A stretch of DNA of 64,000 nt from a virus: the IMG/VR virus record IMGVR_UViG_3300049460_000371, positions 1-64,000 of that record, one strand, 5' to 3'. Position numbers and translations under genes: made by a program. Positions 1 through 64,000 of the stretch are shown here, in pieces (the first letter of the stretch is position 1; every line of letters starts with the position of its first letter). The notes below the pieces were generated by a model. That model made no database searches and had not been told where the DNA came from. It saw only the letters and a program-made list of their open reading frames with translations.

Positions 1-216
1 ATGACCACTGAATACACACTATGGGGCACCGACTCTGGTTGGAACGGCGACTGGAGTACGAAAATTACTGCAACGGACGACGACGATGCTCGCAAGCAAG
101 GCATGGCCTATTGCGAAAAATATCAGACGTCTGCCCGTCTTACGGTCTTTGCCAAACAAAACCGTGAAGTAGCGCATTACATCTGTGCGGCCGGTCGCGT
201 AACCCAATATTGGTAG
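1..216 (+). CDS. hypothetical protein, possibly 5'-truncated by the window edge
   Basis: Encodes 71 residues from an ATG at the very first base, so the true start may lie outside the window. The protein is small and soluble, rich in Asp around residues 26-29, with no recognised domain. It is followed by a promoter that starts the next operon. Function unknown. Confidence 0.6.
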   Translation: MTTEYTLWGTDSGWNGDWSTKITATDDDDARKQGMAYCEKYQTSARLTVFAKQNREVAHYICAAGRVTQYW

Positions 217-227
217 ATGAATTTTTC

Positions 228-256
228 TTGACGTTCTATTCATTTGAAACTACAAT
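228..256 (+). promoter_or_regulatory. sigma70-like promoter with TTCATTTGAA core
   Basis: TTGACG (-35), 17-bp spacer, TACAAT (-10). The spacer holds the palindromic core TTCATTTGAA seen at many promoters here. It lies 26 nt upstream of the next gene. Confidence 0.75.
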
Positions 257-282
257 GTGGTATCTAATGAACGGAGGCAGAT

Positions 283-669
283 ATGAAAGAAGCTACCAAG
301 ACCCGTGCAGCAAATGGTTGGACTAAGGAGCACATCCAGCACCTGATCCAAACCAATGATCGTGCTGTAGAACGTGCGCTAATTCAGATCTACAACCGTC
401 AAACTGCCGACGAGCAACGTTCGTCTACCACCAACCGCGAAAACAGCGTGGGCTTCACAGCTTTCGACGCCGAGTTCCTGACCAGCGTCGCGCAACAGTG
501 CATTGCGCGTAATGGCCTGACGCAAGGTCAGATTCATCGCATCCGCCCGAAAATGATGAAATACTGGCGTCAACTGCTGGAAATCGCCAGTGCATGCCAG
601 ACCGGCCCATCGTTCGTCAAGCCTGCGGTGCCAGCAAAAAAGTCCGGCCAGATGTCCCTGATCAACTAA
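283..669 (+). CDS. hypothetical helical phage protein
   Basis: A 128-aa protein with a GGAGG-type ribosome site 7 nt before the ATG. The middle (about residues 60-105) has the pattern GF..FDAEFLTSVAQQ..LT..Q..R...MKYWRQL, which I recall as a helical module in many uncharacterised phage and plasmid proteins; that is recollection, not a search. The tail is Lys/Pro/Ala-rich and probably flexible. Function unknown. Confidence 0.8.
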   Translation: MKEATKTRAANGWTKEHIQHLIQTNDRAVERALIQIYNRQTADEQRSSTTNRENSVGFTAFDAEFLTSVAQQCIARNGLTQGQIHRIRPKMMKYWRQLLEIASACQTGPSFVKPAVPAKKSGQMSLIN

Positions 670-678
670 ACCTGTTCG

Positions 679-963
679 ATGACACAACAGATAATAGTGC
701 CATGGCATTTATGCCAACAAGTGCCAAATGACGGCACACTACAGGACAAATTCCTTAACACTATCGACCAAAATGGCCTCGTGGCTGCTGATAAAATCGC
801 AGACCTGCACGATGATATTCGGAACGGCTTGACTGAACTCGAAGTTGAATATACGATTGTGGTTCGTTGGCCCGGCTCTGTAGTGATCGAAGTTGATCCA
901 GCATTCCTGGTACCAATCCAGTTACGCTGGCCGGGCCATGGCCTAATTTTCAGATCTGTTTGA
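679..963 (+). CDS. hypothetical protein
   Basis: A 94-aa protein starting 10 nt after the previous stop, so co-transcribed with it. The second half is predicted beta-rich (VEYTIVVRWPGSVVIEVD). No domain or membrane segment is visible. Its 3' end overlaps the -35 box of the next promoter. Confidence 0.65.
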   Translation: MTQQIIVPWHLCQQVPNDGTLQDKFLNTIDQNGLVAADKIADLHDDIRNGLTELEVEYTIVVRWPGSVVIEVDPAFLVPIQLRWPGHGLIFRSV

Positions 964-988
964 CCCCACACATATATGAATGTATCAT
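960..988 (+). promoter_or_regulatory. sigma70-like promoter, ATGAATG variant
   Basis: TTGACC, 17-bp spacer ending ATATGAATG, TATCAT. It overlaps the stop of the preceding gene and drives the gene at 1010. Confidence 0.7.
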
Positions 989-1009
989 GGTGTTTTCAGG
1001 AGGAACATC

Positions 1010-1327
1010 ATGCCACAATTCCAATCCATCGATGAACTGTTCCGCGAAGAAGAAGCGGCTGGAATCGAACGCGCCCGACGCGAAATCGCCCTTGAAGCAC
1101 CCCTGGTTGCAGCTCGCCTGAAAGCAGAGGAAGAACGTCGTAAAACGATCCCAGTGTGGATTGTTTACGATAACGCTTACACGGGCCCTTACGCTAACGA
1201 CGACGCGGCAATCGCCTACCTGGACAGTCAGAAAATCCCCACACATGAAGCCCTCATCGTCGACTCCCTGGAAGCAGCCCAGGAATGCCTGAAAGGCGAC
1301 GAAACCGACGAGGATGAAGACGATTGA
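1010..1327 (+). CDS. hypothetical acidic-tailed protein
   Basis: A 105-aa protein; the ATG follows a strong CAGGAGGAA ribosome site, chosen over an ATG 30 nt upstream that lies inside the promoter. The N-terminal half is a charged helix (residues 5-45, Glu/Arg/Ala-rich); the C-terminus is a run of Asp/Glu. Function unknown. The next gene starts on the overlapping stop (TTGA). Confidence 0.85.
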   Translation: MPQFQSIDELFREEEAAGIERARREIALEAPLVAARLKAEEERRKTIPVWIVYDNAYTGPYANDDAAIAYLDSQKIPTHEALIVDSLEAAQECLKGDETDEDEDD

Positions 1328-1620
1328 TCTCAACAATTCGGTCAAACCTAGTTACCTTCACGAGACAATACTGCCAATCATATACACACGTCAATCGAGA
1401 CCTTGGTGACCTCTGTCGGTTGACTGACGACACTGAAAAAGATCTCGATGACATAGGCATCGATTGGCTTTACTGGGACTTCCGGGAAAATAATACAGTC
1501 ATCCGAGTCGATAACGATGATGACCTCTCAGTACTGATCCTCAAATACCCACTAATCCCCATCGCCAAGAACATCGAAATTAATGTCTGGCAAGTGCCAG
1601 TAGATATCTGGGCTGAATGA
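1324..1620 (+). CDS. hypothetical protein, TTG start
   Basis: A 98-aa protein starting at TTG and overlapping the upstream stop codon by 4 nt, which suggests translational coupling. It is acidic in the middle (DDTEKDLDDIG, NDDDLS). It has the small size and position of the paralogue array that follows but lacks the terminal FKLTW motif. The start is uncertain. Confidence 0.6.
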   Translation: MISTIRSNLVTFTRQYCQSYTHVNRDLGDLCRLTDDTEKDLDDIGIDWLYWDFRENNTVIRVDNDDDLSVLILKYPLIPIAKNIEINVWQVPVDIWAE

Positions 1621-1637
1621 CGCACTGGTGACGATCC

Positions 1638-1910
1638 ATGACGAACACAGACATGCGTAAACCCTTTAAACTGTTCCTGGCACCCTGGATGATATACGAC
1701 GAGATCGCCATCGATCGCGATGGCGAAGAACTGAAACGCCTCCGGGTATATCCAGAAATTATTGATTGGATCAATGGCCTGGAAGAAGCATATATGATCG
1801 GCCCGAATAAACAACGTAACCTCCTGGTAGTGATCTTCCCGAAGATCAACAAATCACGCTTCCAGGCAATCAAGGCACTCTGGAAATTAACTCACCCATG
1901 CCCATCCTGA
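1638..1910 (+). CDS. divergent FKLTW-family small protein
   Basis: A 90-aa protein. It has the 'DWING' segment where family members have 'WL', and ends in AIKALWKLTHP, a divergent form of the family's DAALFKLTW end. It overlaps the next gene by 13 nt. It is the first member of a four-gene array at 1.6-3.0 kb. Function unknown. Confidence 0.7.
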   Translation: MTNTDMRKPFKLFLAPWMIYDEIAIDRDGEELKRLRVYPEIIDWINGLEEAYMIGPNKQRNLLVVIFPKINKSRFQAIKALWKLTHPCPS

Positions 1911-2464
1911 TCTTTGACGACAAACACACATATCCGGTCACGCAGGGTAATGAATATATGGGGTACTTTCGAGTACACATCATCAACCCGGTGGTGATGG
2001 CATGGCTTGAAGATCACAAGATAGGATGTGAGGTGATAAGCCAATTTTCACCACCAATGATCAAATTACATAACTGCGAACACCAACAACGAGTACAACG
2101 CAAATTCAAAACCACCCTATACAAAAACATGCTGACCACCATCAATCGCCCTCCTCATACCTACGATCAATTCACCAATAACCCCCTGAAACTGATCGCA
2201 CAAGCCTGGCTACCACTCAAAATCCTCCGCAACCTCTGGAACGCAACCACATACTCAGTCAACATCCCTGAGAAATTCCTCACACCAATCGCCCACCCAT
2301 ACATGAGCGCTGATCACATGGCCGCTATTCTGAACCCAGAACTCCAAACCTGGTTGACCAAATACCTCCCCGTGATCAAAATCTGGTACGACCGCAATAC
2401 CGTACGAATCCAATTCAAATACGAAGACGATGCAGCTCTCTTCAAACTCACTTGGTCTGTCTGA
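1898..2464 (+). CDS. FKLTW-family protein
   Basis: A 188-aa protein, the longest of this array. The last 12 residues, YEDDAALFKLTW, are the clearest example of a C-terminal motif shared by about 20 proteins in the window; 'TWL' lies about 40 residues before it. Codons end mostly in C, and the + strand is G-poor here, unlike the genes after 3.2 kb. Its stop overlaps the next start (TGATG). Function unknown. Confidence 0.8.
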   Translation: MPILIFDDKHTYPVTQGNEYMGYFRVHIINPVVMAWLEDHKIGCEVISQFSPPMIKLHNCEHQQRVQRKFKTTLYKNMLTTINRPPHTYDQFTNNPLKLIAQAWLPLKILRNLWNATTYSVNIPEKFLTPIAHPYMSADHMAAILNPELQTWLTKYLPVIKIWYDRNTVRIQFKYEDDAALFKLTWSV

Positions 2465-2706
2465 TGATCTTCTACCACACATACTACCGAATCAGCATCA
2501 CTAAGATTCATAGAAAAGTCGAAGACTACTACAGCTATAAACTCTACCCCGAACCAGATATCGAGGAATGGCTAACCAAGAACAAACATAAACTGGCATT
2601 CATAAACAACCTCCACCTACATACCGATCCACACGAACCCACCATCAAACTCGACTTCTACAACGAAGCTTATGCAGCTCTCTTCAAACTATCCTTCGAT
2701 ATATGA
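2464..2706 (+). CDS. FKLTW-family protein
   Basis: An 80-aa protein whose ATG overlaps the preceding TGA. It carries 'EEWLTKNKHK' in the middle and ends YAALFKLSFDI, a close match to the family end. Strong C-over-G bias (16 C to 7 G in the first 60 nt). Function unknown. Confidence 0.8.
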   Translation: MIFYHTYYRISITKIHRKVEDYYSYKLYPEPDIEEWLTKNKHKLAFINNLHLHTDPHEPTIKLDFYNEAYAALFKLSFDI

Positions 2707-2993
2707 TACACCTTATCCTCCTACAGGAAACTCACATAACTCGATACAACCTCCTGTACTGGATTACAGACAATCAAATAGAAGCCCATATCTACACCCC
2801 AGTACCCGGCTTCTCAACCCAAGTACACCTCATCCTCTTCCACGATACAGACCTGGTACTCTTCAGACTCACCTTCAGCGATACACCATACGGCCTATAC
2901 CATCACCCACATTACATACATGATACCAACCGTAGAAGACTATGGCTTAATACCACGACTACCACGAACCTAATCAAGTACCATCACCAATGA
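2703..2993 (+). CDS. FKLTW-family protein with extended tail
   Basis: A 96-aa protein with an ATGA overlap to the previous gene. The family motif appears as DTDLVLFRLTFSD about two thirds along, followed by about 35 His/Thr/Tyr/Asn-rich residues of low complexity that may be eroding sequence. It is the last gene before the non-coding element at 3.0 kb. Confidence 0.65.
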   Translation: MIHLILLQETHITRYNLLYWITDNQIEAHIYTPVPGFSTQVHLILFHDTDLVLFRLTFSDTPYGLYHHPHYIHDTNRRRLWLNTTTTTNLIKYHHQ

Positions 2994-3032
2994 TTGATAC
3001 CTTCACGAAGAAGGAAAGGATCATGAAATCAT

Positions 3033-3092
3033 ATTCTTGACGAAATATGTCAAAACCATCATGTTCGATGTCGTAAACTCCAGGTAGGTATT
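3033..3092 (-). repeat. copy A of a 60-nt inverted, origin-like element
   Basis: Two blocks, 26 nt (3067-3092) and 20 nt (3033-3052) separated by 14 nt, match 49620-49679 on the opposite strand at 26/26 and 19/20 positions, with the same 14-nt spacing. The left block is also half of a perfect 14-bp inverted repeat with 3118-3131 (ATTCTTGACGAAAT / ATTTCGTCAAGAAT). The rest of 2994-3216 holds no gene that I can see. A role in replication initiation is inferred from the strand-composition switch beside it. Confidence 0.8.
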
Positions 3093-3216
3093 TCAAAACT
3101 TGATCGATTTCTGCTTGATTTCGTCAAGAATCATACTGGCATGTTTCTGCCCTTGTGTTCATAAATAAACAACAACGTTTAACACCAGACTTGATTGGTG
3201 ACACATAGGAAGAAAT

Positions 3217-5007
3217 ATGACCCACGATATTCGTAAATTCATGAACTTGATGGAGAACGCCAAGGGTTCCCTGATGGAACTAGACTTGACTCCAAAAGAC
3301 GAGCCAAAGGTCGCCGTAAGTACACTTGGCCGTGACGAGCATGGCCGTGCCACGCATCCTGGTATTACCATGGAACCCACAAAGGGTAAGGTTACCGCGA
3401 AGCTTACCAGCTACAATAGTCAGTCCTACACGAAGCTGGCCCAGAAGGTACTTCGTATCAAAGAATTGTCCGCCGAAGTTAAGACTTTGGAAGAGGAAGT
3501 AAAACAAGAAACTCGCGAAGACATCGCTGACCTGTTCGGTGCCGCTGACATCGTTTACACCCGCGTGGTCGAGACTGTCAGCTTTGTTATGACGCTGAGT
3601 AAAAACCCAGAGCCAACCAAATCAGTCAAGTATGCGGAAGTACTGAAGGAACTGGAAGAACACTTGACGCCGGACTTGATCTCCAAATTGGAATTGATCA
3701 AGAAGAAGTTCTCCTCGATTTCAAACCGTTCACCATCCTTGTCGATTGCTGCTAAGGAAAGTGTGATGGAAGGCATGTGGGCCAAGTTCCGTGATTTCTT
3801 CCACCGCTTGTTGGAATCCATTATGGCTTGGGGTCAAAGCTACGACGAAAGCCTGAATCGTCTGCAATTGACCGCATCCGAGGCTGGTCTGATGACTGAA
3901 TCGGAAGGTGGTGGTGAAGATGTATATCCAGATGGCGAAGGTGGCGGTGACGACGTCATGGAAGATGAAGGTGAAGAAAGTGACAGTGATGAAGGCGATG
4001 ACTCCGGCGAAGAACAGTTGGACGAGATTTCGGATAACTTGGCTGATCGTGCCTATACAGCCCGTCTTGACAAATACAAGTCGGTGAAAGGTGTGGCTGA
4101 TAAAACTGCCGCTACTGCTGATTTCCATAAGCAAGCCGCTACTCATGGTGGTTTGGGTGTTGACAAAGCACAGTCAGCTAAAAGCTATGCAGTCGCCAAA
4201 GACGAAGCTGATCACTTCGCACAAGGTCAACGCAATGCTGCTGATAAGCTGAACAAGAATGCTCAGTTGAATCAAGGTCGTCAGTTCAACAAAATGGCAA
4301 AAATGGATCAGCACAACACTCCATATAGTCAGGATGCTCACGACGCTGATGAATACAACGCAGCCAAGGCAAAATCCGAAAAATATCGTGATCATGCTCC
4401 AGTTCGTGAAGACGAAGAAGAGGTAACGGAAACGGTTGACTACACCCGTATTGATCGTATCGAGAAGCAAGTTGAATTCATGGTTCGTTCGGGTCGTTCA
4501 CGTCAATACATCATCGCCAACATTGGCGAAAAGATGGGCCCTGAAGAAGCAGACTACGCGGGTGATTACTTCGACGAATACCACAAAGATCATGTGGGTT
4601 CGGATGCAACCATGGAATCGGCAGCACCAAAAAAAAGTAATGTGAAAAGTCTGTATGGCCACCAATACATCAAGGAAGACGAAGATGCAGGTGGCGATGC
4701 CGACGAAAAGGGCGATGATGCTGAATCGGAAGAAGTATCCGAGGATGATGTTGAAACTCCGGAAGGCGAAATGATGGCTGAGTTTCAGGCCAGTATGAAA
4801 GAGCCAATGGCTTATCAAACTGGTGCTACTGTTTACTGCGGCGGTCGTGAAGGTAAGATTGTTGGTACAGTTCCGGGTAAACCAGATACTTGGTTGGTAG
4901 AGCTGCCAAATGGTCAGCATGATGCTTTCCCTAAAGGCACAACATCAAGCGACAAGCCCTCTTTCTTCAAGAAAGCATTTCACTCGATTGTAGGCGAAAG
5001 CAAATAA
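3217..5007 (+). CDS. large acidic protein, possible structural or internal virion protein
   Basis: A 596-aa protein with AGGAAG 6 nt before the ATG. The N-terminal part (about 60-200) is helical with a probable coiled coil (KVLRIKELSAEVKTLEEEV). Residues about 230-275 are a run of Gly/Asp/Glu, and another acidic stretch lies near 490-520. The last 60 residues resemble a small beta-barrel (GATVYCGGREGKIVGTVPG, then WLVELPNGQ). A structural or prohead-core role is a guess from size and acidity. A hairpin terminator follows. Confidence 0.85.
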   Translation: MTHDIRKFMNLMENAKGSLMELDLTPKDEPKVAVSTLGRDEHGRATHPGITMEPTKGKVTAKLTSYNSQSYTKLAQKVLRIKELSAEVKTLEEEVKQETREDIADLFGAADIVYTRVVETVSFVMTLSKNPEPTKSVKYAEVLKELEEHLTPDLISKLELIKKKFSSISNRSPSLSIAAKESVMEGMWAKFRDFFHRLLESIMAWGQSYDESLNRLQLTASEAGLMTESEGGGEDVYPDGEGGGDDVMEDEGEESDSDEGDDSGEEQLDEISDNLADRAYTARLDKYKSVKGVADKTAATADFHKQAATHGGLGVDKAQSAKSYAVAKDEADHFAQGQRNAADKLNKNAQLNQGRQFNKMAKMDQHNTPYSQDAHDADEYNAAKAKSEKYRDHAPVREDEEEVTETVDYTRIDRIEKQVEFMVRSGRSRQYIIANIGEKMGPEEADYAGDYFDEYHKDHVGSDATMESAAPKKSNVKSLYGHQYIKEDEDAGGDADEKGDDAESEEVSEDDVETPEGEMMAEFQASMKEPMAYQTGATVYCGGREGKIVGTVPGKPDTWLVELPNGQHDAFPKGTTSSDKPSFFKKAFHSIVGESK

Positions 5008-5010
5008 TCC

Positions 5011-5036
5011 AAAAGCCCGGAACTTCCGGGCTTTTT
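5011..5036 (+). terminator. GC hairpin terminator
   Basis: AAAAGCCCGG and CCGGGCTTTT arms with a short loop and T run, directly after the 596-aa gene. Confidence 0.85.
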
Positions 5037-5085
5037 TACGACACTTGAAACTAAATAACAGCATATAATTCATAGTGAGAATTCC

Positions 5086-5781
5086 ATGCGTTTTTCAGAA
5101 ATTTATAACTTGACCCAGCTCGATGAAACTGAATTGAGTGAGAAACAAACGGTACCGGAATATGGTACCGAATCTTATGGTACCTGGGAGATCAAGTACC
5201 GCAATGTCAAAAAGAATGGTAAGTTTGATGCTATGGGTATGCACAAACGCAATCCAAACATCCCTCGTGCAGCCTCTGATACAGTTGAAGATGCCATCGC
5301 TGATGTGAAAAAGCAAATCGACCGTTACATTGCCAATGATGACCAAGTGTTGAAATATAGCAAAGGTCAAATCAACCTCAATGCCGAGTTCACTCGTGAG
5401 TGTCTGGAACATGGCCCAACTGGTATTCGATTGTCTCGAGTCGGCGATGAAAGCATTTTGACTCTGTGCAGTCCTGAATATGCGGAGCTGGGCCCTGAAG
5501 TGTATGGCTCAGGCGAAGGTCAATTCACCAAACTGTTCCAGCGTAAACCAGGCACTGGCGATGAAGCTGGTGGCGCCGCCACTTTGTACTTGGCTGGTAT
5601 TACCACCAACAAGATTCGCCAATTGGGTCTTCAACCGAACGGACGTTACTCGTTGCAATATGTGGGCAAGGATCCGGAATACGGTCACCTGGTCTACAAA
5701 TTGATCTTCGACAGCATTACTGCCGGCCCAACCGATAAACAGCGCCTGCACACGCCTGGCTTGACGTTGGCGGTGTCATGA
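5086..5781 (+). CDS. hypothetical protein
   Basis: A 231-aa protein starting MRFSEIYNL, an N-terminal style also found at 5778 and 38981 (MRFREF, MRLNDFF). The first 85 residues look like a small alpha/beta module (WEIKYRNVKKNGKFDA, then VEDAIADVKKQIDRYIA). The rest is beta-rich and Gly-rich. No membrane segment. Probably co-transcribed with the next gene. Function unknown. Confidence 0.85.
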   Translation: MRFSEIYNLTQLDETELSEKQTVPEYGTESYGTWEIKYRNVKKNGKFDAMGMHKRNPNIPRAASDTVEDAIADVKKQIDRYIANDDQVLKYSKGQINLNAEFTRECLEHGPTGIRLSRVGDESILTLCSPEYAELGPEVYGSGEGQFTKLFQRKPGTGDEAGGAATLYLAGITTNKIRQLGLQPNGRYSLQYVGKDPEYGHLVYKLIFDSITAGPTDKQRLHTPGLTLAVS

Positions 5782-6050
5782 GATTTAGAGAATTTGCCCA
5801 CTACCGAGTAATAGTCGAGCTCGATGAAGATCGCTACGTTGGTGTCAATTATAATTTGAGTGGTCCCTGGCCTTCGCGTAGTATGAATGATAAGAACAGT
5901 TACTTGTTAGATGATCCGGAGATCTTGAATATTCAAGTCTACGATATCGATACAGGCGCTGAGATTACATCTACAATCACACCACATGAGCGGTCAATGA
6001 TTAAGGACTCAATTGCCACGGATCTAAATAAAGAAACTCGTGGCTATTGA
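5778..6050 (+). CDS. hypothetical protein
   Basis: A 90-aa protein overlapping the previous stop by 4 nt (ATGA). It starts MRFREFAHY like its upstream neighbour. No domain recognised. Confidence 0.8.
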   Translation: MRFREFAHYRVIVELDEDRYVGVNYNLSGPWPSRSMNDKNSYLLDDPEILNIQVYDIDTGAEITSTITPHERSMIKDSIATDLNKETRGY

Positions 6051-6111
6051 GTTCCTAAATAAAGACATGAAGTAGAGAAGATTTTGACCTTAGGACCTTG
6101 TTATCGTTAAG

Positions 6112-6183
6112 ATGGCAAACAGGCGTCAAAAATGGCTGTCGCAGCCAGTTGGGGTGATTCGCTACCATTCCAGCAAACAGTGA
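6112..6183 (+). CDS. possible 23-aa basic peptide or small RNA
   Basis: In an otherwise gene-free stretch (6051-6272) an ATG opens a 23-residue basic reading frame (MANRRQKWLSQ...) that ends just before a strong terminator. TTGACC lies about 25 nt upstream but the -10 is poor and there is no good ribosome site. The transcript could instead be a short RNA with a TGGCTG/CAGCCA hairpin. Weak evidence either way. Confidence 0.25.
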   Translation: MANRRQKWLSQPVGVIRYHSSKQ

Positions 6184-6186
6184 ACC

Positions 6187-6214
6187 GAGGGGAGCATCTT
6201 GCAGTGCTCCCCTC
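6187..6214 (+). terminator. strong hairpin terminator
   Basis: A perfect 10-bp stem (GAGGGGAGCA / TGCTCCCCTC) with an 8-nt loop, followed by ACCTTTT. Confidence 0.8.
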
Positions 6215-6272
6215 ACCTTTTGGAATTTCACTTTCCCTTTGCAAACTTACCAGTTGCCAGTAAAATGGCACT

Positions 6273-6560
6273 ATGATAAGTCATCGCGTCAAATCCTTCC
6301 TGTATGGAATTTTCGGGTCTCGTCTGCCACGAGTCGACGTGCCTGCTCATCAGTTGCATTACTATACAAAATTCATTCATAACGATATTGATCCGTATAT
6401 CATGAAGCCACTTGAATGGTTTAATAACCCCGAGTTAGTTCAATGGTTACGGGGAATTCCGCATCATATTGCTATGGATGACTATGACCGAGCCCAACCC
6501 AAATTCACGATAATTTTTCATCGTGATGCCGATGCTGTTATGTATCGTTTGAGGTACTAA
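6273..6560 (+). CDS. FKLTW-family protein
   Basis: A 95-aa protein, first of the seven-member array at 6.3-9.3 kb. It carries 'LVQWLRG' and ends HRDADAVMYRLRY, the family pattern with Tyr and Arg in place of Phe and Lys. The next gene starts on its stop (TAATG). Function unknown. Confidence 0.8.
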   Translation: MISHRVKSFLYGIFGSRLPRVDVPAHQLHYYTKFIHNDIDPYIMKPLEWFNNPELVQWLRGIPHHIAMDDYDRAQPKFTIIFHRDADAVMYRLRY

Positions 6561-6898
6561 TGAAAAAGTTTATGTTTGGTAAGCTCGCCAATAAACTACG
6601 TCTCGGTACTGTGATTGACTATCCAGCGGCGTGCCGGGAACTTTGCCGCGATGTGACCATTCATGAACAGGATTATGACAAGGGTGTGAACATATTCATG
6701 GCCAAGTTTCGTGAAACTTCAATGTGGAACTGGCTGCAACAATGCGATGGTTATGCGTTGACTATGCAAGCAACCATGGATTACGGCGCACTCAATATTA
6801 TGGATTGGTATCAACCAATATACCTGAATATCAACATCGGAGAGATCCGATTTCGTAACGCCGTTGATGCGGCGACATTCAAACTGTCCTTCCCATGA
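6560..6898 (+). CDS. FKLTW-family protein
   Basis: A 112-aa protein with 'MWNWLQQ' in the middle and the end FRNAVDAATFKLSFP. It overlaps the flanking genes by a few nucleotides on both sides, so the array is translationally coupled. Confidence 0.8.
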   Translation: MKKFMFGKLANKLRLGTVIDYPAACRELCRDVTIHEQDYDKGVNIFMAKFRETSMWNWLQQCDGYALTMQATMDYGALNIMDWYQPIYLNINIGEIRFRNAVDAATFKLSFP

Positions 6899-7320
6899 TG
6901 CCCAGCCTACTTGACCGATTTAATGAGATGATAATCGCTATCATTGACAGTTTGTTTGGTATGGGAGTGTTCATCATTCATGTAATGCGAACATTTTGGA
7001 CTTGGTCTATTCGTGGTGGCTTCCCTCAAACCCGCAACGATCTGACGACTGTGGTTCATACTGGATCTCCTCTGCTGCAAGGCAGACAAGTCCAAGTTCA
7101 TATGTATGAGACCTACAGCATGGACTCGTATCCGATTTTCACTGTTAGTGAGAAGTATTTGACACTGGAGTTTAAGGAGTGGCTCAAGGCCTCAGGAGCT
7201 TATAAAATTTCAGTCTTTGAACCATTTCACTCGTCTATCCATAGTCGTTACATCGTGATCTACTTTAGCAGCGAAGCACAAATGGCACTATACAAACTAA
7301 CTTGGGGTTGTGATGCTTGA
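6895..7320 (+). CDS. FKLTW-family protein with N-terminal hydrophobic segment
   Basis: A 141-aa protein. Residues about 10-35 are hydrophobic (MIIAIIDSLFGMGVFIIHVM) and could be a membrane anchor. 'FKEWLKASG' precedes the end motif SEAQMALYKLTWG. An ATGATG leaves two possible starts. Function unknown; membrane placement is inferred. Confidence 0.75.
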   Translation: MMPSLLDRFNEMIIAIIDSLFGMGVFIIHVMRTFWTWSIRGGFPQTRNDLTTVVHTGSPLLQGRQVQVHMYETYSMDSYPIFTVSEKYLTLEFKEWLKASGAYKISVFEPFHSSIHSRYIVIYFSSEAQMALYKLTWGCDA

Positions 7321-7738
7321 ATTCATATTGACGGTAATACTGCATGTGCTGGATAAATCTGGGCTCGTGCCTGTGATTCAGTATTGCTATGAAGAGGTGC
7401 CCTCCTTTGTGTCTCATATCTGGAATTGGTATTTCTGTCGCAATCCATTGAAGTGGTTCGATGAGTCAACAGAAATCATGATTCGTAATCATACCAAATG
7501 GCCAGGAAGATCCTTATTCCATTTGATCAAATATATACCCAAGCACGAAGGGGATATGGTTCTTTCTACGTATGATACCAATTGGGTCATTAAGCCCAAT
7601 TTGAAAGAGTGGTTGGCGGGAAATGGGCCAAACCAGTTTAAGGCACTGATCAACTTGGAAACAGGCGACATTCATGTGCGGGTCAAGTTTGCATCTGCGG
7701 ATGATGCCGTTATGTGTCGCCTGTTGTGGTCAGCTTAA
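7313..7738 (+). CDS. FKLTW-family protein with N-terminal hydrophobic segment
   Basis: A 141-aa protein; ATG is preferred over the GTG one codon upstream because GGGG lies 5-6 nt before it. The N-terminus is hydrophobic ([12 protein letters not shown]). 'LKEWLAGNG' is followed by [14 protein letters not shown] at the end. Its stop overlaps the stop of the opposite-strand gene by 4 nt (TTAA). Confidence 0.75.
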
Positions 7739-8061
7739 ACGCCGAATGAATTGCCGCAACCGCATGTGGTGGTTGCTTGTGGATTCTTGATGCTGAATTG
7801 ACTACCCATAAGGTCTTCCACATAGTCCACTACCGCGCCTTCCAGGTATTGGGCACTCATCGAATCGACCAAAAGTTCATGCGTGGTTTCACCCAGTTTA
7901 ATCTGAAAGTCGTCTTCATTAACCGCGTCGTCGAATGTGAAGCCGTAGCTAAAACCAGAACAGCCACCACCTTGAACAAAAATACGCAGACGTGTTCCTG
8001 CTGGCTCTGAAGCCAACAAGTCAATTACTTTTGTGGATGCTGCATCAGTTAGTGTTACCAT
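7735..8061 (-). CDS. erpA: A-type Fe-S cluster carrier, ErpA/IscA-like
   Basis: A 108-aa protein of the HesB/IscA/ErpA family at its usual length. The three metal-binding cysteines are present: Cys34 in [10 protein letters not shown] and Cys100/Cys102 in CGCGNSF. A-type carriers pass [2Fe-2S] or [4Fe-4S] clusters from the scaffold to apo-enzymes in the cytoplasm. It is a single reverse-strand gene inside a forward array, head-to-head with a second carrier. The ErpA assignment rather than IscA is tentative. Confidence 0.88.
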
Positions 8062-8105
8062 TTTGATCTCCTAAGTATGGGATCCTATTTAACGAGGTTT
8101 TGATA

Positions 8106-8423
8106 ATGATTACAATAACAGATTCAGCAATGCGTCATTTCTGCGAGATGATTTCTCGTAGCAAAGGCATGTGGCTGAAGCTCAGCGTGCGTCGTACTGG
8201 TTGCAGTGGGTACGCATATGCCCTGGAGCTAGTAAACGATTTGAGTGACGATCTCGTACCTCATGAGAGCAATGGCATTACGGTCCACATTCCAGAAAAA
8301 GACCAAGACATACTCCGTGGCCTTGAACTTGATTATCGTCGTGATGGGTTCTTTGATAATCTGGTCTTCAACAACCCCAATGCGAAATCGGAGTGCGGAT
8401 GCGGCGAATCATTCAGGCCATAA
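8106..8423 (+). CDS. second A-type Fe-S carrier-like protein
   Basis: A 105-aa protein; ATG is chosen over the upstream TTG because GAGG lies 8 nt before it. The IscA-fold signature is kept: Cys33 in RRTGCSGYAY and Cys97/Cys99 in ECGCGESF, with weak similarity elsewhere to the reverse-strand carrier. It diverges from that gene across a 44-nt gap. The next gene overlaps its end by 25 nt. Whether it carries clusters or acts on the ErpA-like partner is unknown. Confidence 0.85.
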   Translation: MITITDSAMRHFCEMISRSKGMWLKLSVRRTGCSGYAYALELVNDLSDDLVPHESNGITVHIPEKDQDILRGLELDYRRDGFFDNLVFNNPNAKSECGCGESFRP

Positions 8424-8770
8424 CTGACCTCAAACGGAAACTGTGGCGGATCATCTACGCCTACTATCCCGGCTTGACCCCATATAGCATCACACTTCAA
8501 CGCATTGACGGGTTGATGCATACTGGTAATACGCCTAGTGAACGTCATGGTCGTTTTACGAATGAGTATTTGACCGAGTCGCTCTACGCCGCCCCTGTGG
8601 GTAAATGGTTGGATGAGCGAACTCATGTTGTTGAGTTTGAGCTGATGACTACCGCACCATCAAGCAAATCTAGCAGAAGTGGTATCACCCGCGTGGCTCA
8701 CATTCGACTCAGTAGCGAGCTTGATATGGCCTTGTTCAAACTAACATTCGATTACGATGAGTACAAGTGA
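8399..8770 (+). CDS. FKLTW-family protein
   Basis: A 123-aa protein; ATG is chosen over the GTG two codons upstream, with GGAG 5 nt before. It starts inside the Fe-S carrier gene, so the two are coupled. 'VGKWLDERT' and ELDMALFKLTFDYDEYK give the family pattern with a six-residue tail. Confidence 0.8.
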   Translation: MRRIIQAITDLKRKLWRIIYAYYPGLTPYSITLQRIDGLMHTGNTPSERHGRFTNEYLTESLYAAPVGKWLDERTHVVEFELMTTAPSSKSSRSGITRVAHIRLSSELDMALFKLTFDYDEYK

Positions 8771-9005
8771 TATAATATATGACAAACGTTTTCGTCGCGG
8801 AACGTTTGGTGGTCATAAAGTTGAAGTACCTGACGATAAGTTCAAACTGATGACCGAGCAACGTCATTGGGCCGTATGGGATCCAGACTTATTGCCTGGG
8901 GTTAAGGCATGGTTGTTGCAATATGGTCCATGGCGTAATAATGAGAAAACTTTCTATTTCGCGCGGGCGAGTACGGCCGCTTTATTCAAACTTCAATACT
9001 GCTAA
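8757..9005 (+). CDS. FKLTW-family protein
   Basis: An 82-aa protein overlapping its upstream neighbour by 14 nt. 'VKAWLLQYG' and the end STAALFKLQYC fit the family. Function unknown. Confidence 0.78.
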   Translation: MSTSDIIYDKRFRRGTFGGHKVEVPDDKFKLMTEQRHWAVWDPDLLPGVKAWLLQYGPWRNNEKTFYFARASTAALFKLQYC

Positions 9006-9289
9006 TGGCTACAACGTTTAAATTATTGGTCGAACGGCATAGACGACTCTTTAACGAGTTACATGCGAGATTTGGCTACATGTCAATTATTATGACGTGG
9101 GGCGATAAGTTGATTGTGTTACGTCCTGATATTGCCGCGAGATTGATTGGTGACTACGACATCATGATTGACAACCAGGACAATAGCATACGTGGCAATG
9201 ATGTGATAAAGGTGTCCTTCACGGAAGAAGCAGATGCGATAATGTTCCGCATCTGCTATCTGGTTGATGGGCCATACGAAGTAGCTTAG
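9005..9289 (+). CDS. FKLTW-family protein
   Basis: A 94-aa protein starting on the previous stop. It ends EEADAIMFRICYLVDG plus six residues; there is no 'WL' segment. Its stop overlaps the opposite-strand gene's stop by 4 nt (TTAG). Confidence 0.75.
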   Translation: MATTFKLLVERHRRLFNELHARFGYMSIIMTWGDKLIVLRPDIAARLIGDYDIMIDNQDNSIRGNDVIKVSFTEEADAIMFRICYLVDGPYEVA

Positions 9290-9933
9290 TGCTTGGTTTC
9301 GTATACGAGGATGAACTCGTTGCCATGTAGGAAGTCTTCTGGGGTTAATTGCTTATGACGAGCAATCTGTCGTACCAATGATGGAAAGACGATACCACGG
9401 TCGTCTAGCTCATCGACTGCATCCCAACACATTTCCACACATGACACGTGGCTGTTGTCCACGATGTCAAACATGTCATCGTATTTCTTTCCCAATTGCT
9501 TGGCAAGACCAACACGAATTTGCTGCCATTGGTCTTTGGTTATATCGACGGTGGTAAGACAAACATTGTCGCACGCAAACACATAGTCGAATGATGAAAA
9601 ATGTACTCCTGCATTGGTGGCTTCGATGAGTAAAAAGCCGTCTGGGTGTGAACCCAAACCAATGTCAAAATTCATGAGTACATGAGTATATCTTGGCCAT
9701 TTATTGGTTGACAATAAGGACAAGATGCGGATCAAATAACTGGACAGGTAAGAACGGTCCTCGATCAAAATGAAACATGGTTGAATATCCAGAAGCGCTT
9801 TAATGTAATCCTTCTCCGCGTCCGTAACTTGATACTTTCCACCAAACATCTTACGAAGCCAATGCCAGTTTATGGCACTGATTATCCGTGTAAATCCATG
9901 CAGTATTCGATATGGTAAACCATGATAGTTCAT
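9286..9933 (-). CDS. permuted papain-like (YiiX / NlpC-P60 type) amidase-like protein
   Basis: A 215-aa reverse-strand protein. The order of motifs fits circularly permuted NlpC/P60 hydrolases: a His in RYTHVLMN (about residue 83), a following Glu (LLIEATNAG) and a late Cys in SHVSCVEMCWDAVD, then LTPEDF. Such enzymes cut amide bonds in peptidoglycan peptides or lipids. There is no signal peptide, but residues 8-25 are amphipathic. It is a lone reverse gene with a 4-nt convergent overlap, as for other cargo genes here. Assignment is by motif only. Confidence 0.6.
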   Translation of the reverse strand: MNYHGLPYRILHGFTRIISAINWHWLRKMFGGKYQVTDAEKDYIKALLDIQPCFILIEDRSYLSSYLIRILSLLSTNKWPRYTHVLMNFDIGLGSHPDGFLLIEATNAGVHFSSFDYVFACDNVCLTTVDITKDQWQQIRVGLAKQLGKKYDDMFDIVDNSHVSCVEMCWDAVDELDDRGIVFPSLVRQIARHKQLTPEDFLHGNEFILVYETKH

Positions 9934-10023
9934 ATCAATACCTCAAATGAATATTTACCGGGATTCCTCGACGAATTAAACACCGATATTGCTTCATAGC
10001 GCCAGTCAAATTACAATCATGTA

Positions 10024-10977
10024 ATGCGTACAATTCTTATAACTGGTGGTGCTGGCTTTCTGGGTTATCATATCGCCAAACGTCTACTGGCAGATCCTGA
10101 TAATTTTGTTGTTCTGGTGGACAACATGAATTCATATTACTCGACTGTCTTGAAACACCTACGACTGGACTTAAATCAAGTCCATACTCGTTGCAAGGTG
10201 TATCGTCATGACATTTCAGATGAGATTGGCCTCAATGTGATTTTCTATCATCACACTCCTGAAATCGTTATCCACTTGGCAGCGCAAGCCGGTGTGCGAT
10301 ATTCGGAGGTGAATCCAATCGCATATGCGAAGTCAAACATGTTGGGTACCACTGTCGTGTTTGATGTTGCAAAGAAAAATGGCGTCAAGCATATCCTGTA
10401 TGCCAGTAGCTCAAGTGTGTATGGAGGATTGGAACCACCCTTTAGTGAAGACATGCCTCTCGTTCAGCCACTAAGCTTCTATGCCGTATCCAAACAAACA
10501 AATGAGATGACGGCCAGCAATTTCACATCATTGACTGGTATTCCCACTACTGGCCTTCGCTTCTTTACCGCATATGGCCCATACGGTCGCCCTGATATGG
10601 CTTATTGGAAGTTCACTGACAACATTCTGAAGTCGCAGCCTATCACCCTATATGGCGATGTTATGCGCGACTTTACCTATTGTGACGATGTCGCGATAGC
10701 GGTCGAAAAACTCATGGCTGTGCCAAATGGCCATCAAGTATTCAATGTGGGCAATAGCCAACCTGTTTTGGTGCGGGATATGATCACCTGCTTGGAAGAA
10801 CGTCTGAATATGACTGCCATAGTGGAGATAGTGGAACGACCTGCTAGCGATCCTCTGGTGACTGCCTGTGTCAACACCAGACTACAACAAGCAATCAATT
10901 GGGTACCAGATACTCCTATTGCTGTTGGCTTGAATGCGTTTGTCACATGGTACCTGGAGTACAAAGACCTGATTTGA
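10024..10977 (+). CDS. NAD-dependent sugar-nucleotide epimerase (UDP-glucuronate 4-epimerase-like)
   Basis: A 317-aa extended short-chain dehydrogenase. The Rossmann motif TGGAGFLG is at residues 7-14, the catalytic SSSSVYG lies near 130 and YAVSK (Tyr and Lys of the active site) near 155. The 'GLRFFTAYGPYGRPDMA' segment is typical of UDP-glucuronate/UDP-glucose 4-epimerases. It probably alters a nucleotide sugar for surface polysaccharide or for modifying phage DNA or protein. It is divergent from the amidase-like gene. The substrate is not certain. Confidence 0.85.
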   Translation: MRTILITGGAGFLGYHIAKRLLADPDNFVVLVDNMNSYYSTVLKHLRLDLNQVHTRCKVYRHDISDEIGLNVIFYHHTPEIVIHLAAQAGVRYSEVNPIAYAKSNMLGTTVVFDVAKKNGVKHILYASSSSVYGGLEPPFSEDMPLVQPLSFYAVSKQTNEMTASNFTSLTGIPTTGLRFFTAYGPYGRPDMAYWKFTDNILKSQPITLYGDVMRDFTYCDDVAIAVEKLMAVPNGHQVFNVGNSQPVLVRDMITCLEERLNMTAIVEIVERPASDPLVTACVNTRLQQAINWVPDTPIAVGLNAFVTWYLEYKDLI

Positions 10978-11005
10978 AATTTTCACAACATGAATGAAAA
11001 AAGTG

Positions 11006-11034
11006 TTGACTTCAAGTTCATTTGACTGCATAAT
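11006..11034 (+). promoter_or_regulatory. sigma70-like promoter with TTCATTTGA core
   Basis: TTGACT, 17-bp spacer containing GTTCATTTGAC, CATAAT. About 75 nt of untranslated leader precede the gene at 11110. Confidence 0.75.
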
Positions 11035-11109
11035 GTGATACATGGTGCTGCGGAACAAGCAGCAAAGACAAAGCAGCAAATACTTCAACTACTTGAAAGG
11101 TAACAAATC

Positions 11110-11505
11110 ATGAAAATCGAAATCATCGGTCTGGCACATGCAACGTTCAACGGCACCCGCGGCGAAGCTGGTGGCGCTCCTTCCAAAGACAGCATCTTCG
11201 GTCTGGCACTGATTCAAGGCAACGTCGTGACCTTCGGCGGCCGACGCGGTGGTACGCTGCGCTTCAAGACCTACAAGAAAGACCAGCTGGAAGCGCAAAA
11301 GGCGCGCTACAACGCCAAACTGTCGGGCAACCCGTTCGGCAAGCATATCGACGCCCACTACACCCCGGTCGCTGACACCGTGAAAGCTGAACTGCTCGGC
11401 ACCGACTTCGACGTCGAAGTAGTTGGCCGTGGCTTCTACAAAGCGATGTCGGCCAAGAAACTGAACACCTACAGCCGCCTGCCAAAAGCAGCTACCGCCG
11501 CCTAA
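11110..11505 (+). CDS. hypothetical basic protein, probably highly expressed
   Basis: A 131-aa protein with strong C/G-ending codon bias and its own promoter and terminator, which suggests high expression. The centre, VVTFGGRRGGTLRFKTYKKD, faintly resembles a WGR-type nucleic-acid module, but too little matches to name it. It ends in an Ala-rich tail. Confidence 0.8.
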   Translation: MKIEIIGLAHATFNGTRGEAGGAPSKDSIFGLALIQGNVVTFGGRRGGTLRFKTYKKDQLEAQKARYNAKLSGNPFGKHIDAHYTPVADTVKAELLGTDFDVEVVGRGFYKAMSAKKLNTYSRLPKAATAA

Positions 11506-11525
11506 GCTAACCTGGCCCCACCAAG

Positions 11526-11552
11526 ATGCCCCGACAAGTTCGGGGCATTTTT
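11526..11552 (+). terminator. hairpin terminator
   Basis: A 9-bp stem ATGCCCCGA / TCGGGGCAT followed by T5. Confidence 0.85.
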
Positions 11553-11628
11553 GTTTTCAAGTTCATCACACAACTGAAAGCCATTTGCTATACTGGTAAC
11601 TGGCATGTGCCATACTGAACGAATAGTT

Positions 11629-11856
11629 ATGTCTTTTTCTACAGAAAAATTAGCTGAGTTGGTGATGCGTTTCGACGAGTTGAAAGCGCGTGTGGGCGAT
11701 GATACACCTGAAACGATCGCCAAGTCTTGCAACAACCCATTCAACGACGACGATGCCCATGCAATGGCATTAGAATATGATCTGCGCATGAGCTACTATG
11801 AAGAGTTGCAAGAGGCAAAAAGTCGCCTTGACGAGTATTTGACCCAATATGACTAA
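11629..11856 (+). CDS. hypothetical helical protein
   Basis: A 75-aa protein, all-helical in appearance (LAELVMRFDELKARV, then YYEELQEAKSRLDEYL). An in-frame ATG 24 nt upstream gives a longer form; neither start has a convincing ribosome site. Function unknown. Confidence 0.65.
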   Translation: MSFSTEKLAELVMRFDELKARVGDDTPETIAKSCNNPFNDDDAHAMALEYDLRMSYYEELQEAKSRLDEYLTQYD

Positions 11857-11862
11857 GTTCAC

Positions 11863-11891
11863 TTGACGGGTAGTTCAGATGAATGTATAAT
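11863..11891 (+). promoter_or_regulatory. sigma70-like promoter, ATGAATG variant
   Basis: TTGACG, 17-bp spacer ending TTCAGATGAATG, consensus TATAAT. A leader of about 120 nt follows before the ART-like gene, with a second TATTAT-like box near 11990. Confidence 0.78.
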
Positions 11892-12018
11892 GATTCATAT
11901 GTGAGGATGTGCTGTTGTTCAGCTTCATAGCTGGTAAATTGAAGCGATGTAACATTCAGATAGCCTAGCTTTTGAAAATAAAACGTGTATTATTCTGAAC
12001 GGCAACGAGGATGAACTT

Positions 12019-12675
12019 ATGCTGGTGTATCATGGAACAAGCGAAGCCAACGTAGTGCAAATTCTGCAACAAGGCATAATGCCACGTTCATTAACTAGCC
12101 GTAGTAATTGGGCCCACACTGTTAAAAGTCATGAAGATGCGGTTTACCTTACGATCGCGTATCCTTTGCACTTTGCAAATCAAGCCTGTACGGACAAGGA
12201 GCGGTTAGCCGTTCTTGAAATTGATACTGACCTCCTGGATGAAGAGCGGTTGGTGGCAGATGAAGATGCAGTTGAACAAGCGCTGCGCGGCCACGACAAT
12301 CTACCAGTATCCTGGGGGATGAAACGTAGGACCAAGTATTACCGTGATCGTATTCACCAGTACCCACATGTGGGTAGTTTGAAAGCATTAGGCACTTGCG
12401 CGCATTTGGGCGTAATTGGCAAGCACGCAATCAAACGGGTGGCATATGTGAACCATGAAGCTTTCGTGCGTCTGGTATATAAAGGCTATGACCCTCAAGT
12501 AAGCGTTGCTGCTTACCAGGTAATAGGTGAAGGATACCAGAAGAGCACAAAATGGTTGTTCGACCCTGAAGAAGTCCAGCAAGAGTATTTGGATTTCGGA
12601 AATGGTTACAAGCATCCGCTGCTGCCAATAATAGATGACCGCGCTGGCATCAATGTTGAGTTAGTAGCAATTTAA
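12019..12675 (+). CDS. ADP-ribosyltransferase-fold protein (putative)
   Basis: A 218-aa protein. The start, LVYHGTSEANVVQILQQGIMP, matches the first motif of PARP/DarT-like ADP-ribosyltransferases, where the His of H-G-T-S binds NAD+. A Tyr in AVYLTIAY (near residue 43) and a following Glu-containing strand (LAVLEID) sit where the second and third motifs would be. If active it would move ADP-ribose from NAD+ to a host protein or nucleic acid. It stands alone behind its own promoter and long leader. The fold assignment is inferred from motif order only. Confidence 0.55.
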   Translation: MLVYHGTSEANVVQILQQGIMPRSLTSRSNWAHTVKSHEDAVYLTIAYPLHFANQACTDKERLAVLEIDTDLLDEERLVADEDAVEQALRGHDNLPVSWGMKRRTKYYRDRIHQYPHVGSLKALGTCAHLGVIGKHAIKRVAYVNHEAFVRLVYKGYDPQVSVAAYQVIGEGYQKSTKWLFDPEEVQQEYLDFGNGYKHPLLPIIDDRAGINVELVAI

Positions 12676-12717
12676 AAGTTAGTTGTAAAGCCACAACAGA
12701 TGATAATCATTTGACCT

Positions 12718-12746
12718 TTGATGAATTTTCATATGTTTGTTATAAT
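12718..12746 (+). promoter_or_regulatory. sigma70-like promoter
   Basis: TTGATG, 17-bp spacer (AATTTTCATATGTTTGT), TATAAT, followed by a leader of about 55 nt to the Ala-rich gene. Confidence 0.75.
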
Positions 12747-12807
12747 TGAACTTACGTGGTAGTAACTTACTGCTAAGATTATATTTTTCACCGAGGAGAG
12801 ATTAACA

Positions 12808-13659
12808 ATGACCCAAATTTTGACCCTGAATGCTGTAGCCGCTGCCATCCTGGAAGGCATGACTCGCCTGCGTGTGAACAAGAAAACCCGTGCGGGTGTC
12901 TGGTATACTGCGCTGCGTCCAAGCCACCGCGTCGCCGGCCGCAACCCAATGATCCGCGTGGAGCCGATCGAAAACTCGACCTCGGTGACCGCCGAACTGA
13001 CCCAGGAAATCGCCGCGATGGTCGAAGGCCTGCCAGAACTGAAAAATAACCACACCTACGTGATGTTCGATATCGGCTACGGCTGGTGGACCCTGCGTGA
13101 ACCTGAAGACGCAAACGACCAAACCAAACCGCTGATCACCGTCACCAAAGGCCGCAAATCCAAAGCTGCACCATCCGCTGCCGTGGCCGACACCAATGCT
13201 GATGCGGCGCCGACCGGCGACACGGCCGAAGTGAAAGCAGCTGAAACCCCAGCCGAGTCGAAACCAGCCGAAGTCGTTGCCGAAGCTGCAAAAATCGAAA
13301 CTCCTGCTGAAATCATCGACGCCGGCCAGCCAGCCGCTGACGAAACCAAACCGACCGTTACCGCGACCATCGCCGACGCCGCGCCAAGCGCTGATGCAAT
13401 CGCCGCTGCTGCTGCAAGCGTGACCGACAAACCTGGCGAATCCATCGAAGCCCTGGTTGCCGCGAACCTGGCTTCGGCTGAAGGTTCGGGCGATGCGGCG
13501 CCGGCTGCTGCACCTGAAACCCCAGCAGCAAGCTCGGGCAATTCGGCCAAGGCCAAGACCGCATCCCGCAAAGGTGCTGCCAAGAAGGAAGCCAAGGCCG
13601 ACGAAACCAAATCGGTCAAAGGTGCTGACGGTATCGTCACCCACGTGATCGGCGGCTAA
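12808..13659 (+). CDS. Ala/Pro-rich protein with C-terminal KSVKG-DGIV-HVI tag
   Basis: A 283-aa protein with a GAGGAGA ribosome site. Residues 1-110 form a compact domain (VRVNKKTRAGVWYTALRP...). Residues about 115-265 are Ala/Pro/Glu/Thr/Lys low-complexity linker. The last residues, KSVKGADGIVTHVIGG, closely match the end of the 183-aa protein at 15082. Highly biased GC-rich codons suggest abundant product. A DNA-associated or structural role is a guess. Confidence 0.85.
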   Translation: MTQILTLNAVAAAILEGMTRLRVNKKTRAGVWYTALRPSHRVAGRNPMIRVEPIENSTSVTAELTQEIAAMVEGLPELKNNHTYVMFDIGYGWWTLREPEDANDQTKPLITVTKGRKSKAAPSAAVADTNADAAPTGDTAEVKAAETPAESKPAEVVAEAAKIETPAEIIDAGQPAADETKPTVTATIADAAPSADAIAAAAASVTDKPGESIEALVAANLASAEGSGDAAPAAAPETPAASSGNSAKAKTASRKGAAKKEAKADETKSVKGADGIVTHVIGG

Positions 13660-13677
13660 TCAGCCCCACGCAACACC

Positions 13678-13700
13678 AGCCCGCTTCGGCGGGCTTTTTT
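13678..13700 (+). terminator. hairpin terminator
   Basis: AGCCCGC / GCGGGCT stem with TTCG loop and T6 run. Confidence 0.88.
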
Positions 13701-13741
13701 ACGACTGTAAATAGAGGAAACCAACATGAGTTGAATTCCTC

Positions 13742-14224
13742 TTGCAAGATGCCGCAACACTTGAAGACTTTGCTGAACATACCGGCCAAGCTCCTCACCT
13801 ATATGTCTGGGAGATCAACTATTTTCCAGAACGCTCTCAACACCTGTTGACCTTACCTGAATGTCAATCACTCATCAATCTTATTTGGGTTGATCAGCTT
13901 CATCTACAAGGTGATCCGCCTGTCGTGCATGACGGCAGAGGGTCACGGTGCGCACGAACATTTGAGTCTCGCATCTATCTGCCTCGCTGGGCAAGAAATC
14001 CTATGGTTGTCATCCATGAGCTTGCGCACTGTGTAACTGACCTGTTCGATTCAGATGATAGTCAGGCACATGGGCCGCGTTATATGAAGGTCTACCTGTC
14101 ATTATGGGCCATCAACTCGTCATATAAATATCCAGCATTGCGCAAACACGCAAATCGCAATGGTCTTCGGGTTAGTCCGATAGACATGATGAAAAAGTTG
14201 AAAGGATTTCAAAGATGGAACTGA
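13742..14224 (+). CDS. SprT-like zinc metallopeptidase (putative)
   Basis: A 160-aa protein. HELAH (about residue 100) is the HExxH zinc-protease motif, followed 16 residues later by AHGPRYMKVY, the HGxxF-type third ligand of SprT-like proteases, which cut DNA-bound proteins. The start is unclear: a TTG at 13742 opens the frame without a ribosome site, whereas GAGG 8 nt before an ATG at 13726 starts a frame that hits TGA at codon 3. A +1 shift there would join M-S to E-F-L-L-Q. The next gene overlaps its end. Confidence 0.65.
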   Translation: MQDAATLEDFAEHTGQAPHLYVWEINYFPERSQHLLTLPECQSLINLIWVDQLHLQGDPPVVHDGRGSRCARTFESRIYLPRWARNPMVVIHELAHCVTDLFDSDDSQAHGPRYMKVYLSLWAINSSYKYPALRKHANRNGLRVSPIDMMKKLKGFQRWN

Positions 14225-14439
14225 GAACGAGTATAACCACACTCATTCGAGATATGGGTCAAGATGAAACTGTAACCATAAAGATGATCGACGACTTCGT
14301 TGATGAATGTATTGCGTTCTTGGAGCGTCAACAAGTGGAAACCCAAAATAGCAATTATGCTAATGACATTTTTGAATTGGAATCAGCTAGGCAAGATGCG
14401 CTAGTGAGCAAATTCAGCTTAACGGTTCAGCCCAGATAG
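14215..14439 (+). CDS. hypothetical helical protein
   Basis: A 74-aa protein overlapping the metallopeptidase stop by 10 nt, so the two are likely coupled. Predicted all-helical, acidic. No domain recognised. Confidence 0.75.
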   Translation: MELRTSITTLIRDMGQDETVTIKMIDDFVDECIAFLERQQVETQNSNYANDIFELESARQDALVSKFSLTVQPR

Positions 14440-14444
14440 TTCAC

Positions 14445-14473
14445 TTGATTTTTGCGCCATTTGGTGTTATCAT
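14445..14473 (+). promoter_or_regulatory. sigma70-like promoter
   Basis: TTGATT, 17-bp spacer (contains CCATTTGG), TATCAT; transcription would begin near 14480. Confidence 0.7.
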
Positions 14474-14503
14474 GAGGTATTGTCTGTAATGAAAGGTTCG
14501 ATT

Positions 14504-14728
14504 ATGCGAACACTTGTTGTATGGAGTACCCGCAGTCTGGCACTGTTTATCTTTGCCATTTTGCTGAACGCCTCTCGTCAAATGTATCCACCAATTGGTG
14601 CGATCTTCTTCAATATCGTGGTCGGTTCTATCCTGTTGGGCGGTACTGCTCTGTTGGATCGCATCCTGCGTAATATGGCTCGTGCGAAATTCTTGCGTGA
14701 ATCCAACATCAACGCCACCCAGTTCTAG
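14504..14728 (+). CDS. small membrane protein
   Basis: A 74-aa protein with two hydrophobic segments (about residues 8-22 and 32-50) and a basic C-terminus, so a two-pass inner-membrane hairpin is likely. ATG 14504 is preferred because AAAGG lies 8 nt before it; an in-frame ATG at 14489 would add five residues. Function unknown; a holin-like role cannot be excluded but nothing supports it. Confidence 0.7.
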   Translation: MRTLVVWSTRSLALFIFAILLNASRQMYPPIGAIFFNIVVGSILLGGTALLDRILRNMARAKFLRESNINATQF

Positions 14729-14736
14729 GACTAGTA

Positions 14737-15015
14737 ATGGATGACTCTCGTGTAAAGGCGCATTTTCAAAATGCAACCGTTGAACAACTTTCGATCATTG
14801 CTGACATAGTCACGTTCTACACGAGAGCACATCAAGCCTTCAGATTGGCCGTTGAGGGTAAAACTCATCCCAATGCCGTTGCCGAAATTCATCACCAGAT
14901 GACCGAGCACATGAACGCCTCATATGCTTACATTGCTGAGGTTGATAAGTTCGTGGCCCTAGGTGGCAAGATCAATGAATTGATGGCGTATTTGACCGAC
15001 ATTAAAAATAAATGA
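14737..15015 (+). CDS. hypothetical protein
   Basis: A 92-aa helical protein, with the pattern AVAEIHHQMTEHMNASYAYIAEVDKF in its middle. It is in an operon with the small membrane protein 8 nt upstream. No domain recognised. Confidence 0.78.
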   Translation: MDDSRVKAHFQNATVEQLSIIADIVTFYTRAHQAFRLAVEGKTHPNAVAEIHHQMTEHMNASYAYIAEVDKFVALGGKINELMAYLTDIKNK

Positions 15016-15023
15016 AAATTTAG

Positions 15024-15052
15024 TTGACTCCTTGTTCATTTGAATTTATCAT
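15024..15052 (+). promoter_or_regulatory. sigma70-like promoter with GTTCATTTGAA core
   Basis: TTGACT, 17-bp spacer with GTTCATTTGAATT, TATCAT, followed by ATGAACAT. Confidence 0.8.
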
Positions 15053-15081
15053 ATGAACATACTTAACAGAGGAGGAAGCAA

Positions 15082-15633
15082 ATGTCTACCACGATCAAAG
15101 ATTTCGGCCGTCACAGCGAACGTTTCGGCGACATCCCGCCGTATTACATTTTCCCGATCAAATTCTGGTTCAAGTCCGAAATGCTGGTGCCGGACGACGT
15201 CCTGACCTGGTGCCGTAACAACTGCACGGGCTTCTACAAGGTCGTCGCCTACACGCACGAAGACAGCGTGAAAAACGGCAAAAAGTTCGCCGAAAAGATC
15301 ATGTACGTGGACAAGATCTACCTGGCAAGCGAAGAAGACGCGGCCCTGATCAAGCTGACCTTCAAGGTGCTGGATCAGAAAATCTCGCGCCCACGCATGG
15401 AAGTCGTAAAACGTCCACGCAAAACCGCCGAAGAAAAAGCCCTGAACCCAACCTCGCCAGAAGCCATCCTGCTGGCAACGCGTCGCCACGCTGCTGCTGC
15501 CAAGGCCAGCAAAAAAGCCAAGACGGCCGTGAAAACTACCACCAAACCTAAAGCGCCGGCCAAGGTGCCGAAAGTAACCGGCAGCAAATCGGTCAAGGGC
15601 AAAGACGGCATCGTCGTCCACGTGATCAAGTAA
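15082..15633 (+). CDS. FKLTW-motif protein with basic tail and KSVKG-DGIV-HVI tag
   Basis: A 183-aa protein with a strong GAGGAGG ribosome site. The first 100 residues carry the paralogue motif as SEEDAALIKLTFKV. A Lys/Ala/Thr-rich tail follows, ending GSKSVKGKDGIVVHVIK, the same tag as the Ala-rich protein at 12808. It therefore joins two otherwise separate families. Codons are highly biased, suggesting abundance; a nucleic-acid-binding role is inferred from the basic tail. Confidence 0.85.
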   Translation: MSTTIKDFGRHSERFGDIPPYYIFPIKFWFKSEMLVPDDVLTWCRNNCTGFYKVVAYTHEDSVKNGKKFAEKIMYVDKIYLASEEDAALIKLTFKVLDQKISRPRMEVVKRPRKTAEEKALNPTSPEAILLATRRHAAAAKASKKAKTAVKTTTKPKAPAKVPKVTGSKSVKGKDGIVVHVIK

Positions 15634-15649
15634 TCGATCACGCAACAGC

Positions 15650-15673
15650 AAAGGCTCCTTCGGGAGCCTTTTT
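15650..15673 (+). terminator. hairpin terminator
   Basis: AAAGGCTCC / GGGAGCCTTT stem with TTC loop and T run. Confidence 0.88.
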
Positions 15674-15683
15674 CATTTGGTGC

Positions 15684-15712
15684 TTGATCTGAATGTTGAA
15701 TGAACCTATAAT
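15684..15712 (+). promoter_or_regulatory. sigma70-like promoter with conserved downstream box
   Basis: TTGATC, 17-bp spacer ending TGAACC, TATAAT, then AGGAACATCTAAAC, nearly identical to the sequence after the promoters at 29508, 36258 and 44052. Confidence 0.8.
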
Positions 15713-15740
15713 AGGAACATCTAAACGCACTGGGGCAAAC

Positions 15741-16073
15741 ATGAAACAACTGAAACGTGCAGAAGTACTGGCGGCGAACTTTGCCTTCCTGGCCCTGCAT
15801 CCAGAATCTGATAAGTTTCCCAATGGTGCAGCACACATCACCGACTGCGCGGACGTGAACGAGTTCGAAACACGTTTCATGAAAGAGCCTGACCTGCTGC
15901 AACGCGAATTCGGCTGGGATCTGCCAGTATGGTGCGATGACGACCTGGTGCCGATCGAAGAATTCACGAAGGGCTTGAAATCGTACGACATCATGGATGG
16001 CGTAGAGTCGATGACCTACGACGAGTTCGTCACCAAATTGAAGGCATACATCGAACGGATGCCTTTAGCATAA
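15741..16073 (+). CDS. hypothetical acidic protein
   Basis: A 110-aa protein; ATG follows GGGG 5 nt upstream. An in-frame ATG at 15693 lies within the promoter and is rejected. Acidic (WCDDDLVPIEEF, ESMTYDEF). The next gene begins on its stop. Function unknown. Confidence 0.8.
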   Translation: MKQLKRAEVLAANFAFLALHPESDKFPNGAAHITDCADVNEFETRFMKEPDLLQREFGWDLPVWCDDDLVPIEEFTKGLKSYDIMDGVESMTYDEFVTKLKAYIERMPLA

Positions 16074-16732
16074 TGGCTACTCAGACTCCCAAATACGCGG
16101 CTTTCCGTGCGCAACTGCACGAAGACTTGATCCCGTTCTTGAATGCGCTGGAACGGTCGTATGCCCAGCGTAAAAGCGCTCGCGAACGAGCCAAGACCCC
16201 AACACGAAGTTTGGAAGGGGCCCGTCAAGATTGGCTGCAATTCGGCCACTTCGACGACTGCGGCCCCAGCTACACGGACGATTACAAGCAAGCAACGAAC
16301 AAGATCGAGTACTGGATCCCGGCCAAGATTGCGGCCGAAAAATACCACAAACTGTGCATCTATAAGTTCCTGGAAGCTGGTGGTACACCGGATCAGATCC
16401 GTGAAATCACGGAACATTTAGTGAAAATGAATCATAACCTCAACGTCAATCTGACGGACAACCCGGAGTTAACCATGGCACAAGTTGAAGGCACTATCGC
16501 ACGCATCAGCGTGACCGAAACCGATAACATGAGTTTTGCAACCTGCAAAGTCGTCATCCTGCTGGTCGGACATACGACGCTGATCAAAGGCGAGGTGACG
16601 GGCAAAGCTGACCAGCTGGACCCAATCAAACTGACCGCACCCGGCGATACGGTGTCGTTCGAGCATACTAGCGACTTCCACGAATACATCCACGGGTTCC
16701 AGAACCACACCCTCGCAGAGATGATGAAATGA
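16073..16732 (+). CDS. hypothetical protein
   Basis: A 219-aa protein coupled to its upstream neighbour (TAATG). The N-terminal 120 residues are helical and basic; the C-terminal 90 look like a beta-barrel (QVEGTIARISVTETDNMSF, then KVVILLVGHTTLIKGEV). No family recognised. Confidence 0.82.
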   Translation: MATQTPKYAAFRAQLHEDLIPFLNALERSYAQRKSARERAKTPTRSLEGARQDWLQFGHFDDCGPSYTDDYKQATNKIEYWIPAKIAAEKYHKLCIYKFLEAGGTPDQIREITEHLVKMNHNLNVNLTDNPELTMAQVEGTIARISVTETDNMSFATCKVVILLVGHTTLIKGEVTGKADQLDPIKLTAPGDTVSFEHTSDFHEYIHGFQNHTLAEMMK

Positions 16733-16938
16733 GTGTATTTGACACCAAGTACAACAACCAGACTGGCGAGCTGACTATCACCAAGTATCTGGGCGAAGAA
16801 AGCTATGCGGTGGTTCGCGTACAGCGCGACGGCACCTGCACGCTGTACGAAATTCCCCAATACGGCGGGGAAGAACGCGAAATTGGCAAGTTCGCCAATC
16901 CATGTCTGGCCCTCGACGAAGCTGATACCTGGACTTAA
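16729..16938 (+). CDS. hypothetical beta-rich protein
   Basis: A 69-aa protein, beta-rich (ELTITKYLGEESYAVVRVQRDGTCTLYEI). Overlaps the preceding stop by 4 nt. Function unknown. Confidence 0.75.
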   Translation: MSVFDTKYNNQTGELTITKYLGEESYAVVRVQRDGTCTLYEIPQYGGEEREIGKFANPCLALDEADTWT

Positions 16939-16949
16939 TCAGCCAGTAG

Positions 16950-16978
16950 TTGATTTTGCGTTCATTTGAGTTTATAAT
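16950..16978 (+). promoter_or_regulatory. sigma70-like promoter with GTTCATTTGA core
   Basis: TTGATT, 17-bp spacer with GTTCATTTGAGTT, TATAAT; drives an operon of four small genes. Confidence 0.82.
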
Positions 16979-17002
16979 GACTTATCTGAATAAGGAGCTA
17001 AC

Positions 17003-17350
17003 ATGAGCGCAAATGATTTTCGACTGGCTGGTACCGCGGTATATTTCAACGAGACCACCAAGAACTTTGAAGTGCTCTTGTCTGACGCCATCATGGGCGA
17101 ACAAGAAATGAAGACCATGTTCGATTTCGGCGATGCACTAGGCTCCGCACAAGGTGAAGTTTGTCTGACCATCAGTCTTAGCATCAACGACGTACTGGAT
17201 GACATTATCGAGGGAAATGGCCTGATTTCGGTTGACGTCGGCCAACCTGAACCAGATGTGGAAGAAATGCCGGCCGATGTTAAAAATCAGTTGATTGTCA
17301 TGCGTGACGAAATGCTGGCTGCGGTTGCACGCATCAACAAGTTGGTCTGA
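17003..17350 (+). CDS. hypothetical protein
   Basis: A 115-aa acidic protein with AAGGAG upstream. The C-terminal helix (DEMLAAVARINKLV) may pack against a partner. No domain recognised. Confidence 0.82.
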   Translation: MSANDFRLAGTAVYFNETTKNFEVLLSDAIMGEQEMKTMFDFGDALGSAQGEVCLTISLSINDVLDDIIEGNGLISVDVGQPEPDVEEMPADVKNQLIVMRDEMLAAVARINKLV

Positions 17351-17355
17351 ATATC

Positions 17356-17715
17356 ATGAAAACACTCGAACAGTTTATCGCCACCTTGACCCCCATGCAG
17401 ATCCTGCGGGTTGGTCAGGTGGTCACCGCTCACGAAACTCGTGCATGGTTCCGCGCCCGCCACAAAGTAACGGAAGCTGACTTCAAGGAAGCTGAGAAGA
17501 ATCGTCGCGGCTGGCCAGTAGCGGAAGTGGGTGACTACTACGATGCCCTAGCTAGCGAACACGAACGGGTAAAATGGCATGCTGGCAGCACCGCCGTATC
17601 CATGGACAAGTTCTACAAGAAAATGAAACATCAACTCGTCGACGCTGGTTGCACGGAAGCACAGGTGGAAGAGCTGGTGGCTATTCTGGCTAATCAACCC
17701 AAGGAACCAGCATGA
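17356..17715 (+). CDS. hypothetical protein
   Basis: A 119-aa helical protein, charged throughout; five nucleotides separate it from the gene before and it overlaps the gene after by 4 nt. Function unknown. Confidence 0.8.
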   Translation: MKTLEQFIATLTPMQILRVGQVVTAHETRAWFRARHKVTEADFKEAEKNRRGWPVAEVGDYYDALASEHERVKWHAGSTAVSMDKFYKKMKHQLVDAGCTEAQVEELVAILANQPKEPA

Positions 17716-17936
17716 AAATTTATGTAAAGGTCACTACTCCAACGGGCAACATCTTCGGTTGCTATACGGAAAAGCCGATCTCCGATAGTGCTGAAATACA
17801 AACCCAGATGTCGCGCCTTCGGGGTGATATTCAAATGAGCCGAGCAATCACCTTGTATCCGGCAATCGGCATGGTTATGCTCGGAAGTAAGTTGGTGGCT
17901 CTCAGCAGCTTTGAAATCGATCTCATCGAGGACTGA
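17712..17936 (+). CDS. hypothetical protein
   Basis: A 74-aa alpha/beta protein (MKIYVKVTTPTGNIFGCY, ending SSFEIDLIED). Overlaps the preceding stop. Function unknown. Confidence 0.72.
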   Translation: MKIYVKVTTPTGNIFGCYTEKPISDSAEIQTQMSRLRGDIQMSRAITLYPAIGMVMLGSKLVALSSFEIDLIED

Positions 17937-17938
17937 TC

Positions 17939-18310
17939 GTGACCATCTACATCGAAACCACCCGGCAGTTCATCAAGAACCCAGATAACTGGTTGAGTCT
18001 GAAAAGTCCAGGTATCTGCGTATCGGCACGCGGCTGGAAAGAATTCTCGGACTTCGTGATTATTGGCGCACCGGCAATGGCGGTATTGTTTGAACGGTTC
18101 AATGGCCCAGTTGACCTGCATCCCGTTCATGCCACGCGCCAATTCAAGGGCAATCCCCTTTCCCTGGCCTTTACCGCTGACGAATGCCGGGAAATGTTCC
18201 TGGTGCTCAGCAAAGCGTCGTTCGTCGAGTCCTCGACCGCCTATGACGTCTGGGAGTTCCTGGCGATGCTTGCCATGGGAGTGAACGAAGAAGGCTTGGT
18301 TTCCTACTAG
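17939..18310 (+). CDS. hypothetical protein, GTG start
   Basis: A 123-aa protein; GTG 3 nt after the previous stop with GAGGA upstream. A mixed alpha/beta protein with a hydrophobic helix near residues 92-115. No family recognised. Confidence 0.72.
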   Translation: MTIYIETTRQFIKNPDNWLSLKSPGICVSARGWKEFSDFVIIGAPAMAVLFERFNGPVDLHPVHATRQFKGNPLSLAFTADECREMFLVLSKASFVESSTAYDVWEFLAMLAMGVNEEGLVSY

Positions 18311-18325
18311 TTGAAAAGCCACAAT

Positions 18326-18354
18326 TTGGCTTCTTGATCGCTGCCCATTACCAT
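18326..18354 (+). promoter_or_regulatory. probable promoter
   Basis: TTGGCT, 17-bp spacer, TACCAT. The -35 is weak; it would serve the gene at 18376 and tyrS. Confidence 0.45.
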
Positions 18355-18375
18355 ACTGAAAACTATGGAGCAATA

Positions 18376-18753
18376 ATGGGCAGCATTGTCACAATCAAAA
18401 TTTCGGGCGATTCGGATCAAGAACAGATGGCGGTATTGGGTCGAGTGACTCAGATGCTTGAGTATTTGGGAATCCAGGTCACATACGAACGATCCGAAGT
18501 CAGACAAGAACTTTTTCAGCATGCTGATACTTGGCGAGACAAGTTAGTTGAGTTGGCGCCAACCGTTCATGTTATTAAAGAACAGTCACAATCGACCATA
18601 CGCCAATCACCCACGACTGCTTGGCCGATATGGGCAAAAGAATGCGTCAAGGTGGAATCGTCGTATAATGAAAAATATGATGACGAAGCACGTCAGATAC
18701 AGATCACCCAACATATCTTGTCCCAGATTAAAAGTAGAAAGAAAACGCCATGA
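18376..18753 (+). CDS. hypothetical protein upstream of tyrS
   Basis: A 125-aa protein with GGAG 5 nt before the ATG. The start ([14 protein letters not shown], then [14 protein letters not shown]) suggests a ferredoxin-like alpha/beta module. It overlaps tyrS by 4 nt, so the two are co-translated. Function unknown. Confidence 0.75.
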
Positions 18754-19964
18754 TTGATAACGATATCCTGAATGCTCTCACGCTCATCAAGTGTGGTGCG
18801 GTTGATTTGCTGGTCGAAGAAGACTTTGTGAAGAAGTTGGTAAAGAGCCGTGACGAATGTATGCCGCTCAGGATCAAACTGGGCTTTGACCCAACTGCTC
18901 CAGACTTGCACCTTGGACACACCGTGGTGCTGAACAAATTGCGCACGCTACAAGACCTCGGTCACGAGGTAACGGTGCTGATTGGTGACTTTACGGCTAT
19001 GATTGGTGACCCGACTGGGCGTAACAGCACTCGTCCACCGCTAACCTCCGAGCAAGTGGAAGAGAACGCCACGACTTACGTGCGTCAAGTGCGCAAGATC
19101 ATGAATCTGGAAACTGGCTTCATGACGCGTTACAACTCCGAATGGTGCGGTAAGTTGGGTGCGAAGGGCATGATCGAACTGTCCAGCAAGTACACGGTGG
19201 CCAGGATGCTGGAACGTGACGACTTCACGAAACGCTTCAAGGGCAATATGTCAATTTCCATCCACGAATTCCTGTACCCATTGATGCAGGGCTACGATTC
19301 CGTGGCATTGCGTTCGGATCTGGAACTTGGTGGTACTGATCAGAAATTCAATCTGTTGGTGGGCCGTGAGCTTCAGAAAGCCTACGGCCGCGAGCAGCAG
19401 TGCATCCTCACTATGCCTTTGCTGGTGGGCTTGGACGGCATCGACAAGATGTCCAAGAGTAAGAACAACTACATCGGCATTACTGAAGACGCGAATACGA
19501 TCTTCAGCAAAGTCATGCGTATCAACGACGACATGATGGTGAACTACTACGAATTGTTGTCGTGGAAGACGTCCTCTGAGATTCAACAAGTACGTCAGCA
19601 GGTATTGAGCGGAGTGAATCCTCGTGATCTGAAAGTTGAACTCGCCAAAGAGCTGGTGACTCGTTTTCACGATGCACCGTCGGCTGATGCTGCATTGGCT
19701 GACTTTATGCTTCGGGCAGCTGGTGGTATCCCGGACGTAATCCCAGAGGTCACGTACACACATCGTGACATCAATGTGCGCCTCACTAACATCCTGAAAC
19801 TTACGGGGCTGTGTTCCAGTGCTAGCGATGCAACTCGCAAGATTGACGGCCGTGGTGTGAAAGTTGATGGTGAACTGATCACGCAAACTGATACCATTCT
19901 GGGTACTGGTACGTTCGTTTTGCAGGTGGGCAAGCGTAGTTTTATGAGAGTAACTCTGGAATGA
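18750..19964 (+). CDS. tyrS: tyrosyl-tRNA synthetase
   Basis: A full-length 404-aa class I synthetase charging tRNA-Tyr with tyrosine. The HIGH motif is HLGH (54-57) after GFDPTAPD. The KMSKS motif is intact near 232-236. An S4 RNA-binding domain closes the protein ([23 protein letters not shown]). The length and motifs match the proteobacterial TyrS branch. No tRNA gene was found in this window. The phage may secure charging during infection or replace a host enzyme targeted by defence; both are inferences. Confidence 0.95.
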
Positions 19965-20200
19965 CTCGTGAAATACCTGATGGCCCAACTCACTGGGCCT
20001 ATCCTGAGCGCTTCCGCGACTGGTTCTCAGATGGTAAAAACTGCGCGTTGGTGGTCGGCGTCTACGAAGAGATTGAACTTGCTCTAGAGCATGTAGATGG
20101 TGAGATCGTTCCCGGCTTTGATGGTTGGGGAGTTTCGTTTGCCACTCCGGAAGACAAGGTACTATTCTTCCTGAAGTTTGATTGGTCGAAATTCGCTTGA
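19961..20200 (+). CDS. FKLTW-family protein, divergent
   Basis: A 79-aa protein overlapping the tyrS stop by 4 nt. 'FRDWFSDG' stands in the 'WL' position and the end is [19 protein letters not shown], a divergent family motif. Confidence 0.7.
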
Positions 20201-20225
20201 TTCATTTCATTTGGTTCATTATAAT
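20197..20225 (+). promoter_or_regulatory. sigma70-like promoter
   Basis: TTGATT, 17-bp spacer (CATTTCATTTGGTTCAT), TATAAT, 21 nt before the next ATG with a CTAAGGAG site. Confidence 0.8.
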
Positions 20226-20246
20226 CCTGGTAACTAAGGAGCTATT

Positions 20247-20570
20247 ATGAACGACATGATTCAAGATGATGATGTGCTGCGGGATATGCTCGTCGCAACG
20301 ATCAATCCCGATAACACCATTTCCTTCACCGATCCAGATTTCGGCGCGGTGCCCGTCAACATGAGCTACGGCGACATGAAGATCGTTGGTCAAGATGGCA
20401 CCGAACTGGTGTTTGATGGCGGCAATCATCCGGTTGTGTACACAATGACCGCTCCTGGCGTCGTCGAGGCGTTCCTGGTGGGCCGCGAGTGGAAGCTGCT
20501 GGATCAGGACTTCATCGACTCGTTCAACGACAAAGCAATCGATCACCCTATCGGCATAAGGATCAGCTAA
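20247..20570 (+). CDS. hypothetical acidic protein
   Basis: A 107-aa protein, acidic and beta-rich. First gene of a four-gene operon that includes a SWIM zinc protein. Function unknown. Confidence 0.8.
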   Translation: MNDMIQDDDVLRDMLVATINPDNTISFTDPDFGAVPVNMSYGDMKIVGQDGTELVFDGGNHPVVYTMTAPGVVEAFLVGREWKLLDQDFIDSFNDKAIDHPIGIRIS

Positions 20571-20571
20571 C

Positions 20572-20847
20572 ATGGCAAACATCCGCATCGACTCGCGTTT
20601 TGGCCTGAACCCACGCACGGGCTTGGTTGAGCGTACTGCGTCCCAGACGCCATCTAGTCAAGAAATGTTACAACGGGTCAAGCGGGTATATGCGACTCTG
20701 ATTCATCGCGGCCTGATCACGGAAGAGCAAGTCAATCAGATGATCACCAAAGTGCAAAGCGGTACTCGCAACATCCATTACTTGGATGCAACTACTCCGC
20801 AAGCCCGCGAGGTTGCCCATTTCATCTTGCGTGAAATGGTGCGATAA
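20572..20847 (+). CDS. hypothetical protein
   Basis: A 91-aa basic protein. The middle, LIHRGLITEEQVNQMITKV, looks like a helix-turn-helix-sized helical pair. The next gene starts on its stop (TAATG). DNA binding is possible but unproven. Confidence 0.75.
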   Translation: MANIRIDSRFGLNPRTGLVERTASQTPSSQEMLQRVKRVYATLIHRGLITEEQVNQMITKVQSGTRNIHYLDATTPQAREVAHFILREMVR

Positions 20848-21275
20848 TGGCCAATACGATCATTGTCAAGGATGCCGAAGTTACGGTGGTGCTGTCGCAT
20901 AACTCGCCGCTCTATGAGCCTTTCTTTCCCAACAAGCCCAAGACGCTTACCTTCACGGGGAAAGTGGTTGGTTCGGCCGACTATGACGAACCTGATACGG
21001 TGCGGATTACGGGCGACAAAGATATGCCAGTGCGGGTTCTGCATTTCAGCAAGATCCTGACCTGGAACGGTAAGAAATTTAAGTACACGCCTGACGTGCC
21101 AAAGCCTAAACGCAAAGCGGCACCGGCTGTACCCAAGTATGTGAAAGTCAAGGGCAGCAAGGGTAATGAATACACGCTGACGATCACGGAAGATCGCATT
21201 GCATGCTCCTGCCCGGGATTTGGTTTCCGGCATACTTGCAAGCATGTGAATGAATATAAGGAAAGCAATAAATGA
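20847..21275 (+). CDS. SWIM-type zinc-finger protein
   Basis: A 142-aa protein. The C-terminus has CSCPGFGFRHTCKHV, the CxCx(n)CxH signature of SWIM zinc fingers (Cys120, Cys122, Cys131, His133), which bind DNA or proteins. A basic Pro/Lys linker (about 88-100) separates it from an N-terminal beta domain. Many phage SWIM proteins are uncharacterised. The role is inferred to be nucleic-acid or protein contact. Confidence 0.72.
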   Translation: MANTIIVKDAEVTVVLSHNSPLYEPFFPNKPKTLTFTGKVVGSADYDEPDTVRITGDKDMPVRVLHFSKILTWNGKKFKYTPDVPKPKRKAAPAVPKYVKVKGSKGNEYTLTITEDRIACSCPGFGFRHTCKHVNEYKESNK

Positions 21276-21628
21276 ATGAAGTAAAGTTGATGGAACCAAA
21301 ATTCGAGATGGACGCATTCAAGCTGACCATCGCCCGAACAGAAAAATTGCGTCTGTTGGATGGCTCGATAATCAGCCTGTTCTACGACAAAGACGGCAAG
21401 GGTATCGCTATGGGTATGGGCGAAGGCCCACACTTCATGCAATTCTTCGCCTTCGAATACATCCGCGAGCAACTTGATTTCAAGGCGGCAAAGGAATCGG
21501 CCGAAGCTGAAGAAATCCGTCTTCGTGAAGAAGCGGCTGCTGCCAAACTGCGCGAACGTGAAGCAGCACAAGCCGCCAAGGATGCCCGTCGTCTGGAAAT
21601 GAAAGCGCTCCACGCCAAACCAGAATAA
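21272..21628 (+). CDS. hypothetical coiled-coil protein
   Basis: A 118-aa protein overlapping the SWIM gene by 4 nt. The last 50 residues are a long Glu/Arg/Ala coiled coil (ESAEAEEIRLREEAAAAKLRE). A short globular start contains LSLFYDKDGKG-like beta strands. Function unknown. Confidence 0.8.
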   Translation: MNEVKLMEPKFEMDAFKLTIARTEKLRLLDGSIISLFYDKDGKGIAMGMGEGPHFMQFFAFEYIREQLDFKAAKESAEAEEIRLREEAAAAKLREREAAQAAKDARRLEMKALHAKPE

Positions 21629-21630
21629 AG

Positions 21631-21659
21631 TTGACTTTTGTTCATTTGAGCTATACTAT
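21631..21659 (+). promoter_or_regulatory. sigma70-like promoter with GTTCATTTGA core
   Basis: TTGACT then GTTCATTTGAGC and CTATACTAT. The -10 is TATACT (15-bp spacer) or TACTAT (17 bp). Confidence 0.75.
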
Positions 21660-21686
21660 ATGAACAACTGACAACAGGAGAGCAAT

Positions 21687-22358
21687 ATGCGTTTTCGTTT
21701 CCATCGTGGTGGTCTGGCTGAGTCGCTGGCCACCACTGTAACGGTCAACAGTCAAGCTGAGCTACGCGATGTAATCAACAAAAGTGGCTCGCTGCTGGAT
21801 CAACTGACCCCATACGATCGCATCCGGTTCATCCCACAGCCTTCCTATTCCGCCGCAATGCGGACGCAAGGTCGCTGGGATACGCACCTGGTGACGATTA
21901 ACGGCGATCCCATGGGTTACAGCGACGACACGCTGCCATACGAGATGCCCGTTGAACGACGCGCCAAACAGCCGGAAAATCGCTTGCCGCTGACGTTTGA
22001 ACCCGAAGCCTTCCAGGCGATGCTGGCGAAGCAGACCGATGGCTCAGCGAAATCGATCAAAGTCTCGGACCTGTCTCACTCGGACGCCATGCAGATGCTG
22101 TGTATGGCTATGACCGTGATCACGCGTCTGGAAGAAAATGCCGATGCCTCGTCCTCTCTGATCAAGGACTGGCACGATGTCAAGGTCCAACCCGATCCAT
22201 CCATCTACGACGAGCTGCGCGAACTGATGCATCAGGGCATGGCACGTATCGACAGCCTGGGACCAATCCCAGAAGTTGGCTACATGGGCCAAGCACGGAA
22301 CAAAATGAGCAGTGTCATCTCCTGCCTGGATGCAGCTGAACGTCAACCAAAGGAATAA
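21687..22358 (+). CDS. hypothetical protein
   Basis: A 223-aa protein with CAGGAGA before the ATG. The N-terminus is basic (MRFRFHRGG). The C-terminal half is helical (DAMQMLCMAMTVITRLEENADAS). First gene of a three-gene operon. Function unknown. Confidence 0.82.
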   Translation: MRFRFHRGGLAESLATTVTVNSQAELRDVINKSGSLLDQLTPYDRIRFIPQPSYSAAMRTQGRWDTHLVTINGDPMGYSDDTLPYEMPVERRAKQPENRLPLTFEPEAFQAMLAKQTDGSAKSIKVSDLSHSDAMQMLCMAMTVITRLEENADASSSLIKDWHDVKVQPDPSIYDELRELMHQGMARIDSLGPIPEVGYMGQARNKMSSVISCLDAAERQPKE

Positions 22359-22360
22359 TT

Positions 22361-22717
22361 ATGAAACAAGTAACGTCTATCCCATTTCAACGCTGGATGG
22401 AACTGGCTGTTCTGGCTGGCCACGTCAACGACATGCCGTTCCATGGCGAAAAGCACATCACGCTCGATCAACAGCTGAACTACATCAAGTTTGTTCATGC
22501 GTATGCCATGGAACTGGAACAAATTGCAGGTGACGCCAGCTCGATCCTGATCGAACGTGTGCTGGAGATCGCCGGCGCCGAGTCCAACTTCCGCGAACTG
22601 CCATATGAGCACCTGCAAGGTCGTGCAATGGCTGACGTCATGCTGCGTAACAGCCAGCAGGGCCTCTTCTGGAATCGTTACGCGATGCAGATCGCCAATG
22701 AGCTTGACGCCGACTAA
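22361..22717 (+). CDS. hypothetical helical protein
   Basis: A 118-aa protein, all-helical, starting 2 nt after the previous stop. No family recognised. Confidence 0.8.
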   Translation: MKQVTSIPFQRWMELAVLAGHVNDMPFHGEKHITLDQQLNYIKFVHAYAMELEQIAGDASSILIERVLEIAGAESNFRELPYEHLQGRAMADVMLRNSQQGLFWNRYAMQIANELDAD

Positions 22718-22726
22718 GGAGTAAAT

Positions 22727-23035
22727 ATGAAACTCATTTGGCGAGTGCAACCAGTACCAACCGGCCGCTATCGTTCTTTCGAGAAGCGTGGTTGGCCCGA
22801 GGCCACGTTCGACAACCAGGATAAAACGCCTGCGGCCATGATCGCCTGCGAAGTTGATTACAAGATCAGCATCGCCAAATCCGGTAACCATCCAGAGCTG
22901 ACGGTGCGTGTTCGTGTACCATCTGAAACCAGCTGGAAATGGGCCACCCTGAAGAAACGTGCGGCCAACATGCGCGAAGCTAAGGACTTGGTTGACCTGT
23001 TCTATAAGGCCAATCCTCAGTACATCCCCAGCTAA
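22727..23035 (+). CDS. hypothetical protein
   Basis: A 102-aa basic alpha/beta protein with TAAGGAG 7 nt before the ATG. Several Trp/Lys-rich strands (RVPSETSWKWATLKKRAANM). Function unknown. Confidence 0.8.
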   Translation: MKLIWRVQPVPTGRYRSFEKRGWPEATFDNQDKTPAAMIACEVDYKISIAKSGNHPELTVRVRVPSETSWKWATLKKRAANMREAKDLVDLFYKANPQYIPS

Positions 23036-23067
23036 TCAACTATTTGACGCCATGTGAAAATATTCGC

Positions 23068-23096
23068 TTGACTCCAAATGAACCACCATGTATTAT
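23068..23096 (+). promoter_or_regulatory. sigma70-like promoter
   Basis: TTGACT, 17-bp spacer with AAATGAACC, TATTAT. Confidence 0.72.
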
Positions 23097-23130
23097 ACGA
23101 TACATGGTGAACAACTACTGGAGCAAAGAA

Positions 23131-23421
23131 ATGGCACACATTATTTTCGACCTGAAAAACGACCGCGCAGTGACCAAACCACACTATGGCATCCGTCACT
23201 TCGACAACGCCCGCGGTGCGAAAATTGCTCTGAGCGCCCTGCTGCGCACTAACAACCGCGATGCTGACGAATACCTGGTCATCACCCGCGAATACTTCGA
23301 CGCCTACCTGGACCCAATGGTAGAAACCACCAACCTGATGAGCGGCAAAGTGGTAATGATTCGCCGCAGCGAAAAAGGTTCCTGCACTGACGTCGGTACT
23401 GAGCGCTACTGGTCGATGTAA
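23131..23421 (+). CDS. hypothetical protein
   Basis: A 96-aa basic protein; this ATG has GGAG 8 nt upstream, whereas longer starts would lie within the promoter. It has its own promoter and terminator and strongly biased codons, so it is probably abundant. Function unknown. Confidence 0.82.
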   Translation: MAHIIFDLKNDRAVTKPHYGIRHFDNARGAKIALSALLRTNNRDADEYLVITREYFDAYLDPMVETTNLMSGKVVMIRRSEKGSCTDVGTERYWSM

Positions 23422-23423
23422 AA

Positions 23424-23448
23424 TGAAGGGGCTTTCGGGCCCCTTTCA
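23424..23448 (+). terminator. hairpin terminator
   Basis: AAGGGGC / GCCCCTT stem with a short TTTCGG loop. Confidence 0.75.
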
Positions 23449-23468
23449 TCAACTTTCAGGAGTGACAA

Positions 23469-23720
23469 ATGGCGATCAATATCGATGATGTGATGCAATA
23501 CCTGGCCCGTGAAGGCTATGAGAATTTCAGCAAATACGACGATACGCAAATTATCGTCAACAATCGCGGCGAGATCGACTTTCAGGACGGTCTGGCCACC
23601 ATCTACAGCCGGATCACTCCCCGTGAAACCAAAGGACCAGGTGACCGCAAACCATGCTCCCACATCAATGAACTGATGCTGGTAGTAAAAGCCAACTGGA
23701 CTCGCAAAGAGCCCAAGTAA
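23469..23720 (+). CDS. hypothetical protein
   Basis: An 83-aa protein with CAGGAG upstream. The N-terminus (INIDDVMQYLAREGYENFSKYDDT) looks like a small helix-strand module. Function unknown. Confidence 0.78.
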   Translation: MAINIDDVMQYLAREGYENFSKYDDTQIIVNNRGEIDFQDGLATIYSRITPRETKGPGDRKPCSHINELMLVVKANWTRKEPK

Positions 23721-23747
23721 AAGTAGACGAATGGGCCCATTGTGCGC

Positions 23748-23776
23748 TTGCATGGTGGGCCCATATCATTTACCAT
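23748..23776 (+). promoter_or_regulatory. probable promoter overlapping an inverted repeat
   Basis: TTGCAT, 17-bp spacer, TACCAT. The region also holds ATGGGCCCA (23731) and TGGGCCCAT (23757) arms that may act as a terminator for the gene before. Confidence 0.45.
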
Positions 23777-23801
23777 ACTGAATGAAAATAAGGCAAATCT
23801 G

Positions 23802-24146
23802 ATGAACCAAGTCAACACCAAACTATTCCCGTTCACCCTGGATTCAAAAACCATGGGATTGACCTCGCTGTGGATTCGTCACATGCCCAAGGATGCTGCT
23901 ACCTGGACCTCTGTTGAATGTCAGGTGCTGAGCGATACTTCGGTTGTGTTCATCGCATACGTGGACTGGAATGGTGATGCGAATAACCAGTACTCCATGA
24001 ACCTGCGCAAAGAGTTGCTGGAACCACACATTGAGTTCCGCCGTCAAGCAATCGTTCGTGCGGTTTTTGAAGAAGAAGAGCGAATGCGTGAAGAGCAGCG
24101 TATCGCTAAACGCAAAGCTGAAATTTACGAAGAACTTTTCAAATAG
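23802..24146 (+). CDS. hypothetical protein with coiled-coil tail
   Basis: A 114-aa protein with TAAGG upstream. The last 35 residues form a charged helix (EEEERMREEQRIAKRKAEIYE). The N-terminal part is beta-rich. Function unknown. Confidence 0.8.
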   Translation: MNQVNTKLFPFTLDSKTMGLTSLWIRHMPKDAATWTSVECQVLSDTSVVFIAYVDWNGDANNQYSMNLRKELLEPHIEFRRQAIVRAVFEEEERMREEQRIAKRKAEIYEELFK

Positions 24147-24155
24147 GAGTTGAAC

Positions 24156-24392
24156 ATGCCAGCATACTTTCCACTGAATGAATACCAAATGAAGCTTGTC
24201 CAGCGACGCCTGCAATACGGCGAACTGGCATCCAGCTTTGAGTCGCCACAAGATGTGGCTGCTATCCAGTCGTTGATCAACGAGCTGAATTCGCGCCTGG
24301 GTGATCGTGCGGTCATTATCGAAGCCAAGGTCGAAACCAAGCAAACCTCAGTGGGCCCCACCGCCGTGTTGCAACTGCACCAGCTCGACTAG
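24156..24392 (+). CDS. hypothetical protein
   Basis: A 78-aa protein with TAGGAG 7 nt before the ATG. Helical; overlaps nothing but lies 9 nt after the previous stop, so it is co-transcribed. Function unknown. Confidence 0.78.
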   Translation: MPAYFPLNEYQMKLVQRRLQYGELASSFESPQDVAAIQSLINELNSRLGDRAVIIEAKVETKQTSVGPTAVLQLHQLD

Positions 24393-24393
24393 C

Positions 24394-24588
24394 ATGAACG
24401 TCTGGAAGAAATACAACAAGCTTCCTGAGCCCAAGCGGTTCCTAGTGTTCTTCCTGGGTATTGCGGTGCCATGCTTGCTTGTGATCCCCGGTGTCTCAGA
24501 AGTGCTGGGTTACGGCATGACTGTGGGGCAGTTGGTGGGATTGTTGGTGATGACTGGAATAGTGCTCACCAAGTTGTATTGGGAATAA
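24394..24588 (+). CDS. small two-pass membrane protein
   Basis: A 64-aa protein with hydrophobic segments at about residues 16-33 and 43-60 and a basic N-terminus (NVWKKYNKLPEPKRF), which predicts an inner-membrane hairpin. It starts 1 nt after the previous stop. Function unknown. Confidence 0.78.
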   Translation: MNVWKKYNKLPEPKRFLVFFLGIAVPCLLVIPGVSEVLGYGMTVGQLVGLLVMTGIVLTKLYWE

Positions 24589-24615
24589 AAAAGCCCGGGA
24601 CGTCCCGGGCTTTTT
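24589..24615. terminator. bidirectional terminator, copy 1 of a repeated hairpin
   Basis: AAAAGCCCGGGACG / CGTCCCGGGCTTTT, a near-perfect palindrome; the same hairpin recurs at 37319-37346. It ends convergent genes on both strands. Confidence 0.88.
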
Positions 24616-24616
24616 G

Positions 24617-24739
24617 TTAGAACCAGTTTTCCCAGGTAGTGTCAGCTTGAGCCCATTGAATATCCAAGCCTTCCCAACCTGTGATGATCTTGATTTTCAC
24701 CAAGCCACTGAAACGTACTGCTCCTTTAATGGTAATCAT
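24617..24739 (-). CDS. 40-aa hypothetical protein
   Basis: Reverse-strand frame of 40 residues starting ATG with GAGG 9 nt upstream and stopping at the shared bidirectional terminator. The N-terminus alternates beta-like (MITIKGAVRFSGLVKIKI) and the end is aromatic (TTWENWF). The ribosome site and terminator support a real gene; the sequence style resembles small virion-associated proteins, but that is only a guess. Confidence 0.6.
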   Translation of the reverse strand: MITIKGAVRFSGLVKIKIITGWEGLDIQWAQADTTWENWF

Positions 24740-24808
24740 AATAGTTGCCTCATAGGGTTTATCAGGTATTTATCGCATAGTGGTGACAATAAACAGCCAG
24801 GAGAAATA

Positions 24809-24994
24809 ATGACCAAGGATGAAGCACTTGAGCAGGTATTGCGTGACATGGAAGCAATGTCTCCAAAAGAATTGCGTGCTGAGCTGGATCAGCACAAGAA
24901 TGGTCCTCTGGCAACCGCCTTGCGTGAAGCTGGCGACTTCCTGTACAATTACGATCCAGACGTAAAACCTGAAGCCCAAGCCAAGGAAGCATAA
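24809..24994 (+). CDS. hypothetical helical protein
   Basis: A 61-aa acidic helical protein with CAGGAGA before the ATG. The next gene starts on its stop (TAATG). Function unknown. Confidence 0.78.
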   Translation: MTKDEALEQVLRDMEAMSPKELRAELDQHKNGPLATALREAGDFLYNYDPDVKPEAQAKEA

Positions 24995-25398
24995 TGAGTT
25001 ACGCAATTTTTACCATCTACTACGGCGTGCCAATCTCGCCTGATAACCGTACCAAGGTGGCATTTGATCTGTCCCGCGACGATCCAGATTATCAGCATAT
25101 CACTGACGAGCATGACTCGGATCTGGATGGTCTGCTGGAAGATAAGATTGAGGGCGTGCATGGATTTGAGTCAAAGTACAGCGGGTCTGCCGAGGTGTCT
25201 CCGATCGCCTTTGGCATTAAGCTTGGTAAATTCGATGAATGCGAGCATGATATCGCGGTCTCCACGTTGAAGCTCGAAGCATCGGCAGACGATAAGGCCA
25301 AGTATCAAGCATTGTATGATGGCTTGGAAGAAGAGCATCGCAAGGTCGTGGATGCGTTTGGTCCTCCGCATGTATTCTTCCTGGTGAGCACGTCATGA
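24994..25398 (+). CDS. hypothetical acidic protein
   Basis: A 134-aa acidic alpha/beta protein (DLSRDDPDYQHITDEHDSDLD). Coupled to both neighbours by overlaps. Function unknown. Confidence 0.8.
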   Translation: MSYAIFTIYYGVPISPDNRTKVAFDLSRDDPDYQHITDEHDSDLDGLLEDKIEGVHGFESKYSGSAEVSPIAFGIKLGKFDECEHDIAVSTLKLEASADDKAKYQALYDGLEEEHRKVVDAFGPPHVFFLVSTS

Positions 25399-25661
25399 CC
25401 ATTCCTGTTTCGTACGTCCGTGGTGTATTCAAATCAGTCACTGGTGCTGACGTAAACGATATTGTGATGTTCCTGTCGAGCGACCCCAAGAACGCATGGC
25501 TGCCTCGTAAGGTGAAAGCTGACACCCCATATCGTATCGTGTCTGTCGATGCACAGGGTTGGACTCGTTTCATGAAATCCACATCGCACACTAGTATCGC
25601 GGGCTGCGAACCCATCCAGAACGGACGATACGTGATTGTTGCCCGCAATGTCCCGCACTAA
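25395..25661 (+). CDS. hypothetical basic protein
   Basis: An 88-aa basic beta-rich protein, 4-nt overlap with the gene before. It lies directly upstream of the release-factor promoter. Function unknown. Confidence 0.78.
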   Translation: MTIPVSYVRGVFKSVTGADVNDIVMFLSSDPKNAWLPRKVKADTPYRIVSVDAQGWTRFMKSTSHTSIAGCEPIQNGRYVIVARNVPH

Positions 25662-25668
25662 ATAGTTC

Positions 25669-25697
25669 TTGATGGTACATGATTAATCATGTACCAT
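25669..25697 (+). promoter_or_regulatory. release-factor promoter with a perfect 28-bp palindrome
   Basis: TTGATG, 17-bp spacer, TACCAT. From 25671 to 25698 the sequence is a perfect palindrome (half-site GATGGTACATGATT) that covers most of the -35, the whole spacer and the -10. It could be an operator, or a cruciform or hairpin. It drives the truncated native release-factor start at 25722. Confidence 0.75.
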
Positions 25698-25721
25698 CTT
25701 TACCTCAACAAGGAGAACGTT

Positions 25722-25784
25722 ATGAAACGCATAATCGAAATTCGTGGCGCCGAAGGTGGCCAAGATTTCACTGACGTTTCTTAA
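25722..25784 (+). pseudogene. displaced native 5' end of the release-factor gene
   Basis: A 20-codon frame behind AAGGAGAA. Its first 13 residues (MKRIIEIRGAEGG) are identical to the start of the release factor at 26717, then the frame runs into endonuclease sequence and stops. It is best read as the original gene start cut off by insertion of the reverse-strand endonuclease, whose last codons overlap it at 25768-25784. Confidence 0.85.
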
Positions 25785-26637
25785 GCATCTTCAATTCTGG
25801 GTTCGTGCGTTCAGTAATACGAACCAAGTTTTCCTGTTTAAAATTGCGCACAATTGCTTGTAAGCAATAGCCGTACTGCGTGGCTATCTCTGTCCAAATA
25901 ACACCGGACAACCTCATTTCGTTCATATTTTCTAATTCAACTTTTGGTATAGTCAACTTGTTGCTTGGTTCCATACCTTTCTTGAACTGAAAGCCATGGA
26001 GCTTATAGTTTTTCTGTCTATGAGCGATAGCCTCGTCAAAACGATCTTTACCAACTATTTCTATTAGTGGTTTCTGGAGTGTTGTGCCTATTTTGGCTTT
26101 AATATTTTCGGATTTTTCTCCATATATTTCTTGATGTGTTTTATCTTTCAAACGGGCAGAAGCATTATCTTTGATTATTTTGGCTCGCTCTTCACCATAT
26201 TTTTCCACTAGAGTTTTTGACATGGCCGTGCGTACTTGATTCTTGTATTCGTCAGTGTGCATAGTATAACCAGGTTTTCCTTTATTCCATGGTGTTCTTC
26301 CAACAATACCTGAAACACCATCTCCACCATTGGTTTTGTTGTGTAAGCAACCAGTGCCCAAATCAATTCTACCGAAATATGATATCCAGTATTCTTCAAG
26401 CATGAATGCTGTTTCTTCTGGAATATTAGTTTCTATGAAGACGATCTGATCCATATTACTTGGTATTCCTATAGAATGATTATTAGAATATGCGCGTTTA
26501 CCCTTACCCTTCCCAATATAGTAAGGGCTTCCACGATCACCTCTTGGTGAATCATGTTCACGTTTATACATGTAGACGTAGTAACTTGGTGTTAAGTCGT
26601 AGCTGGAATTGGCGTTTGAATTGCCATAAATAGACAT
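25768..26637 (-). CDS. GIY-YIG homing endonuclease
   Basis: A 289-aa reverse-strand protein. The GIY-YIG module is at residues about 17-60 (YYVYMYKR ... PYYIGKGKGKRAYS). A middle with WNKGKPG and repeated SARLKDKT / KAKIGTTL segments resembles NUMOD3-type DNA-contact motifs of Seg-like enzymes. The end (VIWTEIATQYGYCLQAIVRNF) looks like a helix-turn-helix. Such enzymes cut a specific allele and spread by repair. There is GGAG 7 nt before its ATG. Only 79 nt lie between it and the new release-factor start, too few for a group I intron core. Confidence 0.88.
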   Translation of the reverse strand: MSIYGNSNANSSYDLTPSYYVYMYKREHDSPRGDRGSPYYIGKGKGKRAYSNNHSIGIPSNMDQIVFIETNIPEETAFMLEEYWISYFGRIDLGTGCLHNKTNGGDGVSGIVGRTPWNKGKPGYTMHTDEYKNQVRTAMSKTLVEKYGEERAKIIKDNASARLKDKTHQEIYGEKSENIKAKIGTTLQKPLIEIVGKDRFDEAIAHRQKNYKLHGFQFKKGMEPSNKLTIPKVELENMNEMRLSGVIWTEIATQYGYCLQAIVRNFKQENLVRITERTNPELKMLKKRQ

Positions 26638-26716
26638 AGCTGATACTCCATGTTAGTATTAGAGCAGTTAGGAATTCCCGTTCCGTGAACTGCACAATAT
26701 TTATCAAGGAGCTAAT

Positions 26717-27391
26717 ATGAAAAGAATTATTGAAATAAGAGGAGCTGAGGGCGGAGCCGATGCTCGACTGTTCGCTGCCGATCTGGCAAAAGCATACATC
26801 AAGCACGCATCCCGCGTCGGATGAATCAATCACCTCACCGATAACGGTGACGGCAATATCACCATCGAAATAACTGGTGATGATCTCTCAAAACTAGACA
26901 ATGAAGCAGGCGGACATCGCATCCAGCGTGTGCCACCAACTGAACGCAAAGGTCGCGTCCACACCAGTACGGTAACCGTATCTGTGGTCGAACCCAAGAA
27001 AGCTCAGACTATCGAGTTCAATGAAAAAGACTTCTCGATTGAATGGTATTCTGGTACAGGTGCTGGTGGGCAACATCGCAACAAACATCAGAACTCATGT
27101 CGCATCACACACTTGGCTTCAGGTATTGTTGCTACTGCACAAACGAGAAGTCGCATCAACTCGTTGGATGAGGCAAAGACTGCCATCTTGGCAAAGTTGA
27201 ATGCTGGTGCTTCAGCGGATGAGCAATCGCGGCAATCAAGTGAACGATTGAGTCAAACTGGTTCCGGTATGCGTGGCGACAAGACTCGCACTTACCGTTT
27301 CCAGGAAGATCAAGTGAAGGATCACATGACGGACAAATCAGCTTCCATCAGTAAAGTAATGGCTGGTAATTTTCACTTGCTCTGGCGTTAA
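26717..27391 (+). CDS. RF1-type peptide chain release factor with in-frame UGA
   Basis: A 225-codon frame (CAAGGAGC before the ATG). It covers release-factor domains 2-4 and lacks the N-terminal helical domain. GAGGQHRNKHQNS holds the catalytic GGQ. QRVPPTERKGRVHTS has Pro-Pro-Thr at the tripeptide anticodon, the PxT form of RF1 (UAA/UAG readers). Codon 36 (26822-26824) is TGA and, from memory of E. coli RF1, aligns without gaps to the Trp of its ARRWRVE segment. The first 13 codons are recoded relative to 25722. Readthrough, reinitiation or a pseudogene are the options. Confidence 0.8.
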
Positions 27392-27431
27392 TTTTTCATT
27401 AAAATGAGTCCCTCACACGAAGGACTCATTT

Positions 27432-27905
27432 ATGGACAAGAAAAAGCAACTCAAGTATTGGTCGATTGCAATCGGTGCTGTTCTGGCTTTCGGTGTGATC
27501 ATAAAAACGCTGTCGCAGAAGCCCAAAGTGGTTGAACCTGCGCCGGTTGCCGCCGTGGTGCCCATAAAGCCCATCGAACCAGCACCAATGTCGAAGCCTG
27601 AAGAGGTGCAGGATCCCGACTTCAAGAACAAGCCCCACAGTTGTCCCGCTCCGGTGCCGGTCGATAAGGCATTAGCGGCGGTCAAACGTGGCAATAATCG
27701 TTCTGACAAGGTCTGCTACGACTCGGAAAGCAATCAATACTTTGTTCATTTTCCCAACAACGATGACGAGTTCTTCAGCGGCTGGTATCATATCCAGTAC
27801 GACACCCTGAACAAAGCGGCAAACGGTACCTACTGGGTAGATGACCTCGATAGCGATCATTACACCCGCTTCTCACCAGACGTGACTGGTTTGCCATGTA
27901 AGTGA
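27432..27905 (+). CDS. membrane-anchored periplasmic protein, GLPCK family
   Basis: A 157-aa protein: basic start, one membrane segment (about 9-26), a Pro/Val linker (about 30-60), then a globular domain with VCYDSESNQYFVHF and GWYHIQYDTLNKAANGTYW, ending VTGLPCK. It is paralogous to the lipoprotein that follows (VCFDE..., LAANGTW, NLPCK). The paired cysteines suggest a disulphide in the periplasm. Superinfection or envelope functions are possible; unknown. Confidence 0.82.
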   Translation: MDKKKQLKYWSIAIGAVLAFGVIIKTLSQKPKVVEPAPVAAVVPIKPIEPAPMSKPEEVQDPDFKNKPHSCPAPVPVDKALAAVKRGNNRSDKVCYDSESNQYFVHFPNNDDEFFSGWYHIQYDTLNKAANGTYWVDDLDSDHYTRFSPDVTGLPCK

Positions 27906-27953
27906 TCAAACTGGCATTGGTGATGCTACAATGGCACTTTTATGAGGAGTGCC

Positions 27954-28361
27954 ATGAGACCATTTGCCATTTTAGCTGTGCTATTCATCCTCGCCGAAAT
28001 TGTGATGATCTCTGGTTGTGCTAAGAAAGAATCACCAACGGCGATTAAACCAGTCGCAATCCAGGAAGCGAAAGAAGAGCCGAAGCCCACGCAAGCTCAG
28101 GCCATAGACGCTATCCGTCGCTCCCATCCGCATTCCCTTCAAGTATGTTTCGATGAAGTCAACCAAGGCTTCATGATCGAATATTCCATTCTACCAGACG
28201 ATGCAAAGGAAGATCAGTTCATGCACGGCTGGAAATGGCTCAAGTTTGAACCACTCCATCTTGCAGCTAATGGCACCTGGTTTGCCTCTGAACGTGCTGC
28301 TGCCGACTATGTGCCAATCTATCCTGATGTGTTCAACCTTCCTTGCAAAAACACAAAATGA
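27954..28361 (+). CDS. lipoprotein, GLPCK family
   Basis: A 135-aa protein; ATG chosen for GAGGAGT upstream. The signal peptide ends in a lipobox (VMISGC at about residues 15-20), so Cys20 would be lipidated. Domain pattern VCFDEVNQGFMIEY, GWKWLKFEPLHLAANGTWF, VFNLPCK mirrors the previous gene. The two are tandem duplicates with different anchoring. Function unknown. Confidence 0.85.
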   Translation: MRPFAILAVLFILAEIVMISGCAKKESPTAIKPVAIQEAKEEPKPTQAQAIDAIRRSHPHSLQVCFDEVNQGFMIEYSILPDDAKEDQFMHGWKWLKFEPLHLAANGTWFASERAAADYVPIYPDVFNLPCKNTK

Positions 28362-28999
28362 ACCAATCGACCGCATTCTGGGCTCAATGGATTGAGCTAC
28401 AACTAAAACACAACCTGGATCGCATGGTCGATCTCAGCATCAAGAATTTTCACTTCCCAGGGCTCAATTACGTTTGCTTCGACTTCATGCCGCACCAAAC
28501 GATTCGCCTCTACATCATCGATCCATCCAGCAAGCCGATCGATACCGAGAACGTACAGATCCACAATCACCTGTACGATAGTCAGATCCTGGTGCTGCAA
28601 GGCCACATCACCAATCGTGTCTACAAGCTGAATAACACTCGTGATGACTATAACGCATACGAGCTGACGTCCGCGCTACATCCAGACAATCATGACCGGA
28701 AAATCAAGCTCAAACACTTGACCAAACGTGGCTTGGACGAAGTCAAGACTATCGAATTACATCCTGGCGATATGCACTATCAGCCCCACACTGAAATTCA
28801 TAATGTCACGAATGATCAGTCGCTCTTTACAGCATTCATGGTATTCGAGTTTCCGACTGTGAAGAAACATTCAGTAATCTGGACCCGAAAGGAATACCCG
28901 GATCTAACCATTCCAACCCCAGACGCATACTTGAAATACGAACCACAGGAACTCAAAGCTTTGGTGACGCGTATGCTGGAGCAAATGAAAATTAGTTGA
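28358..28999 (+). CDS. cupin-like protein
   Basis: A 213-aa protein overlapping the lipoprotein stop by 4 nt. QIHNHLYDSQILVLQGHI and IELHPGDMHYQPHTEIHNV resemble the two metal-binding motifs of cupins (HxH...E/H and a later H). Such proteins are metal-dependent dioxygenases, isomerases or binding proteins. The substrate is unknown and the fold call rests on motif spacing. Confidence 0.6.
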   Translation: MNQSTAFWAQWIELQLKHNLDRMVDLSIKNFHFPGLNYVCFDFMPHQTIRLYIIDPSSKPIDTENVQIHNHLYDSQILVLQGHITNRVYKLNNTRDDYNAYELTSALHPDNHDRKIKLKHLTKRGLDEVKTIELHPGDMHYQPHTEIHNVTNDQSLFTAFMVFEFPTVKKHSVIWTRKEYPDLTIPTPDAYLKYEPQELKALVTRMLEQMKIS

Positions 29000-29024
29000 T
29001 TAGTTGGTTCATTCGTGTTATCAT
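28996..29024 (+). promoter_or_regulatory. sigma70-like promoter
   Basis: TTGATT, 17-bp spacer with GGTTCATTCG, TATCAT. Confidence 0.72.
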
Positions 29025-29050
29025 CTTTACATTAACTAACGGAGCCAACT

Positions 29051-29314
29051 ATGTGGAATACTTTGACCGCAGTCGCAAACAGTCAGTTCCTGCCAACCGA
29101 CGAGTTCACGGAATTTGCCGTCAAGAATGAAGAAAAGTACCGCATCGATATGTCCGATCCAAAACACCCCGAAGTGGGTAATTTCTGGGTTGACGCGCTG
29201 CTCAAAGACTTCCGGGCCGCCTTCCCTGAATTGTGCGAACGCACCCGTAAAGAGAAAATCGAACAGTTCAAAAATGGCGCCCTGCGTCTGAGCGACTTTG
29301 GTGCTCGAGGCTAA
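29051..29314 (+). CDS. hypothetical protein
   Basis: An 87-aa helical charged protein with CGGAG upstream. First of two genes behind this promoter. Function unknown. Confidence 0.8.
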   Translation: MWNTLTAVANSQFLPTDEFTEFAVKNEEKYRIDMSDPKHPEVGNFWVDALLKDFRAAFPELCERTRKEKIEQFKNGALRLSDFGARG

Positions 29315-29315
29315 T

Positions 29316-29504
29316 ATGGCAACCATAACTCCAGTCGGCTATACCATTTCCTATCCTGATGGTTCAGGTATCGGCCAATGGATATCCTGGATGGCTTACT
29401 TCGATACGATCGAGGAGGCCAAGAAGAAGGCCACCGACCATATCACCTTCCTGAAAGAACGAGGCCACGACGTTGTTCTGGTTACACTCACGGCAACCAT
29501 CTAA
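29316..29504 (+). CDS. hypothetical protein
   Basis: A 62-aa protein starting 1 nt after the previous stop. Pattern YTISYPDGSGIGQWISWM then a helix EEAKKKATDHITFLKE: a small alpha/beta unit. Function unknown. Confidence 0.75.
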   Translation: MATITPVGYTISYPDGSGIGQWISWMAYFDTIEEAKKKATDHITFLKERGHDVVLVTLTATI

Positions 29505-29507
29505 TAG

Positions 29508-29536
29508 TTGATTTCTGGTTCATTTGAACCTATAAT
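29508..29536 (+). promoter_or_regulatory. best example of the GGTTCATTTGAACC promoter
   Basis: TTGATT, 17-bp spacer, TATAAT. The spacer contains the perfect palindrome GGTTCATTTGAACC abutting the -10, and AGGAACATCTGAAC follows. The same string is shared with 36258 and, with one change, 44052. Confidence 0.88.
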
Positions 29537-29560
29537 AGGAACATCTGAACTGGAGGCAAT

Positions 29561-30112
29561 ATGACTGCACCAAAACTGCAAAAACGTGACGAATCCTTTA
29601 TCGCTGAGGTTCAACGTTCACGTCATGACTTCAAGCTGAAGCTGCTGGACAACGACGGGCCCAACAGCCTCATTGCTACCGTGCAATGGAGCAGTGTAGT
29701 CGACGGGATGGCGATTCGTCTGGAGTTCAATGCGATGATCTGGGCTGATCGCATTGCGGTCAACGTCAAATATCCTCCAGAAACGGCCGGCGTTCGTGCT
29801 GTCAACCCAACGTTCGAATATATAGTCGAGTACACGCCAACGATCCTGGGGCTGGTTGAAACCGCTCTGGCGAAACGCCGTTCCTTCTATGTGACGCTGG
29901 TCGCACAAAACAAAGCCAAGGCTGACAAACGCAATGCCAAGAAATTGGCTGAACGTGAAGCCAAGGTGCAAGAATTCGTTGCCGAGTTCAACAAAACTGA
30001 ACAGCAAGTTCGCAGTGCTTTTGCGATGTCGGACAAATACGCCAACCGTCTCATGAGCGAACAGAAGAAGTTGGATCTGGCACGTGACTTCCTGACCTTC
30101 GGGAGCTACTGA
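29561..30112 (+). CDS. hypothetical protein with helical tail
   Basis: A 183-aa protein with CTGGAGG upstream. Residues 1-110 are beta-rich; residues 110-170 are a charged coiled coil (KAKADKRNAKKLAEREAKV). The next gene overlaps its stop (TGATG). Function unknown. Confidence 0.82.
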   Translation: MTAPKLQKRDESFIAEVQRSRHDFKLKLLDNDGPNSLIATVQWSSVVDGMAIRLEFNAMIWADRIAVNVKYPPETAGVRAVNPTFEYIVEYTPTILGLVETALAKRRSFYVTLVAQNKAKADKRNAKKLAEREAKVQEFVAEFNKTEQQVRSAFAMSDKYANRLMSEQKKLDLARDFLTFGSY

Positions 30113-30267
30113 TGAGCAAAGAATCCCGCAAACGCGAGAAGCTTCAGGTTTTCTTCCAAAAGCCTGACACTCGTACCACTCAGGAAAAAGTTGCCGATGG
30201 CAAAGCCAAGCGTGATGCTGCCCAGGCAATTGGCGTCAATCCTGGCAACAAGAAGCGGAAGAAATAA
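30112..30267 (+). CDS. 51-aa highly basic protein
   Basis: A short frame coupled to the preceding stop and ending 2 nt before the next gene. It is very basic (KESRKREK at the start, NKKRKK at the end), so nucleic-acid binding is plausible. The tight coupling supports it as real despite its size. Confidence 0.7.
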   Translation: MSKESRKREKLQVFFQKPDTRTTQEKVADGKAKRDAAQAIGVNPGNKKRKK

Positions 30268-30269
30268 TC

Positions 30270-30530
30270 ATGACCGAAGGCGAAAAACAAGCACTTACCT
30301 TCTTGTCAACGCATGGCGGAAGTGTGTTAATCTCGCAAGTACCAGACAAGAATGAAAAAGACTTCTGGGGTGCGGTGGTGGCCGGCATCAACGTGTACAA
30401 AAAGCTGGACAAGCAAGGCTTGGTTGTGATTACCGAGGAAGAACCAGACGAAGAAGGCTTTACCTGGACACCCATGATCGAACTGACTGATGCTGGCAAG
30501 GCCGCAGTCAAGACCATTAAAAACGCATAA
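30270..30530 (+). CDS. putative winged-helix protein
   Basis: An 86-aa protein. The order helix (EGEKQALTFLSTHGG), helix (YKKLDKQGLVVI), wing (EEEPDEEGFTWTPMIELTDAGKAAV) suggests a winged helix-turn-helix, where 'LTDAGKA' is a common end. It could regulate transcription. The assignment is structural guesswork. Confidence 0.6.
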   Translation: MTEGEKQALTFLSTHGGSVLISQVPDKNEKDFWGAVVAGINVYKKLDKQGLVVITEEEPDEEGFTWTPMIELTDAGKAAVKTIKNA

Positions 30531-30551
30531 GTGACTAATTGAGAGAAAAAC

Positions 30552-31124
30552 ATGAATGAACTGAAACAATTTGCAACTGCCCTTGCTCAAGCGACTGGTG
30601 GTCAGGCCACTGAAAGTAATGTGGGCGAGATTGTTTACTTCATTGCTGGTGGTTCGGTCAAGTACAACAACAATACCTACAAGGTGTTGCTCAAGGTGAC
30701 CGGCCCCGTAACGGAAGACAGCGGCGATGCTTTCGTGTTTGTTGAGCGCGTAAGCAAACGTGGTGGCGAAGAATTTCAGGTGGTGGATAACCGCCCGATA
30801 TCGCGCACCAATACGCTTAAGAACAACGTGATCGCTATCCGTCCACTGTGTCATTTGATGGACGACCCAATGCCAGGCATCGTCGCCTACACGGCGCAAA
30901 GTGCCGATGTTGCATATACGACTGCTGTCCAGCGTAATGCCGAACGAGCTGTCAAGCACGGCAAAGCGGTAAAGACGATGGAAGAGTATGCCATTAAGCT
31001 GGCAGCAGAGACAGGCTTGAGTGAACGTCAGGCTGCTCGTCTTATTGAAAAGGCTGATGGTTATGTTCGTGGCAAACGACGGTACGATCTTGCTCTGGAG
31101 TTCGCGCAAGCGGGTGTTTGCTAA
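30552..31124 (+). CDS. hypothetical protein
   Basis: A 190-aa protein. The N-terminal 95 residues are beta-rich; the C-terminal 60 are helical with EEYAIKLAAETGLSERQAARLIE, which has a helix-turn-helix look. Function unknown. Confidence 0.8.
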   Translation: MNELKQFATALAQATGGQATESNVGEIVYFIAGGSVKYNNNTYKVLLKVTGPVTEDSGDAFVFVERVSKRGGEEFQVVDNRPISRTNTLKNNVIAIRPLCHLMDDPMPGIVAYTAQSADVAYTTAVQRNAERAVKHGKAVKTMEEYAIKLAAETGLSERQAARLIEKADGYVRGKRRYDLALEFAQAGVC

Positions 31125-31213
31125 AATTTGATTTCATCCTGAATGTACTGTAGAGTGGTGCCTCAGGATAAATATCAGATGATCACATTCTACCCATCTC
31201 ACGTAAAGGCTTC

Positions 31214-31233
31214 CCATTAGTTTCATCTAATGG
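31214..31233 (+). promoter_or_regulatory. hairpin overlapping a ribosome binding site
   Basis: CCATTAG / CTAATGG, a perfect 7-bp stem with a 6-nt loop; the last two stem bases are part of the TGGAGA ribosome site of the gene at 31242. A weak promoter (TTGATT, 17 bp, TAGAGT, 31128-31156) lies upstream. The hairpin could limit translation. Confidence 0.45.
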
Positions 31234-31241
31234 AGAAGTCA

Positions 31242-31589
31242 ATGTCAAGAACAACACGAATCAAACAATGGTATCCCACAAGCTACTGGGGCGGGGAAAC
31301 ATACGCGGTGGGTGACTGGTATGTGGAATGGTATGAACGTTGGCGCTGTCTTCGTACTTGGGTAATTATCCCAAAGGAAGATCGCAAAGCTTACGGCAAA
31401 GTCCTTCACGAACGGCACAAAGAGAGCAGTACCGCCAACGAACGTTCACCTAGCCGCTGGTATCGCAAACGCCGTGAATCTGAATACCGAAACTGGTCGA
31501 ACCGTGAGATCCACAGCTATCTGAAAGACCCAGAGCATGAAGTGAATCTGCCCGATTTCCCAATGAGTCATATGTGGGATTGGCGCTAA
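31242..31589 (+). CDS. hypothetical Trp/Arg-rich protein
   Basis: A 115-aa protein with many aromatic and basic residues (VGDWYVEWYERWRCLRTWV, then SRWYRKRRESEYRNW), suggesting RNA or DNA contact. It is bounded by a hairpin before and a terminator after. Function unknown. Confidence 0.78.
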   Translation: MSRTTRIKQWYPTSYWGGETYAVGDWYVEWYERWRCLRTWVIIPKEDRKAYGKVLHERHKESSTANERSPSRWYRKRRESEYRNWSNREIHSYLKDPEHEVNLPDFPMSHMWDWR

Positions 31590-31593
31590 CAAG

Positions 31594-31616
31594 AACCTCC
31601 TTCGGGAGGTTTTTTG
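31594..31616 (+). terminator. hairpin terminator
   Basis: AACCTCC / GGAGGTT stem with TTCG loop and T run. Confidence 0.88.
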
Positions 31617-31623
31617 TTTTCTC

Positions 31624-31652
31624 TTGACTTTTTCATTTGTGTCATTTATAGT
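31624..31652 (+). promoter_or_regulatory. sigma70-like promoter
   Basis: TTGACT, 17-bp spacer (TTTTCATTTGTGTCATT), TATAGT; followed by a CACACA repeat in the leader. Confidence 0.75.
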
Positions 31653-31677
31653 TCACACACATACACACACGGAGCAA

Positions 31678-31992
31678 ATGAAAATGATGCGAGAATGGGA
31701 AGGTTCGGAAGCTGAAGCGTTGGATGACTCGGGCTTCCGCGTAGCTCTGGTTTCTGACCAAGAGCGCTACGAGCGTCATCGCCCTGCGCATCAAGCAACC
31801 CAGCGCAGCAAAGACCTCGAGTACAAGTACGATAAGGCCAAAAGCGCGCCAGTGGGCTCCATGATTCAATGTCCAGTATGTGGAACTTCGATCAAGAAGA
31901 CCACCTACCATAAAGTGTTCTGCTCAAACCAGAAAACGGTGCGCCGTGGTTCGTGCAAGGATCGTTACAACAACATGATTGCATTTGGATAG
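31678..31992 (+). CDS. zinc-ribbon protein
   Basis: A 104-aa protein with GGAG 6 nt before the ATG. The C-terminal third has CPVCGTSIKKTTYHKVFC and a later SC, a four-cysteine zinc-binding pattern. The rest is charged and helical. Probably a nucleic-acid-binding protein. Confidence 0.72.
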   Translation: MKMMREWEGSEAEALDDSGFRVALVSDQERYERHRPAHQATQRSKDLEYKYDKAKSAPVGSMIQCPVCGTSIKKTTYHKVFCSNQKTVRRGSCKDRYNNMIAFG

Positions 31993-31997
31993 GAAAC

Positions 31998-32285
31998 ATG
32001 ATGACAATTTTCAATCGCCTAGCAACCTGGTACTTTGATCGAATGAACAAAAAGATCAAAGAGAAAAGTGAACGCAAATTCAACCAAGGCTATACCTGGG
32101 CGATGGAAAATCTCAACATGCGGACTATCACCACTCAGCACCTGGTTATCATGTATGGCTCGCACAACACGATCAAGAACATGAATGACTACGGCATGGG
32201 CGTCCTGCGTGCTGTATCGGACTATCGCACGCTCGAAAACATGAGTGCGCAAGCATTCGATCAGATCGAAGCCAACATAAAATAA
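31998..32285 (+). CDS. hypothetical protein
   Basis: A 95-aa helical protein with AGGAAAC before the ATG. The start (MTIFNRLATWYFDRMNKKIKEK) is amphipathic and basic. Co-transcribed with the zinc-ribbon gene. Function unknown. Confidence 0.78.
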   Translation: MMTIFNRLATWYFDRMNKKIKEKSERKFNQGYTWAMENLNMRTITTQHLVIMYGSHNTIKNMNDYGMGVLRAVSDYRTLENMSAQAFDQIEANIK

Positions 32286-32302
32286 AGCTCCAGGTAACAA
32301 CC

Positions 32303-32328
32303 AAATGGGGAGCATCTGCTCCCCATTT
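32303..32328 (+). terminator. hairpin terminator
   Basis: AAATGGGGAGCA / TGCTCCCCATTT, a perfect 12-bp stem. Confidence 0.88.
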
Positions 32329-32342
32329 TCATGAGTAAATGC

Positions 32343-32371
32343 TTGATTCATTTCTCATATGAATGTACCAT
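32343..32371 (+). promoter_or_regulatory. sigma70-like promoter, ATGAATG variant
   Basis: TTGATT, 17-bp spacer ending CATATGAATG, TACCAT; 25 nt before the ligase gene. Confidence 0.78.
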
Positions 32372-32395
32372 ACGGCAAACGAATAAGGATTTACC

Positions 32396-33418
32396 ATGCT
32401 ACTGCTTACCCGCCAACAATTCAATGACGCTGTATTCCAGCGCGACAAACACAAGTGCGTCGTGTGCGGGGCAACGAACGACTTGGCTGCCCACCACATT
32501 CTCGAGCGTCGTCTGTTTGACGATGGCGGGTACTATGTGGAAAACGGTGCTACTGTCTGCCCTGAACATCACATGGAAGCAGAGATGACGACGCTGAGCG
32601 TGAAGAAAATTCGCGAACTGTGTGGGATCACCAATCCCGTTATGCCAGAGCATTTTTACGTAGACGACGAGTACGATAAGTGGGGCAACACCATATTACC
32701 AAATGGTTCCCGCACTCGCGGCGAGCTATTTGAAGAAGAGCCTGTGCAGAAAATGCTGAAAGCTGCTGGTGTCCTGGATAGTTTCCTGGAGATAGTCAAG
32801 TATTGCCGTACGTTCCACGCTACGTGGTCCCCTGGTTGTGAGGGCGATGACAAGATGCACAAGGCCATGACACAGTTTGTGGGCAAAGAATGTTACGCGT
32901 CGCAGAAACGTGATGGCGAAACCACAGCCTTGTATCCTAATAACTTCCATGCTCGTTCACTGGATGGTCGGCATCATCCAAGCCGCGACTGGGCAAAAGC
33001 GCTGTGGGGTCGTATTCGCTTTGACATTCCAGAAGGCTGGCGTATCAATGGCGAAAACTTGTACGCCCAGCATTCGATCGGCTACGATGACTTGACTTCG
33101 TACTTCGAGGTCTTCAGTATCTGGGACGAAAATAATCGCCGTTTGCCACTGGATGACCAGTTGGAATGGTGCGAAATCTTGGGGCTGACTCATGTGCCAG
33201 TTGTATGGCGTGGCATTTACGACGAAGATGCCCTTAAAGCATTGCCAGTGACCTTGGGCTGGGATATGACCAAAGTTGAAGGCTATGTGATTTCGTTGGT
33301 CGAATCGTATCACTTCAGCCAAGCGCGTAAGAACCTGGCTAAGTACGTTCGCAAAAATCATGTACAGACAGGTGATCACTGGATGTTCCAGGCCATCACC
33401 CCGAACAAACTGAAATGA
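32396..33418 (+). CDS. HNH-nuclease / RNA-ligase fusion protein
   Basis: A 340-aa protein with two parts. Residues 18-65 are an HNH-type zinc module (CVVC at 21-24, AAHHILERR, N50, CPEHH at 55-59). Residues 160-325 match the T4 Rnl-type RNA ligase: nucleotidyl Lys171 in KRDGE, then GENLYAQHS, YFEVFSIWD, EGYVI and KYVRK as the later motifs. The ligase would adenylylate itself and seal RNA nicks. The fused HNH part may bind or cut the substrate. The fusion is unusual and both parts appear intact. Confidence 0.78.
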   Translation: MLLLTRQQFNDAVFQRDKHKCVVCGATNDLAAHHILERRLFDDGGYYVENGATVCPEHHMEAEMTTLSVKKIRELCGITNPVMPEHFYVDDEYDKWGNTILPNGSRTRGELFEEEPVQKMLKAAGVLDSFLEIVKYCRTFHATWSPGCEGDDKMHKAMTQFVGKECYASQKRDGETTALYPNNFHARSLDGRHHPSRDWAKALWGRIRFDIPEGWRINGENLYAQHSIGYDDLTSYFEVFSIWDENNRRLPLDDQLEWCEILGLTHVPVVWRGIYDEDALKALPVTLGWDMTKVEGYVISLVESYHFSQARKNLAKYVRKNHVQTGDHWMFQAITPNKLK

Positions 33419-33427
33419 GGAGGCAAC

Positions 33428-33646
33428 ATGGCAACACCACGCATTCTCCCTGAAGCATACAAGGATTACGAAAACAAGTTCAGCATGGCCTCCATGCGCG
33501 GCTCCAACCGCATGGACCTGTGGTGTGTCGTAAAGGGCACGGTTGCGTCGTACAAGACAGAACTGAACGGCAAGACGCTCTACGACGGCCCCGACAGCGA
33601 AGCAGCGGCAATCGCTTACCGTGACGCCAAACTGACGACCGCATAA
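33428..33646 (+). CDS. hypothetical basic protein
   Basis: A 72-aa protein with GAGGAGG before the ATG and strongly biased codons, indicating high expression. No domain recognised. Confidence 0.8.
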   Translation: MATPRILPEAYKDYENKFSMASMRGSNRMDLWCVVKGTVASYKTELNGKTLYDGPDSEAAAIAYRDAKLTTA

Positions 33647-33655
33647 GGAGTGACC

Positions 33656-34105
33656 ATGAATAAGAAACCACTCGGCACAGTTGAAGGCCGTCCCGTATAC
33701 CCGGGCGACAAACTCTACGTGGACATCCGCAACACCTGCGCTACCGAATGGGGCGACGGTCAGATCGCTTCTATGGGGGCCAATGAAGGCCAGGGTGCGA
33801 TGATCATCTTCGAAGATGGTGACTATCGCATGTGCGATCGCCTCGTCTGGGAACCAAAGCCGTTGCCAGTTCCAGAACCAACGGCAAAAGCCCCAGAAGC
33901 CCCGCCGTTCGTCTTGCAAGCATACCAAAACCCGGCCAACTACTCCAAGGAAGAGTTGATGAAAATCCTGACGGCATTCTTCGACATCGCCGACGGCATT
34001 CAAGAACACGAGTTTGTTGAACACACGGGCGATAGCTGCTTGGCGTCGCAAGTCAACTACGGCGAAGCTCGCAAGCTGGTTTGCGACAAACGCTGGGGCC
34101 GCTAA
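33656..34105 (+). CDS. hypothetical two-part protein
   Basis: A 149-aa protein with AAGGAG upstream. The first 70 residues look like a small beta-barrel (GRPVYPGDKLYVD ... GAMIIFEDGDYRMC). A Pro/Ala linker leads to a helical end. Function unknown. Confidence 0.8.
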   Translation: MNKKPLGTVEGRPVYPGDKLYVDIRNTCATEWGDGQIASMGANEGQGAMIIFEDGDYRMCDRLVWEPKPLPVPEPTAKAPEAPPFVLQAYQNPANYSKEELMKILTAFFDIADGIQEHEFVEHTGDSCLASQVNYGEARKLVCDKRWGR

Positions 34106-34133
34106 TCTTTCATTTTGACGAGAAGATTCACTG

Positions 34134-34673
34134 ATGACTACCCTGATTGAAAAGGTGTTCGGTCCTATTGGGCAAACGCAATATCGAGCCGGTTTTCATT
34201 GGGATGGTGATCCAGCGGTAGTCCAGCAGATTTACGATTCGGCCATGGAGATGGGATTCCGAAAGATGATGTACTACGATTACGGAGATCACGCCGAGTG
34301 GCTGATTCAAGCCAAAGATGAAGAAATGGAGGCACTGTTCCGATTGACGTGGCACGACGAGATTGATGTGGTACGGTTCGAACATGACAAGAAGATCAAG
34401 TTCCCTCCAGACTGGATCACCAAGTTGCTCTACTATACGGTCAAGTATGGCGAACGTAATTTTCCACTCATGTTAATATTGCTGATCCTGTTCGCAATCA
34501 GCCCGGTGCTTCTATCAAAGTTACTCGATATACCAAGGCTGATGTGGGGAACAATGGTTGTGGTCGGGCTGATGACTTCACTGGCCTTCATTCGGGTATA
34601 CGATGACATGCGGATCCAAAAACATGAACGCAAGCTGTTCCACCGCGGGGGCGGGTTGCATGAAGAGTTCTAG
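34134..34673 (+). CDS. FKLTW-motif protein fused to a membrane domain
   Basis: A 179-aa protein. The paralogue motif KDEEMEALFRLTWHDE sits at about residues 62-77, then the chain continues to two hydrophobic segments (about 112-130 and 138-155) and a basic tail. It is the clearest case where the small paralogue domain is tied to the membrane. Its stop overlaps the reverse-strand methyltransferase stop by 4 nt (CTAG). Confidence 0.78.
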   Translation: MTTLIEKVFGPIGQTQYRAGFHWDGDPAVVQQIYDSAMEMGFRKMMYYDYGDHAEWLIQAKDEEMEALFRLTWHDEIDVVRFEHDKKIKFPPDWITKLLYYTVKYGERNFPLMLILLILFAISPVLLSKLLDIPRLMWGTMVVVGLMTSLAFIRVYDDMRIQKHERKLFHRGGGLHEEF

Positions 34674-35287
34674 CGTCGACCGATAACCATGTAGCGAGTG
34701 TACATGGGGAAAACTAGTTCACCAGCATACAAGGTCTCTGACAAGTTCAGAGACCTTTCTAATTCCGCAGCAGAATCGACACAGTTGACATGGTCCAGTA
34801 CATGCCGGGCATTATTGCTCTGGGCCACGATAAGCGTGCCAGCGTCGATTAAATCAATCCAAGACGAGGTATCACTGATATGCTCCATTGAGGTATTGAC
34901 TACACAGTCGTATCCCGCATAATCAAATTTGTACATATCTGAATGAATCGCCGTACCTGTCCCGGCGAGCACCAGATTTGCGATTGTGGTGGATGATTCA
35001 CTTATGTCGAGACTATCAGCCTTGAATAATGGGCACGTTTCATTGATGGCTCTTGCCAACAAACCTATCCACCCACCCACCACAATGAAACGAGCCCTAT
35101 GGGCTGGCAATACTTCAAGTAATTTGTTCAAGAGCCATTTCTTGCTCATAAGCTGTCCACTACTAAGTGCATCACGCATTTCTTCCTTCGTGACAGCATT
35201 GAAGGCCACCGGGTCATATAGGGCATTGGTGAAACCAATGATTGCGCGGTCGATGGGTGAAAGGCTATTAATCAAGTTTTCGTTCAT
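34670..35287 (-). CDS. class I SAM-dependent methyltransferase-like protein
   Basis: A 205-aa reverse-strand protein. RFIVVGGWIGLLARA (about 66-80) resembles the SAM-binding motif I, LDIS (about 92-95) the acidic end of the second strand, and YDCVVNTSMEHI the motif IV loop. The substrate is unknown. The Gly-rich loop is GGWIG rather than GxGxG, so activity should not be assumed. It is an isolated reverse gene among forward ones. Confidence 0.72.
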   Translation of the reverse strand: MNENLINSLSPIDRAIIGFTNALYDPVAFNAVTKEEMRDALSSGQLMSKKWLLNKLLEVLPAHRARFIVVGGWIGLLARAINETCPLFKADSLDISESSTTIANLVLAGTGTAIHSDMYKFDYAGYDCVVNTSMEHISDTSSWIDLIDAGTLIVAQSNNARHVLDHVNCVDSAAELERSLNLSETLYAGELVFPMYTRYMVIGRR

Positions 35288-35338
35288 GTTTATGGTCTCA
35301 AATGTGTTAATATTTAGCCCTCACATTGGAGCATATTC

Positions 35339-35563
35339 ATGGCAATTGCTTTATATAAAGTTCACGTTGAAGAATTGGTATTCCCATACAGACGCGAACT
35401 GATTGATACATTCCCAATGTCACAGCAAAATGATGTAATGCGTTTCGTGGAAGTTTTCAACAACGCACGAGGCCATATTTGGTCCTTCAAGCTGGAAGCA
35501 TTGTTTGATAAGACCATGGAAGAGCCACACGCCAAAATAATTGGCAATGTTCATTTGACTTGA
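35339..35563 (+). CDS. hypothetical protein
   Basis: A 74-aa protein with TTGGAGC upstream, divergent from the methyltransferase gene. No domain recognised. Confidence 0.75.
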   Translation: MAIALYKVHVEELVFPYRRELIDTFPMSQQNDVMRFVEVFNNARGHIWSFKLEALFDKTMEEPHAKIIGNVHLT

Positions 35564-35588
35564 CCATTTAACCAAATGAATGTATCCT
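35560..35588 (+). promoter_or_regulatory. sigma70-like promoter, ATGAATG variant
   Basis: TTGACC, 17-bp spacer ending CAAATGAATG, TATCCT; overlaps the stop of the gene before. Confidence 0.7.
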
Positions 35589-35616
35589 GGAGTTAATATG
35601 AACTTCGGGATATATC

Positions 35617-36261
35617 ATGCAACGTGGCTTCAACATCAGTACGCGCACGGCGTGCATCATTGGTGGATTGGTAATTGGTGCAGTCCTGTTTGACTCCTAC
35701 CAGGAGCGTCAACTGGTTCGTGAACGTCTGGATGTAGTTGAACAGCAGACCAAACAAACCGCTGCGGACATTCAGGAAATCAAGGATGTCCTGATCCATT
35801 CGGCCGAACGTATCACCTATACCCAAGACGACGAAAAATGCTTGGCCAAAAACATCTATCATGAAGCCGGGGTAGAATCCAAAGTTGGCAAAGTTGCAGT
35901 CGGTCAAGTTACCATCAATCGTCTGAAGACCGGTCGTTGGGGTGACAACATTTGCGACGTCGTGTACGCAAAAGAACAATTCAGCTGGACATTGAGCAAG
36001 AAGCTCAAAAACGAAGAACCAAAAGGTCAATTGTGGGAAGATAGTTTGCGTGTCACCGCACAAGTGCTGGCAGGTCTTCGTGTAAAGTCGTTGACTGACA
36101 GTCTGTTCTACCATACTGATTACATCAGCCTGCCAGCCTGGGTTGAGCCATCGGCATTGATCACCCAGATTGACCAGCACAAGTTCTACACGAAAGCTAA
36201 ATTCGTGCTGAAGAAAAAGAAACCGAAGGAAAAACGCAAACATCGCCGCGTTAATACTTGA
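35617..36261 (+). CDS. membrane-anchored SleB/CwlJ-type cell-wall hydrolase (endolysin candidate)
   Basis: A 214-aa protein. A hydrophobic segment (about 11-25) could act as a signal anchor, followed by a coiled region (ERLDVVEQQTKQTAADIQEI). The hydrolase domain begins near 75: CLAKNIYHEAG with the catalytic Glu, then GQVTINRLKTGRWGDNICDVV and QFSWTL, all typical of the SleB family that cuts peptidoglycan. The end is Lys/Arg-rich. The anchor fits a signal-arrest-release endolysin or an entry enzyme; no holin was identified next to it. Confidence 0.88.
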   Translation: MQRGFNISTRTACIIGGLVIGAVLFDSYQERQLVRERLDVVEQQTKQTAADIQEIKDVLIHSAERITYTQDDEKCLAKNIYHEAGVESKVGKVAVGQVTINRLKTGRWGDNICDVVYAKEQFSWTLSKKLKNEEPKGQLWEDSLRVTAQVLAGLRVKSLTDSLFYHTDYISLPAWVEPSALITQIDQHKFYTKAKFVLKKKKPKEKRKHRRVNT

Positions 36262-36286
36262 TTGTTTATTCATTTGAACCTATAAT
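36258..36286 (+). promoter_or_regulatory. sigma70-like promoter with TTCATTTGAACC core
   Basis: TTGATT, 17-bp spacer ending ATTCATTTGAACC, TATAAT, then AGGAACATCTGAAC, identical downstream to 29508. Confidence 0.87.
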
Positions 36287-36312
36287 AGGAACATCTGAAC
36301 AAGGAGAACATC

Positions 36313-36552
36313 ATGGCAACTGAACGCACCTACTGGTCCGCCCCCGTAAACGACTGTGATGTATGCACCGCCCCAATTGGCGATGACCTGTACGATATGA
36401 AGACCAAGCAAGGTCCATGGGCTACGATGTGCAATCGCTGCGCTCTGCATGGCATGGGCATCGGTCGCCTGGGCCTTGGTCTGGGCCAGCACTATCACAA
36501 AGAGGCTGATGGCAAATACTATCTGGTGTCAGGCATGGAAGACACCAACTAA
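36313..36552 (+). CDS. zinc-knuckle-like small protein
   Basis: A 79-aa protein with AAGGAG upstream. CDVC (about 15-18) and CNRC (about 40-43) form a four-cysteine set for one zinc. A Gly-rich stretch follows. Biased codons suggest good expression. Function unknown. Confidence 0.78.
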   Translation: MATERTYWSAPVNDCDVCTAPIGDDLYDMKTKQGPWATMCNRCALHGMGIGRLGLGLGQHYHKEADGKYYLVSGMEDTN

Positions 36553-36560
36553 ATGTGAAA

Positions 36561-36592
36561 AACTGGCAATTGCTTAAATGAGCTTGCCAGTT
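36561..36592 (+). terminator. hairpin, possible weak terminator
   Basis: AACTGGCAA / TTGCCAGTT, perfect 9-bp arms with a 14-nt loop but no T run. It covers an upstream ATG at 36578, supporting the later start at 36635. Confidence 0.45.
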
Positions 36593-36634
36593 AATAATTC
36601 GATCGCTGTTTTTACAAACCTAACGGGGATCGAA

Positions 36635-37303
36635 ATGACATTTATTAACGAAGGCATTGCCTTAATCTTGGGCGGCATGTTGTTCTGGCCGCTCGTTGCA
36701 GTTCTGTTCTTTGGCTTCTGGGCACTCTCGGAAAACAACTGGAACATCACCGGTGTTTTGGCACTGGCCGCGTTGGTCTTCCTGACCAATGAACAATACC
36801 ACTACCTGGGCTTCTTCAGCACCTGGTACAACGTTGTCGGTTTCATTGTCGGCTACGCAATCCTTGGTGGCCTGTACTCGTTCTTGCGCTGGTACCTGTA
36901 CTTGCGTGCAATCCAGAACAAGTTCATCGAACTGCGTGATGCATTCATCCTGCAATACAACCTGGCAACCGACTTCTTCCGTCAAGACTATGCAGCTGGT
37001 ACCAAGGAAGCTGCTCGTCAACAAGAGTTCATCGGCAAATTCTACTACGGTGGCGATGCACGTGGCTTCAACAGTGTGCCAAAAGAAGTCAACACCATGG
37101 GTGACCTGATCAAGTACGTGACTCCAGTCGCAAGCAAGAACAAAGTGATCATCATCCAGCGTATCACTTACTGGCCGACTTCGCTGCTGTGGTTCGCGAT
37201 CAGCGACGTGGTCCGTGAAGCTGCTGAAACCGTGTACCGCGTAATCGGCGGCAACTACCAGAAGCTGGCGAACAGCATGTTCAACGCCAAAGAAATCCTG
37301 TAA
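36635..37303 (+). CDS. polytopic membrane protein
   Basis: A 222-aa protein; GGGGATC lies 5-10 nt before this ATG. Three hydrophobic segments in the first 90 residues (about 7-28, 35-48, 60-85), then a soluble, mostly helical cytoplasmic or periplasmic part. Strong codon bias and an own terminator suggest abundance. No family recognised. Confidence 0.82.
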   Translation: MTFINEGIALILGGMLFWPLVAVLFFGFWALSENNWNITGVLALAALVFLTNEQYHYLGFFSTWYNVVGFIVGYAILGGLYSFLRWYLYLRAIQNKFIELRDAFILQYNLATDFFRQDYAAGTKEAARQQEFIGKFYYGGDARGFNSVPKEVNTMGDLIKYVTPVASKNKVIIIQRITYWPTSLLWFAISDVVREAAETVYRVIGGNYQKLANSMFNAKEIL

Positions 37304-37318
37304 CGGTTTCGAAGCGGC

Positions 37319-37346
37319 AAAAAGCCCGGGACGTCCCGGGCTTTTT
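37319..37346 (+). terminator. terminator, copy 2 of the repeated hairpin
   Basis: AAAAAGCCCGGGACG / CGTCCCGGGCTTTTT, the same hairpin as at 24589. Confidence 0.9.
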
Positions 37347-37360
37347 CATTTGGAATTCGC

Positions 37361-37389
37361 TTGAGTGGATCAACTTTTTCAGTTACCAT
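37361..37389 (+). promoter_or_regulatory. sigma70-like promoter
   Basis: TTGAGT, 17-bp spacer, TACCAT; 25 nt before the alarmone-hydrolase-like gene. Confidence 0.65.
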
Positions 37390-37413
37390 TTAGACAAATG
37401 AAAGGGATACATC

Positions 37414-38142
37414 ATGTCTACCAAAATCATCGTACCTGAAGTAGAAATCCTGACCCCAGAGCAGCTCGCACAACGCGAAGCCAATATGGCGACCTTCAAG
37501 AAGGCTACCGCCGCTCTGCGCTATCGTCTGCTGGGCTTGGCCAAGCATGACAAAGAATGGTACCGTGCGCTGAAGGCCCTGGAGTTCAATCTGGCCTATC
37601 ATCCAGGTTGGCGCAAAGACAAGGTGACCCCGGCTGCAATGCACCAGATCACCATCGCCAACCAGTGTCTGACCTTCATCTCGGATCTGATCGATCCTAT
37701 CCGTACTGTCATCGCGGCACTGTCGCATGACACCCCAGAAGACACGCACGTCAGTCACGCCGAGATCCGTGACAACTTCGGCAGCGAGTCCGAAGAAGAC
37801 GTAGAGCTGCTGACCAAGAAGTACCGTGGCGTCAGCAAAGATACCGACGAATATCACTTCGGCTGGTCCGATAATTTCGTGACCTCGGTAGTCAAACCTA
37901 TCGACCGCGACGATAACATCAGCAGCATGGGCGGCGTATTCGGCCTCGAGAAGCAAATTCACTACTGCGGTGAAACGGTCAAATACTTCGTGGGTTCGGC
38001 ACCTGATGGCGTTGCCCGTGGCCTCAAACATTCGCGCCGCAAGTTCCCGCAACAAGAAACCATCTACGAGAACATGAAGCTGAGCCTGGTACGCGGCATG
38101 CGTCCATATCAACGCAACAATGCACTGGGGATCGCACTATGA
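37414..38142 (+). CDS. RelA/SpoT-type HD hydrolase (putative small alarmone hydrolase)
   Basis: A 242-aa protein with the HD-domain order of SpoT-like enzymes. ALEFNLAYHPGWRKD gives the first His and Arg, AAMHQITIAN the second His, ALSHDTPEDTHVSHAEIRDNFG the HD and ED pairs, and KPIDRDDNISSM the last Asp. There is no synthetase domain. It would remove the 3'-pyrophosphate of (p)ppGpp and so blunt the stringent response. It overlaps the small membrane protein that follows. Catalysis is inferred. Confidence 0.8.
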   Translation: MSTKIIVPEVEILTPEQLAQREANMATFKKATAALRYRLLGLAKHDKEWYRALKALEFNLAYHPGWRKDKVTPAAMHQITIANQCLTFISDLIDPIRTVIAALSHDTPEDTHVSHAEIRDNFGSESEEDVELLTKKYRGVSKDTDEYHFGWSDNFVTSVVKPIDRDDNISSMGGVFGLEKQIHYCGETVKYFVGSAPDGVARGLKHSRRKFPQQETIYENMKLSLVRGMRPYQRNNALGIAL

Positions 38143-38402
38143 GTCTCGGTGGCGGTGGTTTCTCTAATGGCATGGCGGTCGTCTCGTATTTGTTCTTCGG
38201 GACAATTGCCGCCATGGCCCTTGCCGGTTTGTATTTTCTGATGACACTGGCGGTACCCACGTCGCCAGTGCCGACAGCGAAAGTCGAACCTTCGCGCTTG
38301 GCGTGCCAGCATAATCTGTTGTTCAGCCAAGCACGAGATGGTGCTCTGAAACAAATCATTGATGAAAACGGTCATGGCATTCCATGTAAGACAGGACCAT
38401 AG
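38139..38402 (+). CDS. small membrane-anchored protein ending GIPCK
   Basis: An 87-aa protein with one hydrophobic segment (about 12-38), a Pro/Thr linker and a periplasmic end with a lone Cys (LACQHN) and GIPCKTGP, recalling the GLPCK / NLPCK ends at 27.4-28.4 kb. 4-nt overlap with the HD hydrolase gene. Confidence 0.78.
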   Translation: MSLGGGGFSNGMAVVSYLFFGTIAAMALAGLYFLMTLAVPTSPVPTAKVEPSRLACQHNLLFSQARDGALKQIIDENGHGIPCKTGP

Positions 38403-38446
38403 CTGACATCCAGGTTATTGAGTATTTGGTGCCAATTAGTAATATG

Positions 38447-38472
38447 ATGGGGAGCAACTGCTCTCCATTTTT
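38447..38472 (+). terminator. hairpin terminator
   Basis: ATGGGGAGC / GCTCTCCAT arms (one mismatch) followed by T5. Confidence 0.75.
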
Positions 38473-38498
38473 ACGACAATCAACCAATAAAAGAATAC

Positions 38499-38882
38499 AT
38501 GAACGTCACTCTCACTCACGGCAAACAACTCGCACAAGCACGTAAAGTCTACACTCTCACGCTGGAATTCATGCACGGAGATGCCGACGGCGACACCTTC
38601 AAGGTCCACACCTATTCTGAAGCAAAAGTCGACAATCTTAAGCGTGACCTGATTGGCGTCAATGTCATGCGTTACAACGATAATTTCGACTCGGATGATT
38701 TCGCCAAAGCATTCGAATCCCATGGCGTTGAAAATGCAGAAAAAGTTGGTGAACTCGTTTACGAAAACATGACCGAATACGACATCCATTGGGAAGGTGA
38801 AAAGGCACGTCTGCGTGGGGTGAAGTTGATCTATACCGACGAACACGGCGTTGATTTCGATGTGTCGTATACCGTAGGTTAA
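38499..38882 (+). CDS. hypothetical acidic protein
   Basis: A 127-aa alpha/beta protein (KVYTLTLEFMHGDADGDTF, then a helix DDFAKAFESHGVENAEKV). Calcium-loop-like DADGDTF is seen but is not a full EF-hand. Function unknown; it ends at a hairpin. Confidence 0.8.
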   Translation: MNVTLTHGKQLAQARKVYTLTLEFMHGDADGDTFKVHTYSEAKVDNLKRDLIGVNVMRYNDNFDSDDFAKAFESHGVENAEKVGELVYENMTEYDIHWEGEKARLRGVKLIYTDEHGVDFDVSYTVG

Positions 38883-38901
38883 ACGGTAACACTTCGGTAA
38901 T

Positions 38902-38921
38902 ATGGTCCCACCTGGGACCAT
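38902..38921 (+). terminator. short hairpin, possible terminator
   Basis: ATGGTCCCA / TGGGACCAT perfect arms with a 2-nt loop; weak T content after. Confidence 0.5.
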
Positions 38922-38980
38922 TGCTTCATTGTAACTAGTTTTAATAAATAACCGCATGGAACATTGGGAGTTCACCGAAC

Positions 38981-39787
38981 ATGCGTTTAAATGACTTTTT
39001 CAAAACTGAGCGTGCGATACAGCACCTAGCCGAAGATGTGGGAATGACTGGTAAGCTACCAGATACACCAGACATGAAATATATGGCTCGACTCAAAGAC
39101 TTGTTCAAAGTTGATGGCGAGACCCCGCAACTCACCGTAAGCAAAGTAATCCATATGATCATGGATCGCCCTGCTTCACGAACAACCCGCATTTACATGA
39201 ACGATGTATTGCAAGGTGCCACAAAAGCTGGTATCCGTATTGAACCAGCTCTGCGACAGCACGCAGAAGAATATCTGGATGAAGGCGTGATTCCAACCAT
39301 CAAGCCACTCACAGAAGACATTGATGTAGACGGCATCAGTATTCTAAATGGCGTCACATATGATCAATTGACCGGAGCTGGTGCCGTACCATATAACCGT
39401 GAGATTGAGACATTTGGCGTTGGCGTATTGATGAAACCAAGTGTGTACCTGAGTCTCGTTTTACCATTACGTGGCAATGAACCAACTTCTCAAGTTAGTG
39501 CGGCAGTGGGACAAGAACGTCCAATTGCTTCGCCATGGTTGGCATTGAAATTTGGTGATAACAATGGTGCATTGGCTGTTGAGGAATCTAAAATCCTGAG
39601 TCATCAAGGTCGTCATCGTGCAAAGCAGATTATGGAAAAATATGGCGATGTGGAAATGCTGGTCCACTTAATCTATATTGGTGCTCGTCCTCGTCAAGTA
39701 CCTGATGCGATATTGGAAGAAATAAACCAAGGCGTGATCAACGAGTCAGGTAATTTCATTCACGGCCCATTCTGGGTTAAAGTATAA
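38981..39787 (+). CDS. hypothetical protein with HQGRHR motif
   Basis: A 268-aa protein starting MRLNDFF. The late segment ESKILSHQGRHRAKQIMEKYGDVEMLVHLI resembles the (E/Q)GRHR loop of ParB-like and some uncharacterised phage proteins. Its codon use is less biased than that of its neighbours, and it may be a virion-associated protein like the MRFSEI genes at 5.1 kb. Function unknown. Confidence 0.82.
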   Translation: MRLNDFFKTERAIQHLAEDVGMTGKLPDTPDMKYMARLKDLFKVDGETPQLTVSKVIHMIMDRPASRTTRIYMNDVLQGATKAGIRIEPALRQHAEEYLDEGVIPTIKPLTEDIDVDGISILNGVTYDQLTGAGAVPYNREIETFGVGVLMKPSVYLSLVLPLRGNEPTSQVSAAVGQERPIASPWLALKFGDNNGALAVEESKILSHQGRHRAKQIMEKYGDVEMLVHLIYIGARPRQVPDAILEEINQGVINESGNFIHGPFWVKV

Positions 39788-39789
39788 AG

Positions 39790-39818
39790 TTGACTTCTTA
39801 TTCATTTAAGCCTATAAT
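39790..39818 (+). promoter_or_regulatory. sigma70-like promoter with TTCATTTAA core
   Basis: TTGACT, 17-bp spacer ending ATTCATTTAAGCC, TATAAT, then AGGAACAT. Confidence 0.85.
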
Positions 39819-39845
39819 AGGAACATGATGAAAAAGGAGGGCAAC

Positions 39846-40214
39846 ATGGTTAAACAGCAAAATCCAGTTCGCGTTCTTAGCAAACCAATCTACGGTCGTG
39901 GTATCGCATATTACGTATACGAATATGCGTACCGATTTACTGGTGGCGCCAATGCAAAATTGGAGCTCTTCCATGCCCCACGTGGCCCAGAGGCAGATAA
40001 TACGCTCGTCACAACTACGGAATTCATCCGTGAATTCAAGGTAGGCGATCGTATTGCATGTTCAGCTACCAGCAACGACAAACACTGCACCATCATCCGC
40101 ATCACTCCCAAAACTATCTGGACCGATTCCATGGAACACGACTGGACTGGTTCTCCCCTGAACAAGCTTCACATTAGCGAATTCTGTGAGATGAACTTGC
40201 CCAAGAAAGCTTGA
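39846..40214 (+). CDS. hypothetical protein, paralogue of the gene at 40770
   Basis: A 122-aa basic protein; ATG follows AAGGAGG. FKVGDRIACSATSNDKHCTIIRITPKTI and the end LHISEFCEMN match FKVGDTAEHG... and MHTFCWRNHD of the 130-aa protein at 40770. Beta-rich, perhaps a small barrel. Function unknown. Confidence 0.82.
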   Translation: MVKQQNPVRVLSKPIYGRGIAYYVYEYAYRFTGGANAKLELFHAPRGPEADNTLVTTTEFIREFKVGDRIACSATSNDKHCTIIRITPKTIWTDSMEHDWTGSPLNKLHISEFCEMNLPKKA

Positions 40215-40239
40215 TCCCAAGGCAATATGGTTATACCAT
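40211..40239 (+). promoter_or_regulatory. probable promoter
   Basis: TTGATC, 17-bp spacer, TACCAT; overlaps the preceding gene's stop and an in-frame ATG at 40227. Confidence 0.6.
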
Positions 40240-40259
40240 TGACGTTTCGTGGGGATCAT

Positions 40260-40712
40260 ATGCGCCTTGAAGCTGACTATGCGGTGCCGCTCTATCTTGC
40301 GTTAGACCGCAAAATTATAGGGAATACCCTCGCCTCGTTCGAGCCCTTCGGGGCAAATGATAACACAGCACACTATCTGAAAACTTGGCTGCTGTATTGC
40401 TGCCGAGTTGTTCAAGATCCGTTCGACCAAGATATCAAAGACATAAACGATCGCATCGCTGCGCACTTGGGTAATCCAAAATTGCCCATCATTCCTCTGT
40501 TCAGTTATCATGACTCGACGGTGGCCCGCCCAATGGCCACCAAGATGCTCGAACGCATATGTTTCTCTCCCATAACATCTGAATACCAGAAGCCGGAAAT
40601 TGGTGCCTATGTGATCTTCAATGGTACACTAGCTGTCATCAAGAATGAATGGCTAGCAGTAGCACGACAATCCATGATAAACGAATTAGTTAAAGGTTTG
40701 TCATCAGATTAG
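40260..40712 (+). CDS. hypothetical protein
   Basis: A 150-aa protein. The start at 40260 is preferred because GGGG lies 6 nt upstream and the ATG at 40227 falls in the promoter. Helical, mixed charge. It separates two paralogues (39846 and 40770). Function unknown. Confidence 0.75.
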   Translation: MRLEADYAVPLYLALDRKIIGNTLASFEPFGANDNTAHYLKTWLLYCCRVVQDPFDQDIKDINDRIAAHLGNPKLPIIPLFSYHDSTVARPMATKMLERICFSPITSEYQKPEIGAYVIFNGTLAVIKNEWLAVARQSMINELVKGLSSD

Positions 40713-40741
40713 TTGATTTTTAGTTCATTTGAACATATACT
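40713..40741 (+). promoter_or_regulatory. sigma70-like promoter with GTTCATTTGAAC core
   Basis: TTGATT, 17-bp spacer with GTTCATTTGAACA, TATACT; palindrome intact. Confidence 0.84.
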
Positions 40742-40769
40742 GTCCTTATTGTGAACTGAAAGGAACAGC

Positions 40770-41162
40770 ATGCTGAACACTCCAGTCCAAGCAGTAATGA
40801 CCAAAGCCCGTAAATCGCGCGGCATGGAATATCCGCCAAGCCAAACTGGCTACCACATCCGTGTGGAAGGCAAGGGCAAGAATGCCAAGCTGGATGTTCT
40901 GAAAATGAATGACACGACTAAGCAGGTTGAATACTGCCAGTCGTTCAAGGTCGGCGACACGGCGGAACATGGTTCCTACAACCTCAAATACATGGGTACG
41001 ATCACCGCCATCACTGAGAAAACGGTAACGGTGACCGACTTCGTGAACAAATTCGACGGACGTGTTCATCGCATGGATATGCACACGTTCTGCTGGCGAA
41101 ATCATGACCTGAACGTCGCCGAAAACATCAAGCAAAATCAAGAAACTTCCTGGAACCTCTAA
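40770..41162 (+). CDS. hypothetical protein, paralogue of the gene at 39846
   Basis: A 130-aa basic beta-rich protein with AAAGGAA upstream. It shares FKVGD, a central TITAITEKTVTVTDF block and MHTFCWR with the protein at 39846. First gene of a three-gene unit. Function unknown. Confidence 0.82.
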   Translation: MLNTPVQAVMTKARKSRGMEYPPSQTGYHIRVEGKGKNAKLDVLKMNDTTKQVEYCQSFKVGDTAEHGSYNLKYMGTITAITEKTVTVTDFVNKFDGRVHRMDMHTFCWRNHDLNVAENIKQNQETSWNL

Positions 41163-41171
41163 GGAGCAATC

Positions 41172-41366
41172 ATGGTAGGACTCGCACAAGCTGCTTACGT
41201 GTTGATCACCAATCAACATAACAAACCACAAGCCCAAGACCATAGCGGCAACGACATCTGCGAAGGTTGTGGTTGTCTGGGCCATACCAATACTGGCGAT
41301 GGCACCTACTGCCCAGACTACCAGGATGACGTGATGGCAGATTGCCGTTGCATGTACGGAGACTAA
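41172..41366 (+). CDS. cysteine-rich small protein
   Basis: A 64-aa protein with AAGGAGC upstream. CEGCGC, then YCPDY and CRC give at least six cysteines, a likely zinc site. The next gene starts 1 nt after its stop. Function unknown. Confidence 0.75.
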   Translation: MVGLAQAAYVLITNQHNKPQAQDHSGNDICEGCGCLGHTNTGDGTYCPDYQDDVMADCRCMYGD

Positions 41367-41367
41367 T

Positions 41368-41496
41368 ATGGAACGTGCAATGACTCCTCGCGAACTCCGT
41401 GCAGCAGTGATCGATACCCTGGCCTTCTTGGGCGTGATTGCCCTGGCCATTGGAGCGCCGTTTATCTTCCAGGCATTCGGGCTGCACCTCAGCTAA
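41368..41496 (+). CDS. 42-aa membrane protein
   Basis: A short frame coupled to the cysteine-rich gene. One hydrophobic helix (about residues 17-37: LAFLGVIALAIGAPFIFQAF) after a charged start (MERAMTPRELRA), so a single-pass inner-membrane protein. GGAG lies 6-9 nt before the ATG, inside the previous gene. Confidence 0.7.
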   Translation: MERAMTPRELRAAVIDTLAFLGVIALAIGAPFIFQAFGLHLS

Positions 41497-41602
41497 CAAA
41501 CGACGACCCATGACGTCTCCTGACGTCCAGTGATGTGCCATGTTATCTTTGTGATACTGGCACGTCATTGTATTATGGCAACAACTTTTTACCATCGTTG
41601 CC

Positions 41603-42091
41603 ATGACTATCCCATCTATCTCAACCGCATCAAGCATTCAATGGGGAGCATTCTCCAAAGCTATTCACGACTATACTGAATTGCTCAAAGGGATTAAGCC
41701 CGGCCAATTGACACATTTTATAATGCCACGTCAAACTGGCAAGTCTACGCTCATGCAAGCATATTCGCGTGGGTTTTTAGACAAAGTGGATATCCCCGCA
41801 CGTCGTGGGCGTAAAGGCAAACCTCATTGGCGCTATTTCAGAGCCTTACGTCATGACCGGGCATGGTCCACACAATGGGCCAATATCGTCAAGGTCTATG
41901 AAAATCATATATCTGAGAACGATTCAGATTATAAGTTCTGGTATTTTATCGATGAACGGAAATTGGCTGAATGGCTGCGACCACAGTTGATTAACTGCAC
42001 GATAAGATTCGATCCCCAATATAACAAACGCATCGCCGTTGATTTCGACGACGAAGCTGCAAGAACCACCTTTTACCTGCAATGGGCATAA
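41603..42091 (+). CDS. FKLTW-family protein with terminase-like P-loop
   Basis: A 162-aa protein. The start holds HFIMPRQTGKSTLMQAYS, which resembles the Walker A of large terminase subunits (RQxGKST). There is no Walker B or ATPase body. The second half has LAEWLRP and ends FDDEAARTTFYLQWA, the divergent family end. It may be a chimera of a P-loop piece and the small paralogue. A 7-bp inverted repeat (TGGCAAC / GTTGCCA) ends at its ATG. Confidence 0.7.
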   Translation: MTIPSISTASSIQWGAFSKAIHDYTELLKGIKPGQLTHFIMPRQTGKSTLMQAYSRGFLDKVDIPARRGRKGKPHWRYFRALRHDRAWSTQWANIVKVYENHISENDSDYKFWYFIDERKLAEWLRPQLINCTIRFDPQYNKRIAVDFDDEAARTTFYLQWA

Positions 42092-42097
42092 AATAAA

Positions 42098-42703
42098 ATG
42101 AACAAACCCAATCTCGTACTGATGCGCCATGGTCAATCACTTACCAATTCTGGTACGGTCGTCCATAACGAACGCCAAAACATTCTTACCCCAAAGGGCA
42201 TCTCGGATAATATTCGCCTAGCTAATACTTTCCGTCATGTTTTTCCTGACCTGCAATTCGATCATTCGTTTGTGTCGCCCTTACCGCGTGCGATGCAAAC
42301 TCACTTCAACTTCCTGAGCACGATTGAGAACCGTGCAATCGATACCGAAATCGAAGAACGCTTCATCGAACGCCATTTGGGGTTTGAAGGCTTTCTGACC
42401 ATTCAGACCATGATTGCTCGCTATGGTCAGGACGTTGTCAATTCGTGGGAGTTGAATCCCGACGTGGCCCCTGGTACAAATGGCGAAGGCGGCGAGTCAT
42501 TACGTGACGTATACGACCGCGTGGTGTTTGGCTACCAGGAGTTGATTGTTCCACGCCTTCGTGATGGTCAAACTATTCTGCTCACAGCTCACTACTACGT
42601 GTTGAAAGTCCTGCAATCACATCTGCTGTACGGTGACGTATCAAAGGCCCCGCTGTTCGATCCGCGCAACTCTCTGCCAGTGCCATATAGGGTTGAGATC
42701 TGA
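42098..42703 (+). CDS. histidine phosphatase / phosphoglycerate-mutase-like protein
   Basis: A 201-aa protein. LMRHGQS (about 8-14) holds the phosphohistidine RHG motif; SPLPRAMQT supplies the second Arg; LLTAHYYVLK the second catalytic His. The branch acts on small phosphate compounds or phosphoproteins. Not enough is conserved to choose a substrate. 6 nt after the preceding gene, so part of the same operon. Confidence 0.85.
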   Translation: MNKPNLVLMRHGQSLTNSGTVVHNERQNILTPKGISDNIRLANTFRHVFPDLQFDHSFVSPLPRAMQTHFNFLSTIENRAIDTEIEERFIERHLGFEGFLTIQTMIARYGQDVVNSWELNPDVAPGTNGEGGESLRDVYDRVVFGYQELIVPRLRDGQTILLTAHYYVLKVLQSHLLYGDVSKAPLFDPRNSLPVPYRVEI

Positions 42704-42704
42704 A

Positions 42705-42962
42705 ATGAATATACTCGCTCATTTCATGGCTTGGTGCAATCCAGTCGCCAAGCCCCCAAAATATTGGGTCAAGTTGGCACGTGGCACCATTAAAGCTCAC
42801 GAGGAACGACCGTTTCCTGAGCAACCCAAGAACTTCAGTTTGGTCACAGATGCCCCCGAGATGCGATATCATGATGGTGTAACACCAGGCGGCATTGTGA
42901 TACCACTGGATGAAGAAACTTGGAAGAAAATCATGGCCGATTATGGTTATGACCTGAAGTAA
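42705..42962 (+). CDS. hypothetical protein
   Basis: An 85-aa basic protein starting 1 nt after the phosphatase stop. Pattern GVTPGGIVIPLDEETWKKIMADYG at the end. Function unknown. Confidence 0.75.
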   Translation: MNILAHFMAWCNPVAKPPKYWVKLARGTIKAHEERPFPEQPKNFSLVTDAPEMRYHDGVTPGGIVIPLDEETWKKIMADYGYDLK

Positions 42963-42992
42963 AAAAGATTTGAAGGTGATTGATATTCTATT

Positions 42993-43021
42993 TTGACGTT
43001 CAACTTGTAATCATGCATCAT
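42993..43021 (+). promoter_or_regulatory. probable promoter
   Basis: TTGACG, 17-bp spacer, CATCAT; a leader of about 60 nt follows, with A-rich sequence. Confidence 0.55.
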
Positions 43022-43086
43022 ACTGATATGGCGAAACAAAACGCCAAGCAAGTAGAAAACAAAAACAACAAACTGGAAAATCAATC

Positions 43087-43314
43087 ATGTCTAAAACTTT
43101 TGAACTCTCTGAACGTCAAGTAGAAGTAGTCCGTGCAATCCGCAAACTGCAACGCTCCCTGCGTCGCGCCCCAACCCAACGTGCGGTTGCTCAAGAAATT
43201 GGTACCATCGGCCGTCGTGGCGTTTGTCACGTTATCGCCAACCTGGCACGTCAAGGCGCAGTTGATGTCTATGGCAAAACCACCGCCATCAAGTTTTACG
43301 ACTTGAAAGCCTAA
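43087..43314 (+). CDS. LexA-type winged-helix DNA-binding protein
   Basis: A 75-aa protein matching only the DNA-binding half of LexA: LSERQVEVVRAIRKL, RRAPTQRAVAQEIG (recognition helix-turn-helix) and VIANLARQGAVDV (wing). There is no peptidase half. Own promoter and terminator. It is the best candidate in this window for a regulator, possibly of the TTCA-N2-TGAA promoters, but binding is not shown. Confidence 0.78.
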   Translation: MSKTFELSERQVEVVRAIRKLQRSLRRAPTQRAVAQEIGTIGRRGVCHVIANLARQGAVDVYGKTTAIKFYDLKA

Positions 43315-43333
43315 GCGCCCTAGTAGCCAAATG

Positions 43334-43357
43334 AGCCCGCTTCGTGCGGGCTTTTTT
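43334..43357 (+). terminator. hairpin terminator
   Basis: AGCCCGC / GCGGGCT stem, TTCGT loop, T6. Confidence 0.9.
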
Positions 43358-43414
43358 ACGTCTGTTGATCTCTCGTGTGTTCATCAGTATAATGGCGTAT
43401 CTTAAGGGGACCAT

Positions 43415-43708
43415 ATGATCAAACTGACCGCATACGAACGTATCAAGCTGTATAGCAAGATCGCCATCGCCATGATCTACAACCTGAAACCAGGTCCCTT
43501 GATTGTTCTTAAGGGGAAGGGCCTGACCTATACGGTTCACAAGAACCTGTGGGTCACCATCAGCGATGGTCATTCCAAAGACATGCTGCCACTGAACTTC
43601 TGCTCGCAAGAATTCGTCGACAACATCTCGAAAGAACTCGAGAAGCGCTTCATTTTCAGGCTTCTGAAAATGACTCCCCGTGAACAAGAATATTTGGGCC
43701 AGCAATGA
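43415..43708 (+). CDS. hypothetical protein
   Basis: A 97-aa basic protein with AAGGGG upstream. A helix (YERIKLYSKIAIAMIYNL), two beta strands, then a second helix. 4-nt overlap with the next gene. Function unknown. Confidence 0.78.
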   Translation: MIKLTAYERIKLYSKIAIAMIYNLKPGPLIVLKGKGLTYTVHKNLWVTISDGHSKDMLPLNFCSQEFVDNISKELEKRFIFRLLKMTPREQEYLGQQ

Positions 43709-44055
43709 AACAACGCAATATCGTAAAGTGGTACAAGGCATTCGTTGCACCGAATGATAAGATGGCCCAGGATGTCATTGACGCATTACCCTATACCTTC
43801 GTGGTAATCAACCCCCAACTGTCATACAGCGGCCGCCGTGGTCGTGACGAGCGGGTGCGTGACGTCATTGCTTGGTTGCGAGCCAACGTCAACCGTGACC
43901 GGTATGTGCTGTGCAGCCATGTAAACCGCAATGATGTCATGACAGCACAATACGACAACGCGATGTGGCAGTTCGGCAAGATCTACGGCGTTGCATTCCA
44001 GCATGAAGAAGATGCAGTGCTGTTCAAACTGGCAAATATCCAGCATATTACTTGA
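43705..44055 (+). CDS. FKLTW-family protein
   Basis: A 116-aa protein. DVIAWLRANVNRD gives the 'WL' segment and QHEEDAVLFKLANIQ the end motif with an altered tail. First of four members in the 43.7-45.6 kb array. Confidence 0.8.
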   Translation: MKQRNIVKWYKAFVAPNDKMAQDVIDALPYTFVVINPQLSYSGRRGRDERVRDVIAWLRANVNRDRYVLCSHVNRNDVMTAQYDNAMWQFGKIYGVAFQHEEDAVLFKLANIQHIT

Positions 44056-44080
44056 TCTCTTGTTCATTTGAACCTATACT
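44052..44080 (+). promoter_or_regulatory. sigma70-like promoter with GTTCATTTGAACC core
   Basis: TTGATC, 17-bp spacer ending GTTCATTTGAACC, TATACT, then AGGAACATCTGAAC. Confidence 0.87.
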
Positions 44081-44106
44081 AGGAACATCTGAACCAGGAG
44101 GAAATT

Positions 44107-44298
44107 ATGCAAATCGATCTGCATCTTCAATTTCAAGAAGTTACCAACCAGGACGAACTGATCGCCAACGCACCAGTCGTACCAATGGTTGGTTCGTATA
44201 TCTGTTCGCAGCACCATGGGCTGCGACTTATTACCAAGATAGTGTATGAGTTCACTCCACAAGAACTGAAGGTGTTCCTCCGTACAGTGGTTGCATAA
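44107..44298 (+). CDS. hypothetical protein
   Basis: A 63-aa protein with CAGGAGG upstream. Beta-rich start, helical end (FTPQELKVFLRTVV). The next gene begins on its stop (TAATG). Function unknown. Confidence 0.75.
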   Translation: MQIDLHLQFQEVTNQDELIANAPVVPMVGSYICSQHHGLRLITKIVYEFTPQELKVFLRTVVA

Positions 44299-44696
44299 TG
44301 TCACTAAAAGATTTGGTCCGGATTTACTGGGAACGAGAGCACGAAGCCTCGGCTTCCACTGAAGCTTGGTTAACTCACTTCACAAAGACGAGTTCACGCC
44401 AATGGCCAGGGCTTCTGGCACATTGCCCGTTCAGTGTGGTGCGGATCAAGCCTATCCCGTTCGACATTGATCATATCGGTCAAGTTGAATGTGCTATGTG
44501 GCTCGCACAGCAAAGCACGAATGGGCTCGACGTAAGCCTCATCATCGAGTCATATACACCAGATCGTTCCATCTATGTGTCACATATGAAATACGTGCTG
44601 TGGAACGATCCGCAGATCGCGGGCATTATTTGTCAGGATGATGCCGTGGCTGCAATGTTCAAGCTGACATTCCCAGAGCTGCTGTTTACCAGGTAA
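44298..44696 (+). CDS. FKLTW-family protein
   Basis: A 132-aa protein. TEAWLTHFT near residue 22 and QDDAVAAMFKLTFPELLF near the end fit the family with an extra six-residue tail. Function unknown. Confidence 0.78.
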   Translation: MSLKDLVRIYWEREHEASASTEAWLTHFTKTSSRQWPGLLAHCPFSVVRIKPIPFDIDHIGQVECAMWLAQQSTNGLDVSLIIESYTPDRSIYVSHMKYVLWNDPQIAGIICQDDAVAAMFKLTFPELLFTR

Positions 44697-44745
44697 TCAA
44701 CTATTTCACTTGCCAGTTGTTATACTGTGGTCCAAACACCACAAT

Positions 44746-45141
44746 ATGGCAACTGTGAATAACGAATCTCCCCACACTTGGTATAATCGATATGGCCGCT
44801 ATCTGGGCCCATACTCGATCTTCAGAGCCTCGTCACCATTCCCAATCGTTGACCTGCCACCCAAGAAGTTTATCTCATTCTTGAATTGGTATAATTGGAA
44901 AGAACTCCAGGGACACTCAACACTGGATATGAATCGAGTCAATGAGTGTGGTTATTTGGAATGGCTGTTCGACAATCATACACCAGACGAATACTGCTTC
45001 GTCTATAAAACCACGATGGAAAACGAAGGCCATGTTACCGACCCTGAGTTGTCATGGTCCCCGTACCTATCAGCTATTCTTTTTTGTTCAGAAGAAAAGG
45101 CAGTCATGTTTCGATTGACCTGCGCGGAACATTTGATATGA
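44746..45141 (+). CDS. FKLTW-family protein
   Basis: A 131-aa protein; ATG 44746 lacks a ribosome site, and a TTG at 44710 is the alternative. YLEWLFDNHT and SEEKAVMFRLTCAEHLI carry the family features. Its stop overlaps the next ATG. Confidence 0.7.
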   Translation: MATVNNESPHTWYNRYGRYLGPYSIFRASSPFPIVDLPPKKFISFLNWYNWKELQGHSTLDMNRVNECGYLEWLFDNHTPDEYCFVYKTTMENEGHVTDPELSWSPYLSAILFCSEEKAVMFRLTCAEHLI

Positions 45142-45599
45142 TCCCAGGTTACGAAAATTACTATGACTGGTTGATCAAGGCACGTGAATCAAATTTAACC
45201 GTGGCGCCATGGTTGGCAGGATTCACGCAATGGGTCAATCACCGTGATTACTCATACCTGGTTGCTTCTCATCCAGGTTACTTGATCAAGTTAACGGCTG
45301 ATCACTTTTACTGCATTGCTGCCGAGTGTTGGATCACCAATTGGGCGAAAGAACACATCAAGGATCATCACGATGGCACCGAGGCATTTGCCGTCATCCC
45401 TGTATCAAATTTTGGGTTAGTCCGACTCAAACATGAATATGGTTTGATCACAACCAATCGAGATCGAGCAGCCGCGCACTATCCAGAAGTCCGCCGTGTG
45501 CTGTTTGATCGGGCAGAAGATGCTGCTCTGTTCAAACTCACATTCCTGGATAAAATCACACCAGTTATCCACAAAGTAAACTACGAGGAAAAATTATGA
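45138..45599 (+). CDS. FKLTW-family protein
   Basis: A 153-aa protein beginning at the ATGA overlap. Two copies of a 'W...' segment (YYDWLIKARE, APWLAGFTQW) and AEDAALFKLTFLDKI followed by a 14-residue tail. The best-conserved member of this array. Confidence 0.8.
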   Translation: MIPGYENYYDWLIKARESNLTVAPWLAGFTQWVNHRDYSYLVASHPGYLIKLTADHFYCIAAECWITNWAKEHIKDHHDGTEAFAVIPVSNFGLVRLKHEYGLITTNRDRAAAHYPEVRRVLFDRAEDAALFKLTFLDKITPVIHKVNYEEKL

Positions 45600-45982
45600 A
45601 GTATGTGGCAATATTCAGACAATACGGTGAAGGTTGCGACTACACAATCGCGTGCGGCCAAAAATCGTTCACATTCGACGCACTTGCGGACGACGTCGCA
45701 CATGAATTCATCTTGAACAAAATTCGTGAAGAGCACGCAAGTGACGACTACAAGCTGGAACTTGTCCAACTTTTCAGAGTGGGCGAAGAAATCAAAGTTG
45801 ATCTCAAGGCACTCTACAGTGAAATCAACTCTGACCGACAAGCAGAAGAAGCGGGTCGCAAGTTGCGCAAAGCTGAACAAGAGTTGGCCCAGGCACAGAA
45901 AGCAGTGGCGGAAGCTGAAGAGAATCGCAAAGCCTTCCTGAAACATTTCTATGAAACTGGCGACGGTGGCGGCACTACGTAA
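45596..45982 (+). CDS. hypothetical coiled-coil protein
   Basis: A 128-aa protein with GAGGAAA upstream and a 4-nt overlap. The last 60 residues are a long Ala/Glu/Lys coiled coil. It ends DGGGTT. Function unknown. The 156 nt after it hold no gene that I can see apart from the terminator. Confidence 0.8.
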   Translation: MKYVAIFRQYGEGCDYTIACGQKSFTFDALADDVAHEFILNKIREEHASDDYKLELVQLFRVGEEIKVDLKALYSEINSDRQAEEAGRKLRKAEQELAQAQKAVAEAEENRKAFLKHFYETGDGGGTT

Positions 45983-46110
45983 GAATCGTTTGTAATTTGC
46001 GCTAACGCATAACAGTCAGCAAAGTATGTTGCTATTATCCTAATACAGCTTGGTTCCATCGCTGAGCTGTAGAAAGGGAAAGGTGACCTATGTAGGCTTT
46101 TTGGCTGATA

Positions 46111-46137
46111 AAAAAGCCCGGAGGTTCCGGGCTTTTT
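46111..46137. terminator. bidirectional terminator
   Basis: AAAAAGCCCGGA / TCCGGGCTTTTT palindrome between the forward array and the reverse tail cluster, with A and T runs on both sides. Confidence 0.88.
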
Positions 46138-46138
46138 G

Positions 46139-46372
46139 TTAACTCCAATACTGCCTGACGTTTGACCCCGCACCACCAGCATCAGAAATGATACCAGCAG
46201 CCGAAACGGTTCCGCGATCAGTTGGAACACCCTGAAACACCAGGTTGTTAACTGGTTCCAAATCCAACAACGGGAAACCGGTTACTTGGCCACGTTGAAT
46301 GGAGGTATTTGCATAAACCGCAGGTAACACCAAACGAATAGTAGCACCTTGTATTGATCCAATACTTGCCAT
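46139..46372 (-). CDS. small virion-type protein of the tail cluster
   Basis: A 77-aa reverse-strand protein, beta-rich and Gly/Val/Thr-rich (RLVLPAVYANTSIQRGQVTGF, then GIISDAGGAGSNVRQYWS). Last gene of the four-gene reverse cluster. The style fits a fibre-tip or decoration protein but no family was recognised. Confidence 0.75.
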   Translation of the reverse strand: MASIGSIQGATIRLVLPAVYANTSIQRGQVTGFPLLDLEPVNNLVFQGVPTDRGTVSAAGIISDAGGAGSNVRQYWS

Positions 46373-46380
46373 ATATCACC

Positions 46381-47313
46381 TCATACTGGAATCAAACAAC
46401 GATCATATTGTGTCTGCCCAACATTAAGTACATGATGTGACACCGCGGTACCTGTAGTAGACTGATGATAATTTGAATCAACCAATACCGATGCCTTATC
46501 CATGTCATTCCACACAGTATTGCCGTACACCATTTTGATACCCAAAATACGACCACGCAATTTGGCTATCGACGAGCCCAAAGCGGATGACAACATTTCC
46601 ACCGCGGTCATAGTCAATGCCCCATTTTGAACAGAACCAGCAGCCAACGTACTTATTGGGTAACCACTTCCTGGCATTCCCAATGCGGTAACTACATTGT
46701 TATATGGAGTCGTAGAACTACCAGTCGTGAGGCCATTTGCTACACCACGTAATGATCCAAAAAAACCAAACCCACCAGAATTGGGATAGATTATTTGATG
46801 TGTACCAATAAAGATATTGGTCGATATCGTATCGTCTTCGCCAAAGTCTTTAGCAATTTCAAATGATCCAAACAAGAAACCATATACTAACAAGTTTGAA
46901 CGTAATCTAGTTGCAAGCCAGCGTTGATTGACAAACATTACAATGGCGGCACCATCGGCTATTGTAATTGCTTGATTGCCGAATACCGAGCCAGAACCAG
47001 AACCAGTACTGTAGTAGGTGCCGTCGTTGGTACCAACGTGAGTAGTTGCATTCCACGATTCCCAAATCTTGAATAACATTGCGGTAGTGCTAAATGCGAT
47101 TTGAACATACTTGTATGTTGATGCACTACCTTGTTGAAGAGTACGATATACTCGCCCGACCGTCAAACCGCCAGGGGCGGCGGCATCATACTGTGTCCAG
47201 CCCTTCGATACGATGTACGCATCGATTGCTGTCATGATTGATGCAGGTGTATCTGTCGCCGCCATTACAAACATGGACGAGTTTGGTCCTAAAATTGTTT
47301 CTACCATTGCCAT
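46381..47313 (-). CDS. tail-associated protein, copy 1 of a paralogous pair
   Basis: A 310-aa protein nearly colinear with the one at 47972: both start with ETILGPNSS, share GWTxYDAAAP and IWESWNxxTHVGTNDGTYY, and end in a beta-rich region. Low charge and many Gly/Ser/Thr residues are typical of fibre or baseplate-attached proteins. The tandem duplication could give two receptor specificities; that is inference. Confidence 0.82.
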   Translation of the reverse strand: MAMVETILGPNSSMFVMAATDTPASIMTAIDAYIVSKGWTQYDAAAPGGLTVGRVYRTLQQGSASTYKYVQIAFSTTAMLFKIWESWNATTHVGTNDGTYYSTGSGSGSVFGNQAITIADGAAIVMFVNQRWLATRLRSNLLVYGFLFGSFEIAKDFGEDDTISTNIFIGTHQIIYPNSGGFGFFGSLRGVANGLTTGSSTTPYNNVVTALGMPGSGYPISTLAAGSVQNGALTMTAVEMLSSALGSSIAKLRGRILGIKMVYGNTVWNDMDKASVLVDSNYHQSTTGTAVSHHVLNVGQTQYDRCLIPV

Positions 47314-47325
47314 AATATTCCCTCG

Positions 47326-47907
47326 TTATTGGTATTCAAATCTGACCATCAAATCTGAGCCGTTACCACTCAAGATGTCGATAGTCAAATACTCATTCGA
47401 CGCCATACTAACTGAGAGCGGAATGATAGTTGATGTGTTTGATGTTGCAGCAATAGTCGGCTTTGCTCCGGCACCAAAAATACTTACACCACTTTTCTTC
47501 ACGTCGATTACTAATTGCGAAGACGGAGCGGTGGTGATAGCCATAAACACTGACTGAAGTGTTACTGACTTACCAGGGTACCATCTGATGGTACCGATCG
47601 ACGATGATATCAGCCCAGGGAAGAACGAAGTAGTGAGCTGCGGGCTGTTTACTTTGGTAACCCACTCAAGTTTTGTTGCATCTGAACTAACCTGCAATAT
47701 ACTCCCTGGCGTTGAGCCACCAGTAGTTGGCCACTGTTTACCATGGAATGCAATTTTGTCAGTCGCTAATTGCAATGGTGATGCGGTGGCATCACCGCCC
47801 TCAACTGTTCTAAGCGTTGAGTCCAACCCAAAACCTCGTCCCTGGCTGTTAATTTTCAACAGCTCCTTGAACGAATCTTTAGGGCTTCGATTCTGTAATG
47901 TTGTCAT
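47326..47907 (-). CDS. tail-fibre-like protein, paralogue of the gene at 62710
   Basis: A 193-aa protein. The start, LQNRSPKDSFKELLKIN, and SPLQLATDKIAFHGKQWPTTGGSTPGSILQV parallel LRGRTPQDTFGGLLRVE and SPLKLSMQAFAIHNLTFPSTGATPGKFLAV at 62710. The rest is a beta-sandwich-like domain. It probably forms an adaptor or shaft of a fibre. Confidence 0.82.
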   Translation of the reverse strand: MTTLQNRSPKDSFKELLKINSQGRGFGLDSTLRTVEGGDATASPLQLATDKIAFHGKQWPTTGGSTPGSILQVSSDATKLEWVTKVNSPQLTTSFFPGLISSSIGTIRWYPGKSVTLQSVFMAITTAPSSQLVIDVKKSGVSIFGAGAKPTIAATSNTSTIIPLSVSMASNEYLTIDILSGNGSDLMVRFEYQ

Positions 47908-47971
47908 AATTAATCCTCAAACGTATATTTATCAGTAAAATCATTGGAACAAACAAGTCTGTAAATGAACA

Positions 47972-48904
47972 TCAGACTGGTATCAAAAAACGAGCATATG
48001 TTTGACCAGATGGATTAATGATGTGATGGCTTACTGATGTACCACTCGGGCTTTCGTGATAATTGGCATCAACTAATACCTGCGCGGTGTCCATATCGTT
48101 CCATGATGCTGAGGTAAGAGCTATTTTGGCGCCAAACACTCGACCACGTAGTAATTTAACACCAGACGATGAAATGTTAACTGCCAGTTCGACCGCAGTT
48201 ATGGTTGCCGCAATACTGGTGCCATACGCTGAGATTATTGAGCCAAGGGATAAACTTTGAAGTGGTAAACCAGTTGGAAGCACAATACTGTTATATGTAC
48301 TTGCTACTACTCCTGTCGTATTGGAATTACTAACACCGCGTAACGATCCGTAGAATCCGGCCGACGTATTAATTGGATATGCCGACGGTGTGCTAGTCAT
48401 AAAGATATTGGATAGGGTAGAATCCGCCTCGCCGTAGTCCTTCGATATTTCAAACGCCCCGTTAATGACACTGTAAACGAGAGTGTTAGACACCGCTCTA
48501 AATGCTAACCATTTTGGATTCACAAACATCACCACACCATAGCCTGCTGTGCCAGTAACGGTCGGTGCCGTTCCACCAAGGGAAACCGAACCACCAGGGT
48601 TATAATACGTACCATCATTGGTGCCCACATGAGTGGACGAATTCCATGATTCCCAAATCTTCAATTGAATGGTGGCTGCCGATACTGCTATGCCCACATA
48701 TTTGTACGTTACCGCACTACCATCTTGCAGGGCGCGATAAACACGACCTACCGTTTGACCTTGTGGAGCGGCAGCATCATAAAGTGTCCAGCCCTTTGAT
48801 GTAATGTACGTGTCCAGAGCAGTCATAACTGTTGCTGGAGTCTCACCTGTCCCATAGGTAAACAGAGATGAGTTAGGCCCCAAGATTGTTTCTGATATTG
48901 CCAT
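47972..48904 (-). CDS. tail-associated protein, copy 2 of a paralogous pair
   Basis: A 310-aa protein, same length as its paralogue at 46381. It is first in the reverse cluster and begins opposite the forward promoter at 48957. Conserved at the N-terminal 100 residues and the end (SHHIINPSGQTYARFLIPV vs SHHVLNVGQTQYDRCLIPV); divergent between. Confidence 0.82.
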   Translation of the reverse strand: MAISETILGPNSSLFTYGTGETPATVMTALDTYITSKGWTLYDAAAPQGQTVGRVYRALQDGSAVTYKYVGIAVSAATIQLKIWESWNSSTHVGTNDGTYYNPGGSVSLGGTAPTVTGTAGYGVVMFVNPKWLAFRAVSNTLVYSVINGAFEISKDYGEADSTLSNIFMTSTPSAYPINTSAGFYGSLRGVSNSNTTGVVASTYNSIVLPTGLPLQSLSLGSIISAYGTSIAATITAVELAVNISSSGVKLLRGRVFGAKIALTSASWNDMDTAQVLVDANYHESPSGTSVSHHIINPSGQTYARFLIPV

Positions 48905-48956
48905 ATAAGCTCCTGTTATGTATTAAGGTGCCTTATTTAGTACCCACGAGCAACAG

Positions 48957-48985
48957 TTGACTTTATTCATTTGGTGCAATATCAT
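48957..48985 (+). promoter_or_regulatory. sigma70-like promoter
   Basis: TTGACT, 17-bp spacer with TTCATTTGG, TATCAT. Confidence 0.78.
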
Positions 48986-49012
48986 ACTTGAAATTAGCCA
49001 AGTGAGGACACA

Positions 49013-49534
49013 ATGAAAGACTTCCGGGATCAACTGAATGCTGCGCGTGAAGCTCTGAATATCGCCGAGGTGCCACGAGATCCATACAAGGTGGATCGGG
49101 TGGTGAGTCTAGCCCATCGCGTTCGCATGGTGACCAATCCCCTACCAGTACCAACCGTATGTCCGCACTGCCAGGGGACGGTTGGCCTCTACAACAACCG
49201 CAAGGTCTACAACGGCCGCGAGTTCGGTAAATGGCCCTACGTTTACCTTTGCGAGAACGTCGCCTGCGGGGCTCACGTGGGTTTGCACCCAGAGACTGAC
49301 ATCCCGCTTGGAACGCTTGCCACTGACGCTATACGACAGGCCCGGCAGATTGCCAAGAGTTCCTTCAACGACCTCCATGAAGACGGCGGCCCCATGGCTT
49401 CCCGCACTGCGGCATATGAATGGTTGGCAGCGAAAATGGGGATCGAGGTTGGAACATGCCATATAGGCTGGTTCAATGAACAGCAGTGTGATCGTGTGGT
49501 TGAACTATGTGATGAATATTTCATGAACCTGTAA
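49013..49534 (+). CDS. DUF3268-type zinc-finger protein
   Basis: A 173-aa protein. CPHCQGTVGLYNN, then YLCENVACGAHVGLHPETDIPLGTLA and, after RTAAYEWLAAKMGI, CHIGWFNEQQCDRVVEL. This order matches my memory of the DUF3268 (zinc-finger-containing) family, common in phages with no proven role. Zinc ligands appear complete. GAGGACAC precedes the ATG. Confidence 0.78.
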   Translation: MKDFRDQLNAAREALNIAEVPRDPYKVDRVVSLAHRVRMVTNPLPVPTVCPHCQGTVGLYNNRKVYNGREFGKWPYVYLCENVACGAHVGLHPETDIPLGTLATDAIRQARQIAKSSFNDLHEDGGPMASRTAAYEWLAAKMGIEVGTCHIGWFNEQQCDRVVELCDEYFMNL

Positions 49535-49563
49535 TATTCTGGCAACAATCGTTGCTCTTATAC

Positions 49564-49605
49564 AAAAATGACGTATTCCGGTTTCGGCTGGTTTACGTCA
49601 TTTTT
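49564..49605 (+). terminator. long hairpin terminator
   Basis: AAAAATGACGTA / TACGTCATTTTT, a perfect 12-bp stem, after the DUF3268-like gene and just before copy B of the 60-nt element. Confidence 0.8.
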
Positions 49606-49619
49606 ATGACGAGAATCAA

Positions 49620-49679
49620 AATACCTACCTGGAGTTTACGACATCAGGTGTGTCATTTCTGACATACTTCGTCAAGAAT
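49620..49679 (+). repeat. copy B of a 60-nt inverted, origin-like element
   Basis: 26-nt block 49620-49645 (AATACCTACCTGGAGTTTAC...) is an exact reverse complement of 3067-3092, and 49660-49679 matches 3033-3052 at 19 of 20, with the same 14-nt gap. Immediately downstream the + strand becomes extremely G/T-rich. Confidence 0.85.
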
Positions 49680-50206
49680 CATAGAAACATGATCTTCTTC
49701 TTTCTTCATGGAAAGTTATAGATCATTAGGTTATTATCGTGAGTAGTGGTTTAGTAGTTGGTAGTATACCTGAGTGGAAGTTGATGTAGTGTGGAATGCT
49801 GTGGGTGTTTAGTTGTTGAGGTGGAATGATGTGTATGTTGCGTGGTACAAATCTTTTATAATGTGTGTATTGCTTATTGAGTTATGTTAGTCACCCAACC
49901 TTCGTGATGAAGCAAGTGTTGTACTTTAGCGCGGATGTGTTTTCATAGTTAAATGGCTGCGTGTTGTTGGTTCTGTGGGTGAATTTTAAAAAAGTTTGTG
50001 ATCTAAGTGGTGTGTTGCTGTATGTCAAGTGATTTCTTGGATTATCTATGGTAATAAGAGGATTTTGCTTGTATGAATGTTAACTCACTTAATTGGTTGC
50101 AAATAATTTGCTTAAGAATCAGTGACTTACGTGGGGGATGAGTCTAGCGAGGGTTGTGAACTTGTAGTACATTACAGCTCTGCGATCAATAGAGTGAGAA
50201 ACCGTT
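49680..50206 (+). other. gene-free G/T-rich stretch
   Basis: No convincing reading frame on either strand. In 49741-49860 I count about 43 G to 5 C. A pyrimidine run (CTTCTTCTTTCTTC) lies at 49694. Candidates: a replication origin flank, an untranslated RNA, or decayed sequence. Confidence 0.7.
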
Positions 50207-50761
50207 ATGTTTTTTAGTCATTGTTTACAGCTTTTGGGTTCCGGGGGTAGTAGTGTTCGACCGGATCAGATAACGGACGTAACCAGTGTGATGTTTCGTT
50301 TAAATTCTGGAGTTCGGATAAAGAAGCTGGATAGTATCAAGACTTCGTTGTTGATGATTGAGGCTGTTCATTTATCTTGGTCGAACTGTGACTATGGTGA
50401 ATGTGATGCTGAGTCCATGTTGATGTTCGACAATTTTGTTTCATATACGTACAGGAAGTTTTCACCGCCTATAGCTATGGCGTTGATCAAGTATGCGATT
50501 CGTGACCGTAGTTTGTCTATGCGGAATGCCAGTCGTAGTAGTAATTGGGACTTGATCCAGAATTCATTTAGTGGCCCGTTGTTGAGTCGTAATCCCAGTG
50601 TTGCCGATCTTCGTACCAGCAAGCAGTTTGAGCGGTGTTATCGTCGTTTGCGTGCCTGCATTGCGATCAGTAATTGTCTGCATGAGTATATTCGTACTGA
50701 ACTTGACCGTTATCGTGAGAAGTCGATCTTAGCGTTGCCTCGCCACCTGATTGAAGAATAG
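50207..50761 (+). CDS. hypothetical protein
   Basis: A 184-aa protein in the G/T-rich zone, so codons end in T/G (GTT, TTG, AGT). The second half is helical and basic (ERCYRRLRACIAISNCLHEYI). No clear ribosome site. Function unknown. Confidence 0.7.
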   Translation: MFFSHCLQLLGSGGSSVRPDQITDVTSVMFRLNSGVRIKKLDSIKTSLLMIEAVHLSWSNCDYGECDAESMLMFDNFVSYTYRKFSPPIAMALIKYAIRDRSLSMRNASRSSNWDLIQNSFSGPLLSRNPSVADLRTSKQFERCYRRLRACIAISNCLHEYIRTELDRYREKSILALPRHLIEE

Positions 50762-50762
50762 G

Positions 50763-50791
50763 TTGATTCATTTGCATCCTTGTAGTACCAT
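50763..50791 (+). promoter_or_regulatory. sigma70-like promoter
   Basis: TTGATT, 17-bp spacer, TACCAT; overlaps the preceding stop. Confidence 0.68.
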
Positions 50792-50818
50792 ATGGTTTTA
50801 CATGAATATGGTGCTACT

Positions 50819-51208
50819 ATGTTGGGTTACACATGTTTGATATTGAATTATGAGGATCGCCAGCGCTTGATGGCGCGCTTTCCTCCAGAGTATCAGCATC
50901 ATGTCGCCCATCACATCACCATCGCGTATGGCGTCGACGGCAGCACTATGCCTGACATGTGGGAAGGTTTCATTGTTGGTGATGCGTATGACAAGGGTGT
51001 TCAAGCACTTGTTGTTGAGATTAACGGCAATACTGTTCGCCCAGATGGTGCGCATTATCATATCACCTGGAGTTTGGATGAAGGTCGTTTCCCTGACCAG
51101 TCAATTGCGTTGTTGAACCGTGGTTGGTTCCCATTGGCTGATGGTGAACGCATTCCTGTTTCATTCACACCGGCATTTGTGCTCAGCAAGTCGAGTCGTA
51201 CCAAATGA
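50819..51208 (+). CDS. 2H phosphoesterase-like protein
   Basis: A 129-aa protein. Two His-x-Thr motifs, HHITIAYG (about residue 33) and YHITWSLD (about 82), are spaced as in the 2H superfamily, which opens 2',3'-cyclic phosphates or cleaves cyclic oligonucleotides. The ATG at 50792 is rejected because it lies in the -10 box. Phage anti-CBASS Acb1 belongs to this superfamily, and an RNA-repair role beside the RNA ligase is an alternative. Function inferred. Confidence 0.6.
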   Translation: MLGYTCLILNYEDRQRLMARFPPEYQHHVAHHITIAYGVDGSTMPDMWEGFIVGDAYDKGVQALVVEINGNTVRPDGAHYHITWSLDEGRFPDQSIALLNRGWFPLADGERIPVSFTPAFVLSKSSRTK

Positions 51209-51765
51209 CCTGGCTGTCTCCTATTCCTTTTCTGTTAGTTCCCACTCACTACAGTGAATCGTTCCATGTTATTCCCTCGGGAGCGACTGGTTTACCCATG
51301 CGCCCGCATCCTGGTTCGTTTGGGATGGTTCGTCGAAACCATGTTCATGAGGGCGTGGATCTTTACTGTCCAGAGGGCACTCCTGTCATGGCAGTTGAGG
51401 GCGGAGTGGTGGTTGCCATTTTGCCGTTCACTGGTCAGAATGCGTTTGCGGTCAACCCCAAGACGGGCGAATCTGAGCCATTGAAATGGTGGCTGGATAC
51501 TGACGTCGTGTTGGTTGAGGGTGCGAGTGGGGTCGTGGCATACGGCGAGATCACACCAGGCTGTCATGTGGGCGACATCCTTCATGCGGGTGATGTCTTG
51601 GGTGCGGTCCAGCGCGTATTGGCCAAGGACAAGGGGCGGCCGATGTCCATGTTGCATATTGAGCTTCATGTTTCTGGGACGCGGGTGCCCACTTGTTGGT
51701 ATCAGGAGAATGGGAAGCCAGAATCGTTATTGGATCCCACTCCATTTTTGCTGGCTATCAAATAA
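51205..51765 (+). CDS. M23 (LytM)-like protein, possibly degenerate
   Basis: A 186-aa protein with a 4-nt overlap. HVHEGVDLYCPEGTPVMAVEGGVVV matches the first M23 motif (HxxxD zinc ligands), and the end MLHIELHV sits where the HxH motif should be, but its first His is Met. Such enzymes cut peptidoglycan cross-links; the altered motif makes activity uncertain. No signal peptide is obvious. Confidence 0.7.
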   Translation: MTWLSPIPFLLVPTHYSESFHVIPSGATGLPMRPHPGSFGMVRRNHVHEGVDLYCPEGTPVMAVEGGVVVAILPFTGQNAFAVNPKTGESEPLKWWLDTDVVLVEGASGVVAYGEITPGCHVGDILHAGDVLGAVQRVLAKDKGRPMSMLHIELHVSGTRVPTCWYQENGKPESLLDPTPFLLAIK

Positions 51766-51790
51766 ATGGGGGCCTCGGGCGCCATTTACT
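51766..51790. terminator. possible bidirectional terminator
   Basis: AAATGG / CCATTT arms around GC-rich sequence between two convergent stops. Confidence 0.55.
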
Positions 51791-52226
51791 AGATATCAGT
51801 TTTCTTACTTGGCTGTTCAGTCAACTCTTTCGCGCACACCATATTGAAGATATCACCCAGGAGTGTTTTTGGGTATACTACTTCTTTCTTACCAGGTTCA
51901 GTTGCGCCTTTTGCCAATACGTCTTTGGTATCAGCATCGATGAAGTCGGTAGTGGGGCCAGGTTGCGAGATCACTATCACATCGTACTTGGATCGATAGA
52001 TACCAAATTGAACGGCTTGGACGAAGCCATAATGGCGTTTGGTCTTTTCGTTGTAGAGGTTGCTGAACTTCACATAGTTGACGCCCGTGCAGGTCATGTT
52101 ATCGGCCATGACTGCCACTTCCGCGATCGTGCTATCTGAGTTTGGTTTACTGCTGATTTTGTTCCATGTTGTCTCCGCGTGCGCGGTGCTGGCCAGGATT
52201 GCCAGTGCGAATAAAAACTTCTTCAT
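51789..52226 (-). CDS. secreted periplasmic protein
   Basis: A 145-aa reverse-strand protein; the start at 52226 has GGAG 6 nt upstream and gives a clean signal peptide (MKKFLFALAILASTAHA then E). The mature part has two cysteines (MTCTGV and MVCAKE) and is beta-rich. It is an isolated reverse gene, convergent with the M23-like gene. Function unknown. Confidence 0.8.
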   Translation of the reverse strand: MKKFLFALAILASTAHAETTWNKISSKPNSDSTIAEVAVMADNMTCTGVNYVKFSNLYNEKTKRHYGFVQAVQFGIYRSKYDVIVISQPGPTTDFIDADTKDVLAKGATEPGKKEVVYPKTLLGDIFNMVCAKELTEQPSKKTDI

Positions 52227-52305
52227 TGAAACTCCATATTGATTTACTAATATGGTAAATGGTATCTGGTGTTCGTCATAATTATTCCTGCTTATCAACT
52301 TTCAC

Positions 52306-52334
52306 TTGAAGAATCAAGTCCTTGGTATTACCAT
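52306..52334 (+). promoter_or_regulatory. probable promoter
   Basis: TTGAAG, 17-bp spacer, TACCAT; divergent from the secreted protein gene. Confidence 0.55.
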
Positions 52335-52360
52335 ATGGCTTCCGTGACTGTGAGACTACT

Positions 52361-52717
52361 ATGAAAAATCCGCGTTGGGTCAACAACTACCGTTTGCAAT
52401 ATTGGCTCTATGCTGTGTTGAACCATGAGTTTGGCACTGAGGTTAAGATGGAGCGTGATTCCCTGCACTCCAGGTATTCGGTCAATCGTCATGGTTTCAA
52501 TGTGAGGACTAACCGTACTCCGCTCGCTACTGCGCGCCGTCTGTTCATTGCTCGTTTGGAGCGTGCTGGTTACAAGATCAGTTCTGAGTCCACTCGTAGT
52601 ATGTTGGTCATGCAGAAAAGTGTTACTCGTTTGACCAAGCACGAGGATCAGTATATTGCCATCCGTGACATTCAGGATGGTAAGTTTTATGTGAATGGTA
52701 GTTCTTCACTCAGGTAG
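52361..52717 (+). CDS. hypothetical basic protein
   Basis: A 118-aa Arg/Ser-rich protein (SRYSVNRHGFNVRTNRTPLATARRLF). The ATG at 52322 overlaps the promoter and is rejected. Nucleic-acid binding is possible. Function unknown. Confidence 0.75.
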   Translation: MKNPRWVNNYRLQYWLYAVLNHEFGTEVKMERDSLHSRYSVNRHGFNVRTNRTPLATARRLFIARLERAGYKISSESTRSMLVMQKSVTRLTKHEDQYIAIRDIQDGKFYVNGSSSLR

Positions 52718-52747
52718 TTTTCAACTCTCGCCAATAATAAAAATAAC

Positions 52748-53152
52748 ATGACCCCTACACAAAAAATCAAAAAGCATCTTCTGACTCGTCTGGAAAACTG
52801 GCGTCCTATTCGTTTGCCTGCCCTTAACACAGGTGAAGAGGTTGACAACGCCTACGAGATGTATCTGGATCTCGAGAGCGACACCTTGCAGGATCTGCGC
52901 TATGAAGTCCGCGAAGGCCAGGTCAATACCGATATTCAACCTTTCATTTGCAATACTCGTTTGCTGCGCGATTACGACGCCTCTTCAGTTGCAATGCAGA
53001 TGGACGATGGTTCGTGGGTTGGCTGGACGTATTGGTCAGGCGGTGGTCGTCATGGTGAGTCGCATGCAATCCAGTGGATGGAAGATGCCATTGAACTGAC
53101 CTGTACAGAAAAGCAGGTTATGGTTACTGAGCGCACGTTCACCAAAGTATAA
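52748..53152 (+). CDS. hypothetical protein
   Basis: A 134-aa acidic alpha/beta protein with DGSWVGWTYWSGGGRHGE, a Trp/Gly-rich loop. No family recognised. The following gene starts at GTG 1 nt after its stop. Confidence 0.78.
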   Translation: MTPTQKIKKHLLTRLENWRPIRLPALNTGEEVDNAYEMYLDLESDTLQDLRYEVREGQVNTDIQPFICNTRLLRDYDASSVAMQMDDGSWVGWTYWSGGGRHGESHAIQWMEDAIELTCTEKQVMVTERTFTKV

Positions 53153-53153
53153 C

Positions 53154-53921
53154 GTGCATCCGCTTCAACGTTATATTCAGATATCGTGCAGGTATTATAC
53201 CTACTATGCGAGTGGTCTGTCATCGATCAGTTGTATGTTCGAGTATATGTATACCGACCGAATCTATCATGACATAATCAATCTGAATAGTCATGGGCGT
53301 TCGGTCATGCAAAAGCGTCGATCCATCTTCAATCAATACATATCAGATCCATCATATCAACTATGGCCTGACGAGTTAACTGTTGAGATGGTAAATAGCC
53401 TGATTACTCCTGAGCTATATGCACAAGCTGAACGTCGTGCTCGTCGCAATGTGATGTTTTCTACCCGCGATCATGCTGGTAACTTCTTGAAGAATCCACC
53501 GAACAGTATCATGTTTGAAGATCCGGTGGTGTTCCGTAGTATCTTGCAGCCACATATTGATCAGTTGGGTCCGTGCATTGTTTCACAGTTTAATAATATT
53601 GCCAATATTCCAGAGTTCAAACTTGATTACGAGTCATTTGCCGCAGAGTTAAGCGCACATCATGCGGCACATCATAAGCATTATATATTTGTTAATGGCC
53701 TCGATAGTATTAATCAACTTGATGCCTCCTTACCATCAGGAAATCTGATTGCCAATGGCTTGACTGATCCCCAGATAATAGCAAGTTGTCGTGATGCCTG
53801 TCGTGCATTATTCGAGCACATTCAACTTCGAGAGTTGCCACTATCAAGTTTGCGAGACCGTTTAACTACAGATATGGATTATTTGAATCATTTGCTTGAG
53901 CGTAATGAACAAATTTGCTAA
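53154..53921 (+). CDS. hypothetical helical protein
   Basis: A 255-aa protein from a GTG; a later ATG is possible. Mostly helical with His-rich AHHAAHHKHY near residue 180. T/G-ending codons and weak bias. Its 3' end contains the ligA promoter. Function unknown. Confidence 0.7.
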   Translation: MHPLQRYIQISCRYYTYYASGLSSISCMFEYMYTDRIYHDIINLNSHGRSVMQKRRSIFNQYISDPSYQLWPDELTVEMVNSLITPELYAQAERRARRNVMFSTRDHAGNFLKNPPNSIMFEDPVVFRSILQPHIDQLGPCIVSQFNNIANIPEFKLDYESFAAELSAHHAAHHKHYIFVNGLDSINQLDASLPSGNLIANGLTDPQIIASCRDACRALFEHIQLRELPLSSLRDRLTTDMDYLNHLLERNEQIC

Positions 53922-53924
53922 AAT
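53896..53924 (+). promoter_or_regulatory. ligA promoter
   Basis: TTGAGC, 17-bp spacer, TAAAAT, within the end of the preceding gene; CAAGGAGAA ribosome site follows. Confidence 0.62.
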
Positions 53925-53954
53925 ATAGCCACAATTTGTCCCAAGGAGAATCGG

Positions 53955-56015
53955 ATGACGGCCAAGATCAAGAAGGAAATGGCAGCGCTGGCCAAAGAGG
54001 TAGCGCGCCATCAAAAGCTGTATTACGAGGAGAATGACCCCGTAATTACGGACGGCGAGTACGACGTCATGTATCGCCAACTGGTGGATCTGGAAGAGCA
54101 GTATCCCCAGTACAAAGTAAAGAACTCGCCAACCGACAACATCGGCGGCAAACCGTCCGGCACCTTCACGGAGATCAAGCACCTGATCCCCATGCTGAGC
54201 CTGGGCAATAGTCTGAACGCGGCCGACACCCAGGTGTTCCTGGATAAAGTATGCGCCGAACTGAAGATCAAACCGGCCGCCCTCGAGCTGTACGAAGAAC
54301 TCAAGTACGACGGCCTGTCGTGCTCTGCCACTTACCTGTATGGTAAGCTGGAACAAGGCGCCACTCGCGGTGACGGTCTGACCGGCGAAGACATCACGGC
54401 CAACCTGAAAACTGTCCAAAACGTCCCACACGTCATCAACGAGCTCTTGGAAGTACCGCGCTTCGAGATTCGCGGCGAGGTACTGATGACGCGTGCGAGC
54501 TTCAAAGCCCTGAACGAACGTCAGGCCAAGCTCGGTGGCAAGATCTTCAGCAATCCCCGCAATGCGGCCGCAGGTGCGCTGCGCAATAGCGACCCGGAGA
54601 TCACTCGCGAGCGTGGACTGCACTTCTACGCCTACAGCCTGGGCGCATGCAGCGACGAAATCTATCCAAAAGTTGACGGCGGCATTTCGCCTGATCCATT
54701 CGGCGTGACCACGCAAGAGCAACTGCTGGCCAAGTTCGTCAGCCTGGGCTTTGTGACGGCTAGCGACCTGAAAGTCGTAACTGCTGACAAGGTGCTGGAA
54801 AGCTTCAAGGAAATTCAAGCCAAGCGTCCCGACCTGCCATACGAAATCGACGGCGTGGTATACAAGGTCAACAAGCTGGCCTATCAAGTTCAGCTGGGCT
54901 GGAAGTCGCGCACGCCTGAATGGGCAACCGCGTACAAGTTCCCGCCTGACACTGCTGAAACGGTGCTGCTGGCCATCGACATCCAGGTAGGTCGTACTGG
55001 TGCGCAGGCGCCGGTTGCTCGTGTAAAACCGGTCAAGTGCGGCGGGGTGATCGTAACCAACATCACCCTGCACAACATCGAAGAGATCACGCGCAAAGAT
55101 ATCCGCATTGGCGACACGCTGCTGATTATGCGTAACGGCGATGTGATTCCTGGTGTCAGCCATGTTATCAAGGACAAGCGCCCGGCAAACGCTGTCCCGT
55201 ATGAAATGCCAGGCGTTTGCCCATCCTGCGGCGGCGCTACCCACAAGGAAGACGACGGTGCGATCACGTATTGCCTCGCCGGCCTTGGCTGTCCTGCTCA
55301 AGTGTTGGGTGCAATTTCCCACTACGTTTCGCGCAAGGCCATGGACATTGACGGCATTGGCGACTCGACCATTCAGACGCTGCTGGATGCCAACCTGATC
55401 AAGATGCCAAGCGATCTGTACTCGCTGAAAAAAGAAGACGTGCTGGGCCTGGAAGGCTTTGGTGAGTCGTCGGCGGAGTTGCTGGTGAACGGCGTGCATG
55501 CGATCAAGAAACCAGAATTGCGTCGCTTCATTTACGCGCTGGGCATTCCCAATACGGGCGAGGGCACCAGCAAGCGCTTGGCTGAGCACTTCGGTTCGTT
55601 TGACAAGTTGCTGGCCGCAGCACACAATGAACTGATGGCGATCCCGGACATCGGCAAAACGACCGCCAGCAGCATAAGTGACTACCTGTTCGACCCAGTA
55701 ACGGGCGTGGAAGCGCGCAAGCTGGCTAAGATCCTGGAGCCTCAAGATCTGGTCAAGGTCGACACCAGCGTGATGAAGCTGAAAGGTCAAACGTTCCTGG
55801 TCACTGGTACGCTGTCAGTGAAGCGCGACGTGATCCATAAGCTCATCGAAGAAAACGGCGGTGTGGTCGCTGGCTCGGTGAACAAGGATCTCAACTACTT
55901 GCTGGCTGGTGAAGAAGCGGGTAGCAAGCTGGAGAAAGCTGAGAAATTGAACGGCAGCAAAAAGGCAAATATCAGTATCATTACGGAAGAAATTTTCCGC
56001 TCAATGATCGCATAA
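53955..56015 (+). CDS. ligA: NAD+-dependent DNA ligase
   Basis: A full-length 686-aa enzyme sealing DNA nicks with NAD+. Domain order is complete: Ia (YYxxxDPxxxDxEYD-like start), nucleotidyl transferase with Lys117 in ELKYDGLS, OB fold, four-cysteine zinc finger (CPSCGG ... CLAGLGCP), helix-hairpin-helix repeats (DIDGIGDSTI, LEGFGESSAE, ALGIPNTG, IPDIGKTTA) and a BRCT domain at the end (LKGQTFLVTGTLSVKRD). GC-rich codons differ from the gene before, which may mean a separate acquisition or higher expression. Confidence 0.96.
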   Translation: MTAKIKKEMAALAKEVARHQKLYYEENDPVITDGEYDVMYRQLVDLEEQYPQYKVKNSPTDNIGGKPSGTFTEIKHLIPMLSLGNSLNAADTQVFLDKVCAELKIKPAALELYEELKYDGLSCSATYLYGKLEQGATRGDGLTGEDITANLKTVQNVPHVINELLEVPRFEIRGEVLMTRASFKALNERQAKLGGKIFSNPRNAAAGALRNSDPEITRERGLHFYAYSLGACSDEIYPKVDGGISPDPFGVTTQEQLLAKFVSLGFVTASDLKVVTADKVLESFKEIQAKRPDLPYEIDGVVYKVNKLAYQVQLGWKSRTPEWATAYKFPPDTAETVLLAIDIQVGRTGAQAPVARVKPVKCGGVIVTNITLHNIEEITRKDIRIGDTLLIMRNGDVIPGVSHVIKDKRPANAVPYEMPGVCPSCGGATHKEDDGAITYCLAGLGCPAQVLGAISHYVSRKAMDIDGIGDSTIQTLLDANLIKMPSDLYSLKKEDVLGLEGFGESSAELLVNGVHAIKKPELRRFIYALGIPNTGEGTSKRLAEHFGSFDKLLAAAHNELMAIPDIGKTTASSISDYLFDPVTGVEARKLAKILEPQDLVKVDTSVMKLKGQTFLVTGTLSVKRDVIHKLIEENGGVVAGSVNKDLNYLLAGEEAGSKLEKAEKLNGSKKANISIITEEIFRSMIA

Positions 56016-56016
56016 C

Positions 56017-56038
56017 AATGGGGCCTAGTGCCCCATTT
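56017..56038 (+). terminator. hairpin terminator
   Basis: AATGGGGC / GCCCCATT stem with CTAGT loop. Confidence 0.8.
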
Positions 56039-56053
56039 ATCTGAAAGAGTTAC

Positions 56054-56521
56054 ATGACTGCACTGGTTGAACAACTGAATAACCATCACACCACCCAACA
56101 GTTTCTCAACGACATGACAGCGAAGCTGTATCATGCCAAGTTGATGGAGATTGTTGCCCACACCAAAGTGGAAAGTATCGGCATCACCCTGGCTACCATT
56201 AACGGCGAACATCGTGTCCTGTACTCGTTGACGCCGCACAAGTTTGCTCCTGGCGAGGCAATGACTGCCGAGAACATGCGTAGCTTCCATCAACGTGAAG
56301 ATGGCACGTTCGATTTGGCAGAGCACGGCAATGAAGGCATGTTGACCTTCCTGGAAAACGAAATCGAATGGGAGCTGTGGAACGATATCATGGCAGATCT
56401 GGGTGGCCAACTGTACTACGTTACCAGCATCTATGAATTCTACCATGATGACCCGAGTAATCATCTCGTGTTCACTCGCGATGCGTTCTGGGTTACCAAC
56501 AACCCAAGCGACTTCACCTAA
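56054..56521 (+). CDS. hypothetical acidic protein
   Basis: A 155-aa acidic alpha/beta protein with a His-rich start (NNHHTTQQF). Ends at a terminator. Function unknown. Confidence 0.8.
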   Translation: MTALVEQLNNHHTTQQFLNDMTAKLYHAKLMEIVAHTKVESIGITLATINGEHRVLYSLTPHKFAPGEAMTAENMRSFHQREDGTFDLAEHGNEGMLTFLENEIEWELWNDIMADLGGQLYYVTSIYEFYHDDPSNHLVFTRDAFWVTNNPSDFT

Positions 56522-56540
56522 GCTGACACAAGCTTGATTC

Positions 56541-56566
56541 AAGCCTGGTATCGCACCAGGCTTTTT
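56541..56566 (+). terminator. hairpin terminator
   Basis: AAGCCTGGT / ACCAGGCTT stem, ATCGC loop, T5. Confidence 0.9.
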
Positions 56567-56636
56567 CTTTGACTGGTTGTCGCACTGGTGACGATTTCGT
56601 CAATTTGCCATGCTAAAATACAAATAAGGAGATCAC

Positions 56637-57026
56637 ATGAAAGTACGCAAGGAATGGCTCAGTGCCAATTTTGGACTTGATAACCTCCCAGACAGCAGTC
56701 TTTGGTCTTGGGCCCCATTCAAAGGATCGGACGTCGTCGAAATCCCGGATGAGTGGGTAATGCTAATGAACCAGAAGCATCAAATTTCAAATCGCGGTCG
56801 TTATCTGTTCTTAACACGAGTTGGTTGGATAGCCAATCGTGATGAAATCAAGCAACTGTGCGCGAATGGGAAAAGCATTCCATGGGATCAAGTTGAAGCT
56901 CGTGTTGAACAAAGCTTGACCAAGATGGAAAATGGAATTATTGGCGAATTCAAACGAGTCGCTGTTCAGTTCAATGTAATGGAAAAATACTTGGCCGCCA
57001 ACATACCACTCAGGCCAGCACCTTGA
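56637..57026 (+). CDS. hypothetical protein
   Basis: A 129-aa protein with AAGGAG upstream. The leader shares the 15-mer CGCACTGGTGACGAT with 1620-1636. Mixed alpha/beta, basic. Function unknown. Confidence 0.78.
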   Translation: MKVRKEWLSANFGLDNLPDSSLWSWAPFKGSDVVEIPDEWVMLMNQKHQISNRGRYLFLTRVGWIANRDEIKQLCANGKSIPWDQVEARVEQSLTKMENGIIGEFKRVAVQFNVMEKYLAANIPLRPAP

Positions 57027-57051
57027 CAAAATATTCACATGAATGTACCAT
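57023..57051 (+). promoter_or_regulatory. sigma70-like promoter, ATGAATG variant
   Basis: TTGACA (consensus), 17-bp spacer with TTCACATGAATG, TACCAT. Confidence 0.78.
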
Positions 57052-57076
57052 TGCTGTCTAAAAGTTACCAAGGACA

Positions 57077-57313
57077 ATGATGAAATTTTCCGCCCTAAAC
57101 CCAGGCGCCAAGTTTGAAATGTGGAGCGGTGACGCTCTCCCGTATGCTGACATCAAGTTGTGTAGCTGCGAAAAGATTGAAAGCCGACTGGCTCGTGAAA
57201 TTCTGAACCCCAGCGAAGCTGTACTGGTCTACGGGGCACCGTTTGTCCTGGATGAAAATGAAGTTGTGGTCGTCGATGCTGGTCCCATCAACATGAATGC
57301 GTTTGTGGGCTAA
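57077..57313 (+). CDS. hypothetical protein
   Basis: A 78-aa beta-rich protein (PFVLDENEVVVVDAGPINM). ATGATG gives two starts. GGACAATG spacing supports either. Function unknown. Confidence 0.75.
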   Translation: MMKFSALNPGAKFEMWSGDALPYADIKLCSCEKIESRLAREILNPSEAVLVYGAPFVLDENEVVVVDAGPINMNAFVG

Positions 57314-57338
57314 TCCGTACATCCTTGAAAGGATCAGT

Positions 57339-57674
57339 ATGTTGCGTCTTATTGCCGATATGTTCAAACAACGACGGGAACTGATTCCTGTTTGCCCACA
57401 TGAAGCCAAGATGGCTGTATTTTCAAACATGGTTGAACGACATGTTGGAAATCGCAAGTCGATTCCTGACTATATGGCACCAGACCCAACCTATCAAGTA
57501 CCCAAATACGTGGTTCTCATGTGTGAGGATCTCGTCGAATTGATTGATCGCCCCAACGTGAAGTTGATTGATGTATTGCGCATCGAGAAGACCGCAGTCG
57601 GCCACAGCGACTATCTGCACAAGTTGGCATTACGTTGTTACCACTGCACTATCGAAAATGAAACCACTTACTGA
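57339..57674 (+). CDS. hypothetical protein with possible zinc site
   Basis: A 111-aa protein; GAAAGGA before the ATG. CPHE near residue 20 and CYHC near the end could share a zinc. It overlaps the next gene by 17 nt. Function unknown. Confidence 0.72.
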   Translation: MLRLIADMFKQRRELIPVCPHEAKMAVFSNMVERHVGNRKSIPDYMAPDPTYQVPKYVVLMCEDLVELIDRPNVKLIDVLRIEKTAVGHSDYLHKLALRCYHCTIENETTY

Positions 57675-58050
57675 TCAAGAAATCGTCACCGCACTTGAAG
57701 CAGAAATGCGCAATGACCTAGCAGCATACACCACCCCAGGCGAAATAGTTTATTCAGTCACCCAAAAAGAAATTCTGGCCTTTGCTAGAACCCTGGGTGT
57801 ACCCATCCCGGAAGGCGGTCCCGGTAAGCTGGACACCACCCACGACATCCAGATGCGAGAGCTTCGGGCCGAGCTTGTTTGGCTCCAAGCCGACCTCAGC
57901 GAAGTGAATAAGATTCTGGCCGGGAGGACTGAGAAAGATGATCCTATAGGTCATATGCAGTTTAGTCAACGTCGTGCATCGCTCCAACAACAAATTATCG
58001 CCATGAATGCAAAAATTGCTGCATTGGCGCTTGAAGCCATTCAGCAATGA
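57658..58050 (+). CDS. hypothetical coiled-coil protein
   Basis: A 130-aa protein; the second half is a helical hairpin (MRELRAELVWLQADLSEV ... RRASLQQQIIAMNAKIAAL). Function unknown. Confidence 0.78.
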   Translation: MKPLTDQEIVTALEAEMRNDLAAYTTPGEIVYSVTQKEILAFARTLGVPIPEGGPGKLDTTHDIQMRELRAELVWLQADLSEVNKILAGRTEKDDPIGHMQFSQRRASLQQQIIAMNAKIAALALEAIQQ

Positions 58051-58059
58051 ACCTATAAT
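58031..58059 (+). promoter_or_regulatory. sigma70-like promoter ending TGAACC-TATAAT
   Basis: TTGAAG, 17-bp spacer ending AATGAACC, TATAAT; overlaps the end of the gene before. Confidence 0.75.
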
Positions 58060-58079
58060 GGTGCATCAAGGAGGATGAC

Positions 58080-58484
58080 ATGACTATTTTGACCAATGAA
58101 GAACACATGCAAGTAGACCGTCTATACTGGGACGGTCTTGCAATGGCGCAGCTCTATCGTGTAAGTGTTTGCCTTGCTGACAAGATCCGCAGCAATGAAG
58201 CTTGGATCGCACGCACGCAAATCCGCATGACTGGCGCGGTTGCCGACCTGAATGCAACCGATCCAAAAGATGCCCGTAAGTACAAGGACGCCCAGACCGA
58301 AGTCGACAACTGCACAAAGTTGCTGACCCGCCTCACGGCTGAAAACGAAGAGCTGACCCTGAAGAAAACTAGTGCTGATGCTCAGCATGGTGTCATCTAT
58401 GCCCGCGTTTTGGCCTATCCGTTTGGTGGCAAGATCCACCGGGCATGCGAGGCTCGTTATCCACGTACCCGGCCATGCTGCTAA
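58080..58484 (+). CDS. hypothetical coiled-coil protein
   Basis: A 134-aa protein with AAGGAGG upstream. Long helix with heptad look (DNCTKLLTRLTAENEELTL), ending in a Cys pair (RPCC). Function unknown. Confidence 0.8.
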   Translation: MTILTNEEHMQVDRLYWDGLAMAQLYRVSVCLADKIRSNEAWIARTQIRMTGAVADLNATDPKDARKYKDAQTEVDNCTKLLTRLTAENEELTLKKTSADAQHGVIYARVLAYPFGGKIHRACEARYPRTRPCC

Positions 58485-58490
58485 GAACAT

Positions 58491-58519
58491 TTGACGCCTG
58501 GTGATCCAGGTGTTAGTGT
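58491..58519 (+). promoter_or_regulatory. probable NDH-2 promoter with inverted repeat
   Basis: TTGACG, 17-bp spacer, TAGTGT. The spacer holds CCTGG-TGAT-CCAGG, an operator-like inverted repeat different from the common core. Confidence 0.55.
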
Positions 58520-58547
58520 TTGTTAAACGAACTGAGAGAATAAGAAC

Positions 58548-59849
58548 ATGAAACAGAATATTGTCATTGTGGGTGGCGGTGCTGGTGGCTTGGAACTGGC
58601 TTGCAAACTGGGCCGAAAACTTGGTCCCGATAGCGTCACACTGGTTGATAGCCGGTTGACCCATATCTGGAAGCCATCCTTGCACGAAGTTGCAGCAGGC
58701 ACCCTGGACGTTCATGCCGAAGGGCTATCGTATCAGATGCTCGCGCATGACAATGGTTTCACGTTCGTGTATGGTGCAATGTCGGCTCTGAACAAGGGCA
58801 ACAAAACCATCCAAGTCGACGCAGTGTTGACCGACAAGGAGATCGTGTTGATCCCTGAACGCGTCATCGCATTCTCGGATCTGGTCATTGCTGTCGGCAG
58901 TGTATCCAACTACTTCAATGTTCCAGGTGCGTCGACCAATACTATCGCATTGAATGCTCCGGAAGACGCAGAAGCATTCAGGAACAAGATGATGCGTCAT
59001 CTCCATTACGCAAACGGCCCTATGCGCCGTGATACCGCGGAAGATGCTGGTGTTGATATCGTGATCATTGGCGGCGGCGCTACGGGTGTTGAGCTGGCCG
59101 CTGAGCTGTCCGAAGCTCGCAATGAATTCGCGGCATACGGCGTTCACAACCTGGATGCCAAGAAATCCCTCCGCCTCACCATCCTGGAAGGTTCGCCGCG
59201 TGTGCTGGCTCCTTTGCCTGAACGCGTCAGCGAAGCAGCTGACAAGCTGTTGAAACTTCGCGATGTTACGGTGAAAACTGGCTGTCGTGTGGTTGACATT
59301 ACTTCCACGCTGGTAACTGATTCCACGGGCCAGACGTACAAGGCTGACATCACGGTTTGGGCCGCTGGTATCAAGGCTCCTGACTTCCTGGCTACGTTGG
59401 GCTTGCCTACTGCTCGCAGTGGTGCTCTGATCGTTGACGGCAAGCTGCGCGTTGACGAGGCATATCACATCTATGCTTTGGGTGACTGTGCGTCGTTTAC
59501 TGACAAGGATGGCAAGATGGCCCCGCCGCGTGCGCAAACGGCTCACCAGCAAGCCGACTATCTGTATGATCGTTTCATGGCCTTTGCGAATGGTCGCCCA
59601 GCATCCGTGAAGGATTACCAGTACAAGGACTACGGTTCGTTGGTCTCGATCGGCCATAGCACTTCAGTGGGTAACCTGATGGGATCACTGGCCGGTCGTT
59701 GGTTCATCGAAGGTTGGTTTGCTCGCATCATGTATGTGAGCTTGCACCTGTTGCATCACCGTGCAATCTTGGGCACGATCCGCACTGGCATATTAGCACT
59801 TGCCCGCTTCCTGATCAAACGCACCGCACCTCTTGTGAAATTGCACTAA
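58548..59849 (+). CDS. ndh: type II NADH:quinone oxidoreductase
   Basis: A full-length 433-aa flavoprotein of the NDH-2 family. The FAD-binding GGGAGG is at 9-14, the NADH-binding IIGGGATGVELAAEL near 173-187, and the second FAD motif YALGDCA near 308. The hydrophobic C-terminal segment (about 385-420) would attach it to the inner membrane. It moves electrons from NADH to quinone without pumping protons. The whole length and motifs are kept, so it is likely functional. Overlaps the next gene. Confidence 0.93.
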   Translation: MKQNIVIVGGGAGGLELACKLGRKLGPDSVTLVDSRLTHIWKPSLHEVAAGTLDVHAEGLSYQMLAHDNGFTFVYGAMSALNKGNKTIQVDAVLTDKEIVLIPERVIAFSDLVIAVGSVSNYFNVPGASTNTIALNAPEDAEAFRNKMMRHLHYANGPMRRDTAEDAGVDIVIIGGGATGVELAAELSEARNEFAAYGVHNLDAKKSLRLTILEGSPRVLAPLPERVSEAADKLLKLRDVTVKTGCRVVDITSTLVTDSTGQTYKADITVWAAGIKAPDFLATLGLPTARSGALIVDGKLRVDEAYHIYALGDCASFTDKDGKMAPPRAQTAHQQADYLYDRFMAFANGRPASVKDYQYKDYGSLVSIGHSTSVGNLMGSLAGRWFIEGWFARIMYVSLHLLHHRAILGTIRTGILALARFLIKRTAPLVKLH

Positions 59850-60148
59850 TGGTTACGCACACCTATAAGTTTAATCCTCAACCCAAGCAAACGGCGCGGT
59901 CGCGTCGTCGTGGTGGGCCACAGAGTAATTTCATGCCACGGGTAACGCCGTATCATCAATGGGCAAAACGTCCACTTAATGAAATAGTACTGGGTCGCTT
60001 GTTCGGTATGCTTCACAGCAAGTTGGGGCATGGTTTGCCCATTGCGCGCCTTCGTTGGAAGCAAGCTGGTATCCGTATGGATGCACGGTTTCCCACACGG
60101 GCCTCGTGTGAGTATTACAATACCTGGTCAGCAGGGAAGATTTTCTGA
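59849..60148 (+). CDS. hypothetical basic protein
   Basis: A 99-aa strongly basic protein (TARSRRRGGPQSN) starting on the NDH-2 stop (TAATG). Nucleic-acid binding is possible. The coupling to ndh may be positional only. Confidence 0.72.
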   Translation: MVTHTYKFNPQPKQTARSRRRGGPQSNFMPRVTPYHQWAKRPLNEIVLGRLFGMLHSKLGHGLPIARLRWKQAGIRMDARFPTRASCEYYNTWSAGKIF

Positions 60149-60369
60149 TGAGTAGTCGTTATCATATCGTTTATCCTTGCGGGGATCGCACGAAACTGTC
60201 AGTGGTCGAGATTGTTGATGCACTCTCGTATGAGCTGTCGGAGTACGCGGTGGCGTCGCGTAATGACTGGGAAACGTACAAAGAAGCAGCCACGTATGCC
60301 AAGCAGTTGGCTAAAGATAATGATCTGACCTTCGTTCCAGATAAAGAAGAACCTGATTACTTGGACTAA
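60148..60369 (+). CDS. hypothetical protein
   Basis: A 73-aa acidic protein overlapping the previous stop. Alpha/beta, ends PDYLD. Function unknown. Confidence 0.75.
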   Translation: MSSRYHIVYPCGDRTKLSVVEIVDALSYELSEYAVASRNDWETYKEAATYAKQLAKDNDLTFVPDKEEPDYLD

Positions 60370-60384
60370 TCATTCATCCAAACA

Positions 60385-60410
60385 AAAAGGGGAGCAACCG
60401 CTCCCCTTTT
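60385..60410. terminator. bidirectional terminator
   Basis: AAAAGGGGAGC / GCTCCCCTTTT, a perfect 11-bp stem, between convergent forward and reverse genes. Confidence 0.9.
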
Positions 60411-60425
60411 CTATTACCAATTCAA

Positions 60426-62699
60426 TTACTTGGCAATGACAACCCACTTGGTATTCGGCAGGTCCGAATTGATAAGTGGGACACGACGGAATACCGTTTC
60501 TTCTGTGGCTGCACGCAAGATATAACCAGCCGTTGAAGAAGCAACCGCTCCATTGTAGTAGCCCTGGTTATTGTCACCACTCGATGTGATACTTGAAATG
60601 GCCATGGTGCTATATTTGACATCATCACCAACATTTGCCAATTCCCAGTTGATAAAGTCTTGAGTACGATAGACCGTGCCGCCATTAGTTGGGATCAACA
60701 CCCAGCCATTGATGATTGCAACACCTGGACCGGCAACTGGCGATGGCAATGCACTTGCTTGCCATGTAACGCCGTCATACGAATAGTTGACCAAGGTATT
60801 GTTGGCCCAGGTCATTACCACCACATTACCATCACTTGCAACGCTTGATACTGTGGCACTTGTTGGCATGGTCATTTGGCCATTAACCAGAGCAGTAACG
60901 GCACTGCCGGTTGTGGTCATATAACGTGGAACCGCTGCATTGGTGAGCACCAAAAACTTATCCTTGAATGCACCAACCAAGGCACCAGCTGATGTTGCAT
61001 ATGTTGACCATGTTTTGCCGTAGTCAAACGATACTGGACCGGATGCGCCAGCAGTGGTCGCAATGATGACGTTTGGTGATGTCTTGGATGCAACCATAGA
61101 CTGAACCAATGCAGTAGCCGCCAGAGCCACATAGGTGATCGATGGTGCTGCACTATATGTCCAGTTGATACCATCTGGTGAAGTTGCGGTTCTGAATCCA
61201 TTCTGTGTGTTTGCAAGGCCTGTCATAGTCACGTTACCGATATTGCCGTACGCCACATAGTTGCCATCACTTGTGATCAACATACCTTTCCAGCACACCA
61301 GATCAGTGCCCGATGGGATGGAAATGTTTTGCCAAGTTGCACCACTATCAAAACTGATGATACCAGTCCAAGCCGACAACAATGATGTTGATGCACCCAT
61401 AGTTACATTGTCCATCAGAACCACAACACTACCATCGTAATTTACAATAGGATAGCTATATGTGTTGGTGCTGGTCATGTTGGTCAATTCAGTAGATACA
61501 GTCCAAGTCGTACCGCTATCAGTGCTACCGCAAATAAAGGTTGTGCCAACTGGAGCGGTCACCATATGCAGAGTGCCACCTACTGAGAATACATCAGTGA
61601 CCCCACCATATTGTTGATTTGCTGCTGGATTGGTTGCATTACCAAATGGAGCCAAGGCTGATCGAACAACCCAAGTTGTGCCATTTGTTGATGTCATAAC
61701 CGCTGGCGTGCCCGTGCAGTAAATTACCATCGAACCATTTGACGCAATTGCGATTCGACTTGCACTTGCGCTAGTTGGTGTTGCAACCGTGCGTGAAGTC
61801 CAGACTGCACCATCTGGTGATGTGTAAATGTTACCTGCTGTGGTTGGTGCAGCAACGAACAAACTCACGACTGGGTTATAAGCAAGCGTGCCAACACCCA
61901 CAGTACATGCGGTATTGATGGTCCAAGATGTACCAAGATTGGTTGTGCGGATAATATTGTTGGTTGCACCTGAACCATACGACATGAAAGTACCATTCGC
62001 ATAGGTGAATGGATTGGTGTAGTTGAAAGCAGCCGACAATGTTGGGGCATTTGCCCATGAGCCGCCATTGTCACTTGAAAACACAACACCACCGGTGGTT
62101 GCTGGTGTGCCGGTATTAGCCAGAATATTACCACCACCTTCAGTGAAGAAGTATGCGGCGGCCGCTGATGGCATAGTGATTGGAGTCTGGGTAGTCAGAG
62201 TAGGATCGTTCAGGTCAATACGCAGGTGATTACCTGGTGCTGACAAGTAGAGATTCATACCATTTTGAGATACTCGACCGTTGATGTTTTGGACCATTGC
62301 TGTTGGTGCGATGCCATTGAAATCAGCGGCGACGAATGTTTTCACATAGGCGATGCCATCAGACAACGTCAACGAGTTAGACTTCCACAGCGAACCGTTT
62401 TTGAACAACAGATAAACGTTAGAACCGATTGTCCAGTTTGCGATAATCACATTGGTTTGATTCGCAGTAGTCACGATTGCGCTGCGACGGAGAACCGATG
62501 GGAATGGAACCTCATGCACATAGTCGCCCTGGAAGCCGCCAGGAATTTGGTCACCCAGAACAGGGTAGTCAGTTGAGTCAAACTTCGCGCCAGATGCGAT
62601 GTATTTTGGATTCTCGAACGAGTTAATGACTCGAACGATGGAGCCAATTGGTGCCTTATTGTTAAGGACTTCTGAGAATGTAATTGGATCAAATGCCAT
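60426..62699 (-). CDS. BNR/Asp-box beta-propeller tail protein
   Basis: A 757-aa reverse-strand protein. At least nine Asp-box repeats of the S-x-D/N-x-G-x-T/S-W type are visible, such as SSDNGGSW, TTNLGTSW, SPDGAVW, STNGTTW, STDSGTTW, SFDSGATW, SPDGINW and SFDYGKTW, which form sialidase-like propellers. No sialidase Arg triad was identified. It likely binds a surface sugar as a fibre or tailspike. The N-terminal 90 residues would attach it to the virion. It pairs with the gene at 62710. Confidence 0.85.
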   Translation of the reverse strand: MAFDPITFSEVLNNKAPIGSIVRVINSFENPKYIASGAKFDSTDYPVLGDQIPGGFQGDYVHEVPFPSVLRRSAIVTTANQTNVIIANWTIGSNVYLLFKNGSLWKSNSLTLSDGIAYVKTFVAADFNGIAPTAMVQNINGRVSQNGMNLYLSAPGNHLRIDLNDPTLTTQTPITMPSAAAAYFFTEGGGNILANTGTPATTGGVVFSSDNGGSWANAPTLSAAFNYTNPFTYANGTFMSYGSGATNNIIRTTNLGTSWTINTACTVGVGTLAYNPVVSLFVAAPTTAGNIYTSPDGAVWTSRTVATPTSASASRIAIASNGSMVIYCTGTPAVMTSTNGTTWVVRSALAPFGNATNPAANQQYGGVTDVFSVGGTLHMVTAPVGTTFICGSTDSGTTWTVSTELTNMTSTNTYSYPIVNYDGSVVVLMDNVTMGASTSLLSAWTGIISFDSGATWQNISIPSGTDLVCWKGMLITSDGNYVAYGNIGNVTMTGLANTQNGFRTATSPDGINWTYSAAPSITYVALAATALVQSMVASKTSPNVIIATTAGASGPVSFDYGKTWSTYATSAGALVGAFKDKFLVLTNAAVPRYMTTTGSAVTALVNGQMTMPTSATVSSVASDGNVVVMTWANNTLVNYSYDGVTWQASALPSPVAGPGVAIINGWVLIPTNGGTVYRTQDFINWELANVGDDVKYSTMAISSITSSGDNNQGYYNGAVASSTAGYILRAATEETVFRRVPLINSDLPNTKWVVIAK

Positions 62700-62709
62700 A
62701 ATGGTCTCC

Positions 62710-63333
62710 TTAGATATATGTTGAAGTCATGGTGCTAACTTGCCCATCGACATAGGTGTAGGTTTCAAGACGTGTAACACCCTGATAGGCAATCGAGATG
62801 GTGTGAATGGTGCCATCTGAATTATAATCATAGTTTGTCACTCGTTGATCGGCGCCAATATTTTCAGTCATGATGCTGATCTTATTTTCGTCGTTGTATT
62901 GAAAACTAGTTGAGTCAGGAATGGCATCTGAACTACCGCCACTACTTGGAATTGTTGCCCATTTAACACCAGTTGGTTTGGTGCTATCGGCCATAAGCAC
63001 TTGCCCATTAGTCCCGATATCAAGGTCAACGTTTGATGAACCGTCAGATACCCGAATCGTACCCTTGGCTGTTGGAGTTGAAGGTTCGCCGCTCGCATCA
63101 ACCCATACCATCGATGTGCCATCTTGACCTACTGCCAGAAATTTACCTGGAGTGGCGCCGGTTGATGGGAATGTGAGATTATGGATCGCAAATGCTTGCA
63201 TGGAAAGCTTTAATGGTGATACCTGCCCGAAACCATCTTCAATCGGTTGCAGGGTAGAAATCAAACCACCAGCCTCTACACGTAATAGTCCACCAAATGT
63301 ATCTTGGGGAGTTCGTCCTCTAAGAGTTGACAT
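62710..63333 (-). CDS. tail-fibre-like protein, paralogue of the gene at 47326
   Basis: A 207-aa protein. The first 75 residues match the N-terminus of 47326 (see there). It then has GTIRVSDGSSNVDLDIGTNGQVL, a repeat style common in fibres, and an end rich in YDYNSDGTIHT-like strands recalling YD/RHS units. Upstream of the propeller gene in the same reverse transcript, so a fibre adaptor is likely. Confidence 0.82.
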   Translation of the reverse strand: MSTLRGRTPQDTFGGLLRVEAGGLISTLQPIEDGFGQVSPLKLSMQAFAIHNLTFPSTGATPGKFLAVGQDGTSMVWVDASGEPSTPTAKGTIRVSDGSSNVDLDIGTNGQVLMADSTKPTGVKWATIPSSGGSSDAIPDSTSFQYNDENKISIMTENIGADQRVTNYDYNSDGTIHTISIAYQGVTRLETYTYVDGQVSTMTSTYI

Positions 63334-63461
63334 AGTTCTCTTCCATAAAAGGCGGCAACGTCTATGTTGCCGTTCATCTATTTAATCATATTTTCATTTG
63401 GTTATGTCGTGTTATTTTAATCTTTCAACTATTGGTGCCATACTGTCATGAAGGAGAGATT

Positions 63462-63806
63462 ATGGATAATGTATTTGTATTGATCGAATGGAACATTTCG
63501 GATGCTGTTGTGCTTGATGGTGGAACTAGCGAAGAGCAGCACCCTCATGTTCGTGGTATTGCACCAACACTTGATGAGGCAATCAAGTTGGCAGTAGTCC
63601 AAAAACTGATGGTGGATGACTGGAATAGTGATGACTGGCAAATTGAAGAAGTTGCGTTCAATACACCAATTCGCCCAACTCGGGCCGTCGAAACCCATTA
63701 TGCGATCCCAGGAGCGATTGCGATGTATAGCGAGGCGGGTAAATTTATTAGAAGCCCTGAGAAACCTGATGGCCCAACGTTTTTGGTAGACATCAAAAAA
63801 CTATAA
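63462..63806 (+). CDS. hypothetical acidic protein
   Basis: A 114-aa acidic alpha/beta protein with AAGGAGAG upstream, divergent from the fibre gene. Function unknown. Confidence 0.8.
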   Translation: MDNVFVLIEWNISDAVVLDGGTSEEQHPHVRGIAPTLDEAIKLAVVQKLMVDDWNSDDWQIEEVAFNTPIRPTRAVETHYAIPGAIAMYSEAGKFIRSPEKPDGPTFLVDIKKL

Positions 63807-63808
63807 GC

Positions 63809-63837
63809 TTGACTCATTTGGCGTTTCATAATACCAT
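63809..63837 (+). promoter_or_regulatory. sigma70-like promoter
   Basis: TTGACT, 17-bp spacer (CATTTGGCGTTTCATAA), TACCAT, overlapping the end of the gene before. Confidence 0.72.
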
Positions 63838-63863
63838 ATGGCATTATTCATTCGGAGCATATC

Positions 63864-64000
63864 ATGGAAATCAGTTTGTATCCTTCGTCGCCCTGGGAAA
63901 TCATCAAAAATATCCATGAAGGTGGTCTGCTGAAATGGTACCATCCCAAAGTCTATTACGAGCGTGAGACTATTGTTGCTCGCAAGGATGATTTGCTGGA
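63864..64000 (+). CDS. hypothetical protein, 3'-truncated by the window edge
   Basis: The first 45 codons of a gene with CGGAGC before the ATG. It starts MEISLYPSSPWEIIKNIHEGG. The family cannot be judged from this fragment. Confidence 0.7.
   Translation, partial: MEISLYPSSPWEIIKNIHEGGLLKWYHPKVYYERETIVARKDDLL

What the first reader, a model, noticed from the sequence alone, without database searches (positions are those of the whole stretch)
12019..12675. ADP-ribosyltransferase-like protein with a long leader
HGTS start and following Tyr and Glu strands fit NAD+-dependent transferases. The gene stands alone with a leader of about 120 nt, which suggests separate control. Possible host reprogramming effector.
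Basis: inference. Interest (0 to 1): 0.65.

Follow-up and report, generated by a model that had tools for sequence, protein, structure and literature searches.

The report
Phage ADP-ribosyltransferase-like family lacking catalytic glutamate
This gene of a large bacterial virus encodes a protein folded like enzymes that use NAD+ to attach ADP-ribose to other molecules; it belongs to an uncharacterised family found almost only in phages, which keeps most of the usual active site but lacks the usual catalytic glutamate and carries its own invariant acidic motif instead.

Summary
The ORF at 12019-12675 (+) is a real gene in an 87-kb virus record. Relatives lie in about 65 IMG/VR viral contigs; the closest is 43% identical, on a 524-kb contig, with conserved neighbours. 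AlphaFold2 gives a confident model (pLDDT 92, pTM 0.88), and every leading PDB match is an ADP-ribosyltransferase (DarT1, toxin ARTs, Tpt1/KptA), though TM-scores are low (query-normalised below 0.5). Of the H-Y-E triad, His5 and Tyr43 are invariant in 50 relatives. The position aligned with DarT1's catalytic Glu152 is Asn, Thr or Ser in 47 of 50 and never acidic. Instead there is an invariant acidic motif, [P/A]DED-x2-EQ, at the start of the loop that binds acceptors in other ARTs. It is not a DarT, KptA or PARP member; it is a separate family, probably active. Target and role (host takeover or anti-defence) are unproven. The leader of about 120 nt is real, but its promoter is one of 14 copies of a repeated phage promoter, and the lone-gene layout is not conserved. 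New variant of a known kind, moderate interest.

The parts
12019..12675 (+). CDS, 218 aa, ADP-ribosyltransferase-fold protein
12028..12039 (+). Y4-H5-G6-T7, first ART motif (NAD+-binding His) on strand 1
   Evidence: Y4, H5, G6 in 50/50 and T7 in 48/50 relatives
12085..12087 (+). Arg23, aligned with DarT1 Arg35 (NAD+ contact in DarT1)
   Evidence: 48/50 relatives; HMMER alignment; role in DarT1 from PMC11543638
12142..12153 (+). V42-Y43-L44-T45, second ART motif (nicotinamide-stacking Tyr), strand 41-45
   Evidence: Y43 in 50/50 relatives; model
12217..12219 (+). Glu67 on strand 63-69, alternative candidate acid
   Evidence: 45/50 relatives
12256..12279 (+). A80-D81-E82-D83-A84-V85-E86-Q87, family signature at the end of strand 78-80 and start of helix 82-89 (acceptor-loop region); candidate replacement acids
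   Evidence: D81 50/50, E82 49/50, D83 47/50, E86 49/50, Q87 46/50
12394..12396 (+). Thr126, start of strand 126-130, place of the canonical catalytic Glu
   Evidence: aligned with DarT1 Glu152; N25 T20 S2 A1 I1 C1 in 50 relatives
11863..11891 (+). Promoter TTGACG-17-TATAAT, a copy of the repeated phage promoter TTGAY-N5-GTTCATTTGAA-N2-TATAAT
11898..12018 (+). Leader of about 121 nt (start site inferred from the promoter)
   Evidence: no stable fold, no Rfam family
12007..12010 (+). GAGG, ribosome-binding site, 8 nt before the ATG
   Evidence: sequence

Best explanation
The gene encodes a cytoplasmic, NAD+-using ADP-ribosyltransferase of the H-Y branch, made inside the infected cell from a phage promoter. 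Shown by computation: an ART-like fold, the invariant His and Tyr that hold NAD+ in this branch, and conserved Arg23. Also shown: the canonical catalytic Glu is replaced by Asn/Thr, and an invariant [P/A]DED-x2-EQ motif sits where other ARTs contact the acceptor. Inferred: one or more of D81, E82 and E86 (or E67) takes over oxocarbenium stabilisation and acceptor activation. The enzyme then transfers a single ADP-ribose from NAD+ to a host macromolecule, either to redirect host functions or to disable a defence component. Which target, and whether protein or nucleic acid, is unknown.
For: AF2 model pLDDT 92.1, pTM 0.88, and an independent relative, L058, pLDDT 93.0, pTM 0.90 with the same order of strands and helices over the ART core. 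Every PDB match listed is an ART, some of them bound to Rhs immunity proteins; the window model's best is DarT1 8baq, E 3e-4. Sequence profile to DarT1 E 1.2e-4 and to Tpt1/KptA E 1.2e-3. Profile-profile match to six plasmid-borne DarT1 relatives, 83% probability over 143 columns (74% in a re-run). H5, Y43 and D81 invariant in 50 relatives, E82 and E86 in 49. Outgroup ARTs (phage G gp53, gp123, LR756508) have Gln at the position of Thr126, and gp53 and gp123 lack E86 (E86 placement by eye), as expected if the acid moved. Precedent: AcrIF11, a phage ART whose activity needs H20/Y46 and an Asp/Glu pair in a loop (PMC12421852), and PARPs that lack the Glu yet stay active (PMC10789625).
Against: TM-scores to solved ARTs are low (query-normalised at most 0.43 and target-normalised at most 0.53 in the window search), so the fold call rests on Foldseek probability, sequence motifs and topology rather than close superposition. 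The C-terminal part of the DarT1 alignment, which places Thr126, is much weaker than the N-terminal part. No activity data exist. There is no dedicated partner gene and no macrodomain or NADAR in the own record.
Confidence: 0.6

Rival explanations
1. It is an NADase or NAD+-binding protein rather than a transferase: it hydrolyses or sequesters NAD+ or ADP-ribose signals during infection, for instance to interfere with NAD+-based host defence.
For: Canonical Glu is absent in all 50 relatives. Some phage ARTs are predicted to degrade NAD+ (PMC9503650). NAD+-related genes occur beside or in some relatives: nadD 0.6 kb upstream of the Paenibacillus pSC2 member, NADAR genes in five of 19 records searched.
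Against: The acceptor-side loop motif is the most conserved part after HGT and VYLT, which a plain NADase would not need. No NAD+-metabolism gene was noted among the near neighbours in the window.
Confidence: 0.17
2. It is an RNA-end or nucleic-acid enzyme related to Tpt1/KptA or DarT: it puts ADP-ribose on RNA or DNA ends or bases, in RNA repair or nucleic-acid tagging.
For: Nearest sequence relatives in the PDB are DarT1 and Tpt1/KptA, both acting on nucleic acids. KptA also lacks a Glu at this place (sequence). Conserved Arg90, Arg104 and Arg109 follow the motif.
Against: The N-terminal lobe of KptA (about 95 residues before HGT) is absent. DarT1's Glu152 is missing. Median family pI is 6.1, not basic. 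Pfam scores stay below the cut-off for the window protein.
Confidence: 0.15
3. It is a catalytically dead ART-like fold kept as a binding protein.
For: Canonical Glu lost; one distant member (LR756511) has also lost the HGT histidine and D81, so decay does happen.
Against: H5, Y43, D81, E82 and E86 are kept in 49-50 of 50 sequences at 25-45% identity; dN/dS below 1 in nine close pairs.
Confidence: 0.06

Closest known systems
DarT1 (E. coli C7, PDB 8baq), guanine-specific DNA ADP-ribosyltransferase
   Same: Best PDB fold match of the window model and best PDB profile match; HxT strand followed by an Arg aligned with DarT1 Arg35; profile-profile alignment over 143 columns.
   Different: No Glu152 equivalent (Thr/Asn); VYLT in place of ICLS; acceptor loop PDED-x2-EQ instead of the HNAA motif with the base-binding Asn; no linked NADAR antitoxin.
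Tpt1/KptA RNA 2'-phosphotransferase
   Same: LYHGT...GL.P motif, V[H/Y]L[S/T] strand, no catalytic Glu at strand 5.
   Different: Lacks the N-terminal lobe; Tyr replaces the second His; NGVWL motif not present; has PDED-x2-EQ.
PARP catalytic domain (PF00644)
   Same: H-G-T and Tyr motif positions; 17 of 50 relatives match weakly, best E 9e-5.
   Different: Third residue Glu absent; window protein 15.6 bits against a cut-off of 26.7; no regulatory domains.
AcrIF11, phage anti-CRISPR ADP-ribosyltransferase
   Same: Phage-encoded, small, His and Tyr plus an acidic Asp-Glu pair in a loop needed for activity (PMC12421852).
   Different: No sequence match found in the PDB profile search, which holds solved chains only; acidic pair comes late in the sequence (D115/E116), not after strand 4.
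PHROG 13493 and 11974 (unknown function); phage G gp53, Vibrio phage nt-1 protein R9TEX3
   Same: 41 of 50 relatives match PHROG 13493, best E 2.8e-14; gp53 and R9TEX3 are among the best viral fold matches.
   Different: gp53 and gp123 have Gln at the third catalytic place and lack E86. The 2022 survey counts at least 10 ARTs in phage G (PMC9503650) but the text read here does not name this family.

Membership tests
ADP-ribosyltransferase superfamily | Split beta-sheet ART fold | tested here: met
   AF2 models of two relatives; all listed PDB matches are ARTs, probability up to 1.00, but query-normalised TM-scores below 0.5
ADP-ribosyltransferase superfamily | NAD+ use | not testable with these tools
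   Needs an assay
H-Y-[EDQ] clade | His of HG[T/S] and Tyr of the second strand | tested here: met
   50/50 for both
H-Y-[EDQ] clade | Glu, Asp or Gln at the third place | tested here: not met
   N25 T20 S2 A1 I1 C1; placement, weaker in the C-terminal half
DarT (PF14487) | Score over the family cut-off | tested here: not met
   No DarT match; 3 of 50 relatives at best E 0.012
DarT (PF14487) | Catalytic Glu (E152 DarT1 / E160 DarT2) | tested here: not met
   Thr126
DarT (PF14487) | Linked macrodomain or NADAR antitoxin | tested here: not met
   None in the own 87-kb record; no recurrent neighbour; the record may be a fragment
Tpt1/KptA (PF01885) | N-terminal lobe before the ART domain | tested here: not met
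   HGT begins at residue 5; KptA has about 95 residues before it
Tpt1/KptA (PF01885) | Second His (VHL[S/T]) | tested here: not met
   Tyr43 in 50/50
PARP (PF00644) | Score over the family cut-off | tested here: not met
   15.6 of 26.7 bits
N4-like phage ARTs | Family match in phage N4 | tested here: not met
   No match of the family profile in the N4 genome

The most novel reading that the evidence does not exclude
A phage-specific ART clade in which the catalytic glutamate has been lost from strand 5 and its work taken over by an invariant [P/A]DED-x2-EQ motif in the acceptor loop, giving a joint NAD+- and acceptor-activating centre used against one conserved host target or defence component.
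Probability: 0.35. Interest if true: 0.68.

Novelty: new variant of a known kind. Interest (0 to 1): 0.45.

Why it matters
ARTs are among the commonest enzymes that large phages turn on their hosts, yet most have no assigned target. This family is found on about 65 viral contigs, has a clear signature and a confident model, and lacks the residue usually used to recognise active ARTs, so motif-based surveys may overlook it or call it dead. If active, it would show another way of arranging ART catalysis, an issue the field lists as open for PARPs without the glutamate (PMC10789625).

Tried and rejected
Chance ORF: rejected (homologues, synteny, dN/dS). KptA, DarT, PARP and N4-like membership: tested and not met. 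Toxin-antitoxin pair: no macrodomain or NADAR in the own record and no conserved neighbour; phage G gp122-gp123 (macrodomain next to a distant ART) is the only such pair seen. Riboswitch or structured leader: no Rfam match, fold z = 0.37. Cellular origin: two genome-contig scans gave no relative, though these scans reach close relatives only; plasmids gave two relatives, on 510-kb and 722-kb Paenibacillaceae plasmids. The genome search cannot draw kin for a virus record nor be centred on E. coli, so no wide genome survey was made. First promoter pattern had wrong spacing; corrected.

Full report
The gene. The window is the first 64 kb of an 87,353-base virus record. The ORF at 12019-12675 (+) is exactly as described: 218 codons, ATG start, GAGG site 8 nt upstream. 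Its closest relative lies on a 523,836-base viral contig (L001, 43% identity, E 3e-54). Comparing the ORF lists by eye, several neighbours are also kept: 12808 with L001 6838, 13742 (weakly SprT-like) with L001 8838, 14215 with L001 9343, 15082 with L001 4822. Further scans brought the family to about 65 viral contigs, 18 of 66 tabulated ones at least 100 kb long. Nothing was found in 84,980 prokaryote genomes by the two pattern scans. In nine pairs of close relatives dN/dS is 0.20-0.60.

Sequence evidence for the class. The window protein alone is at the edge of detection: PARP E 0.012, KptA in NCBIfam E 0.1, DarT1 in the PDB E 0.47. With 50 aligned relatives (A5) the picture clears: PARP, KptA and DarT are the Pfam families matched by most members (17, 15 and 3), and the profile finds DarT1 in the PDB at E 1.2e-4 and Tpt1/KptA at E 1.2e-3. 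PHROG 13493, of unknown function, is matched by 41 of 50.

Fold. AlphaFold2 gave pLDDT 92.1 and pTM 0.88. An independent relative (L058) gave 93.0 and 0.90 with the same order of elements over the core. All listed Foldseek matches in the PDB are ARTs, some solved with Rhs immunity partners: DarT1 first for the window model (E 3e-4, probability 1.00), with toxin ARTs and Tpt1; the relative gives the same set with toxin ARTs first and DarT1 at rank 22. Query-normalised TM-scores are below 0.5, so the fold is ART-like but divergent. Among viral models the best are Vibrio phage nt-1 R9TEX3 and several phage G proteins.

Active site. In 50 relatives H5, Y43 and D81 are invariant; E82 and E86 are present in 49, R23 in 48, D83 in 47, Q87 in 46. 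R23 aligns with DarT1 Arg35 in the HMMER alignment (allowing for a one-residue offset in numbering), an NAD+ contact in the crystal structure (PMC11543638). Profile-profile alignment with six plasmid-borne DarT1 relatives (L122-L127) puts the catalytic glutamate of the QAE motif opposite Thr126, the first residue of strand 126-130. That column is N in 25, T in 20, S in 2, A, I and C in one each, never acidic. This C-terminal part of the alignment is weaker than the rest and drops out at stricter settings. Distant relatives (phage G gp53 and gp123, LR756508) have Gln there; gp53 and gp123 lack E86, read by eye.

Mechanism. ARTs need the H-Y pair to hold NAD+, and usually a Glu to stabilise the oxocarbenium ion (PMC10789625). 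PARPs without that Glu can be active (same source). AcrIF11 is a phage ART in which an Asp/Glu pair in a loop, with His and Tyr, is needed (PMC12421852). By analogy, the DED-x2-EQ motif, at the end of strand 4 and the start of the acceptor loop, is proposed to supply the acid. The position corresponds roughly to the loop that holds the base-binding Asn104 in DarT1 (PMC11543638), so a role in acceptor choice is likely too.

Context and control. The promoter at 11863-11891 is one of 14 plus-strand copies of a 29-bp element TTGAY-N5-GTTCATTTGAA-N2-TATAAT (11 copies at up to three mismatches against 0 in 100 shuffles; 14). In most copies the start codon lies 21-29 nt after the -10 box; here it is 127 nt, and 75 nt for the gene at 11110. 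So control is shared with other genes, while the leader is unusual. It has no stable structure, and in roughly half of the relatives the gene directly follows or overlaps an upstream ORF. No neighbour recurs across the family except in small subsets. No macrodomain or NADAR is in the own record. There is no sign of packaging with head genes near 12 kb; expression in the infected cell is the simpler reading (inference).

Known or new. ARTs are known to be frequent in jumbo phages, and phage G alone has at least ten (PMC9503650). This family is thus a new variant of a known kind: ART-like fold and H-Y pair, no canonical Glu, its own invariant acidic motif. Membership in DarT, KptA, PARP and N4-like families was tested and not met.

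Noticed in passing
window 228, 960, 11006, 11863, 15024, 16950, 29508, 32343, 35560, 36258, 39790, 40713, 44052, 57023 (+): Repeated phage promoter TTGAY-N5-GTTCATTTGAA-N2-TATAAT with a TTCA-N2-TGAA palindrome between the -35 and -10 boxes, possibly an operator; a similar element at six or seven sites in L001.
   Followed up: partly
window 11907-11930 (+): Seven-codon ATG mini-ORF MCCCSAS in the leader, with GAGG directly before it.
   Followed up: no
window 18750-19964 (+): Phage-encoded tyrosyl-tRNA synthetase-like protein (PF00579, E 1.6e-73, plus S4 domain).
   Followed up: no
window 58548-59849 (+): Pyridine nucleotide-disulphide oxidoreductase, type II NADH dehydrogenase-like (the finer name is a reading by eye), unusual for a phage.
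   Followed up: no
window 7735-8061 (-) and 8100-8423 (+): Two iron-sulphur cluster assembly (IscA/ErpA-type, PF01521) genes in opposite orientation.
   Followed up: no
window 26930-27391 (+): Small RF-1 domain protein with GGQ motif (PF00472), possibly a ribosome-rescue factor.
   Followed up: no
window 13973-14064 (+): ARAGORN calls tRNA-Asp inside the ORF 13742-14224; probably spurious, as Rfam finds no tRNA.
   Followed up: partly
window 53955-56015 (+): Protein of 686 aa that reads as an NAD+-dependent DNA ligase (LigA-like, by eye), another NAD+ user in the same phage.
   Followed up: no
L019:1631-3130 (phage G gp122-gp123): Macrodomain gene next to a distant ART-like gene with Gln at the third catalytic place; resembles a DarTG-like pair.
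   Followed up: partly
L016 (LR756511, 595-kb phage): Family member with IGT in place of HGT and without D81; probably a dead copy.
   Followed up: partly
L129:705-2699 (Paenibacillus plasmid pSC2): Family member on a 510-kb plasmid, 0.6 kb downstream of nadD; a second one on a 722-kb Aneurinibacillus plasmid.
   Followed up: partly
L057, L075, L103: Family members with C-terminal extensions (proteins of 490, 367 and 378 aa), function unknown.
   Followed up: no
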